Shown here in pieces: positions 1-38,093 of a stretch of DNA of 38,093 bases. Each line of letters starts with the position of its first letter. The stretch's first letter is position 1. A program made the position numbers and the translations under genes. This DNA is from Candidatus Aegiribacteria sp. GTDB taxonomy: Bacteria > Fermentibacterota > Fermentibacteria > Fermentibacterales > JCC-6. The notes beneath the pieces are model-generated. The model was not told where the DNA came from, did not search any database, and saw only the letters and a program-made list of their open reading frames with translations. The DNA lies in assembly GCA_030594645.1 (NCBI GenBank), contig JAUVEU010000024.1:1-38093 (forward strand). Direction: 5' to 3'.

Positions 1-281
1 TAGAATATTCCGGTCCCTGTCTTGCTGTTTTCAAACTTATGAAGAGTATGCTCCTCTTTATTCTCCCTTTCTTCCTTATCATCCTTTTCTTCGGGGGACT
101 GAGACTGGATGGAATCAACCTTCTCTGGACATCTCTGGAGTACGTAGGAATTGTGGCGGTAATTACCGTTATTCGAAATACAAACCCCAGGGTTAGAATA
201 GATCAAGCGGTCAGATTCTTCTGGGGACCTATAACAATTATTGCAGCAGCTGCTGTGATACTGGCGCTAAATGGATTATAG
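1..281 (+). CDS. mbhM: MbhM/NuoH-like membrane anchor subunit, C-terminal part (5' end outside window)
   Basis: Membrane subunit that anchors the hydrogenase module and lies on the ion path, equivalent to NuoH of complex I. The frame is open from base 3 to the stop at 279-281, giving about 92 residues. It begins with EYSGP, a conserved NuoH/MbhM motif, so the ATG at 39 is internal and the true start is upstream of the window. Two hydrophobic segments follow, separated by a polar stretch around RNTNPRVRIDQAVRFFWGP, which is also typical of the NuoH C-terminus. The next gene, the NuoB-like small subunit, starts 21 bases downstream. Family assignment rests on the motif plus the gene order. An EchB or HycD name would describe the same protein family. 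Confidence 0.85.
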   Translation, partial: EYSGPCLAVFKLMKSMLLFILPFFLIILFFGGLRLDGINLLWTSLEYVGIVAVITVIRNTNPRVRIDQAVRFFWGPITIIAAAAVILALNGL

Positions 282-302
282 AAGGGTACGGCTGTAGCTG
301 TA

Positions 303-728
303 ATGAGCTTAAAACTGAAAGCACTTCTGAAATCGCCATGGGTGTTTCACCTGTCTACCGGCAGCTGCAATAACTGCGATATAGAAATACTGGACTGTCT
401 AACACCCAGGTTTGACATTGAACGTTTTGGAATGCTTCTTGTAGGAAGTATCAAGCATGCTGATGTTCTGCTTGTTACAGGCTCATGCAACAGAATGTCT
501 GTCGAGAGACTGAAAGTTCTGTACGATCAGGTCCCGAAACCATGCCTGGTTGTTGCCATCGGTACATGTACCGGATCAAGAGGTCTATTCATTGACAGTT
601 ATAACTGCCCGGTGCCGCTGGACAAAATAATACCGGTTGATGTTTACATACCCGGCTGCCCACCCAAACCGGAAGCTATGATAGCTGGAATTGTCAAGTT
701 AATACAGAAGGTTGGCGGAACGCAATGA
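303..728 (+). CDS. mbhJ: [NiFe]-hydrogenase small subunit (MbhJ, NuoB-like)
   Basis: 141-residue small subunit carrying the proximal [4Fe-4S] cluster that passes electrons to the Ni-Fe site of MbhL. The four expected cysteine positions are visible: CNNC near residues 22-25, the Cys in TGSCN, the Cys in GTCTG, and the Cys in PGCPPKP near the C-terminus. The length matches the short Mbh/Ech type rather than the larger uptake-hydrogenase small subunits. No signal peptide is present, so it sits on the cytoplasmic face. It overlaps the start of the next gene by 4 bases, suggesting translational coupling. The ribosome binding site is weak; the start is chosen because the ATG lies just before the first conserved hydrophobic strand. 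Confidence 0.93.
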   Translation: MSLKLKALLKSPWVFHLSTGSCNNCDIEILDCLTPRFDIERFGMLLVGSIKHADVLLVTGSCNRMSVERLKVLYDQVPKPCLVVAIGTCTGSRGLFIDSYNCPVPLDKIIPVDVYIPGCPPKPEAMIAGIVKLIQKVGGTQ

Positions 729-1198
729 CGAGAGAGGAAGTTCTTCAGGATCTCAGGGGACGATTTGGTGAAGATATCCTTGAATTCCTTGATAAATCAC
801 CTACCAGGGTTTATATCGAGATCAAATCCGAATCGATTGTCAGAATGGGTTCATATCTGTTCAGGAATCTTGGAGCTCGATTCCAGATAGCGTCAGGTAC
901 TGATATGCCGCCTCACATAGAGATTCTATACCATTTCATATTAGAAGATATTAATGTGATCATTTCACTTCGCGTAAAGCTGAATCGTGAGAATCCTGAA
1001 ATCGCTTCTCTCGCGAAGGAAATAGAGGCTTTCAACTGGATAGAACGCGAGATCAGCGAATTGCTGGGAGTCACATTCACAGGACATCCTGATCCTCGGA
1101 GGCTTCTCCTTGCTGACAACTGGCCTGAATGTGTTTATCCTTTAAGACAGGACTACGAAGAGTGGGATGAAACCGCTGACAGGACAAGGGGGGTGTAA
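725..1198 (+). CDS. mbhK: Hydrogenase subunit MbhK (NuoC-like, 30-kDa family)
   Basis: 157-residue NuoC-type subunit that packs between the small and large subunits of group-4 hydrogenases and complex I. The C-terminal half shows the family signature: FNWIEREISELLGVTFTGHP followed closely by DPRRLLL and YPLRQDYEEW. It has no cofactor ligands and no membrane segments. The ATG overlaps the mbhJ stop (ATGA arrangement) and its own stop overlaps the mbhL start by one base, so J, K and L are translationally linked. The N-terminal half is weakly conserved, as is usual in this family. Confidence 0.9.
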   Translation: MTREEVLQDLRGRFGEDILEFLDKSPTRVYIEIKSESIVRMGSYLFRNLGARFQIASGTDMPPHIEILYHFILEDINVIISLRVKLNRENPEIASLAKEIEAFNWIEREISELLGVTFTGHPDPRRLLLADNWPECVYPLRQDYEEWDETADRTRGV

Positions 1199-2382
1199 TG
1201 GGCAAAACAATCATTCCCATAGGTCCGTACCATCCTCTTATTGAAGAACCGGAGTTCTTTACACTTACAGTTGATGGTGAGACTGTTGTCGATATCGATA
1301 TGCGAATGGGCTACAACCATCGCGGTATTGAAAAACTTTCAGAGGGAATGGTCTTTGAGAACAGCACATTCGTTGTAGAGCGGATCTGCGGTATCTGTTC
1401 CACAAGCCATCCTTTTGCGTATACCCGATCAGTTGAGGATATTTTCCCGATGGAAGTTTCCATGCGGGCCAAATATATCCGGACGATAATCGCGGAGGGA
1501 GAGAGAATTCACTCTCATCTTCTCTGGCTCGGACTTGCCGGGCATTTCCTCGGCTATAACACAGTTTATATGTGGGCCTGGAAGCTTCGCGAGGAGATAC
1601 TCGATGTGATGGAGATCCTTTCCGGCAACAGGAATTCCTACGCCATGTTCAAACCGGGTGGCGTCAGGAGAGATATCAAGGCTGAAGATATCCCGTTATG
1701 TCTCAAGAAGATAAATTCAATAGTCCCCACTCTCATAATGCTCAAGAAAGCTGTACTGGATGATCCAGTCCTTCATGCGAGGCTCAAGGGTGTAGGGGTT
1801 CTTTCATATCAGGAAGCGATAGATTTCAGTGCTCTCGGACCAACATCCAGAGCCTCCGGTGTTTCCCGTGACGTCCGAAAAGACTCACCGTACGGGGCAT
1901 ACCAGGAGATGGACTGGAACATGATCGTTACTAAGAACGGTGATGTATTCGACAAAGCTGTTGTCAGGATACTCGAAACCTTCGAGTCGATAGATATCAC
2001 TAAGTATTGTCTTGAAAATCTCCCTGATGGTGAAATTGATGCCAGTATCAAGGATGTGCCTGTGGGTGAGGGCATCGGTCATGTTGAAGCGCCCAGGGGT
2101 GAAACATTCCACTACGTTAAAAGCGATGGCACGAACAGACCTGTGCGGCACAAGGTCAGAGCCCCGACTTTCATGAATCTTCCAACTTACAAAGCGACTG
2201 TCATCGGGCAGACGATCTCCGACGCGACCATAATTCTGGCAGCCATTGATCCCTGCTATTGCTGTACCGAGCGCGTAGCCGTCAAAGATGATAAGGGTAA
2301 AATGCTCTACAACGGTCAGGACCTTGTCAGACTCAGTCGTGAGAAAACCGAGAAGATGCGACAGAGGATGGGGGCCAAATGA
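1198..2382 (+). CDS. mbhL: [NiFe]-hydrogenase large subunit (MbhL, NuoD-like), four Ni-binding cysteines intact
   Basis: 394-residue catalytic subunit, carrying the Ni-Fe(CN)2CO site that reduces protons or oxidises H2. Both cysteine pairs are present: RICGIC (Cys64, Cys67) and DPCYCC (Cys353, Cys356). This separates it from Mbx/Mbs-type paralogues and complex I NuoD, which have lost some of these ligands, and predicts real hydrogenase activity. After DPCYCCTER there are 35 more residues; in HycE-type subunits a protease removes such a tail after the basic residue once Ni is inserted. A HycI-type protease lies at 8965-9426, so cleavage after Arg359 is inferred. The gene is part of the overlapping J-K-L chain. 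Confidence 0.95.
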   Translation: MGKTIIPIGPYHPLIEEPEFFTLTVDGETVVDIDMRMGYNHRGIEKLSEGMVFENSTFVVERICGICSTSHPFAYTRSVEDIFPMEVSMRAKYIRTIIAEGERIHSHLLWLGLAGHFLGYNTVYMWAWKLREEILDVMEILSGNRNSYAMFKPGGVRRDIKAEDIPLCLKKINSIVPTLIMLKKAVLDDPVLHARLKGVGVLSYQEAIDFSALGPTSRASGVSRDVRKDSPYGAYQEMDWNMIVTKNGDVFDKAVVRILETFESIDITKYCLENLPDGEIDASIKDVPVGEGIGHVEAPRGETFHYVKSDGTNRPVRHKVRAPTFMNLPTYKATVIGQTISDATIILAAIDPCYCCTERVAVKDDKGKMLYNGQDLVRLSREKTEKMRQRMGAK

Positions 2383-4079
2383 ATCTCAATTTGATAATTG
2401 ACGCTCTGAGAAATCCAAAAGGATTTTTCGTAGCGACTCCCATATCGATTCTCTGTGCAGCATTTGCCGCACTGTTCTTTGTTCTTGTGATTCTTTATTC
2501 CATCAAGCATATGAAGGGTCGCACCGGACTCTGGCGCTACTATCTCTATACAATACTAACATTCATAAGCACAGTTGGAGTTCTTTTTGCTAATAATTTC
2601 ATGGTCCTTCTGGTTTTCTGGGGATTTCTCGGACTGCTTCTTTATCTCTTGATTGTATTCGGCAGGCGTGATGGTACACCGGCAGCCGCAAGAAAGGCCC
2701 TGGTAATAGTCGGAGGAACCGATGTCCTGATGCTGTTCGGTATTGTTCTGATATGGAAGCTTACTGCGGGTTCTTCAGGATTCCACGGTCTTCTTCATAT
2801 GCCGATTACCGGAATGGGTATACCGCTTTCGGGAACTGCTTCGATTATCGCATACCTCTGTCTTGCATCAGCAGCATTTGCTAAAGCCGGAGCCATGCCA
2901 TTCCATACATGGGTTCCAGATACAGCAGAGAACGCACCTACACCGGTTACAGCTTATCTGCCGGCTTCACTCGACAAATTGCTTGGAATCTACTTTCTTG
3001 CCCGGATTACTCTTGATGTGTTCGAAATGACACCGACAATGAATACAATCCTTATGGCTATTGGAAGCATAACAATCATCGCGGCAGTGATGATGGCACT
3101 TATCCAGCATGATCTGAAAAGGCTGCTCGGATATCATGCTGTGAGCCAGGTGGGATATATGGTTCTCGGTATAGGAACGGGAAATCCAATAGGTATAGCA
3201 GGCGGTCTTTTCCACATGTTCAATCACTCCATATACAAATCATGCCTGTTCCTTTCAGGTGGTATTGCTGAAAGAAGGGCCGGTACAGGTAATCTGGCTC
3301 GAATGGGCGGACTTATTAAAGCAATTCCTCTCGTGTTTTTGACATTCCTTATAGCTTCTCTGGCAATCTCAGGTGTTCCTCCAATGAATGGATTCGCATC
3401 GAAATGGCTTGTATATCAGGGAGTTATAACATCTGGTGATTCCATGTGGGTTCTCTGGCTCCTGGCAGCGATGCTTGGAAGCGCTCTTACGCTTGCCAGT
3501 TTCATGAAACTGATTCACTCCGTATTTCTCGGGCAACCGTCAGATGGTGTAAAGAAGACCATAGCCGAAAATAAGCGGGGTACAAGTATCTTAACTGCAA
3601 TTCCAGTTGTTGTTTTATCTCTACTCTGTATTGTTCTGGGAGTGTTTGCCTGGAAGATACCATTTGCTGAATTCTTCAGACCGGAAATCAGGGGGCAGGT
3701 AGACTTTCCAGGTATATGGCAATCCGGACTGGCTACTCTTATGATCATAGCAGGATTCATCGCAGGTTACCTGATTTACCTTGCCGGAACACTCAAGAAA
3801 GCCAGGACGGCTGCACCGTTTATCGGAGGTGAAGTTCTTGAGGATAATCCTGATATGAGAGTATCAGGCGTTGATTTCTATAAAACTATCAGGGAGCTTG
3901 GTCTGCTGAAAGGTATCTACCGATGGGCGGAGAAAAAGTACTTCGATTTCTATGAGGTTGCCGGCAAATTTACCGGCGGATTTGGAGTAGTGTTCTCTTT
4001 CATGCACAATGGATTACTGTCCAGATACATACTTTGGTGTCTCATCGGGCTTGTGGTTCTATGCATAGTACTGATCTGA
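2379..4079 (+). CDS. Antiporter-like membrane subunit (MrpD/NuoL-M-N family) with MbhI-like C-terminal extension
   Basis: 566-residue polytopic protein, one of two antiporter-like subunits in this operon. Conserved pieces include AKAGAMPFHTWVPD (with the TM7-type Lys), YHAVSQVGYM and MFNHSIYKSCLF. Two things are odd. The first helices align with the middle of a normal MrpD, so the N-terminus looks two helices short. Also, where these proteins have a Glu in the FVEIAS-type helix, this one reads VFWGFLGLLLY with Gly82. The last ~100 residues (GGEVLEDNPDMRVSG, then FYKTIRELG, ending in a hydrophobic helix) resemble MbhI, the piece linking antiporter and hydrogenase modules in archaeal Mbh; no separate mbhI is present. 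It overlaps the mbhL stop by 4 bases. Confidence 0.85.
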   Translation: MNLNLIIDALRNPKGFFVATPISILCAAFAALFFVLVILYSIKHMKGRTGLWRYYLYTILTFISTVGVLFANNFMVLLVFWGFLGLLLYLLIVFGRRDGTPAAARKALVIVGGTDVLMLFGIVLIWKLTAGSSGFHGLLHMPITGMGIPLSGTASIIAYLCLASAAFAKAGAMPFHTWVPDTAENAPTPVTAYLPASLDKLLGIYFLARITLDVFEMTPTMNTILMAIGSITIIAAVMMALIQHDLKRLLGYHAVSQVGYMVLGIGTGNPIGIAGGLFHMFNHSIYKSCLFLSGGIAERRAGTGNLARMGGLIKAIPLVFLTFLIASLAISGVPPMNGFASKWLVYQGVITSGDSMWVLWLLAAMLGSALTLASFMKLIHSVFLGQPSDGVKKTIAENKRGTSILTAIPVVVLSLLCIVLGVFAWKIPFAEFFRPEIRGQVDFPGIWQSGLATLMIIAGFIAGYLIYLAGTLKKARTAAPFIGGEVLEDNPDMRVSGVDFYKTIRELGLLKGIYRWAEKKYFDFYEVAGKFTGGFGVVFSFMHNGLLSRYILWCLIGLVVLCIVLI

Positions 4080-4092
4080 TTGGGTTTGGAAG

Positions 4093-4638
4093 ATGATTGA
4101 ACTTTACGTACTGCTTGGTTTGATGATTGCAGGTTCATTGATCGCTATAGAGGTAAAGAACCTGCTGTCAGCCGTTATTGCTGTAGGTGTTGTAGGACTC
4201 GGTCTTTCTATCGTATTCCTCCTTCTGAAAGCGCCGGATGTAGCGCTCACTCAGATTGTGGTTGAAATCGTTGCCGTAATACTCCTTATCCGAGCTACAC
4301 TCAACCGTGATATCGCAATGAAATACTGCGGCCGCAGACCTTTTGGTGCCATAATGGGAATACTTTTTACCGGTTTCGTGTTTGTAATCGCTCTTATCAC
4401 CTTCAAAGATGGGCTTAACCTGTTCGGTGCCCCTCTCATGACTGTGTCTCAGTTCTATCCTCAAAACGCGATAGAGGGAACAGGTGCTATGAATGTGGTC
4501 TCTGCGATAATTCTTGATTACAGAGCTTACGATACTCTTGGTGAGGCGACAGTCCTGTTCACAGCCGTTGTTGGTGTTCTTACGGTGATGCGAAGCCCGG
4601 GTAAGAAAAAAGAAGAAGATTTGCAGGATTCAAAATGA
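4093..4638 (+). CDS. mbhD: Mrp/Mbh subunit: MbhD (DUF4040, MrpA C-terminal) fused to MbhE
   Basis: 181-residue membrane protein. Residues 1-80 match the MrpA C-terminal/MbhD domain (DUF4040), with the characteristic LKAPDVALTQIVVE stretch. After another hydrophobic segment, residues ~120-170 contain AIILDYRAYDTLGEATVLF, the hallmark of MbhE/MrpB N-terminal sequences. In archaeal mbh operons these are two genes; here they form one chain. The pair belongs to the ion-translocating half of the complex. A GGAAG ribosome binding site precedes the ATG, and the stop overlaps the next start by 4 bases. Confidence 0.85.
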   Translation: MIELYVLLGLMIAGSLIAIEVKNLLSAVIAVGVVGLGLSIVFLLLKAPDVALTQIVVEIVAVILLIRATLNRDIAMKYCGRRPFGAIMGILFTGFVFVIALITFKDGLNLFGAPLMTVSQFYPQNAIEGTGAMNVVSAIILDYRAYDTLGEATVLFTAVVGVLTVMRSPGKKKEEDLQDSK

Positions 4639-5090
4639 GTAAAGAACACGATCACGGAATGACGATTATTGTAAAGACTGTCACCAGGCTTACCGTCGGT
4701 CTGATCTTTCTTTATGGAATTTACATCATACTGCATGGTCACCTTACACCTGGTGGAGGATTCGCCGGTGGAGTGATTGTCGCTCTTTCTTTCATCAACC
4801 TCGATCTTGCATTCGGGGGTAAGGTATCAGCAAAAATATTTTCCAGGGGCAGCACATCGGTTATCGAGGCTTTCGGAGGGATAATGTTTCTTGCGCTTGC
4901 TCTACTGGGGCTTCGATGGGGAGGGTTTTTTGATAACTTCCTTCACCCTGACGGTGAACCCGGAATGCTGATAAGCGCTGGAATAATTCCTCTGGAGAAC
5001 ATTGCGATAAGTCTCAAGGTAGGTGCCGGTCTGTTTGCTATCTTCCTGACACTGATAACACTCCAGAAATTTGAATCGGAGAAGAAGTAA
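4635..5090 (+). CDS. mrpB: Na+/H+ antiporter subunit MrpB (MbhF)
   Basis: 151-residue MnhB/MrpB-family membrane protein. It shows the family core HGHLTPGGGFAGGVIVAL in its first half and a C-terminal GLFAIFLTLITL segment. About four hydrophobic helices are visible. It is part of the Mrp module that moves Na+ and H+ in exchange for energy released by ferredoxin oxidation. It is coupled to its neighbours by a 4-base overlap upstream and a 1-base overlap downstream with mrpC. Confidence 0.9.
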   Translation: MSKEHDHGMTIIVKTVTRLTVGLIFLYGIYIILHGHLTPGGGFAGGVIVALSFINLDLAFGGKVSAKIFSRGSTSVIEAFGGIMFLALALLGLRWGGFFDNFLHPDGEPGMLISAGIIPLENIAISLKVGAGLFAIFLTLITLQKFESEKK

Positions 5091-5443
5091 TGGACGCGTA
5101 TCTGCCATATATCCTTTGCCTTGTACTCTTTTGCATCGGCATCTACGCAGTGATCTCCAAACGGAATATCATCAAGATTATCATTGGTGTTATCATTGCC
5201 GAGTATGCGGTCAATCTGTTTCTTATTCTCGTGGCTTACAGGGCAGGAGGCAGATCACCCATATTCTCCAGTACTCAGGAGATACTGCCGGAAGCAATGG
5301 TCGATCCACTTCCTCATGCGCTTGTTCTGACTTCAATAGTCATCGGACTTGCAACCACAGCTTTTCTTATTGCGCTGGCGGTGCGTCTTTATGGTAAATA
5401 TGGAACATTTGATATCTCAAGGATGCGGGAGTTAAGAGGATGA
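5090..5443 (+). CDS. mrpC: Na+/H+ antiporter subunit MrpC (MbhG, NuoK-like)
   Basis: 117-residue NuoK/MrpC protein with three hydrophobic helices. Family features are GIYAVISKRNIIKIIIGV near the N-terminus and DPLPHALVLTSIVIG ahead of the last helix. In complex I and Mrp this small subunit contributes a membrane-embedded acidic residue to the ion path; a Glu is present in the second helix (VIIAEYAVNLFL). Its stop overlaps the mrpD start by 4 bases. Confidence 0.92.
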   Translation: MDAYLPYILCLVLFCIGIYAVISKRNIIKIIIGVIIAEYAVNLFLILVAYRAGGRSPIFSSTQEILPEAMVDPLPHALVLTSIVIGLATTAFLIALAVRLYGKYGTFDISRMRELRG

Positions 5444-6933
5444 TAACCGAAAACACAATTCCCCTTTTCGTAGCGCTGCCGCTTGCGGGAGCTTTCCTGA
5501 CCGTGCTCCTTAAAAGGATCAAAGGTATTCCTGACACATTTGGCGTAATGGCTTCCATAGGAACCTTCGTCATGTCTGTTTTTACCGTATTACAACTTGA
5601 GACCGGCCAGAAAATCATATGTAATATCGGCAACTGGGGCGGATTTCAGGAAGTCCTCGGAAAAATAGTCGGTATTCAGCTGGTAGTAGACGGATTAACC
5701 GCCTTCATGCTTGTTGTGGTCAATCTAATTGCTTTCCTTGTCGCGGTATATTCAGTCAATTACATGACAAGATACACCGAAAAATGGCAGTTCTACTCGC
5801 TTTTCCTCCTTATGCTTGCCGGAATGAATGGCGTACTGATCACCGGAGACATGTTCAACCTCTTTGTCTTTGTGGAAATCGCGTCGATCGCAAGTTACGC
5901 GCTGGTTGCCTTCGGCACCGGAAAGAGAGAGCTGGAAGCATCATTCAAGTATGCCGTAATGGGAGGTATAGCCTCTTTACTGATACTTCTTGGCGTGATA
6001 TTCCTTTACAGTTATACTGGAACGCTGAATATGGCTGACATGACCCTTATCCTGGCGGGAAGAGACCATCCCGCTCTCCTTTACTTTGTATTCGCGCTGT
6101 TCCTCACCGGATTTGGTCTTAAGGCAGCTCTTGTTCCGTTCCACGCCTGGCTCCCTGACGCTCATCCCTCAGCTCCCGCGCCGATATCCGCAATGCTGTC
6201 CGGTGTTCTGATCAAGGCTCTGGGTGTGTATGTGATAGCCAGGGTGTTTTACAATTTATTCGGATTCCCTCATGAGGTATCACTCATTCTGATGACGCTG
6301 GGAGCGATTTCCATGGGAGTCGGTGCACTGGTAGCACTCAGACAGTGGGATCTGAAGCGATTGCTGGCCTACAGTTCCATAAGTCAGGTTGGTTTCATTA
6401 TGCTCGGGCTTGGAATAGGAACCCCTCTCGCGGTGCTGGGAGCGATTTTCCACCTTTTCAATCACTCCATGTTCAAATCTCTGCTGTTCCTTGACTCCGG
6501 AGCGATTGAATATGCGGCACATACTCGAGATCTGAAGGAAATGGGTGGGCTGGCAAAGAAAATGCCCATTACGAACGGCTCTTCAATAATAGGAGCCATG
6601 TCACTTGCGGGAATACCGCCGTTCGCGGGATTCTGGAGCAAATTAATAATTATTGTGGCCGCAGTACAGGCAAGTCACATGAAATTAGCAGCCTGGGCCG
6701 TACTTATGAGCATCGTTACAATTGCATATGTACTCAAGGCCATCAGATTTGCCTTCCTCGGAGAACTTAAGGAAAAATTCGCCAATATTTCTGAAGTTCC
6801 GGTACTTATGAGAGTATCTTTAATAATTCTTGCACTGGTGTGCTTATTTGGCGGACTGCTTCTTGTTCCTGATCTGAGAAATGGATTCCTTGGAAATGCC
6901 GTTGAAGTTCTTACCAGAGTAAGCGGGGTGTAG
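5440..6933 (+). CDS. mrpD: Na+/H+ antiporter subunit MrpD (MbhH, NuoM/N-like)
   Basis: 497-residue antiporter subunit with about 14 hydrophobic helices. Unlike the 2379-4079 paralogue it keeps the full canonical set: FVFVEIASIASYALVAFG with its Glu, FGLKAALVPFHAWLPDAHP with its Lys, AYSSISQVGFIMLG, and HLFNHSMFKSLLFLDSG. It also has the full N-terminal helices. It is therefore the more likely ion-translocating antiporter subunit of the complex. The ATG overlaps mrpC; five bases separate its stop from mrpE. Confidence 0.94.
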   Translation: MITENTIPLFVALPLAGAFLTVLLKRIKGIPDTFGVMASIGTFVMSVFTVLQLETGQKIICNIGNWGGFQEVLGKIVGIQLVVDGLTAFMLVVVNLIAFLVAVYSVNYMTRYTEKWQFYSLFLLMLAGMNGVLITGDMFNLFVFVEIASIASYALVAFGTGKRELEASFKYAVMGGIASLLILLGVIFLYSYTGTLNMADMTLILAGRDHPALLYFVFALFLTGFGLKAALVPFHAWLPDAHPSAPAPISAMLSGVLIKALGVYVIARVFYNLFGFPHEVSLILMTLGAISMGVGALVALRQWDLKRLLAYSSISQVGFIMLGLGIGTPLAVLGAIFHLFNHSMFKSLLFLDSGAIEYAAHTRDLKEMGGLAKKMPITNGSSIIGAMSLAGIPPFAGFWSKLIIIVAAVQASHMKLAAWAVLMSIVTIAYVLKAIRFAFLGELKEKFANISEVPVLMRVSLIILALVCLFGGLLLVPDLRNGFLGNAVEVLTRVSGV

Positions 6934-6938
6934 GACTT

Positions 6939-7454
6939 ATGAAAAGCAGAATCTTAATGTTCATAATATCCTTCGCAGTGTGGTGCGTCCTTTGCTGGAA
7001 ACCGGATACTGAACACTTGATTGCCGGTGGAGCTGTTTCACTGATTGTCGCTGCTGTCATGGGTTCACTTTTCGTTACCAGACCTCACCTGATGATACAT
7101 CCAATCAGAATTTTTTACTTCATATTCTGGTATATTCCTGTTTTTGTATGGGAGCTGCTGAAAGCGAATTTTGATGTGGCGTACAGGGTTGCGCATCCAG
7201 GCCTTCCCATAAAACCTGGAATTGTAAGGTTGAAAACAAAGTTGAAATCAGATACAGGTCTTACATTCCTTGCAAACTCAATAACCCTCACTCCGGGTAC
7301 GCTGACAATCGATATTAACAAGGATGATGGTATTCTATATATCCACTGGATCAACGTAATAGGTTCTGATCCGGATACAACCTTCAAGGAAATCGGCAGC
7401 AGATTCGAGCCGATACTGATGAAGATTTTCGAAGAAGACGTGGTTTCAAAATGA
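6939..7454 (+). CDS. mrpE: Na+/H+ antiporter subunit MrpE (MbhA)
   Basis: 171-residue MrpE-family protein. Two or three hydrophobic segments occupy the N-terminal 75 residues, with WELLKANFDVAYRV right after, which is typical of MrpE. The C-terminal cytoplasmic part carries the conserved LANSITLTPGTLTIDI motif. A GTAGGA element lies just upstream of the ATG. The stop overlaps mrpF by 4 bases. MrpE is needed for assembly of the Mrp complex rather than directly lining the ion path. Confidence 0.92.
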   Translation: MKSRILMFIISFAVWCVLCWKPDTEHLIAGGAVSLIVAAVMGSLFVTRPHLMIHPIRIFYFIFWYIPVFVWELLKANFDVAYRVAHPGLPIKPGIVRLKTKLKSDTGLTFLANSITLTPGTLTIDINKDDGILYIHWINVIGSDPDTTFKEIGSRFEPILMKIFEEDVVSK

Positions 7455-7822
7455 GATTATACAGGTGGCTTGCGGGTACCATAGTTCTTGGAGTTATTCT
7501 TGCCCTTATAATCATTCTTCCTTTTAGAAGTGTGTTCTTCACAGAGAATGTGATACATATCAATTTTACGGGAAGAGCCGTTTACATTCTGATATTAGCT
7601 TCACTTATGGTACTTTTCAGGGTTCTCAGAGGACCGACTGCGGCTGACAGGATTGTAGCGATTGATATTTTCGGAATTCTTATCGTCGGGTTATGTGCTG
7701 TACTCAGCATTGCCACAGGACGTTCATGGTACATTGATATAGGTATCGCCTGGGGGCTTCAGAGCTTCATCGGCACACTGGCTCTTGCCAAGTATCTGGA
7801 GGGAAGAAGCTTCGATGATTGA
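7451..7822 (+). CDS. mrpF: Na+/H+ antiporter subunit MrpF (MbhB)
   Basis: 123-residue protein with three hydrophobic helices. The conserved MrpF core is RVLRGPTAADRIVAIDIFG, followed by a helix containing GLCAVLSIATG and the DIGIAWGLQSFIGTLALAKYL end. An extra N-terminal helix precedes the core, making it longer than the usual ~90-residue MrpF. It overlaps mrpE by 4 bases and mrpG by 8 bases. Confidence 0.9.
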   Translation: MRLYRWLAGTIVLGVILALIIILPFRSVFFTENVIHINFTGRAVYILILASLMVLFRVLRGPTAADRIVAIDIFGILIVGLCAVLSIATGRSWYIDIGIAWGLQSFIGTLALAKYLEGRSFDD

Positions 7823-8153
7823 TATTATTGGAATGGTCTTTATTGGTGTTGGAATCGGATTTGATGTGTTCGGCTGCATTGGGCTGATTCGTCTTCCCGA
7901 TGTCTACAATCGTCTTCAGGCAGCTACAAAATGTGTTACTCTGGGAACATGCAGCATACTGTTCGGTACGTTTCTTATGACCGGTGGATTTACACCTACA
8001 GGTTTTAAAGCACTGATAGCAATAGTATTCCTTATTCTCGCGTCTCCTGTGGCCGCGCATGCGGTGTCCAGGGGAGCACATCGCTCCGGTATCAAGCTCT
8101 GGGACAAGAGCGTGGTTGACAGTTACGCTGAGGATGAAGAAGGAAAGGCATAG
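7815..8153 (+). CDS. mrpG: Na+/H+ antiporter subunit MrpG (MbhC)
   Basis: 112-residue MrpG/MnhG protein with three helices. Family signature: GIGFDVFGCIGLIRLPDVYNRL followed by AATKCVTLGT, and SPVAAHAVSRGAHRSGI near the end. The start at 7815 is preferred over the in-frame ATG at 7785 because a GGAGGGAA ribosome binding site (about 7800-7806) precedes it and because the family begins right before the first helix. It overlaps mrpF by 8 bases. It completes the Mrp module. Confidence 0.9.
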   Translation: MIDIIGMVFIGVGIGFDVFGCIGLIRLPDVYNRLQAATKCVTLGTCSILFGTFLMTGGFTPTGFKALIAIVFLILASPVAAHAVSRGAHRSGIKLWDKSVVDSYAEDEEGKA

Positions 8154-8193
8154 AAGAGCGAATCGGTACAGAAGATTCGTTACGGATGGAAAT

Positions 8194-8814
8194 ATGAAAT
8201 ATCCAAAGCTCAGAGAACTTGTGGAAGCAATCAAAGCGGTACTAAAGGGGCCATATACTTCCAAGTTTCCCGCAAAACCATATGTTCCTCACCCTAATTT
8301 CAGGGGACAGGTCGTGTATGACGAGGATAAATGCCTTGGATGTCTTGCGTGTGTAGAAGCCTGTCCTGCAAATGCACTGGCTTTCGAAGATATTATCGAA
8401 GGAGAAGGTGTTCCAAAAAGGGTAATGATCCATTATACCGATACATGTATTTTCTGCGGTGTCTGTGTTGATACATGTATCAGGGAAACCGGAGATACAG
8501 GTATCGTTCAGACAAACGAATGGGAACTCTCATACTTCGATCGCGCAGACGCATTCGAAACTATTGAAAAGGAACTTCAGCTCTGCGAGTACTGCGGAGT
8601 AGCTATCGGTACAAAAGATCATCTTGTCTGGCTTGCTGAAAAACTCGGAGAGCTTTCGTATTCAAATCCTACACTGTACCTTTCCAGACTGAAGGAACTC
8701 GGTCTTGTTGATGAAAATATAACCACGGTATACAAAGACGATGGACGATCTGACAGAGTCAAGATTCTCTGTGCTGAATGCAGACGGAGAACAACCACAT
8801 ACCCCGAGGAATAA
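8194..8814 (+). CDS. mbhN: Hydrogenase ferredoxin-like subunit MbhN (NuoI/HycF-like), two [4Fe-4S] clusters
   Basis: 206-residue electron-entry subunit that relays electrons from ferredoxin to MbhJ. Two cluster motifs are visible: CLGCLACVEACP (residues ~48-59) and CIFCGVCVDTC (~85-95). The second lacks the usual final Pro. A C-terminal Cys set, CEYC and CAEC about 60 residues apart, resembles the zinc/iron knuckle seen at the end of HycF-type subunits. The start at 8194 is chosen because the frame upstream of it lies over mrpG in another frame and has no similarity to the family. It is the last gene of the operon and is followed at once by a terminator. Confidence 0.9.
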   Translation: MKYPKLRELVEAIKAVLKGPYTSKFPAKPYVPHPNFRGQVVYDEDKCLGCLACVEACPANALAFEDIIEGEGVPKRVMIHYTDTCIFCGVCVDTCIRETGDTGIVQTNEWELSYFDRADAFETIEKELQLCEYCGVAIGTKDHLVWLAEKLGELSYSNPTLYLSRLKELGLVDENITTVYKDDGRSDRVKILCAECRRRTTTYPEE

Positions 8815-8838
8815 CAGAACAGAATATTAAGCTATTAC

Positions 8839-8873
8839 TACCGGTGACATTCGAACCTGTCACCGGTATTTTT
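8839..8873 (+). terminator. Rho-independent terminator of the mbh operon
   Basis: Perfect 10-bp stem TACCGGTGAC / GTCACCGGTA (8839-8848 and 8859-8868) with a 10-base loop, followed by five T residues. It lies 25 bases after the mbhN stop. Confidence 0.85.
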
Positions 8874-8887
8874 CTATATATATACAC

Positions 8888-8923
8888 GGGGACATGCACA
8901 TGCACGCTCTGGTGCGTGTCACC
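8888..8923. repeat. GGGGACA-type hairpin (REP-like), copy 1
   Basis: Left arm GGGGACATGCAC (8888-8899) pairs with GTGCGTGTCACC (8912-8923) with one mismatch and one G-U pair. There is no T-tract, so it is not a second terminator. The hairpin at 28018-28044 has the same GGGGACA start and also follows an operon end. GGGGACA/TGTCCCC palindromes are common as REP elements mobilised by RAYT transposases; that link is an inference, and no transposase is in this window. Confidence 0.5.
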
Positions 8924-8964
8924 GAATACAACTTTATGCGTCGCTGAAGTAGAAGGCCGGTCAT

Positions 8965-9426
8965 ATGTGCGAATTTAAGAAAAATATCCGGAAACTGCTG
9001 AAAGGGAGGATCGTCTATATGGGGATGGGCAATACTCTCAGGGGAGACGATGGGATAGGATCGAAGCTTGTTGAAGCGCTGCGGAAAAAGGGTGCCAGAG
9101 CTGTGGATGCAGGCACTGTTCCCGAGAACTATATAGGTCCGGTGAAAAGGCTTGAGCCTGATATAATTGTTATGATTGACGCAGTACACCTTGGAAGAGA
9201 ACCGGGATCAGTTGAGCTTCTGAAGCGGGATGAAATACTGGAGAACAGCGGTTTCAGCACACACAGTCTATCACCGGTACTGGTAATGGAACGGCTGGAA
9301 AGCGAGACAGGAGCCGCAGTTTTTATGCTGGCTATTCAACCGGCAGATATCACACTTGGCGCTCCACTGTCCCCGGGAGTCAACCTTCTGCTGAAAACCC
9401 TCCCCGACCTCCTCCCAGGGACGTAG
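8965..9426 (+). CDS. hycI: Hydrogenase maturation protease, HycI/HoxW family
   Basis: 153-residue endopeptidase that removes the C-terminal tail of the hydrogenase large subunit after nickel insertion. The N-terminal GMGNTLRGDDGIG motif holds the first metal-binding Asp, followed by the HycI-like GTVPENYI segment, the second Asp in MIDAVH, and the His in THSLSP. These are the nickel-sensing residues of the family. A GAAGG element precedes the ATG. Its presence agrees with the 35-residue extension after DPCYCCTER in MbhL at 1198-2382. It follows the mbh terminator, so it probably has its own promoter, though I see no convincing one. Confidence 0.9.
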   Translation: MCEFKKNIRKLLKGRIVYMGMGNTLRGDDGIGSKLVEALRKKGARAVDAGTVPENYIGPVKRLEPDIIVMIDAVHLGREPGSVELLKRDEILENSGFSTHSLSPVLVMERLESETGAAVFMLAIQPADITLGAPLSPGVNLLLKTLPDLLPGT

Positions 9427-9462
9427 CACACTTCTTCAACTTATACTTCATCATCTCTTCAA

Positions 9463-11082
9463 TTGGATTGGGATAATGTGAGCATTGAAATTCGAGCTGA
9501 ACAAAGATCAAGAAGATCCTCAGCAGGGAAAGTGGTTGTATATCTGGCAATTGCTGTTGTTATTTCAGTAATATTTTTGATTAGCGCTTTTGGGGTTCAG
9601 CTGGTTGATGATGGTTATTATTATCTGGAAATCGCCCGGAATATTTCCTCTGGAAACGGTATTACCTTTGACGGAATAAATAGAACAAACGGTTTTCATC
9701 CATTATGGCAGGCTATGCTTGTCCCGGTATTTCTGATGACCGGAAGCAGAGACCTTGCTGCACAGGCTGTAACCATACTGCAGACGCTGCTTTTTGCAGC
9801 AAGCGGTTTTGTGCTTTACAGGATACTGATTGAAAATACGAAGAAAATCCTCCTTTCAGTTACCGCCGCCGCATTCTGGCTTCTTAATTTCTGGTTCTGG
9901 AGCAAGGGAGCCCTGTCCGGAATGGAGACAGGACTCCTGATCTTCTGTTACGGAATAAGCCTTCTTCTCTTTACCAGGTCACTCCGTGGAATGTACAGCA
10001 CGTGGCCGCTTTCCTTTTCTCTTATCGCAGCCTGCATGGCCAGGCTGGATTCACTTGCTCTGGTCTTTGGAATCTGTCTCATCTTTCTTTTTCTAAGAAG
10101 GTACCGTGATGTCCTTCGGACAGGGCTTCCGGTGATGGTTTATCTGATATTGTATGTGATAGTCAACAAGCTGTATTTCGGGGGAATATTGCCCGTATCA
10201 GGATATATTAAATCCGCTGCAGGAAGTGAGCTTCTAATACAGTTGTTTTCATCCGGAGACACACGGTTCTTTCAGCATGGAGTAATGAATTTTGTCAATT
10301 TTGCTACTCTTGGAGGACGTCTTCCTCTTCCAGCCGTGCTTGCGGTCATAGGGGGGTCTGCATGTACAGCAGTATGGTTTATCAGAAAGGCATTTACTCC
10401 TATAAGGGAACTGATGGCTGTATGCTGGTGTTATACTTTACTGCTTCTGATCTATTATTCCTTCATGTACGAATCGCTTCTGGAAATCTATACCTATTAC
10501 TGGTTCCCTGTTATTTTCGGAGTAATGATTTCATCTGTTCTTCTATTATCACGAATAAAATTCAGGTTCCTCAGGAACACTATTGCATGGATTCTTCTCG
10601 CGGGGCTTGTCGTTTTCAATATTGTGTATGCACACGATCGTCTGCAGGGATATTCATTTGTGATTCCTGATTCCGAAAGACCCGAGCAGCATGGCGTCAA
10701 TTTTTTAAACACACTGGACGATGGGACAGTAATTGGATCGTGGGATGCCGGATATGTCGGATACTACTGCAGACATCGGGTCGTGAATCTGGATGGTCTT
10801 GTCAACAATTACGAGTATCAGAGAATTCTGCATGATCAGGGACTGGAAAAATATCTCTATATGCAGGACATCACATGTATTGCAAACATTGATCATTTCA
10901 CGGGCACTCGCGATATGATAGAACGCATGTCGGGGTGGTATCAGGTTTTTGAGGATTCGAGCGATTTTCCCAATCCTGTTTCACTATTTTCAGTATCTGA
11001 GGATGGGAACCTGTACGCGTCACGGCAATCCAGAGTGTTTTTCGTGTACTGCCGATCAGCCGTTTTTCAATCTGAAAACTGA
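9463..11082 (+). CDS. GT-C superfamily membrane glycosyltransferase-like protein
   Basis: Polytopic protein of up to 539 residues with about 10-11 hydrophobic helices and a soluble C-terminal part. After the first helix it has VDDGYYYLEIARN, then TNGFHPLWQ and SGMETGL. The acidic pair after helix 1 is the catalytic-loop arrangement of GT-C enzymes that use lipid-linked sugars (ArnT/PMT_2-like). The same layout appears in the protein at 21523-22911, including a C-terminal NLDGLV block. The start is uncertain: TTG at 9463 has no clear ribosome binding site, and GTG at 9478 preceded by GGGA is an alternative. The acceptor and sugar cannot be told. It sits oddly between hydrogenase maturation genes and its end overlaps the convergent hypB end by 16 bases. 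Confidence 0.7.
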   Translation: MDWDNVSIEIRAEQRSRRSSAGKVVVYLAIAVVISVIFLISAFGVQLVDDGYYYLEIARNISSGNGITFDGINRTNGFHPLWQAMLVPVFLMTGSRDLAAQAVTILQTLLFAASGFVLYRILIENTKKILLSVTAAAFWLLNFWFWSKGALSGMETGLLIFCYGISLLLFTRSLRGMYSTWPLSFSLIAACMARLDSLALVFGICLIFLFLRRYRDVLRTGLPVMVYLILYVIVNKLYFGGILPVSGYIKSAAGSELLIQLFSSGDTRFFQHGVMNFVNFATLGGRLPLPAVLAVIGGSACTAVWFIRKAFTPIRELMAVCWCYTLLLLIYYSFMYESLLEIYTYYWFPVIFGVMISSVLLLSRIKFRFLRNTIAWILLAGLVVFNIVYAHDRLQGYSFVIPDSERPEQHGVNFLNTLDDGTVIGSWDAGYVGYYCRHRVVNLDGLVNNYEYQRILHDQGLEKYLYMQDITCIANIDHFTGTRDMIERMSGWYQVFEDSSDFPNPVSLFSVSEDGNLYASRQSRVFFVYCRSAVFQSEN

Positions 11083-11735
11083 TTCTCCAGGAAATCGCAG
11101 AACTCTTCCATTCCTTCACCTGTTTTAGCTGAGACGGTGAATACCAGGACTTCCGGATTGAGGCTTCTGCACTCATCTATCACTCTGTTTACGTCGAAAT
11201 CAATGTGGGGGAGAAGGTCCATCTTGTTGATCACAAGTACTGATATCCTGCTGAAAAGGGATGGATACTTAAGTATCTTGTCATCGCCCTCGGGTAATGA
11301 AAGAAGTCCTACTTTAAGGTTTTCACCAAGATCGTAACTGCTGGGGCAGATTAAATTTCCCACATTCTCGATACAGAGCAATGCGAGTTCATCCGATTCA
11401 AGATCCATGTGTCCCAGAGCGTGATTAACTGCTTCAGCATCGAGATGACAGGAACCACCGGTCTCGATCTGCCAGGCCTGACACCCCGCTTTTCTGATTC
11501 TTTCCGCATCGCGGTCAGTTTGCACATCTCCTTCGATAACAGCCATCTTCGATCCGAAGAAACGGGCCATTGATTCAAGAAGTGTGGTTTTGCCGGCACC
11601 AGGAGAGCTGATAAGATTAAGCGTATATATTATCTTCCCATTCAGTAATTCCCTGTTAGATGCAGCAAAACGGTCATTTTTATTCATAACAGGGGTCAAG
11701 ATGTTCACTGTCTGTTTTGTGATATCATCGCACAT
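11067..11735 (-). CDS. hypB: Hydrogenase nickel incorporation GTPase HypB
   Basis: 222-residue GTPase that works with HypA to insert nickel into the hydrogenase large subunit. Visible motifs: P-loop SSPGAGKTT (~43-51), GDVQTDRDAERI, the metal-site region GGSCHLDA, ENVGNLICP with its Cys, and NKMDLL for guanine recognition. The N-terminus has neither the CxxCGC high-affinity nickel site nor a His-rich stretch, so it is the minimal form that relies on the G-domain metal site. It starts 1 base after the end of hypA and is surely co-transcribed with it. Confidence 0.95.
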   Translation of the reverse strand: MCDDITKQTVNILTPVMNKNDRFAASNRELLNGKIIYTLNLISSPGAGKTTLLESMARFFGSKMAVIEGDVQTDRDAERIRKAGCQAWQIETGGSCHLDAEAVNHALGHMDLESDELALLCIENVGNLICPSSYDLGENLKVGLLSLPEGDDKILKYPSLFSRISVLVINKMDLLPHIDFDVNRVIDECRSLNPEVLVFTVSAKTGEGMEEFCDFLENQFSD

Positions 11736-11736
11736 A

Positions 11737-12084
11737 TCAGTCTGTTCCTTCCATGATTTCTACGCTGTCTACCGTAAATTCTCTTCCTGACAGTATCCTT
11801 CTGTTGAAGGAACCGCACAATGGACAGCCCTGGTAAAATTCCTTTGCCTGATATTCAGCATCGCAGTCAAGGCAGATAAGTTTTGCTTCTGTTTCAGTTA
11901 TTACAAGCCTTGGTTCACCGAATCCCTCCATCTTTGCCACTTCTGTAAAGCAGAACCGGAGGGATTCAGGAGATATTCCTGACAGCGGACCAATGGTAAT
12001 GTTCACCGTATCCAGAGGTTTGCATCCTCCAAGAACTTTACCAATGATCCTTGTCATATCTTTCGCAAGGGATAGTTCGTGCAT
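11737..12084 (-). CDS. hypA: Hydrogenase nickel incorporation protein HypA
   Basis: 115-residue nickel metallochaperone. It begins MHELSLAKDM, where the Met-His-Glu N-terminus is the nickel site of the family, and carries the structural zinc site as CLDC...CPLC. The open frame extends further upstream, but the start at 12084 is clear: a GGAGAG ribosome binding site stands just before it and the family always begins MHE. It heads a hypA-hypB unit running opposite to hypF; about 107 bases of shared upstream region separate the two starts. Confidence 0.95.
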   Translation of the reverse strand: MHELSLAKDMTRIIGKVLGGCKPLDTVNITIGPLSGISPESLRFCFTEVAKMEGFGEPRLVITETEAKLICLDCDAEYQAKEFYQGCPLCGSFNRRILSGREFTVDSVEIMEGTD

Positions 12085-12090
12085 TACTCT

Positions 12091-12105
12091 CCGATCATTG
12101 ATCGG
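12091..12105. promoter_or_regulatory. Palindrome CCGATCA-T-TGATCGG between divergent hypA and hypF (candidate operator)
   Basis: Perfect 7+1+7 inverted repeat immediately upstream of the hypA ribosome binding site, in the shared hypA/hypF intergenic region. A further half-site CCGATCA occurs at 12167-12173, close to the hypF start. The position suits a regulator acting on both units. No known consensus is recognised, and the promoters here are weak by eye. Confidence 0.35.
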
Positions 12106-12191
12106 TGTATGGTCTGAAACTGCTTTAGATGGTAGAATATACGCTATATTCAGCAGGAGATGTACCCCGATCAAAGTCCGGAGAAGTTAAT

Positions 12192-14459
12192 TTGAAGCGA
12201 CTTAGAATGGAAATCTACGGAGCTGTGCAGGGCGTCGGATTCAGACCTTTCGTATACCGGCTGGCTGACAGTTTTGATATTACAGGCTGGGTATGCAATG
12301 CTGCAGCTGGTGTGATACTCGAGGTTGAGGGAGAAGAAGCAGTTCTACGGAGGTTCGGGGAAGCGGTGGAAAAAGAAAAACCGGCTCTTTCCATTATTCA
12401 GGATGTCACCAGAGAATATCTGGATCCTGTTGGATATACCGGCTTTGAGATAAGGACGAGTACAGGAGGGGAGAGAAGAGTTCTTGTTCTTCCTGATATA
12501 TCTACATGTGATGATTGTCTGGAAGAGATAATGGATCCTGAAAACAGACGATATCGATATCCGTTTACGAATTGCACTAATTGCGGTCCGAGATACTCCA
12601 TCATCAATTCCATCCCTTACGACAGACCTGCTACGACTATGTCTGGTTTTCATATGTGCAGGAAGTGCCTGTCCGAGTACGAAGATCCATCCAACAGGAG
12701 GTTTCACGCACAGCCGAACGCATGCCCCGAGTGTGGACCGCATATAGAACTCCTGGATCGAAACGGAAAAATTCTTGCGGAGAGAGATGAAGCCCTAAGG
12801 AGAACAGCATCCGCAATACTCGATGGCAAAATAGTTGCAGTAAAAGGGCTTGGCGGATTTCATCTGATTGCTCTAGCAAGCTCTGACAAAGTCGTCCAGC
12901 TCCTGAGGAAGCGGAAGGGCAGGAAAACCAAACCTTTTGCCCTGATGTTTCCCTCTTCAGATATGATCTCATCCTTCTGCGAAGTATCGGAAATGGAAAA
13001 GAATCTGCTTAAATCCCCTGAATCTCCGATTGTTCTGCTTAGAAAGAGGATAGATCATGGATCTTCCAATAAACTTTCGGGTTACATATCTCCTGGGAAT
13101 CCTGATCTTGGTGTCATGCTTCCATATACCCCTCTTCATCATCTTCTGTTGCAGGAGATAGGCGATCCTGTTGTAGCAACCAGCGGTAACCTTTCCGATG
13201 AACCCATATGCACAGATGAAAAAGAAGCATTAAGAAGATTGTCCGGTCTTGCGGATCTGTTCCTGATTCACAACCGACCTATAGCAAGACATGTTGATGA
13301 TTCAATAGTACGAGTGGTGGATGGCAGGGAGATGGTTCTGAGACGAGCCAGAGGGTATGCTCCTCTGCCGGTAAGGATGAATAAGAAATCAGATGTTATA
13401 CTTGCCACCGGAGCACATCTTAAGAATACCCTGGCGCTCTCGATAGGTAATAATGTTTTTGTAAGTCAGCATATCGGAGACATGGAGACGCCTCAGGCAG
13501 TTAAAGCATATAAAGAAGTCTGGAGCAGCATAGAGTTGCTCTACCATGCTAAACCAAAAAAAATCATTCATGACATGCATCCGGATTACATCTCTACAAA
13601 ATATGCGGTGGAATCCGGTCTTCCAGCGTTTCCGGTACAGCATCATGTAGCTCATGTCTGTTCCTGTATGCTCGATAACGAATTAAGTCCTCCTCTGCTT
13701 GGAGTATCCTGGGACGGAACGGGATATGGCACTGATGGTACGATATGGGGAGGGGAATTCTTTAAAATAGGCGAAGAATTCATTGAGAGAGTTGCGCATA
13801 TGAGAGTATTCAGGCTTCCAGGCGGAGAAAAGGCCGTAAGGGAACCGAGAAGATCAGCACTTGGACTCCTGTCAGAGATATTCGATGATCCAGACCGGTA
13901 TATTCCATCTGATGTTTTTATGAAAGAAGAGCTTACCGTATTGAAACGGATGCTGAAGAATAATCTTAATTCACCTTATTCTTCAAGCATGGGAAGACTT
14001 TTTGACGTGGTTTCGTCTATGCTCGGACTCTGTCAGACAAATGAATTCGAGGGTCAGGCAGCGATGCTGCTTGAATATGCTGCTGCAGGAGTGGAAACGG
14101 ATGATTCGTATAATCTTTTACTGGATAGGAGCGAGGGAAAACCCTGGATACTGGACTGGGAATCTCTTATCAATGATATAATCGAAGATATTACCATCGG
14201 GGAGAAGGCATCCATGATCTCAGCAAGGTTCCACAACGCGCTTGCCGAAGGAATTGTATCTGTAGCTGAGTTAATGGGGGAGAAAGAAGTGGTCCTGAGC
14301 GGAGGATGCTTTCAGAACGTTTACCTCGCGGAAAGAACAGCGAATATGCTCCGGAGAAAGGGATTCACACCTGTTCTGCACTGGAAGATACCACCGAATG
14401 ACGGCGGCATAGCCCCAGGGCAGATATTCGCAGCTGTGAATCTGTATAAGAACGAATGA
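12192..14459 (+). CDS. hypF: Carbamoyltransferase HypF
   Basis: About 755-residue enzyme that turns carbamoyl phosphate into the cyanide precursor for the Fe(CN)2CO site, handing a thiocarboxamide to HypE. Domains in order: acylphosphatase (GAVQGVGFRPFVYRLA), two zinc knuckles (CDDC...CTNC and CRKC...CPEC), a YrdC-like domain (KGLGGFHLIALAS), and a Kae1-like carbamoyltransferase domain (QHHVAHVCSC, WDGTGYGTDGTIWGGEF, SGGCFQN). I prefer the TTG at 12192 because GGAGAAG lies 5 bases upstream and it starts just before the acylphosphatase fold. ATG at 12129 and ATG at 12207 are alternatives. hypC follows after 13 bases. Confidence 0.93.
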   Translation: MKRLRMEIYGAVQGVGFRPFVYRLADSFDITGWVCNAAAGVILEVEGEEAVLRRFGEAVEKEKPALSIIQDVTREYLDPVGYTGFEIRTSTGGERRVLVLPDISTCDDCLEEIMDPENRRYRYPFTNCTNCGPRYSIINSIPYDRPATTMSGFHMCRKCLSEYEDPSNRRFHAQPNACPECGPHIELLDRNGKILAERDEALRRTASAILDGKIVAVKGLGGFHLIALASSDKVVQLLRKRKGRKTKPFALMFPSSDMISSFCEVSEMEKNLLKSPESPIVLLRKRIDHGSSNKLSGYISPGNPDLGVMLPYTPLHHLLLQEIGDPVVATSGNLSDEPICTDEKEALRRLSGLADLFLIHNRPIARHVDDSIVRVVDGREMVLRRARGYAPLPVRMNKKSDVILATGAHLKNTLALSIGNNVFVSQHIGDMETPQAVKAYKEVWSSIELLYHAKPKKIIHDMHPDYISTKYAVESGLPAFPVQHHVAHVCSCMLDNELSPPLLGVSWDGTGYGTDGTIWGGEFFKIGEEFIERVAHMRVFRLPGGEKAVREPRRSALGLLSEIFDDPDRYIPSDVFMKEELTVLKRMLKNNLNSPYSSSMGRLFDVVSSMLGLCQTNEFEGQAAMLLEYAAAGVETDDSYNLLLDRSEGKPWILDWESLINDIIEDITIGEKASMISARFHNALAEGIVSVAELMGEKEVVLSGGCFQNVYLAERTANMLRRKGFTPVLHWKIPPNDGGIAPGQIFAAVNLYKNE

Positions 14460-14472
14460 AAGGAGATTAAGG

Positions 14473-14775
14473 ATGTGCCTTGGAGTGCCGGGCAGGATTG
14501 AAGAAATTTTTCAGGGAGACGATCCGATTTTCAGAACAGGAAAAGTGAGTTTCGGAGGAATTCTGCGGGACATAAGTCTTGCCGGTGTCAGTAATGCAAA
14601 GGTTGGTGACTGGGTTATTGTTCATGCCGGTTTTGCTCTTAATAAACTCAATGAGGAAGAAGCCTGTGAGGTTTTTGAATATCTAAGGCAGATATCTGAA
14701 TTTGGTAAAGAAGAACTTAATAGTAATCATAATACCTTACAGGGAAACAATATACCTGATAAAGGCACATCTTGA
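14473..14775 (+). CDS. hypC: Hydrogenase assembly chaperone HypC
   Basis: 100-residue HypC/HupF chaperone that carries the iron centre with HypD and delivers it to the large subunit. The N-terminus MCLGVPGRI has the essential Cys2. The core [20 protein letters not shown] is typical. A tail of about 20 polar residues after the usual end is extra. AGGAG precedes the ATG and the stop overlaps the hypD TTG start. Confidence 0.95.
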
Positions 14776-15869
14776 AATATGTTTCCGAATACCGTGATCG
14801 ATCAGCAGCTGAGGAATACGCTGAAAGGATTCAACAGCTGGCTTCCAGGGAGTGGACAATTATGGAGGTGTGCGGTGGGCAGACACATTCCATTCTGAAA
14901 TACGGTATCGACCAGCTCCTTTCTGAAAAGATCTCACTGATTCACGGTCCTGGATGTCCTGTATGTGTAACTCCGATTGAACTGATCGATCAGGCTATCG
15001 AGATCGCCGGTATTGAGGATGTTATTCTTTGTTCGTTCGGTGATATGCTCAGAGTACCTGGCAGCGTCAAAGATCTGATGGGTGTCAGGGCTTCCGGCGG
15101 AGACATCAGAATAGTCTATTCACCAATTGACGCTGTGAAGATCGCAGAACAGAACCCGATGAAGCAGATAGTGTTCTTCGGAGTAGGCTTTGAAACGACA
15201 GCTCCTGTAACAGCAGCCTCAATAATACAGGCAGACCATCTTAACCTGGACAATTTCTATATGCTGGTATCGCACGTTCTTGTACCACCAGCGATGCAGG
15301 CAGTCCTCTCAAATCCTGAATGCAGAGTACAGGGATTCCTTGCAGCCGGGCATGTCTGTTCAATAATGGGTTACATTGAATACGAGTCTATTGTGAGCGA
15401 GTACAATGTTCCCATAGTTGTTACCGGTTTTGAACCACTCGATATCCTTGAGGGAATCCACATGTGCCTGAAGCAGCTGGAGGAAGGCAGGGCGGAAGTT
15501 GAAAACCAGTACACGCGCTCAGTAAAAAGGAATGGGAATCCCGAAGCCATTGATATGATACGTGAAGTATTTGAAGTAATTGACAGGAAATGGCGGGGGA
15601 TAGGTGCAATACCAGCGAGTGGACTCGGATTAAGGGAAAAATATTCGAAATTCGACGCTGCAGAGCGATTCGGTGTCAGTGGATATACAGTTGAGGAATC
15701 CGGCGACTGCATCTCAGGGCAGGTTCTAACAGGTGAGAAAAAACCTGACGAATGTACCGCCTTCGGTGGTAAATGTACCCCGGAACATCCACTTGGAGCC
15801 CTGATGGTATCATCCGAGGGAGCATGTGCTGCATATTATCGCTACAGATTAACCAGGAGTAACCGATGA
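14772..15869 (+). CDS. hypD: Hydrogenase iron-centre assembly protein HypD
   Basis: 365-residue iron-sulfur protein that, with HypC, holds iron while CN and CO ligands are added. Motifs: [46 protein letters not shown] and AGHVCSIMG. The C-terminal cysteines in [13 protein letters not shown] and [12 protein letters not shown] fit the [4Fe-4S] site. The start is TTG, overlapping the hypC stop as TTGA. Its own stop overlaps hypE by 4 bases. Confidence 0.95.
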
Positions 15870-16909
15870 TTTCAAACGAAAGCTGCCCTATACCTCTATC
15901 TGATTACCCTGAAGTAACCATGGCGCACGGCGGCGGTGGAAAGCTTATGCATGACCTTATCAGCAGGATGATGTACAGAGTCTTCTCAAATCCGATTCTG
16001 GATGCTCAGCATGATGGGGCTGTTCTCAGAACTGATGGCAGAAGAATAGCATTTTCAACCGATTCGCATGTAATTACCCCTCTGTTCTTTCCGGGAGGTG
16101 ATATCGGATATCTTTCCGTATACGGAACTGTTAACGATCTTGCCATGTGCGGAGCAAAACCGGAATGGCTGAGCGCCAGTTTCATACTTGAAGAAGGACT
16201 TCCAATGGAAACCCTCTGGAGGGTTGTGCAATCGATGGGAGAAGCCGCTGAAAGAACAGGTGTATCAATTGTAACAGGAGACACAAAGGTTGTTGAGAGA
16301 GGTAAGGGCGACGGGATCTATATCAATACTGCCGGAGTGGGCATCATACCTGAAGGTGTAGATATCAGTCCTTCCAGAGTGAGAGAAGGAGATTCCGTTA
16401 TTCTCAGTGGTGACATTGGGCGGCATGGAATCGCTATCATGGCCATTCGCGAAGGGATCGATTTTCAGACGGTTATTCAGAGTGATCTTGCGCCTCTTGA
16501 TAAAATAGTCTCCGAACTGCTTGAAGTTGACCTTGATATTCACTGCATGAGGGATCTTACGAGGGGAGGGCTTGCCAGCGGTCTGAATGAAATTGCCTCT
16601 GCTGGCAAAGTTTCAATAAATATCAGGGAGAGTCTTATCCCTATTCGTGATGACGTTCTTGGAGCCTGCGAAATACTTGGTTTCGATCCGCTCTACGTTG
16701 CCAATGAAGGTCGATTCGTTGTTATTCTTCCCGAAAAGAATGCCGAAAAAGTTGTTGATATTCTTCATAAACATGAAAACAGCCGACAGGCAACCATAAT
16801 TGGACATGTTGCAGAAGCATCATATGCCGATGTGATCATGGAAAGCAGCATTGGAGCTGAGAGAATCGTTGACATGATGAGCGGTGAACAGCTTCCCCGA
16901 ATTTGTTAG
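15866..16909 (+). CDS. hypE: Carbamoyl-dehydrating maturation protein HypE
   Basis: 347-residue PurM/AIR synthase-like enzyme. It dehydrates the carbamoyl group received from HypF on its C-terminal Cys to form the cyanide ligand. The chain ends PRIC with that cysteine. Other features are [58 protein letters not shown] and [10 protein letters not shown]. It is the last gene of hypF-C-D-E. Its stop overlaps the convergent trmO-like gene by 4 bases, leaving no room for a separate terminator. Confidence 0.95.
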
Positions 16910-17412
16910 CTTCTCCCTTTCTGGCTCTTGAAATCTCTCAAACCTCGCACGGATGCAACATCATCTGAGACAATGTCTTGCCAACCTGATTTGACGTTTT
17001 CCCTTGAATCGAACCTTTGTATGTATGGTTTGATGTCAAGCAAAGGGGTGTCATCCAATATGTCGAGGTCCCTGATATAAAGAATATTATTTTCAATTCG
17101 ATCCAATCGCACAAGACTCATCCCTAATTTATTAGGACGATGTGGAGCGCGTGTAGCAAAAATACCATGTTCATGGTCTGATAGATACGGCTTTAAACGT
17201 AAACACGTTTTCTGTGAATGATCGAAGTAATAGAACAAATAGATATGAGAGAATCCCGCTAAATCTTTCAACCCTTCAGCATATTCATTATTTAAACGAA
17301 CTGTGCCTTCGACGTCGTTACAAAAAACAGGTTGTATCGGGATTTTTGATATTTCTTTATGAGGAGAATGGATAATTCCTATTGATTGGAATACAAATTT
17401 GTTACCTTCCAT
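16906..17412 (-). CDS. TsaA/TrmO-like tRNA methyltransferase family protein
   Basis: 168-residue protein of the TsaA (UPF0066/VirR) family, whose characterised member TrmO methylates N6 of t6A37 in some tRNAs. Visible signature: [10 protein letters not shown] at the N-terminus, [14 protein letters not shown], and [20 protein letters not shown]. The family typically forms dimers with the active site at the interface. The gene is visibly AT-richer than the hyp genes and runs against them, which with the neighbouring toxin-antitoxin pair suggests later arrival. The substrate of this member is not established. Confidence 0.85.
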
Positions 17413-17440
17413 TATTCTTCCTTTATATTTAAAACTACGT

Positions 17441-17503
17441 TTGCATAACCAGCACAGATGTTACTCTGGCTCATAGCTTTGCATTTGTGGCTGGTTCATG
17501 CAA
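17441..17503. repeat. Long imperfect hairpin between the trmO-like gene and the toxin gene
   Basis: Arms TTGCATAACCAGC (17441-17453) and GCTGGTTCATGCAA (17490-17503) are inverted copies with one extra base. Pairing continues inward (ACAGATG against CATTTGTGG) with one more bulge and one mismatch, giving about 20 bp of imperfect stem. There is no T-tract on either side. Function unknown. The rest of 17413-17587 holds nothing I recognise. Confidence 0.5.
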
Positions 17504-17587
17504 TTGTTGACGAAACTTTATCCTCGACAAGGTTCTATAAAATATTTATAGCGAACATACCTCAATCTCGAAAAATTCCGAAACTCA

Positions 17588-17842
17588 CTACCTATAAATT
17601 TCTCTTCGATGGCCAATCTTAACAATAAGTACAATCAGTTTTGCATCCTGGATCTCATAAATAACTCTGAATGATCCTATTCTGATTCGCCAAGCAGGAC
17701 GCCCGGATAATTTTATGCAACCATCTGGGCGTGGGTTTTGTGTGAGAGATTCGATTGCGGAAATAATACGATCTTGGTCTTGGCGATTGATCTTGCTTAG
17801 CTGTTTTTGTGCAGAACGAAGGATTTCAACGGAGTAAGTCAC
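17588..17842 (-). CDS. RelE/ParE-family toxin
   Basis: 84-residue toxin. Family features are the LRSAQKQLSKINRQDQDRI helix, the SGRPAWRIRIGSFRVIYEI strand block, and the basic ending KIGHRREIYR. RelE members cut mRNA at the ribosome; ParE members poison gyrase, and sequence alone does not settle which applies. The Arg and Tyr residues in the last strands favour RelE. The start overlaps the antitoxin stop by 4 bases, the usual antitoxin-then-toxin order. Confidence 0.9.
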   Translation of the reverse strand: MTYSVEILRSAQKQLSKINRQDQDRIISAIESLTQNPRPDGCIKLSGRPAWRIRIGSFRVIYEIQDAKLIVLIVKIGHRREIYR

Positions 17843-18045
17843 GCGTCGTAATTATCGCGGATTTCGCGAACTGCCTGATTGAAAGGGATGCTTTCCTCTG
17901 CGGAAGATTTTGCAGCGTCGAACGCACGAATGTCCTCAAGCTCTTCAAGTTCATCCAATACCTTTTCCCATTCAGAGAAAGGTAGAAGTACAGCTTTTTT
18001 GCGTTTGTCTTTACCTATAACAAATTCTGGATGTAACGGTACCAT
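17839..18045 (-). CDS. Antitoxin of the RelE-family pair
   Basis: 68-residue antitoxin. The N-terminal half (VLLPFSEWEKVLDELEELEDI) resembles Phd/YefM- or RelB-like dimerisation segments, and the acidic helical tail would wrap the toxin. A strong AGGAGGT ribosome binding site precedes the ATG. A sigma70-like promoter lies at 18063-18091. Autoregulation is expected from the family, but I see no clean palindrome at the promoter. Confidence 0.8.
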   Translation of the reverse strand: MVPLHPEFVIGKDKRKKAVLLPFSEWEKVLDELEELEDIRAFDAAKSSAEESIPFNQAVREIRDNYDA

Positions 18046-18496
18046 AACAACCTCCTATGAGTATTATGTAAAAGGTTGGGTAAAGATTCAACCTCTTCTT
18101 CAAAGTGACCCAGCGAGTTAAGTAACTGTTCTTAAAGAACTGATGTCCGCGCTTTGTCTTATATGTTCTTTTTTACGGCGACGGCATTTTTGTCCTCTGG
18201 GCCTGATTTCCAATTGTTCTATGTTCTCAAGTCGTCGCCGTTTTTTACTCGTCAACTATGATTATGTGGATTCTACATTTGCTTGTATGTCATTAATTCC
18301 ACAACTTTATATTTTCACTTGAAGTTGAATCAAGGATAGTAATCATACAATGGACAGCTTAACACGTTACATAACACCCTTATACACCTGGATTAGTGGC
18401 ATCTACATTATCCTGCATTTCAATATTCCTATCGAAGTTGAAAGGCTTAGCAAATGCTAATTGAAGGCAGTCGCTGTTGCAGTGCCTGGGTTTCTG
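18046..18496. other. 450-bp AT-rich non-coding stretch with an inverted repeat (18175-18241)
   Basis: No convincing gene on either strand. It holds the toxin-antitoxin promoter at its left end and an inverted repeat ACGGCGACG (18175-18183) / CGTCGCCGT (18233-18241) with a 49-base loop. The right arm is followed by six T residues, which gives a terminator-like look on the + strand, but there is no + strand gene upstream to terminate. The remaining 250 bases, up to the ABC permease stop, show nothing recognisable. Confidence 0.6.
18063..18091 (-). promoter_or_regulatory. Promoter of the RelE-family toxin-antitoxin operon
   Basis: Reading the minus strand: TTGAAT (18086-18091), a 17-base spacer, then CATAAT (18063-18068). 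The antitoxin ATG lies 17 bases beyond the -10, with its ribosome binding site between. Confidence 0.65.
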
Positions 18497-19261
18497 TCAG
18501 TACTGTCCCATTTTGTTGAGTCTTTTCGCTTTTCTTTCGAAAAGTCTGAAGATGGAAAGCCCGATAAAAAGAAAGAGAAGGCTGTTTCCAATGACGAACA
18601 GATACCACCAGAGCGGAAAAGATGTTCCGTGTACTATATGCGCGTTTATCGTATGCGCGCCTGCTATGAATGGCAGGAATGAGAAAGCTGTCAGGGGATA
18701 GACTGGAAGCAGCATCAGACCGATCAATCCGAACGAGAGTATTCCGTTAACCGCACCGATTTTTTTATGGATCAGACCCACACCGCCAAGCATGAAACCT
18801 ATTCCGTTCAGAGAAAGCACTGAAACAAACAGAATCAGGTAGAAGTAAAGAAGGTTGACTGAAAGTACTCTTCCTGTGGTCAGCATCGTAAGGTACAGCA
18901 TCAGCGTGAGTATGACAAAATTGAACAGAGTATTGGTTATTGCTTTAAAGAAAAAGATGATATCTGCGCCGTAAGGGGAGAGGTATATCTGCTCAAGAGT
19001 ACCCCTCTGAGATTCGGAGAGAACTACACTCCCGGTTCCCTGAAGTGAGAACATCGCGCTCATCCATAGAACGTACCCGATAACCATGGAATCCAGTGAA
19101 GATTGATTGATGCCGGCACCGGCGATGGACTTCGCGCCCCAGAACATACCGAGAAAAATGATGTACATCACCACAACCATGGCGCCGGTATTGAACAGGT
19201 ATCTTTTCATCTCCCATCCCAGCATCCGTATTTCCACGATAAATACGTTCAGAATGCTCAT
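18497..19261 (-). CDS. ABC-2 type transporter permease
   Basis: About 254-residue integral membrane protein with six hydrophobic segments. The topology is typical of ABC-2 exporters: a short cytoplasmic N-terminus, then GAMVVVMYIIFLGMFWG, with the intracellular coupling region LSESQRGTLEQIYLSPYG after the second helix. The start at 19261 is chosen for its GGAG element; an in-frame ATG at 19276 would overlap the ATPase gene. It pairs with the ATPase upstream, but the exported substrate is unknown. The last residues after the sixth helix are basic. Confidence 0.85.
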   Translation of the reverse strand: MSILNVFIVEIRMLGWEMKRYLFNTGAMVVVMYIIFLGMFWGAKSIAGAGINQSSLDSMVIGYVLWMSAMFSLQGTGSVVLSESQRGTLEQIYLSPYGADIIFFFKAITNTLFNFVILTLMLYLTMLTTGRVLSVNLLYFYLILFVSVLSLNGIGFMLGGVGLIHKKIGAVNGILSFGLIGLMLLPVYPLTAFSFLPFIAGAHTINAHIVHGTSFPLWWYLFVIGNSLLFLFIGLSIFRLFERKAKRLNKMGQY

Positions 19262-19262
19262 A

Positions 19263-20207
19263 TCACTCCGGTTCATCTTTAATCACATTCAGGAAAATAT
19301 CCTCCAGATCGCTTTCGACAGTACTGAAATCGGTTATTTCCAGATCGGCCGATCTCAATATCTCCAGGAGATCGTATATCAGCATCGCGCTTTTCAGAAA
19401 TATTATCAATCTGCAGCCGTTATCGGTATTTTCTACGGTAAGTTCACCAAGTTCCTCAATCCTTCTGATGCTGTTCTGGTCAGGGTTAGTTGCAATATCA
19501 AGATTTAAAACTTTTCTTGAGAATTTCATTTTCAGGCTCTGGACAGTCTCATGGGTGAGGATTCTGCCCTCCTTGATAATAAGTACCCTGTCACATACGG
19601 ATTCTATGAAATCCATATCGTGAGATGTTACAAGAATGGATTTGCCGGACTTCTGTGTTACTTCCTTGAGCCAGTTCCTCATTACCCTTGAAATCTCAAC
19701 ATCCAGTCCAAGAGTGGGCTCGTCCAGAAGAAGTATGTCAGGGTCATGAATGAAAGCACAGGCAAGGGCGACTTTCTGTTTCATACCCTTGGAGAACTCG
19801 CGGATTTCCTTTTTTCCTACATCTGCAAGTTCCAGCTCATGGAGAAGAGTATTCATACGTTCTTTTATATGCGAATGAGACAAGCCTTTGAGACCGGCGA
19901 AATATTTCATGTTCTCTTCGGGGGAGAGGTGCCAGTAAACATTTCTTGCGCCTTCAAGAACAGCCCCTGTGTTTCTGAGGATCTTAAGATGATCTTTTTT
20001 TACATCCATACCTGAAACATGAATATCTCCGCTGTCAAAGAGTATTAAACCCAGAATTGATTTGAGTGTAGTGGTCTTTCCTGAACCGTTAGGTCCGAGT
20101 ATACCAAGGATTTCACCTTTGTACGCGTTGAATGATATGCCGTCCACAGCGACGATATCTTTGTATGATTTTATGAGATTGCTGACTGATATTATTGAAT
20201 TATTCAT
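19263..20207 (-). CDS. ABC transporter ATP-binding protein
   Basis: 314-residue ATPase of the ABC-2 exporter group (NatA/DrrA-like). Walker A GPNGSGKTT (~38-46), signature FSKGMKQKVALA, Walker B DILLLDEPTLGLD and the switch His in LVTSHD are all intact. About 90 C-terminal residues follow the ATPase core, as in DrrA-like members. It lies 9 bases after the histidine kinase stop and 1 base before the permease, so kinase, ATPase and permease form one unit. Confidence 0.93.
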   Translation of the reverse strand: MNNSIISVSNLIKSYKDIVAVDGISFNAYKGEILGILGPNGSGKTTTLKSILGLILFDSGDIHVSGMDVKKDHLKILRNTGAVLEGARNVYWHLSPEENMKYFAGLKGLSHSHIKERMNTLLHELELADVGKKEIREFSKGMKQKVALACAFIHDPDILLLDEPTLGLDVEISRVMRNWLKEVTQKSGKSILVTSHDMDFIESVCDRVLIIKEGRILTHETVQSLKMKFSRKVLNLDIATNPDQNSIRRIEELGELTVENTDNGCRLIIFLKSAMLIYDLLEILRSADLEITDFSTVESDLEDIFLNVIKDEPE

Positions 20208-20216
20208 GGATGATAC

Positions 20217-21404
20217 TCAGGTTTCAATTATTTGCGGAAGGCGAATCGGTGAGAGCATGGGTGGTGTATCATGATCAGGGCAAACGGATATATCGAAACC
20301 GAATACACTCCCTTTCTCAGGTTCACTTCTAAGGAACACTGTACCACCGTGCATTTCGACAATCCGTTTTACTATGGAGAGTCCTAGACCGATACCAGGT
20401 ACTTTCTTACCTGAGACGTCATTGTCCTTGATGCGAGCGAATTCTTTAAACAGTTTCTTCTGATTCTCGTTTGAGATGCCTATTCCGTTGTCTTCCACTT
20501 CCACACAGATGGTGCATTCGTCCTTAGCAAAGCTTCGAACAATTATTTTACCCTTGTCAGGAGTGTATTTAATAGCGTTGGTTACAAGATTGGCTACAAC
20601 TTCAAAGAGAAGTCTCTCAACGCCTCCAACGGGCGGCAGGTCTTTCTGGAGGTCAGTCGAAAGCTTGTGTTTTTTATCAGCTGCAATATCCTGATTTGAT
20701 TTAACTACCTTCTGAATAACTTTATTCAAATCAGTCTTTTTCGCGTGTTTCCTTACCTGAGACGTGTCTTCAAGCGCAGCGAAGAACTGAAAATCACGGA
20801 GGAATGAAGTTGCCTCGTCCAGTCTGGAATGCATTCTGCTCATAAGGTGTTTTTGCTTGGTTGTGACTGATGATCCCAGAAGAGTCTCAAGGCTGTGAAG
20901 AAGCATCGTCGTCGCTGAAACAGGGGATTTCATGTCATGAATGGCGATGTGAAGGAAAGCCCGTCTGAGTTTGGAGAACTCCTTGAGGGAAGCATTTGTT
21001 TTTTTAAGTCTCTCTTTTCTTTCATTGAGGGCCCTGTATGTATTCACTAATTCAGTGCTCAGTTCGCCGATCACCGTTGCTACGATCAGGAAAAATCCGA
21101 CTCGGATTAAATCGGCCCAGAAAGGGCTTGTGAAGCTGGAGAAGAATCTGAAAATGAGAACATCCATTCCCAGAATTATTGCTACATATATGGACTTTCG
21201 ACCCCACCAGAAACTGGCGAAAATGATAGGAACATATGCGAAATGTGTATATCCAATGTTTTCGTTTAGTTCCAGAGTGAAATATGCGCTCATGATTATG
21301 AAACCAGATACAAGAGCACCTACAATAACATATCTGTTTCTGGAGCTTGGTATCTTCTCCTGAATCATCCTTGTACTGGATTTACTATCAGAATCCTGAT
21401 TCAT
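20217..21404 (-). CDS. Membrane-bound sensor histidine kinase
   Basis: 395-residue kinase. The N-terminal ~115 residues contain about four membrane segments with a small loop (ENIGYTHFAYVPI) and no large extracellular sensor, so it may sense something in or near the membrane, possibly the adjacent transporter. A coiled linker leads to the H-box with phospho-accepting His156 (AIHDMKSP). The catalytic part has the N-box NLVTNAIKYT, G1 DNGIGIS and G2 GIGLGLSIV. GGAGAG precedes the ATG. No response regulator is in this operon; the nearest is the orphan receiver at 23797-24189. Confidence 0.92.
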   Translation of the reverse strand: MNQDSDSKSSTRMIQEKIPSSRNRYVIVGALVSGFIIMSAYFTLELNENIGYTHFAYVPIIFASFWWGRKSIYVAIILGMDVLIFRFFSSFTSPFWADLIRVGFFLIVATVIGELSTELVNTYRALNERKERLKKTNASLKEFSKLRRAFLHIAIHDMKSPVSATTMLLHSLETLLGSSVTTKQKHLMSRMHSRLDEATSFLRDFQFFAALEDTSQVRKHAKKTDLNKVIQKVVKSNQDIAADKKHKLSTDLQKDLPPVGGVERLLFEVVANLVTNAIKYTPDKGKIIVRSFAKDECTICVEVEDNGIGISNENQKKLFKEFARIKDNDVSGKKVPGIGLGLSIVKRIVEMHGGTVFLRSEPEKGSVFGFDISVCPDHDTPPMLSPIRLPQIIET

Positions 21405-21522
21405 CCTGTTCTCTCCATTTTCATGATATCCGGGTTAGCAAGCCTAATATATCGCGCATTCGGGGTAATTGCGCAAACTGCAGAAGCTGAAAAGATAGTC
21501 TTTAAAAAGGGTGATTGTCCAG

Positions 21523-22911
21523 TCAGAAGATTCTCCATAGAGTTACGGAATCCTCACCGCATATCACGTTCGATCTGCTCCCGAAACCGGCCAGAAATTC
21601 AATGGATTCACCGGCTTCAGAGACTAGGTTGGAATACTGTCCTGGAAACGCAAGAAGATAGTCCGCATTTAGCTCGATCCAGTACCAGTCCTCAGTATCT
21701 TCCCCTGGAAGCCTTTCAGGAGTGACAAGACCGTCAAGATCCAGAATGTGTATATTTGTAATCCATTTCACAGCACCGATATCCGCGGAGGCTACCGTCT
21801 CCGTGTCTGTCGCGATATCAGAAAGGTAATCAGCGGGATCCACATCAATAGCGCCCACGTCACATGAAGCTTCTGCTCGCCGTTCTCCGAAAATCAGTAA
21901 ACCTGGAAGCATTGAAGCGGCAAGAAGAAGGGTGTTCAGCTTTTTTCTTTGCAATCCGCTCAACCAGTATCCAGCAACGAGAACTGTTGCTGTAAGGGTT
22001 GGAACATAGTACCTCATCTGAAAAAAACTGTTCGGTTGAAGAAGGAGGGAAGTAGCAAAGAGCAGAATTGGGAATGAGCCAAGCGCAATATTCTTTCTTC
22101 TTAGTTCAGAAGGAGCTGTTCTGAATAACCCGATTATTGAAGCAACTGCTGCGAAGATAAGGAGTGGAGAAACAAGAAGCAGGTTCTTCAGTAATCCTGG
22201 AAGACCGGATGATGCAGATGAAAACCAGTTGACAGATTGTTTTGCGTAAAAAGTAGAAGGAAGCAGCAGACCGGCAGCATGAAGATTCCATATTATCCAT
22301 AGAATCCCGACGACAAATGACGGTGCCAGCAGAATAAGAATATTTCGTACACTTCTCCCTGGCATGGCCATAATCAATGGTACTGCGAGAATTGCAAGCT
22401 CAGGTCTGCATAGAAAAGCTCCGGCCAGAATGAACGGTCTGAGTCCGAGCATAGTCTCATCCCTGATGCTTTTCCATAGTACGATTACAAAAAGAGAAGC
22501 AAGCGCTGTCTCCATGCCGCTTGATGCATGAAAAAAGAATGGTCCGGTCATCAGCAGAAGAAGCCCTGCCCATGGACCCGCGGCAAGCAGTGCCAGTGCA
22601 GCAGCTATAAGGGAGAACCCCATAAGAACAGCCGGAGCCGCTTCAGTGCCGCCTGTTGAAGCCAGTGCGGAAGGGAGAAGCCATAGAGGGCTTGTAAAGC
22701 CTGAAGATATCTCACCCTGGTTGAAGGATAGAGGGCTTCCGGAGAAAAGACTCCTGCCGAACACAAGGTGAATATATGTGTCGTCCATAGGAGGTATCAG
22801 GGGTCTGCACTCCTGCAGAGTCAGCACCAGCAGTGTGCAGACTATCAGTATCGCCGGAAGTAATATCCGATACATCCTTTTGTGCTTGGTGTTCTTCGAA
22901 GATTTTTTCAT
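21523..22911 (-). CDS. GT-C superfamily membrane glycosyltransferase-like protein (paralogue of 9463-11082)
   Basis: About 462-residue polytopic protein. After the first helix comes PPMDDTYIHLVFGRSL, then SSGFTSPLWLLPS and SSGMETAL, the same order as the 9463-11082 protein. Near the end IHILDLDGLV matches that protein's NLDGLV block, so the two are distant paralogues of one family. The Asp pair after helix 1 is the expected catalytic position. I place the start at the ATG at 22911, just ahead of a basic stretch and the first helix. The open frame continues upstream to 23094 without similarity, and an ATG at 22959 is an alternative. Its sugar donor and acceptor are unknown. Confidence 0.7.
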   Translation of the reverse strand: MKKSSKNTKHKRMYRILLPAILIVCTLLVLTLQECRPLIPPMDDTYIHLVFGRSLFSGSPLSFNQGEISSGFTSPLWLLPSALASTGGTEAAPAVLMGFSLIAAALALLAAGPWAGLLLLMTGPFFFHASSGMETALASLFVIVLWKSIRDETMLGLRPFILAGAFLCRPELAILAVPLIMAMPGRSVRNILILLAPSFVVGILWIIWNLHAAGLLLPSTFYAKQSVNWFSSASSGLPGLLKNLLLVSPLLIFAAVASIIGLFRTAPSELRRKNIALGSFPILLFATSLLLQPNSFFQMRYYVPTLTATVLVAGYWLSGLQRKKLNTLLLAASMLPGLLIFGERRAEASCDVGAIDVDPADYLSDIATDTETVASADIGAVKWITNIHILDLDGLVTPERLPGEDTEDWYWIELNADYLLAFPGQYSNLVSEAGESIEFLAGFGSRSNVICGEDSVTLWRIF

Positions 22912-23111
22912 GTGGGTTTTATCGTTTCCCGGCTGAGTTATGTCAAGAGAACGATGCATATTCCAATCACTATGTATAAACCTTGACGTGAGTTGATCAG
23001 GCACTATTGTTATTTTTGATGGAACAAACAATCTATCGAGATAAAAGAGCTTGACTAATTTGTCCGAGGCAGAAGGAACCTTGATAAGGTACAATCTGAA
23101 AGTTAATTTGA

Positions 23112-23759
23112 ATGAAGGCTATTTTCTTCATACTTTTATGTAATGTTGCAGTATTCGGAGGTCACAGTTCAGGATACGGGCAGTTCCTGTGCTCAGGAAC
23201 CCATTCTCCGACTCAGACAGACAATTATCTCTATTCACAGTATTTCAACATGGACTATCTGGCAGATGGGCTCTACGTTATGAATGACGATGGATTTGCT
23301 GCTGCAGACAATTTCATCCTTAATTCAGAATCCGATATTGGCTCTATTACTTTCTGGACTATTCATGGAAACACTCATCCGAATGAGATTGCTCTTGAGA
23401 TATATGAAAACACAGGTGGTATTCAGGGTAATTTTGTCTGGGGAGAAATAGTACCCACCATACGCATGACTGAGACTCTTACCGGATTTACCATGTGGGG
23501 TTACGAACTATGGGAGCTTAAGCTTGATCTCCAGACAGATCCTACTCTTGCTGAAGGGGAATACTGGCTGACTATGACTGTTCTCAATTCCATCGGTCCT
23601 GATGCATGGCTGATATGCGATCCCATATACACAGATGGCATGTATCAGATTAGTTATGGTGTATGGTGGGTCATTGACTGCGATGCATTTTTCATGATTG
23701 AGGGCGTTGAGACAGCTCTTGATCATCAGACATGGGCTGGTATCAAGTCAGTCTGGTAA
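23112..23759 (+). CDS. Small secreted protein of unknown function
   Basis: 215 residues beginning with a signal peptide (KAIFFILLCNVAVFGG). The mature part is rich in aromatic and acidic residues and looks all-beta: ADNFILNSESDIGSITFWTI, then IALEIYENTGG and LAEGEYWLTM. This pattern is common in extracellular beta-sandwich modules that precede sorting domains in surface proteins, but no C-terminal sorting signal is visible, so it is probably released or periplasmic. It stands alone, divergent from the glycosyltransferase and convergent with the receiver gene. The ribosome binding site is poor. I do not recognise a named family. Confidence 0.6.
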   Translation: MKAIFFILLCNVAVFGGHSSGYGQFLCSGTHSPTQTDNYLYSQYFNMDYLADGLYVMNDDGFAAADNFILNSESDIGSITFWTIHGNTHPNEIALEIYENTGGIQGNFVWGEIVPTIRMTETLTGFTMWGYELWELKLDLQTDPTLAEGEYWLTMTVLNSIGPDAWLICDPIYTDGMYQISYGVWWVIDCDAFFMIEGVETALDHQTWAGIKSVW

Positions 23760-23796
23760 CAGTAAGTAGCTTCTGAACGCTATCTTTTGTGGCAGG

Positions 23797-24189
23797 CTAG
23801 GGAGTTCCGACAAATTTACTGATTTCTGCAAGCAATTCATCAATTTCGATAGGTTTTTCCATGAAAGTGTTTACAGGAATATATTTTGATTCCTTACCTG
23901 CATCTTTTTCAAAGTGGAATTTCACCATATCTGCATCCTGATTTACCGCGGTTATCATAATTATGGGAAGATCCTTTATACTCTTATCCGACCTGATTCT
24001 CTCGCTTACCCATATACCATCGCCTTTGGTTTTCATCATAATATCCAGCAGCATGATGTCAGGGACTTTTTCCATAACTTTTTCCAGTGCTTCTTCACCG
24101 TCATTGGCAGTACGGGTTTCGTAACCTTTACTCTTCAGAACTATTTCAATGGTTTCTACGAAATAGCGTTCCAGAAGAGGCTTCGGCAT
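23797..24189 (-). CDS. Stand-alone response-regulator receiver domain lacking the N-terminal acidic pair
   Basis: About 130 residues forming a single CheY-like receiver with no output domain. The phospho-accepting Asp is present (DIMLLDIMM, Asp49), as are the Thr in IIMITAV and the Lys in FMEKPI. What is missing is the first strand ending in two acidic residues that bind Mg2+. The chain reads MPKPLLERYFVETIEIVLKSKG, so the acidic positions are Leu or absent. A small in-frame deletion of an ancestral VDD-type segment would explain this. In-frame starts further upstream (24198, 24201, GTG 24231) do not restore it. It may be phosphorylated poorly or act as a pseudo-receiver. Confidence 0.75.
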   Translation of the reverse strand: MPKPLLERYFVETIEIVLKSKGYETRTANDGEEALEKVMEKVPDIMLLDIMMKTKGDGIWVSERIRSDKSIKDLPIIMITAVNQDADMVKFHFEKDAGKESKYIPVNTFMEKPIEIDELLAEISKFVGTP

Positions 24190-24302
24190 AAGCTTCATCA
24201 TAAACATAATTGTTCTTAAAACAGTGGACACGGCAAGCTTCTCGTGTTAGAGTTCACATGCTGTTATTACTACTAAATATATTATCCGGGAGAACAATTT
24301 CT

Positions 24303-24674
24303 TTGAATGTAATCGGGGTTGGAATAGATATTGTCGATCTTGATACTTTCAGGACTCGGCTTGACGATGGTCTGATTGAGGAACTGTTTATGCCGGAAGA
24401 AGTTAAGTACTGTTCAGGCAGAGCCAGGCCATGGGAAAGCTATGCCGCCAGATTCGCAGCAAAGGAAGCAACTTTCAAGGCGCTCAGTGCAGGGCTCTCT
24501 CATGGACTTCGCTGGAAGCATGTAGAAATTGTGAAGGATAAATCCGGAGCGGTTGCCGTCCGATTAACAGACAAAGCGCTTAAGCAGGCTCAAGAGAAGG
24601 AAGTAAAGGAGATACACCTTTCTATCAGTCATACGAAGTTGAATGCAATAGCTGTCGTGGTGATGGAAGGCTGA
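24303..24674 (+). CDS. acpS: Holo-[acyl-carrier-protein] synthase
   Basis: 123-residue phosphopantetheinyl transferase that moves the 4'-phosphopantetheine of CoA onto a Ser of acyl carrier proteins. Motifs: GVGIDIVDLDTF at the N-terminus, ESYAARFAAKEATFKAL in the middle, and HLSISHTKLNAIAVVV at the end; these contain the Mg2+/CoA-binding Asp and Glu. The TTG at 24303 is chosen because the family begins a few residues before GIGID and GGGAGAA lies 8 bases upstream; an ATG at 24258 would add 15 hydrophobic residues. The next two genes are an acyl-activating enzyme and an ACP, a probable substrate. Confidence 0.9.
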   Translation: MNVIGVGIDIVDLDTFRTRLDDGLIEELFMPEEVKYCSGRARPWESYAARFAAKEATFKALSAGLSHGLRWKHVEIVKDKSGAVAVRLTDKALKQAQEKEVKEIHLSISHTKLNAIAVVVMEG

Positions 24675-24721
24675 TCAAAACCCTGAAAAACAGATGTCAG
24701 AATGGTTGGAAGGAGCGGACT

Positions 24722-26470
24722 TTGAGCAATATTGAATCATATGAAAAAGCAAAAAATGACTTCAGCTGGGACATTGCCAGAGATGTATTGAATTGGAAAG
24801 ATGGTGAACTCCTTAACATTGGAGCCATGTGTTCCGATCGTATTTGCGACAGGGGAGATGCTGATAAGACAGCTCTCATCTGGGAGGGATTTGGAGACAG
24901 AAAAGAAAAATACACATTTAATGATCTTAGAATATACTCAAACGGATTCGCACAATTCCTTAAAGCACAGGGAATCGAGCCGGGAGACAGAGTCTGTATC
25001 TTTATGGACAAAATTCCCAGTCTTTATTTCTCATTTCTTGGCATTCTCAAACTTGGAGCTATTGCTCAACCGCTTTTTTCCGCGTTCGGTGATGAATCTC
25101 TGGAGGTCAGGCTGGCCAGCGCCAATACAAAAGCCATTCTGACAACCCGTAAGCATGTCAGGAAGGTCAGAAAGATAAAGGACAAACTTCCTGAACTGAA
25201 GAACATCATTGTTGTTGAAGGTGATCCGGCTAAGCTGAAGGAAGGCGAAGTTTTCTTTGATGTGGAGAGCGCTCCGAAAATTGAAGAATTCGACGTTTTT
25301 AAATCAGATTCCGAATCGCCATCCGTTCTTCATTATACATCAGGCACAACAGGGCAGCCCAAGGGTGCTCTTCATGTTCACAGCTCTGTCTGGGGACAGG
25401 CTCTCACCACAAGCTGGGTCCTTGATCTCAAGGATGATGATATTTACTGGTGCACAGCAGACCCGGGCTGGGTAACAGGCACAAGTTACGGCATCATCGG
25501 CCCCTGGGTTCTTGGAACCACACAGTGTGTTCTTGATTCCGGTTTTACATCTTCAAGATGGTATCAATTCATTCAGGATAATAAAATTTCTGTCTGGTAT
25601 TCGGCGCCAACTGCTATCAGAGCGCTTATGAAAGATGGCAATGAACTCGTTGGTAAATTTGACCTCTCTACATTGAGGCATCTTGCATCAGTGGGAGAAC
25701 CACTTAATGCTGAAGCCGTCATCTGGAGCGGTGAAGTATTCAACGGACTGCAGTTCCATGATACGTTCTGGCAGACTGAAACTGGCGCAATGATGATTAC
25801 TAACTTTCCCGGTATGGAGATACGCCCCGGATCCATGGGAATGCCTTTCCCGGGGATATCGGCTTCTGTTCTTGATCTTGAATCTCATGAACCGGTTACG
25901 GAACCAGGCAAAGTCGGTCTGATAGCATTCCGACCCGGATGGCCTTCCATGTTCCGAAGTTATTGGAAGCAGCCGGATATATACAGAAGCAAGTTCGTTG
26001 GAGCCACAGAAGACGCTATGCCTGATGAACTTAGAATGAATCCTGAGCTCTGGTATGTTTCAGGAGACAGAGCAAGCATTGACAAAGATGGCTACTACTG
26101 GTTTGTGGGAAGGGATGACGATGTCATTAACACAGGCGGTCATCTGGTTGGACCTTTTGAGATAGAATCAGCTCTGGTGGAGCATGAAGCTATTGCTGAA
26201 GCAGCTGCCGTGGGCAAACCTGATGAAGTTAATATGGAGGTTGTAAAGGCTTTCGTTACTCTGAAGCCAGGGTACGAACCTTCCGATGATCTTGAACTGG
26301 ATATCATGAATTTTATCAGAAAAAGGCTTTCTCCGCTTGCGATGCCGCAGGAGATCGAATACATGGACAGACTCCCTAAAACACGCTCAGGCAAGATAGT
26401 AAGAAGGTATTTGAAGGCAATTGAATGGGGCGAAGACGTTGGTGACATATCAAGTCTTTCCGACGAATAA
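24722..26470 (+). CDS. acsA: Acetyl-CoA synthetase-like AMP-forming ligase
   Basis: 582-residue ANL-family enzyme that would activate acetate with ATP to acetyl-AMP and then pass it to CoA (or, given the neighbour, to an ACP). Visible motifs: YTSGTTGQPKGALHVH (P-loop), DTFWQTETGA, GDRASIDKDGYYWFVGRDDD (hinge), and KTRSGKIVRR with the catalytic and acetylatable Lys. The Trp before Gln-Thr-Glu, which limits known acetyl-CoA synthetases to short acyl groups, is retained. The N-terminus is shorter than in E. coli Acs and resembles the ~570-residue Bacillus AcsA type. Start TTG at 24722 is supported by GGAAGGAG six bases upstream. The acp gene follows after 23 bases. Confidence 0.9.
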   Translation: MSNIESYEKAKNDFSWDIARDVLNWKDGELLNIGAMCSDRICDRGDADKTALIWEGFGDRKEKYTFNDLRIYSNGFAQFLKAQGIEPGDRVCIFMDKIPSLYFSFLGILKLGAIAQPLFSAFGDESLEVRLASANTKAILTTRKHVRKVRKIKDKLPELKNIIVVEGDPAKLKEGEVFFDVESAPKIEEFDVFKSDSESPSVLHYTSGTTGQPKGALHVHSSVWGQALTTSWVLDLKDDDIYWCTADPGWVTGTSYGIIGPWVLGTTQCVLDSGFTSSRWYQFIQDNKISVWYSAPTAIRALMKDGNELVGKFDLSTLRHLASVGEPLNAEAVIWSGEVFNGLQFHDTFWQTETGAMMITNFPGMEIRPGSMGMPFPGISASVLDLESHEPVTEPGKVGLIAFRPGWPSMFRSYWKQPDIYRSKFVGATEDAMPDELRMNPELWYVSGDRASIDKDGYYWFVGRDDDVINTGGHLVGPFEIESALVEHEAIAEAAAVGKPDEVNMEVVKAFVTLKPGYEPSDDLELDIMNFIRKRLSPLAMPQEIEYMDRLPKTRSGKIVRRYLKAIEWGEDVGDISSLSDE

Positions 26471-26493
26471 AAGCAGAACTGAAAGGATCTGAA

Positions 26494-26742
26494 ATGGAAG
26501 AGATGAAAAGTGCCGTTCTGGAGTACATAGTCGATGAATACCTTGATGAAGATGATGAGGATGAAGTATCCTTCGATTCTCCTCTGATATCCTCTGGTAT
26601 AGTCGACAGTTTTTCCATGGTGTCTCTCAAAAGATTTGTTGAGAACAAGTACAGTATCAAACTTCCTGATGAGGAAGCGACTCCTGAAGCGTTTGATACA
26701 GTCAACTCCATATGTGATCTCATAAAAAAGCATCTGGGATAG
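26494..26742 (+). CDS. Discrete acyl carrier protein
   Basis: 82-residue ACP. The attachment Ser39 lies in GIVDSFSMVSL, where the usual DSL is DSF. The N-terminal half is very acidic (EYLDEDDEDEVSFDS), as in free-standing ACPs. It is too divergent from fatty-acid AcpP around the Ser to be the housekeeping ACP, and resembles ACPs devoted to specialised pathways. It sits between the acetate-activating enzyme and KBL, in the same direction and with short gaps, and downstream of holo-ACP synthase. What acyl group it carries is unknown; acetyl is the obvious candidate from context. Confidence 0.88.
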   Translation: MEEMKSAVLEYIVDEYLDEDDEDEVSFDSPLISSGIVDSFSMVSLKRFVENKYSIKLPDEEATPEAFDTVNSICDLIKKHLG

Positions 26743-26757
26743 CGGAGGAGGTGACAA

Positions 26758-28005
26758 ATGGCTTTTTCAAACGATACTAGAAACCTGTTCACGAATGAGA
26801 TTGAGAAGATCAAGGATGATGGTCTCTACAAGGAGAAACGTTTCATCTGTTCCGAACAGGATGCTGAGATCGAGGTTGAATACCCCGAGGGTGCTGCCCA
26901 CAAGAAGGTCTTGAATTTCTGCGCGAATAATTACCTAGGGCTTTCCAGCCATCCTGACGTTATCAAGGCAGCCCACGAAGGGCTTGATACACGCGGTTAC
27001 GGGATGAGTTCTGTGAGATTCATCTGCGGTACACAGGATATCCACAGAGAACTGCAGGACAAGGTGTCCGCATTCCTGGGCATGGAGGATACTCTTCTTT
27101 TCCCCTCATGTATGGATGCCAACTCCGGTGTATTCGAGGCAATACTATGCCAGGATGATGTTATCATAGCTGACAGGCTGATTCATGCATCACTGGTGGA
27201 TGGTATCCGTCTATGTTCAGCGGAGTACGATACATTCAAGCATATGAACATGAAACATCTCAGGAAGAAGCTTGAACTCCACCAGAATAAAAGAACAAGA
27301 CTGGTGGTTACGGATGGTGTTTTCTCGATGGACGGTGATCTGGCTCCTCTTGATGAAATGGTTGCTCTCTGCAACGAATATGACGCGATGCTTCTGGTTG
27401 ATGATTCACACGCATCGGGATTCATAGGAAAAACAGGACGGGGAACTCACGAGCATTATGACGTAATAGACGAGATTGATCTTATCACCACAACTTTCGG
27501 CAAGGGGCTGGGAGGCGCTTCCGGAGGGTGTGTATCCGGCCGCAGAGAGCTGATTGAATTGTGCCGTCAGAAGGCGCGTCCATACCTCTTCAGCAATTCT
27601 CTCGCACCCCCGATAGTCAATGGATCGATCAAGGTAATAGATCTGATAACCGCCTCTACAGAGCGCAGGGATAAACTTGAATGGAATACAGACTACTTCA
27701 GGAAAGGTATGGAAGAAGCTGGTCTCAACATCAGGCCGGGAGAGACTCCAATCGTTCCTGTAATGCTGTACAATGCCAAGCTGGCTAATGATATGGCTCG
27801 AGATATGTATGCAGAAGGCATCTATGTGATCGGGTTCTGTTTTCCTGTCGTTCCTGCCGGCGCGGCAAGAATTCGTGTTCAGCTTTCAGCAGCTCACGAG
27901 AAGGCACACCTCGACAAATGCGTTGAGGCCTTCAAAAAGACCGGTGATAAATATGGAATACTAGGTCTTGGCAAGAATGAGATAATCGAGAAATACGGCA
28001 GATAG
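26758..28005 (+). CDS. kbl: Glycine C-acetyltransferase (2-amino-3-ketobutyrate CoA ligase)
   Basis: 415-residue PLP enzyme of the alpha-oxoamine synthase family. KBL interconverts glycine plus acetyl-CoA with 2-amino-3-oxobutyrate plus CoA, normally as the second step of threonine breakdown. From memory it is close to E. coli KBL along its whole length: NFCANNYLGL, GMSSVRFICGTQ, TDGVFSMDG, VDDSHASGFIG, TTTFGKGLGGASGG (PLP Lys249) and RPYLFSNSLAPP. That closeness argues against BioF or serine palmitoyltransferase. No threonine dehydrogenase gene is in the window. GGAGGAGGTGAC precedes the ATG. A partial copy with an internal deletion lies at 31109-31471. Confidence 0.93.
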   Translation: MAFSNDTRNLFTNEIEKIKDDGLYKEKRFICSEQDAEIEVEYPEGAAHKKVLNFCANNYLGLSSHPDVIKAAHEGLDTRGYGMSSVRFICGTQDIHRELQDKVSAFLGMEDTLLFPSCMDANSGVFEAILCQDDVIIADRLIHASLVDGIRLCSAEYDTFKHMNMKHLRKKLELHQNKRTRLVVTDGVFSMDGDLAPLDEMVALCNEYDAMLLVDDSHASGFIGKTGRGTHEHYDVIDEIDLITTTFGKGLGGASGGCVSGRRELIELCRQKARPYLFSNSLAPPIVNGSIKVIDLITASTERRDKLEWNTDYFRKGMEEAGLNIRPGETPIVPVMLYNAKLANDMARDMYAEGIYVIGFCFPVVPAGAARIRVQLSAAHEKAHLDKCVEAFKKTGDKYGILGLGKNEIIEKYGR

Positions 28006-28017
28006 TCAAAGCCTGAC

Positions 28018-28044
28018 GGGGACACGTACACACTGCGTGTCCCC
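28018..28044. repeat. GGGGACA-type hairpin (REP-like), copy 2
   Basis: Perfect 9-bp stem GGGGACACG (28018-28026) / CGTGTCCCC (28036-28044) with a 9-base loop, 12 bases after the kbl stop. No T-tract follows. It shares its outer sequence with the hairpin at 8888-8923. Confidence 0.55.
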
Positions 28045-28075
28045 ATTTACACGTCCCATGCACACAAATGAATCG

Positions 28076-28104
28076 TTGACATAGCGCATCCCCTGTGCTA
28101 TCGT
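28076..28104 (+). promoter_or_regulatory. Sigma70-like promoter for the DUF485-actP genes
   Basis: TTGACA (28076-28081), a 17-base spacer, and TATCGT (28099-28104). Transcription would start near 28111, leaving about 120 bases of leader before the DUF485 start. Confidence 0.6.
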
Positions 28105-28110
28105 GCGCCC

Positions 28111-28232
28111 TTATAAGTGCGACCGGCAGGGGAGACCACCCGGACCGCCATCCTGGCGGGGTTGTTTTAATGTAGCGATAGTCGGATCCCGTCTGCCGAT
28201 TCATGAATAACATATTTGAACAGGAGAGCATT
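28111..28232 (+). promoter_or_regulatory. Structured 5' leader with a terminator-like hairpin (candidate attenuator or riboswitch)
   Basis: The leader contains CCGCCA-TCC-TGGCGG (28145-28159) followed by GGTTGTTTT, which looks like an intrinsic terminator placed before the coding region. An outer pairing CGGCAG (28124-28129) with CTGCCG (28193-28198) is possible, and CCGG at 28123-28126 can pair with CCGG at 28140-28143. The competing pairings suggest regulated read-through. I do not recognise a known riboswitch class. AGGAG at 28222-28226 is the ribosome binding site of the next gene. Confidence 0.45.
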
Positions 28233-28535
28233 ATGGACCATGGACCGGCCGTTGAATATCATGAGTGCGAAGAACTATTGAAGTACAAGCAGAAAGCAGG
28301 CTTGCGGCTCTTCTTCGTATACTCAGCCATATACGGGATATTCGTGCTTCTTAACACCGTTTTCCCGAGAATGATGGAATCCGTCGTTTTCTTCGGTCTG
28401 AATCTCGCCATCGTCTACGGTATCGGTTTGATCGTAGTCGCTATCATCCTCGGTCTGTTCTACAACCATCAGTGCACGAAGATGGAGAGGCGTCTGGACA
28501 CCAGTGGCAGTAAGACCCTGAGAGGTTCAGAATGA
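28233..28535 (+). CDS. DUF485 small membrane protein (YjcH-like)
   Basis: 100-residue protein with two hydrophobic helices, FFVYSAIYGIFVLLNTVF and LNLAIVYGIGLIVVAIILGL followed by FYNHQC. This is the DUF485 pattern found directly upstream of actP-type acetate symporters in many bacteria. Its role is not established; a partner or regulator of the symporter is likely from the constant pairing. The ATG at 28233 is preferred over 28203 because AGGAGAG sits 6-7 bases before it. The stop overlaps actP by 4 bases. Confidence 0.88.
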   Translation: MDHGPAVEYHECEELLKYKQKAGLRLFFVYSAIYGIFVLLNTVFPRMMESVVFFGLNLAIVYGIGLIVVAIILGLFYNHQCTKMERRLDTSGSKTLRGSE

Positions 28536-30448
28536 TATACACGGCCTCTCCTCTCGCGGTCGGGATATTCTTTGCGGTCGTAGCGGCTGTACTGGGAATC
28601 TCCTTCTACTTCGGCAGGAAGACTACATCTGCCAGGGGATACTTCGCTGCAGGAGGGACAATCCACTGGTCCGTGAACGGCATAGCTTTCGCGGGTGACT
28701 ACCTCTCCGCAGCCTCCTTCCTCGGAATCTGCGGCATGATTGCCTTCTCGGGTTTCGACGGCTTCCTCTACTCCATTGGCTACCTGGCAGGATGGGTCGT
28801 GGCTCTTTTTGTTGTTGCTGAGCCACTCAAGCGAATGGGCAAATTCACCTTCGCCGATGCCCTGGATTCCAAGTTCAACTCCAAGGGAATTCGCCTCATG
28901 GCAGCCATCAGCACGCTTGTAGTCTCAATCTTCTACCTCATACCCCAGATGGTCGGCGCGGGTGCACTGGTTACCCCTCTTCTTGGACTCCCGCACTGGG
29001 TGGGTGTAACTCTCGTGGGCGGGATAGTCATCTTCATAGTGACCACTGCCGGTATGAAGTCCACCACTTACGTGCAGTTCCTCAAGGGAGCTCTCCTTAT
29101 AGTTTTCTCTGTTATTCTGGTCTTCCTTGTAGTTGACAGGGGTGTTCAGGACATACCCTACGAGGGTTACCATGACTTTATCACCCTCCAGGCTGAGCTG
29201 ACCGACGGTTCAGTCACATCCCTGAGCGACCCGGCCTATACCATTAAGGGTGAATACACGGAGAACGGTCTTCATTTCGTTAAGCTGGAGAAGGACGGCA
29301 TCAGCAACTGGTGGAACCTGGAAGAGACCGGCACACTCACAGAAGCTCTCAGCATCGTCACCCTGTCCGATGGGACCGTCCTTTACAACGGCGCTCCAAG
29401 GGAGGATCAGCTTTTCTATCCAGTTGGTAACATGCACAGGATAACAGTCGACGGTGAACAGGTCGAAGAGGCCGGCAGCCTTAACATCATCAGTTTTCTG
29501 GCTGTAATTCAGGAGAGCGAAGTAGTCAGGTTTATAGCCGACGTATTCATATCAGGTGACGAGAGGGTCCGCATCTGGTATCAGAAGGTTACCCCTGGCA
29601 ATGAGATACTCAGTCCCGGTCTTAAGTTCCACATAGACGAGGGTTCCAGCTTCGCAGAAAAGATGAACTTCATATCACTGATGCTTGCCCTGTTCTTCGG
29701 CACCGCTGCGCTGCCGCATGTCCTGATAAGGTACTACACGGTTCCTACACCATCAGCTGCAAGGAAATCCACCATTGTTGCGATAGCTGCAATAGGCTTC
29801 TTTTACATTCTCACTCTCTACATGGGACTGGGTGCCATGATAAGCGGGGTACTGGACGTGGAGAGTTCCAATATGTCCGCTCCACTTCTTGCACAGTCGT
29901 TCGGCACTCTCATGTTCGCTATAATCTCCGCCATAGCCTTTGCGACCGTACTGGGAACCGTCAGTGGTCTCATTGTCGCCTCTTCGGGCGCAGTAGCCCA
30001 TGACTTCATAGATAATTTCCTTGGCAAGAAGTTCAGCGACCACAAGAAAGTCATCATCGGCAAGTTCGCTGCTGTGGGGACCGGCCTCATCGCCATTCTT
30101 CTCGGCATCGCCTTCAAGGGCATGAACGTGGCCTACCTGGTGGGGTTAGCCTTCGCAATAGCAGCTTCCGCCAACCTGCCCTCGATACTGTTGCTGCTCT
30201 TCTGGAAGAAGACCACCGCGAAGGGAATAACTGCATCCATAACCGCTGGTATCATCTCAGCGGTCGGAATCATCATGTTATCCCCAAGCATGTTCACCAG
30301 ATACGGACTGGAAGCCTCGTCGGCACCGTTCCCTCTGGACAATCCGGGTATTATCTCCATCCCGCTGAGCTTTGCTGTGCTCATCATTGTATCTCTGATG
30401 ACGCAGGATAAGAGGCAGCCCTTTGAAGTAAAGGCATCGACCAGCTGA
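28532..30448 (+). CDS. actP: ActP-like sodium:acetate/solute symporter with large extracytoplasmic insertion
   Basis: 638-residue member of the sodium:solute symporter family, ActP branch, probably importing acetate or another short monocarboxylate with Na+ or H+. Recognisable segments: NGIAFAGDYLSAASFLGICG, DALDSKFNSKGIRLMAAIST, FFGTAALPHVLIRYYTVP and SGAVAHDFIDNF. About 150 residues (roughly 205-350) between hydrophobic segments form a polar, beta-rich insertion (for example YTIKGEYTENGLHFVKLEKD); canonical ActP is ~550 residues and lacks it. Codons are visibly more GC-ending than in the flanking genes, suggesting a different history. It forms an operon with the DUF485 gene upstream. Confidence 0.85.
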   Translation: MIYTASPLAVGIFFAVVAAVLGISFYFGRKTTSARGYFAAGGTIHWSVNGIAFAGDYLSAASFLGICGMIAFSGFDGFLYSIGYLAGWVVALFVVAEPLKRMGKFTFADALDSKFNSKGIRLMAAISTLVVSIFYLIPQMVGAGALVTPLLGLPHWVGVTLVGGIVIFIVTTAGMKSTTYVQFLKGALLIVFSVILVFLVVDRGVQDIPYEGYHDFITLQAELTDGSVTSLSDPAYTIKGEYTENGLHFVKLEKDGISNWWNLEETGTLTEALSIVTLSDGTVLYNGAPREDQLFYPVGNMHRITVDGEQVEEAGSLNIISFLAVIQESEVVRFIADVFISGDERVRIWYQKVTPGNEILSPGLKFHIDEGSSFAEKMNFISLMLALFFGTAALPHVLIRYYTVPTPSAARKSTIVAIAAIGFFYILTLYMGLGAMISGVLDVESSNMSAPLLAQSFGTLMFAIISAIAFATVLGTVSGLIVASSGAVAHDFIDNFLGKKFSDHKKVIIGKFAAVGTGLIAILLGIAFKGMNVAYLVGLAFAIAASANLPSILLLLFWKKTTAKGITASITAGIISAVGIIMLSPSMFTRYGLEASSAPFPLDNPGIISIPLSFAVLIIVSLMTQDKRQPFEVKASTS

Positions 30449-30518
30449 GCGAATTGAGGAAGGCAGCTTACTGTCGTCAAGCTGATGATAAGTGAGAAGA
30501 TTGTAGCAGGTTGAATTG

Positions 30519-31022
30519 ATGAATCCAAGTCATGTTCGCAGAGTGATCCTGAACGGGAAGAGCGGAAAACCCTCTATTGCGAGGAGTTTCATCAAGGCGC
30601 TGAATGATGAACGGATAATTACCGAAAAGGGCGGATTCCTGTTCAAGGTGTTTGCTGCAGGTGACAGACTCATGCTGGGTGTTACCCCTTATTTCATTGA
30701 TAGCAGAAGGACCTACCACTACGACACGCAATTGCCGGGAGAGGACGAATTTACACTTATCGGGAGTGTTACACCAAACGGGATATTCGAAATCCTCTTC
30801 AAGCCGCTTTCGATGGAGCTTTCACCTGAGGATATTCGCAAATACACTGATACCTATGTGATGCTTGCCCGATTTCTCCTGGAGAACGGTTACTCGGGGC
30901 CGGGAAGGCTGGACCCTGTGACCGTCAGTATGATCCTGGAGGCGGGACTTTTCAACCCGGCACCGGAGGATCTGGCCGGGCTTGCGCATGGAGTCTGTTC
31001 GTTTGACGAACAGGATAGTTAG
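30519..31022 (+). CDS. Hypothetical soluble protein downstream of actP
   Basis: About 167 residues with no signal peptide and no membrane segment. It is predicted mixed alpha/beta: an N-terminal basic helix (RRVILNGKSGKPSIARSFIKALND), strands through FLFKVFAAGDRLMLGVTPYF, and a helical C-terminal half (SPEDIRKYTDTYVMLARFLLENGYSG). I do not recognise the family. A TTG directly before the ATG (30516) is an alternative start. It follows actP by 70 bases in the same direction and shares its GC-richer codon choice, so it probably belongs to the same transferred block. Confidence 0.65.
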   Translation: MNPSHVRRVILNGKSGKPSIARSFIKALNDERIITEKGGFLFKVFAAGDRLMLGVTPYFIDSRRTYHYDTQLPGEDEFTLIGSVTPNGIFEILFKPLSMELSPEDIRKYTDTYVMLARFLLENGYSGPGRLDPVTVSMILEAGLFNPAPEDLAGLAHGVCSFDEQDS

Positions 31023-31098
31023 CGTACAATCATCACATATTTAACAGCTTCATGACATTGGTTGCCGGCTACTTCGACTTCCGTCCAACAACATTCAC

Positions 31099-31436
31099 GA
31101 GGTGACAAATGGCTTTTTCAAACGATACTAGAAACCTGTTCGCGAATGAGATTGAGAAGATCAAGGATGATGGTCTCTACAAGGAGAAACGTTTCATCTG
31201 TTCCGAACAGGATGCTGAGATCGAGGTTGAATACCCCGAGGGTGCTGCCCACAAGAAGGTCTTGAATTTCTGCGCGAACAATTACCTTGGGCTTTCCAGC
31301 CATCCCGATGTTATCAAGGCAGCCCACGAAGGGCTTGATACACGCGGTTACGGTATGAGTTCTGTGAGATTCATCTGCGGAACACAGGATATCCACAGAG
31401 AACTGTAGGACAAGGTATCCGCATTCCTGGGTATGG
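31099..31436 (+). repeat. 338-bp near-identical direct repeat of 26748-27085
   Basis: The 5' part of kbl including its ribosome binding site occurs twice in the same orientation, 4351 bp apart. I count about ten base differences. The repeats enclose the rest of kbl, the hairpin, promoter, leader, DUF485, actP and the hypothetical gene. Homologous recombination between them would excise that segment. Confidence 0.9.
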
Positions 31437-31471
31437 GCAAGAACGAGATAATCGAGAAATACGGTAACTAA
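31109..31471 (+). pseudogene. Degenerate second copy of kbl: 5' end joined in frame to the last codons, with a premature stop
   Basis: The first 109 codons match kbl (26758-28005) almost exactly. The frame then jumps to the last dozen codons (GKNEIIEKYG) and stops at TAA 31469-31471. Relative to kbl, 885 bp (295 codons) are missing and the reading frame is kept. Codon 100 is TAG where kbl has CAG, so only 99 residues can be made. The ribosome binding site GAGGTGAC is shared. Without the PLP Lys region it cannot be an active enzyme. Most base differences from kbl are at silent third positions. Confidence 0.92.
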
Positions 31472-31488
31472 TCTTATCTGGAGGATGA

Positions 31489-31711
31489 ATGAAAGACGCT
31501 CTTGCCAATCCTGCCCCGCTGGGACTTATGGGTTTCGGGATGACAACCGTCCTGCTCAACATTCACAACGCAGGATTTTTTGAGAACGATATCATGATTC
31601 TGGCCATGGGCATCTTCTACGGGGGTCTTGCACAGGTCATTGCCGGAATAATGGAGTTCAAAAAAGGAAACACATTCGGAACAACCGCTTTTACAAGTTT
31701 TGGCCTTTTCA
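31489..31711 (+). pseudogene. Truncated SatP/YaaH-family acetate transporter (5' fragment)
   Basis: The first 74 residues are a clear match to the GPR1/FUN34/YaaH (SatP) acetate uptake family: [20 protein letters not shown], then [20 protein letters not shown], then [17 protein letters not shown]. At that point (about 31711) similarity stops, although the frame stays open to 31842 over the opposite-strand zinc-ribbon gene. A full SatP has about 190 residues and six helices; this has two to three. A good GGAGG ribosome binding site remains. It follows the kbl remnant by 17 bases. Confidence 0.85.
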
Positions 31712-31742
31712 CAGGACTTGAAGGTATTCCGCTCCATTTTGA

Positions 31743-32465
31743 TCAGAAAACATGCCTGATTATAACAACAGTTACGATGATCAACGGCGCCAGAAGCAAT
31801 ACCCAACCTACAAGAGCTACAAAGAGACCAGGTGTTTTCTGAGTTATCGCTGGACGAGGAAATGTAAGAAACCCCGTATAATTTCCCATCGCATCCGAGA
31901 ACCAAATACATGCAAGTGGGAGGACCAAAAAAGCCACCATTTTCAAAATGATCTGAGAGTTTCCAAAGGCTATCGCTGAAGCAAGATAAAGCAATGCAAC
32001 AATGCCGGAAAGCAGTCGTGATTTCAACAGTCGGAAGATAGCGTTTTGCTTGCCTCTTTTGTGTAATTCATTTGCTAGAGATTTCACATATTTGTTTACA
32101 GCAGGATTTCCTTTGAGATACTGAGCTACATCCTCAAGTTCTCCTTGATCAGCCCAAATGCCGTGACACGAGGGACACTTGTTCAGAAACACGTTGGAAT
32201 CGTAACAATAATTGAATACTTTTGTTAATATGCCGCATCTTGGGCAGAATATGTTCGATTCCTTTTCATCTGCTGGCTGTAATCCGGGGTGAAACGCAGC
32301 TGCTGGTTTCTGCTTCTGAATAAAGTCCTTCTGGATCATGTCATTCGCTACAGCACTCAGTTCTTCAGAATCGAACCAGATACCTCCGCATTGAGGACAT
32401 ACGTCTATGGTTTGACAGCCATATGAATTCGAGGCAAGTTCAGCACTGCATACAGGACATTTCAT
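31743..32465 (-). CDS. Membrane protein with two N-terminal zinc ribbons (zf-TFIIB type)
   Basis: 240 residues. Two zinc-ribbon modules lead: CPVC...[14 protein letters not shown] (~4-36) and CPRC...[14 protein letters not shown] (~74-113), the CxxCxGxW(F/A)D(x)xEL pattern of the zf-TFIIB family. After a basic linker, hydrophobic segments around 145-185 and 215-237 anchor it in the membrane. The role is unknown; such proteins are common and mostly uncharacterised. GGAGTGAG precedes the ATG. Its 3' end lies about 30 bases from the break in the SatP fragment, marking the edge of the acetate block. Confidence 0.8.
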
Positions 32466-32576
32466 TTCTCACTCCATTGCGAGGATGCTCTGCATAACCT
32501 GAACAGGAATCACTCCAGTCCACTGCTCTGTCCTGTGACAGGTTCATACATTGGTTCTGCTAATAATTTTAATATG

Positions 32577-32897
32577 TCATGAATTTATGCGGTAATCAAG
32601 AATGTGGGGAGACTTATTTATCAGATCAAGCAATACCTTTGTTGAGCCTGTAGGTATTCGTTTTCCCTGTTCCCACTGCCTTACTGAAGATGGGCTTACA
32701 TTAAGCAACCTGGCAAATACAGCCTGACTTAATTTAGTCTTTTTCCGGATTGCTTTAATTTCTTCGGATGATATCCTGATTTCGGAGAATTCGATCCCCA
32801 TTTCATTAAAGTCTTTCTTAGAAAATGAGGTTTTCAAGTCAGAGTTCAGCATATCCTGGACGGTCGATTGAATTGATTCTTTCATTGTTTTTCTCAT
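32577..32897 (-). CDS. XRE-family antitoxin (NadS/HigA-like)
   Basis: 106-residue DNA-binding protein. A helix-turn-helix is clear in the second half: IKAIRKKTKLSQAVFARLLN followed by VSPSSVRQWEQGKR. The N-terminal ~40 residues would contact the toxin. In this family the toxin gene comes first, and its remnant overlaps the start here as ATGA. Upstream lie an intact promoter and a 15-bp palindrome at 33107-33135, so the gene is probably still expressed and self-repressing although its toxin is broken. Confidence 0.85.
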   Translation of the reverse strand: MRKTMKESIQSTVQDMLNSDLKTSFSKKDFNEMGIEFSEIRISSEEIKAIRKKTKLSQAVFARLLNVSPSSVRQWEQGKRIPTGSTKVLLDLINKSPHILDYRINS

Positions 32898-33100
32898 TCT
32901 GTATCCTCCAGGTCGTACAAAACTTTATCCTTAATTGCTTTGAGAGGCTGGGATGAATTCAAAGCCAGAAGATGTCGTCCTAATTTCTTAAAGTAATTCA
33001 ATTCGCTATTATCAATATTCCCTTTTTCACTAATTCCGAACCCGTGGAGGAAAATTGCCCTGTCATCTTTTCTGAACCACTTGGTTGTGAGTATCTTTAT
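32894..33100 (-). pseudogene. Remnant of a NadT/HigB-like RelE-superfamily toxin with internal deletion and no normal start codon
   Basis: Read on the minus strand, 68 codons run from ATA at 33100 to a TGA overlapping the antitoxin ATG. The translation begins IKILTTKWF and continues directly with RKDDRAIFLHGF, then EKGNIDNSELNYFKKLG and a helical tail. Full-length members have the same beginning (MKI..TKWF) and the same end, with about 50-60 residues between, including the catalytic strands. So the middle has been lost in frame, and the initiator is ATA instead of ATG. No ATG, GTG or TTG in frame lies between this and an upstream stop. It is almost certainly not a working toxin. Confidence 0.8.
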
Positions 33101-33106
33101 GGATAA

Positions 33107-33135
33107 TCTATATCACATTGTGATACGGTTGTCAA
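33107..33135 (-). promoter_or_regulatory. Promoter with embedded 15-bp operator for the XRE toxin-antitoxin remnant
   Basis: Minus strand: TTGACA (33130-33135), 17-base spacer, TATAGA (33107-33112). The perfect palindrome TATCACA-T-TGTGATA (33111-33125) fills the spacer and touches the -10, the classic place for an autorepressing antitoxin. Transcription would begin within a base or two of the ATA codon at 33100, so the first gene may have been leaderless. Confidence 0.75.
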
Positions 33136-33146
33136 GATTTGTGATT

Positions 33147-33193
33147 CAATCATTCTAGATCGGTTGGACTCGGTGTTTAAAGAAGAATGATTG
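33147..33193. repeat. Inverted repeat CAATCATTCT / AGAATGATTG
   Basis: Perfect 10-bp arms (33147-33156 and 33184-33193) with a 27-base loop, followed on the + strand by TTTTCGTTGTTTT. It looks like a terminator, but there is no + strand gene ending upstream. It lies between the toxin-antitoxin promoter and the secreted-protein gene. Confidence 0.4.
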
Positions 33194-33266
33194 TTTTCGT
33201 TGTTTTCCTTTACCATTACTCAACTATCCCTTATCATCAGAAAAGACATTCATGAAAAGAGGAACA

Positions 33267-34364
33267 ATGAGATACTCGACACCATTTCTAATGCTGCTGG
33301 CAATTACGTTTACTTCACTGGCAGATATGGGGTATTTCGGCTCAATCGCCCAGAATCCTGTTCCAGCTGATACGTTCCAGGTACACCCGTTCATAGAACT
33401 CACATGTGAAGATGTTGTAATAGAAGTATTTCCTGGCGGCGAAGCGGAAATCACAGCCGATTTTCTTTTCACCAATACAGGGCAGGCGGACACAGTTATA
33501 ATGTACTTTCCGATAAGCGTTATGGTTCCTACGATCAGTGTTTTGTGGTCACTGGAAGACATATCGGATCCGATAACCAATCCTTCCGTCAGCGTGAACG
33601 GTATTCCGGTAGATGTTCATCCGCTTCTTTCATCAACATGGTCAGTCCTTGGTTTGCGCCGTCTAAGCTGGGAGGATATCCTGGATACTGTTGACCCGCT
33701 TTCCGACATCGAACCGGACGCCCGTGAGGTTTTCTTCTACATGATTGCCCCGGAGTCCTGGAATTCACTCGATGTGATGAACTCTGTACTTGCTGATTCA
33801 ATAAGCGTCAGGGATCGTATAATCCTCAGTGCTTCCAGCAGTCATGCCTGCTGGACTGTTCCTTTCAATGCAGGTGAGCAGGTTCTGGTTGAATACAGTA
33901 TGGACTATTTCCTGGGTCATGACTTCACTGAATGTTCTTATGATCTCAATTATCCGCTCTATACAGGAGCATCCTGGTCCGGTCCCATAGGGTGTGGACG
34001 GATCACTGTCATTCCAGGTGGAGATCTGGGGATAAAGCACTTCTTAAACTGGAACTCGACCTCCATGCCCGAGGCGATATCCGTTGAAGATTATTCATTT
34101 GTGCCGCTCCCGGCAATTGTTAACGCTCCAGCTTTTGAGTTAACACGTCTTTCGGACATTAAGGGTCTGAAGATAGAAGATGCTCTAGTCTGGTTATTCC
34201 ATGATTTCGAGCCTGTGGTTTCAGGGAGCGGATGGATGTACTATTTTGAAAGTTCGACTGATCAGGATGCAATATATCACTCTGAAATGTATGAAGATAG
34301 TACTGCCAGCTGGCCATCAGGCCTGCGAGTGATAGTTAATAATGGCGGATTGAAGTATCTGTAA
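33267..34364 (+). CDS. Secreted protein of unknown function (DUF4424-like pattern)
   Basis: About 365 residues. It starts with a signal peptide (MRYSTPFLMLLAITFTSLA, then DMGYF); the ATG at 33267 is preferred over 33252 because AGAGGA lies just before it. The mature N-terminus, IELTCEDVVIEVFPGGEAEI followed by a strand ending FTNTGQADTVIMYFP, recalls DUF4424-type proteins, where a sandwich domain describes paired 'field' strands. That similarity is from memory and weak. No membrane anchor or sorting signal is visible at the C-terminus. The following membrane protein is 86 bases downstream in the same direction. Confidence 0.6.
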   Translation: MRYSTPFLMLLAITFTSLADMGYFGSIAQNPVPADTFQVHPFIELTCEDVVIEVFPGGEAEITADFLFTNTGQADTVIMYFPISVMVPTISVLWSLEDISDPITNPSVSVNGIPVDVHPLLSSTWSVLGLRRLSWEDILDTVDPLSDIEPDAREVFFYMIAPESWNSLDVMNSVLADSISVRDRIILSASSSHACWTVPFNAGEQVLVEYSMDYFLGHDFTECSYDLNYPLYTGASWSGPIGCGRITVIPGGDLGIKHFLNWNSTSMPEAISVEDYSFVPLPAIVNAPAFELTRLSDIKGLKIEDALVWLFHDFEPVVSGSGWMYYFESSTDQDAIYHSEMYEDSTASWPSGLRVIVNNGGLKYL

Positions 34365-34450
34365 TCAGCGGAAAGATGCGGCAATCGGAAAAAATGATAG
34401 AGCAGATAGAATATTGAGCATCGTATTATTGAAGTAGTGGGGAGCAAGTT

Positions 34451-34996
34451 GTGGAATATTTCATAGATGAGAAAGGGAAGTACATCTTCAAAGGAAGTAC
34501 AGCTGGTGTGTCCAGGCGTATATTTACAGTTGTAATCATAGCAGCGGGACTCATGATGCTGGGGATATCACTGACGCTCTATTTAAGTATGCAGAAACAG
34601 ATGTTCTCATCCTTCAATCCAATTATGCCGTTCATTCCAGTAATGACACTTCCTGTTACCATAATCGTACTCCTTTATGTCAGGAAGCGGATTGGAAATG
34701 CGGGAACCGTGACGGTTGATTACATGAAGAACATTGTATCATTCACTCAGCAGGTATACAACAGCTACCGGGCTGTTACGGTGGGTACGGAACAGATAAC
34801 CAGGGTCATGCTTTCAAAAAAGGAGTGTGCTTCCTATGGCTATTCCGGCTCTGTTATGTGGACAGTGAGCATAATGACGGACCAGGGGCAGTATGATCTT
34901 ATGGCTGATACAAGCGAAATGAAAACAAGAGGATTCGCGAATGAATTCTCTTCGCTCATTTCCAGATCCGTAGACGACCTTACCAGAGGTGCGTAA
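34451..34996 (+). CDS. Membrane protein with two transmembrane helices and a cytoplasmic domain
   Basis: 181 residues starting with GTG, with GGGGAGC just upstream. Two helices (IFTVVIIAAGLMMLGISLTL and PFIPVMTLPVTIIVLLYV) form a hairpin, followed by a ~90-residue domain with strand-rich sequence (GTVTVDYMKNIVSFTQQVYN and VMWTVSIMTDQGQYDLMA). The layout, helical hairpin plus a PH-like strand domain, is seen in many small bacterial membrane proteins of unknown role. I do not recognise the family. Confidence 0.6.
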   Translation: MEYFIDEKGKYIFKGSTAGVSRRIFTVVIIAAGLMMLGISLTLYLSMQKQMFSSFNPIMPFIPVMTLPVTIIVLLYVRKRIGNAGTVTVDYMKNIVSFTQQVYNSYRAVTVGTEQITRVMLSKKECASYGYSGSVMWTVSIMTDQGQYDLMADTSEMKTRGFANEFSSLISRSVDDLTRGA

Positions 34997-35045
34997 TCCT
35001 GTAAAATAGCGGTTGGTCTTCTGTTAGAATCATGGTGCGATATTC

Positions 35046-35074
35046 TTGACTGCTGTGGAATAACAGTATATTAT
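35046..35074 (+). promoter_or_regulatory. Upstream promoter of the mvhD-hdrA operon
   Basis: TTGACT (35046-35051), 17-base spacer, TATTAT (35069-35074). It lies in the 308-base gap 34997-35304, which holds two promoters and an operator but no gene. Confidence 0.6.
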
Positions 35075-35119
35075 TTTAGTGATTGAGTACAGTAATTTCT
35101 ACGCTGAAAAAAACAGTTA

Positions 35120-35148
35120 TTGACATGGTCTTTCACATGTTATTAGAT
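35120..35148 (+). promoter_or_regulatory. Downstream promoter of the mvhD-hdrA operon
   Basis: TTGACA (35120-35125), 17-base spacer, TTAGAT (35143-35148); TAGATA with an 18-base spacer is an equivalent reading. The start point would fall inside the palindrome at 35148-35165. Confidence 0.6.
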
Positions 35149-35165
35149 ATTCGAATATTCGAATA
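35148..35165. promoter_or_regulatory. 18-bp palindromic operator over the transcription start
   Basis: TATTCGAATATTCGAATA is a perfect palindrome built from two overlapping ATTCGAAT units, partly repeated once more in the following TATTAGAATT. Its position directly after the -10 is that of a repressor site controlling the hdr genes. The cognate regulator is not in the window. Confidence 0.6.
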
Positions 35166-35304
35166 TTAGAATTAAATTTATCTTAAGCTTGAGCTATCTC
35201 TGACAGAGTCGATCAGGCAGCAAACTATCACTACTTCTGTTAATCAGGAGTTACAGAATATTGTGTGTGTTTGTAAATTTCCAGGCAAACAGGTACGGGA
35301 GAGA

Positions 35305-35742
35305 ATGAAAGAAAAGGCTGGGGCAGAGTTCGTTCCTTCAATCGTGGGTTTTCTTTGCAACTGGTGCACATACGCAGCTGCGGACCTTGCCGGTTCATCG
35401 AAACTCGCACTTCCACCCTCGTTCACGGTTATAAGAGTGATGTGTTCCAGCAGGATCGACCATAACCTTCTCCTTTCAACCTATTTCAAGGGAGCCGATG
35501 GTATTCTCGTCGCGGGATGTCATCCTGGTGACTGCCACTACGGTGAGGGCAATTATTATGCCAGGCGAAGGTTTGCTCTGCTGAAAAAGGTCATGGAAAC
35601 CCTCAATCTCAATCCGGACAGGCTGCAGCTCTCCTGGGTATCTGCAGCAGAGGGAAAACGGTATGCGGAGGTTGTGGGCGAATTCACGGAGAAGATAAAG
35701 GAACTCGGACCGAATCCTATTAAAAACAGTACTCGTTTTTGA
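35305..35742 (+). CDS. mvhD: MvhD/FlpD-type iron-sulfur subunit linking to HdrA
   Basis: 145-residue [2Fe-2S] protein of the MvhD/FlpD family, which carries electrons between a hydrogenase or dehydrogenase and HdrA. Family motifs: IVGFLCNWCTYAAADLAG at the N-terminus, TVIRVMCSSRID, and GADGILVAGCHPGDCHY with further cysteines. The ATG at 35305 is chosen because members start about ten residues before GFLCNWC and a GGGAG element lies just upstream; the frame extends to a GTG at 35263. hdrA follows after 15 bases. Which electron donor it docks to is not shown here; no Mvh hydrogenase or formate dehydrogenase subunit is in view. Confidence 0.9.
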   Translation: MKEKAGAEFVPSIVGFLCNWCTYAAADLAGSSKLALPPSFTVIRVMCSSRIDHNLLLSTYFKGADGILVAGCHPGDCHYGEGNYYARRRFALLKKVMETLNLNPDRLQLSWVSAAEGKRYAEVVGEFTEKIKELGPNPIKNSTRF

Positions 35743-35757
35743 CAGAGAGTAGATAAC

Positions 35758-37062
35758 ATGCCTCAAACCGGGAATGTTCTTGTTATTGGTGCCGGAATCG
35801 CCGGGATGAAGGCGAGTCTGATGCTCGCCGGAGCTTCCAATAAGGTTTACCTTGTGGAGAAACTCCCCATCATCGGTGGAAAGGTCATCAAGAACGAGGA
35901 AAGTTTTCCCAATCTCGAGTGCTCCACCTGCATGGTGGCTCCCATACAGCAGGATATACTGCAGAATCCGAACATTGAAACCCTTACATACAGCAATGTG
36001 GAAAAGATCGAGGGCAGTGCGGGGGATTTCAGTGTTGTTATCAGAAAAAGAGCCAGATATGTCAGTCTGACCGACTGCATCGGATGCGGGATGTGCTATG
36101 AACCCTGTCCTGTATCCCTGAAGAACGAATGGGAAGAAAACCTGATTGACAGGAAAGCCATTTATGTTCCCTGTTCCGGATCGCTGCCGAATGTTCCTGT
36201 AATTGATTCCGAACACTGTCTGAAGCTTAATGGCAAGGAGGAGTGCAACCTCTGTGTGGAATCCTGCGCATTTGAGGCGATTAACCTTGACGACAGCGAT
36301 GAAATTATTGAAATAAAGGTCGGAGCTATAATACTGGCAACCGGATCAGCAACTTTTGATCTTTCAACTCTGCCGAACCTTGGATACGGCACTTTACCCG
36401 GAGTATATGCTCCGATGGAATTTGAGAGACTGTTCGCGTCAAACGGGCCTACCCTTGGCGAGATAACCCTTCGCGGATCAGAGAAGGTTCCGGAAAGCAT
36501 AGCGGTGATTCATTGTGCCGGACGGAGGGAGCAGAAGTACTGTTCTTCTGTCTGCTGCATGTACTCATTCAAATTCGCAAGATTTCTGAGACACAAGATT
36601 CCGTCAGCCCGTGTTTTCAATATCTATTCGGACATCTGTGTTCCGGGAAAGAGTTACCAGAGTTTTTACAGGAGCGTTGAGGGGACAGATACCGAGATGC
36701 TCTACACTTCATCTATCGGAGACGTGTCGGTTTCGGAGAGCGGATCGGGACTGAAGGTAAGCTATTTGGATGCTGCAGGATCCCTGCAGGAGCTGAACGT
36801 GGATATGGTGATACTTGCAGCCGCTCTTGTTCCCGACCCTGATGTCGCTCCACTAGCTGCAGTTGCTGGAGTTGATCTTGACCCGCGTGGTTTCGTTATG
36901 ACAGTGCTCGACGGAAGCGGATCAATGGAAACCTCAAGAAAAGGGATTTTTGTTGCCGGTACCGCGGAAGGCCCGAAGGATATTCAGAATTCCGTAATAC
37001 AGGCGGAATCCGCAGCCGGACAGGTCATGGATATCGTAAAATCCAAGGTCTCTAGCTTATGA
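35758..37062 (+). CDS. hdrA: HdrA-like FAD/iron-sulfur subunit (heterodisulfide reductase A family)
   Basis: 434-residue flavoprotein, the electron-bifurcating type of subunit in Hdr complexes. In order: FAD-binding VIGAGIAGMKASL, VEKLPIIGG, the cluster-binding NLECSTCMVAP, a ferredoxin-like CIGCGMCYEPCP, a second Cys group CLKLNGKEECNLCVESC, and CAGRREQKYCSSVCC. The length and make-up are close to QmoA/short HdrA proteins of bacteria. With MvhD upstream and another HdrA downstream it should shuttle electrons between ferredoxin, a disulfide or quinone-like acceptor and NADH or H2; which of these applies is open. It overlaps the next gene by 4 bases. Confidence 0.9.
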   Translation: MPQTGNVLVIGAGIAGMKASLMLAGASNKVYLVEKLPIIGGKVIKNEESFPNLECSTCMVAPIQQDILQNPNIETLTYSNVEKIEGSAGDFSVVIRKRARYVSLTDCIGCGMCYEPCPVSLKNEWEENLIDRKAIYVPCSGSLPNVPVIDSEHCLKLNGKEECNLCVESCAFEAINLDDSDEIIEIKVGAIILATGSATFDLSTLPNLGYGTLPGVYAPMEFERLFASNGPTLGEITLRGSEKVPESIAVIHCAGRREQKYCSSVCCMYSFKFARFLRHKIPSARVFNIYSDICVPGKSYQSFYRSVEGTDTEMLYTSSIGDVSVSESGSGLKVSYLDAAGSLQELNVDMVILAAALVPDPDVAPLAAVAGVDLDPRGFVMTVLDGSGSMETSRKGIFVAGTAEGPKDIQNSVIQAESAAGQVMDIVKSKVSSL

Positions 37063-38093
37063 AAGAATTTGAAATGCAGGAATCGGGACAGGATAAGAAG
37101 ATGAGGGCAAAGGTCGGGGTCTACATCTGTGAATGCGGGCCTAATATCGCGGGGAAGGTCGATCTTGACAGCATCCTTGCCGATCTGTCCGGGCTCGATG
37201 ATTATCAGGATGTAGAACTTGTTGTTAAGAAGTACGGATTTCTCTGCTCCGCCCCGGGAAAGGAATTCCTCGAGGAGGAAATAAAAAGCAACGGCTTCAC
37301 GCACCTGGTAATAGGTGCCTGTTCACCGCGCGATCACGACTCGACTTTCATGGGTGTATGCGAGAAAACTGATCTCAATCCTTATCTGTACAGGATCATA
37401 AATATCCGTGAACACTGCAGCTGGGTGATAGACGACAATGAAAAAGCTACCGAGAAAGCGTTCAGTTATATGCGCGGAGGTATTGCCAGGGTTCTTCGTC
37501 AATCCGAGCTGTTCGAGAAACCGCTGGATATTAATCCGGACGTACTCATTATCGGTGGCGGAGTAGCAGGCATGGAAGCAGCTCTTGCACTTTCAGGCGA
37601 TGATAGACGCGTATTCCTGGTGGAGAAGACTGATCACCTTGGTGGCATATCTCTTGATCTTTCAGGATTGCTTCCCGGACAGGGTTCCGTGATCAATGAA
37701 AAGATAGAATCCGTTACGGAAGACAAAAACATCAGGCTCTTTCTGAATACCAGGGTCGAGAACGTTATCGGTTTCCTCGGCAACTTCGAGATAGAGCTTG
37801 TATCAATAGAAAATGCTGAAACAACGGAGATAATGGCTGGCGCGATCGTAGTGGCGACAGGCAGCGAGCTTTTCGAACCGGGGAACAGTGATCACTACAG
37901 CTACGAAGGTTCGGATGAAGTTTATACCTCTCTGCAAATCGAGAAAATGTTCAAAGGAGATGAAGGAGCTAAACTGCGTTCAGGCGAGCAGCCCTCTTCA
38001 GTTGCCCTGATTCACTGTGTCGGAAGGGAAGAGAAGAATTACTGTTCTGGAATATGCTGCAGTTACATGATGAAACTGGCAGGGTTTTTCAAA
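37059..38093 (+). CDS. Second HdrA-like flavoprotein, N-terminal 345 residues (runs off the window)
   Basis: The frame is open to the last base. It starts with the HdrA N-terminal domain (VGVYICECGPNIAGKVD, ACSPRDHDSTF, NIREHCSWV), then the FAD fold VLIIGGGVAGMEAAL and VEKTDHLGG. At the place where the first HdrA has ECSTC, this one reads ISLDLSGLLPGQGSVIN and has no cysteine, so the cluster next to the flavin seems absent. The later HCVGREEKNYCSGICC group is present. A tandem short HdrA plus long HdrA recalls QmoA-QmoB. The ATG overlaps the hdrA stop. Confidence 0.88.
   Translation, partial: MKEFEMQESGQDKKMRAKVGVYICECGPNIAGKVDLDSILADLSGLDDYQDVELVVKKYGFLCSAPGKEFLEEEIKSNGFTHLVIGACSPRDHDSTFMGVCEKTDLNPYLYRIINIREHCSWVIDDNEKATEKAFSYMRGGIARVLRQSELFEKPLDINPDVLIIGGGVAGMEAALALSGDDRRVFLVEKTDHLGGISLDLSGLLPGQGSVINEKIESVTEDKNIRLFLNTRVENVIGFLGNFEIELVSIENAETTEIMAGAIVVATGSELFEPGNSDHYSYEGSDEVYTSLQIEKMFKGDEGAKLRSGEQPSSVALIHCVGREEKNYCSGICCSYMMKLAGFFK

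Follow-up and report, generated by a model that had tools for sequence, protein, structure and literature searches.

Oxoamine synthases that draw on a private carrier are known from secondary metabolism. SxtA condenses acetyl- or propionyl-ACP (ACP, acyl carrier protein) with arginine; its oxoamine synthase domain uses a short acyl-ACP, as proposed below for the locus studied here, but it is part of a single fused protein of toxin biosynthesis. In Escherichia coli, kbl and tdh encode the threonine pathway of glycine C-acetyltransferase (KBL) and L-threonine 3-dehydrogenase (TDH). This pathway comprises the reaction set considered below; however, it is CoA-dependent and has no ACP, holo-ACP synthase (AcpS) or ligase. 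It can run towards threonine in vitro: coupled threonine formation by TDH and KBL was described by Marcus and Dekker (1993), as cited in the excerpted text of PMC3439479. Private carriers of oxoamine synthases are likewise known from lipid metabolism (excerpts of PMC9386255 and PMC9304779).

The closest precedent is the serine palmitoyltransferase (SPT) of Rhodobacteria with AcpR and AasR. According to the excerpted report (PMC9386255), the ligase acylates ACP and not CoA, and a PLP-dependent oxoamine synthase, a specialised ACP and an adenylating ligase occur in the same genomes, as in our case. That system joins fatty acids and serine for sphingolipids, whereas here the ligase is of the acetate type, the synthase is a KBL-type enzyme, and a second AcpS and a threonine dehydrogenase are also involved. 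SulA, the cysteate acyl-ACP transferase of Alistipes, is also an oxoamine synthase fed by acyl-ACP, acyl-CoA being a poor donor; it belongs to a lipid pathway and to an SPT-like subgroup, and the excerpt mentions no dedicated ligase (PMC9304779). The arrangement is already known for membrane lipids; for the threonine–glycine pathway, a partial full-text literature search, judged by titles and the beginnings of abstracts, found no description of an ACP–kbl module and no paper on Fermentibacteria, acetate and threonine.

The four-gene run

The window, i.e., the whole stretch of 38,093 nucleotides analyzed, contains the following run of genes:

24303–24674, + strand, acpS, a second, cluster-borne holo-ACP synthase; TTG start; PF01648 65.6 bits, cut-off 25
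24722–26470, + strand, AcsA-type AMP-forming acetate ligase of a cluster-specific subfamily; TTG start; NF003313 735.7, cut-off 729; residues noted are W350, K144, H145 and L475
26494–26742, + strand, acp, dedicated acyl carrier protein; PF00550 22.1, cut-off 20.8; attachment at Ser39 in VDSFSM
26758–28005, + strand, kbl, glycine C-acetyltransferase of type K1, with a C-terminal extension and type-specific residues; TIGR01822 563.9, cut-off 493

A purine-rich stretch, judged by eye, was present upstream of each of the four starts. Open reading frames and family profiles bore out the first-pass annotation as to the shared strand and the spacing of the four genes (47, 23, and 15 bp), the DSF at the attachment site of the ACP, and the ligase Trp, W350, which we take to be the acetate-pocket Trp by correspondence with Salmonella Acs. 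The PF00550 score of the ACP was weak, yet above the cut-off; an alignment of 11 ACP rows had 28 invariant columns. The description of KBL as canonical held only in part: the protein exceeds the cut-off of its family, but the KBLs linked to the ACP form a clade of their own.

Another AcpS was encoded on contig C144 of the same genome. At least two AcpS were found in 16 of 17 ACP-bearing genomes of the genus, in a list that lacks the cluster AcpS of G036, and one AcpS in each of five ACP-less relatives from the order. A second, ordinary KBL and an SDR-type TDH (C19:3–917) were encoded together on a further contig outside the window, apart from K1.

Conservation of the module and its ACP-linked KBL

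Relatives of the ACP were detected at 508 loci in a genome scan. Neighbors were counted in the best 80 of the 508, which biases the counts towards close relatives. Both traits of the SPT/AcpR/AasR kind, an ACP beside the synthase and a ligase beside the ACP, were found: in 79 of these best 80 loci, KBL came after the ACP at a distance of at most 290 bp (median gap of 23 bp), the sole exception, L127, having ligase and ACP with no K1 adjoining, and the ligase was located directly upstream in 68 of the best 80, or in 63 of the 72 whose upstream sequence exceeds 2.2 kb. The acpS gene was present in 52 of the best 80 loci and in 47 of the 65 among them with more than 2.9 kb upstream. The first-pass annotation had tied its suggested pathway to a conserved gene order and an adjacent dehydrogenase; the order proved strongly conserved in related genomes, and an SDR-type L-threonine 3-dehydrogenase was present in related loci.

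Among 99 relatives, ACP and K1 co-occurred in the identical 38 genomes; in a second phylum, both were found in the same 11 of 39 genomes, and in a third one (80 genomes) all 25 ACPs of the family adjoined K1. All 72 distinct genomes sampled that encode the ACP had K1 near it on the same contig, if G106, with a 391-bp overlap between its two contigs, is included; G069 (ACP hit of 33%) and G209 (33–35%) were not counted as ACP family. Because the four-gene order recurs across many named lineages, it is not due to chance; the four genes represent a conserved module. In five genomes of the phylum of G048, ACP and K1 are separated by about 700 bp, and in the two read this gap holds a nitroreductase-family gene, for which the model proposed below gives no explanation.

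K1 formed one side of a branch in a quick tree of 78 rows (SH-aLRT 94); the K1 proteins of L065, L072 and L081, whose ends are out of frame or truncated by the contig boundary, were omitted from the tree and the clade comparison. R140 together with V/I142 was found in 82 of 82 ACP-adjacent KBLs and in 0 of 28 others, as counted in plain tblastn alignments with no motif selection, two rows without the needed positions being excluded. In earlier residue comparisons sequences had been picked by motif, some motifs containing the compared residues; the motif-free recount agreed with them except for W350, present in 72 of 73 aligned cluster ligases (one has F; plain alignment, rows of at least 50% identity), the earlier 71/71 being so by construction, since the motif used to select the rows includes this Trp. 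Lys249 and His143, presumably the PLP lysine and the stacking histidine with their catalytic roles, were invariant in 25/25 K1 proteins. In the predicted structure (pLDDT 85.2), the C-terminal extension of K1 forms a helix at 406–413. This extension was rejected as a sufficient mark of K1, because five ACP-less genomes carry extended KBLs without K1 residues, located 1.5 to 3.6 kb from TDH.

Of the 38 ACP genomes, 36 encode the cluster-type ligase (at least 64% identity); elsewhere it was found only as a fragment, in G032. Leu475 was present in 72/72 cluster ligases with a residue at this position, and Arg in 7/7 other homologues. The Arg of the GHR/GER motif is conserved in Acs; the cluster ligase has Leu475 instead. 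ACP and K1 were present, and no cluster-type ligase was found at 1e-100, in G066 (100% complete) and G023; in G173 and G174 no ligase was found in the stretches read. Open frames of 688, 679, 688, and 945 aa in G206, G207, G208, and G178, considered as ligase–ACP fusions, were rejected, as they proved to be alternative reading frames overlapping the ligase gene, in GC-rich DNA.

The acetyl-ACP reading and its alternatives

We propose, with a probability of about 0.6, that the module keeps acetyl on a private ACP for the glycine/2-amino-3-ketobutyrate reaction of K1, tied to threonine. The cluster AcpS would attach phosphopantetheine to the ACP, the AMP-forming ligase would charge holo-ACP with acetate, and K1 would, via PLP, interconvert acetyl-ACP plus glycine and 2-amino-3-ketobutyrate plus holo-ACP, while the SDR-type TDH would link 2-amino-3-ketobutyrate to threonine. 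Since an ordinary, presumably CoA-dependent KBL coexists with K1 in 29 of the 38 ACP genomes, CoA and ACP would keep apart two directions of one reaction, the same division as between fatty acid breakdown and synthesis. Acetyl-ACP as the intermediate, the private use of the carrier, and the direction are what we infer here.

If this reading is true, the private-carrier principle of oxoamine synthases reaches central amino acid metabolism, and some annotated ‘glycine C-acetyltransferases’ of uncultured bacteria use another carrier and possibly another direction. It would also provide a testable reason for acetate transporters adjoining threonine enzymes in Fermentibacterota and others, as well as a candidate threonine route for genomes that look auxotrophic.

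An SDR-type TDH, absent from the window, was located near 13 of the best 80 of 508 loci; in L080, L096, and L124 it lies just upstream on the same strand in an operon-like run, and that of L080 matches solved L-threonine 3-dehydrogenases. In G044, the run SatP–TDH–AcpS was found, and 39 of 60 relatives encode L-threonine 3-dehydrogenase (1e-60). Several members of the phyla concerned have no recognizable homoserine kinase or threonine synthase: thrC exceeded the cut-off in 17 of 40 genomes, our own included, and thrB in 2 of 40. As proof of the role this gap was rejected, and it counts as weak support, because ACP-less relatives from the order (G037–G041, 0/5 over the thrC or thrB cut-off) and control genomes (3/14 below the thrB cut-off) show similar gaps; with ThrC over the cut-off in our own genome, a threonine-making role is not forced.

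The direction from acetate and glycine to 2-amino-3-ketobutyrate and threonine has roughly even odds and is slightly favored over threonine cleavage to glycine and acetate, whose odds are lower. ATP-driven, ACP-dependent synthesis of threonine from acetate and glycine via 2-amino-3-ketobutyrate, apart from CoA-dependent breakdown and spread over at least ten bacterial phyla as labeled in the MAGs, is a tentative and rather doubtful proposal.

Among the alternatives, a catabolic role survives best, although we consider it unlikely: threonine cleavage would give glycine and acetyl-ACP, and the ligase, in reverse, would yield ATP and acetate, exported by SatP. This is one direction of the private-carrier reading, so the odds of the two overlap. 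It is consistent with TDH as a neighbor, with SatP within 14 of the best 80 of 508 loci, with the presumably fermentative way of life of the lineage, and with the AMP-forming Acs of Syntrophus, which is reversible. However, thioester formation is the usual direction of AMP-forming ligases, some lineages have no ligase, and in our own genome the ordinary KBL on the contig of TDH could already serve breakdown.

Less likely again is an ordinary acetyl-CoA metabolism of acetate and threonine by ligase and KBL, with the ACP serving another, unseen step and simply sharing the transcript. Both proteins exceed the HMM cut-offs of CoA enzymes, which on the profile scores counts against the ACP reading. 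The ligase conserves the positions matching R194, A357 and R584 of Salmonella Acs but not the one matching R191; we take all four to be CoA contacts, so with three of them kept CoA may be the real acceptor. These positions and the lineages with ACP and K1 but no such ligase also weigh against the ACP reading, and the cluster ligase, as the only strong Acs-type hit of its own genome, could be a general acetyl-CoA synthetase. Against such purely CoA-dependent enzymes stand the presence of K1 near the ACP in all the ACP genomes sampled, K1 residues that track the ACP, and the ordinary KBL alongside.

It is improbable that the ACP bears a longer or different acyl group and that K1 produces an amino-ketone lipid or a small metabolite. 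SPT and SulA, two ACP-using oxoamine synthases, make lipids according to their excerpted reports, and the best NCBIfam match of the ACP was the ornithine-lipid ACP (60.8, cut-off 130); but the profile scores place K1 with glycine C-acetyltransferase and leave it far short of the SPT cut-off (NF047600, 328.1, cut-off 640), W350 is nearly invariant in the ligase, and TDH is a neighbor. The least probable alternative, compatible with the private-carrier reading, is a pair of K1 and ordinary KBL (a heteromer, or coupled acetyl transfer between CoA and ACP), suggested by a second KBL in the fetched flanks of 16 of the best 80 of 508 loci and by the order KBL2–acpS–acp–K1 without ligase in G066, G173, and G174, but most loci yielded no second KBL in their flanks, several of which are short, and K1 retains its Lys249 and His143.

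Genes downstream of the module

In the window, acetate-type transporters were encoded downstream of the four-gene run, and transporters of this type (SatP, ActP-like) are recurrent neighbors of the module. The features of this region are as follows:

28018–28044, + strand, GC-rich hairpin directly 3' of kbl; RNA fold −20.8 kcal/mol, z −2.98
28203–28535, + strand, small DUF485 protein adjoining the symporter; PF04341
28532–30448, + strand, MctC/ActP-like sodium:monocarboxylate symporter; PF00474; NF058657 451 bits, under the cut-off of 670
31099–31473, + strand, decayed kbl copy; 5' part 97% identical, 3' end kept
31489–31842, + strand, 5' part of a SatP/YaaH-type acetate transporter gene; PF01184 over residues 3–75

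The hairpin, equaled by 1 of 200 shuffles and with no T run directly after it, is a possible transcript end. The DUF485 gene, preceded by a promoter-like site at 28076–28104 (a match to consensus only), is probably a separate transcript. The decayed kbl copy has lost its interior and contains an in-frame stop, and the resemblance of the SatP/YaaH-type product to its family ends at about residue 75.

The acpS–ligase–acp–kbl run and its surroundings

The first-pass annotation described a run of acpS, an acetate ligase, acp and kbl; this was borne out, with the genes found at the following coordinates and spacings of 47, 23 and 15 bp.

24303-24674, acpS (ACPS, 65.6 bits)
24722-26470, acetate ligase (NF003313 acetate--CoA ligase, 735.7 against a cut-off of 729)
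26494-26742, acp (PP-binding, 22.1 against a cut-off of 20.8)
26758-28005, kbl (TIGR01822 glycine C-acetyltransferase, 563.9 against a cut-off of 493)

Downstream of kbl, a hairpin is followed by a DUF485 gene and a gene for an ActP/MctC-like symporter. Past the symporter lie an ORF without a family match (30519-31022; 167 aa, no Pfam match), kept beside the symporter at loci L069, L071, L073 and L079; a decayed second kbl (31099-31473), 97% identical to kbl over its first 338 bp, with a premature stop, the 3' end retained and the interior lost; and a broken gene for a SatP/YaaH acetate transporter (31489-31842), departing from its family past about residue 75, which may reflect a rearrangement or an assembly error. 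In a close relative (G017), satP directly follows kbl; the symporter block therefore looks inserted. A 434-aa ORF (35758-37062) resembled part of heterodisulfide reductase HdrA2 (NF040770, 368 bits, under the cut-off of 1100).

Conserved gene order and co-occurrence

Scanning genomes with an ACP alignment of 11 rows yielded 508 loci with an ACP relative, of which the best 80 were analyzed. Judging by their titles, these are MAGs with at most one or two exceptions, so single lineage labels may be wrong; the titles name Fermentibacteria, Bacteroidetes, Zixibacteria, Acidobacteria, Delongbacteria, Krumholzibacteria, Gemmatimonadetes, Armatimonadetes, Aminicenantes, Fibrobacter, Ignavibacterium and others, and the closest named relatives among them are Candidatus Aegiribacteria/Fermentibacteria MAGs. 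Among these best 80 of 508 loci, a same-strand KBL gene lies 3' of the ACP in 79 (median gap 23 bp, range 12–289 bp), the ligase lies within 1.5 kb upstream in 63 of the 72 with enough sequence, acpS was found upstream in 47 of the 65 with enough sequence for it, SatP occurs anywhere in the locus in 14, and a second, non-K1 KBL lies inside the retrieved flanks in 16. The conserved run is a real, widespread combination of known parts, of which literature searches found no description. A nitroreductase-family gene separates ACP and K1 at loci L153 (6617-7249) and L155 (7339-7932), where gap contents were read; the ACP–K1 gaps of genomes G124, G133 and G134 are similar in length.

The ACP (at least 54% identity) and the K1-type KBL share exactly one set of 38 of the 99 genomes, 29 of which also carry another KBL; 16 more have other KBLs only (1e-90). 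In the phylum of G048, one set of 11 of 39 genomes has both; in that of G066, the family ACP occurs in 25 of 80 genomes and K1 adjoins it in 25 of 25, a count starting from the ACP. In G106, ACP and K1 lie on two contigs sharing a 391-bp overlap at 99%. The cluster-type ligase was present in 36 of the 38 ACP genomes (exceptions, G023 and G066); the best ligase outside this type had 48% identity, and ACP-less G032 holds a fragment of the cluster type. At least two AcpS were encoded in 16 of 17 same-genus genomes with the ACP and one in five of five order kin without it; the cluster AcpS is therefore an extra copy in this group. In G044, a single AcpS was found; its gene shares 4 bp with TDH, and SatP lies upstream of them.

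Residues of K1 and of the ligase

K1 is a KBL type apart from ordinary KBLs. Type residues in 78 K1 versus 19 ordinary KBLs include F115, P116, M119, R140, D158, T159, H167, H175, C269, A273 and N339, and a quick 108-row tree places K1 on one side of a branch with SH-aLRT 94, slightly below the tool's mark of 95. Since K1 rows were first selected by motif, the residues were recounted without that selection: ACP-adjacent KBLs have R140 and V/I142 in 82/82 and C269 in 81/82, whereas KBLs not adjoining an ACP have N142 and L269 in 28/28 and R140 in 0/28. N339 is not exclusive, being carried by 9 of these 28. At loci L146–L150, where TDH lies 1.5 to 3.6 kb off, the KBLs carry ordinary residues despite a C-terminal extension; an ACP of the cluster family was looked for there and not found. 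These KBLs are possible intermediates from ordinary KBL to K1.

In the ligase, R150 (70/71 cluster ligases), A295 (71/71) and R533 (70/71, one gap) align with R194, A357 and R584 of Salmonella Acs. The position matching R191 varies, with Arg in 16/71. In Salmonella Acs these four residues contact CoA; the retention of three of them would count against ACP specificity. K144 (70/71), H145 and L475 (both 71/71) differ from 7/7 other homologues and mark a private subfamily, without telling CoA from ACP.

Link to threonine and direction of the module

A recurrent neighbor of the cluster is SDR-type L-threonine 3-dehydrogenase (TDH), found near 13 of the best 80 of 508 loci; the copy at locus L080 matched PDB 7ol1 (E 4.9e-131) and 2yy7 (E 8.7e-110). 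The one-strand order is TDH-acpS-ligase-acp-kbl at L096 and L124 and TDH-ligase-acp-kbl at L080; at eight other loci TDH lies 3' of kbl on the opposite strand. In the window's own genome, TDH is present on one contig with an ordinary KBL, approximately 6.4 kb apart.

In the proposed mechanism, AcpS would convert the ACP to holo-ACP, the ligase would form acetyl-ACP, and K1 would condense it with glycine to 2-amino-3-ketobutyrate, or catalyze the reverse, with TDH linking this intermediate to threonine. The arrangement is of the same kind as the dedicated-ACP oxoamine-synthase systems of lipid metabolism, with the principle shifted out of lipids into threonine/glycine/acetate metabolism.

The module may run toward synthesis, from acetyl-ACP and glycine towards threonine. 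Some lineages lack the ligase, the own genome has ThrC, and 2-amino-3-ketobutyrate is described as unstable in PMC3439479, all of which argue against synthesis. The ligase is AMP-forming, the symporter is of the uptake type, ordinary KBL coexists with K1, thrB above the cut-off was found in 0 of the 30 genomes searched within the window's order, and threonine formation by TDH and KBL is cited in PMC3439479; these points favor synthesis.
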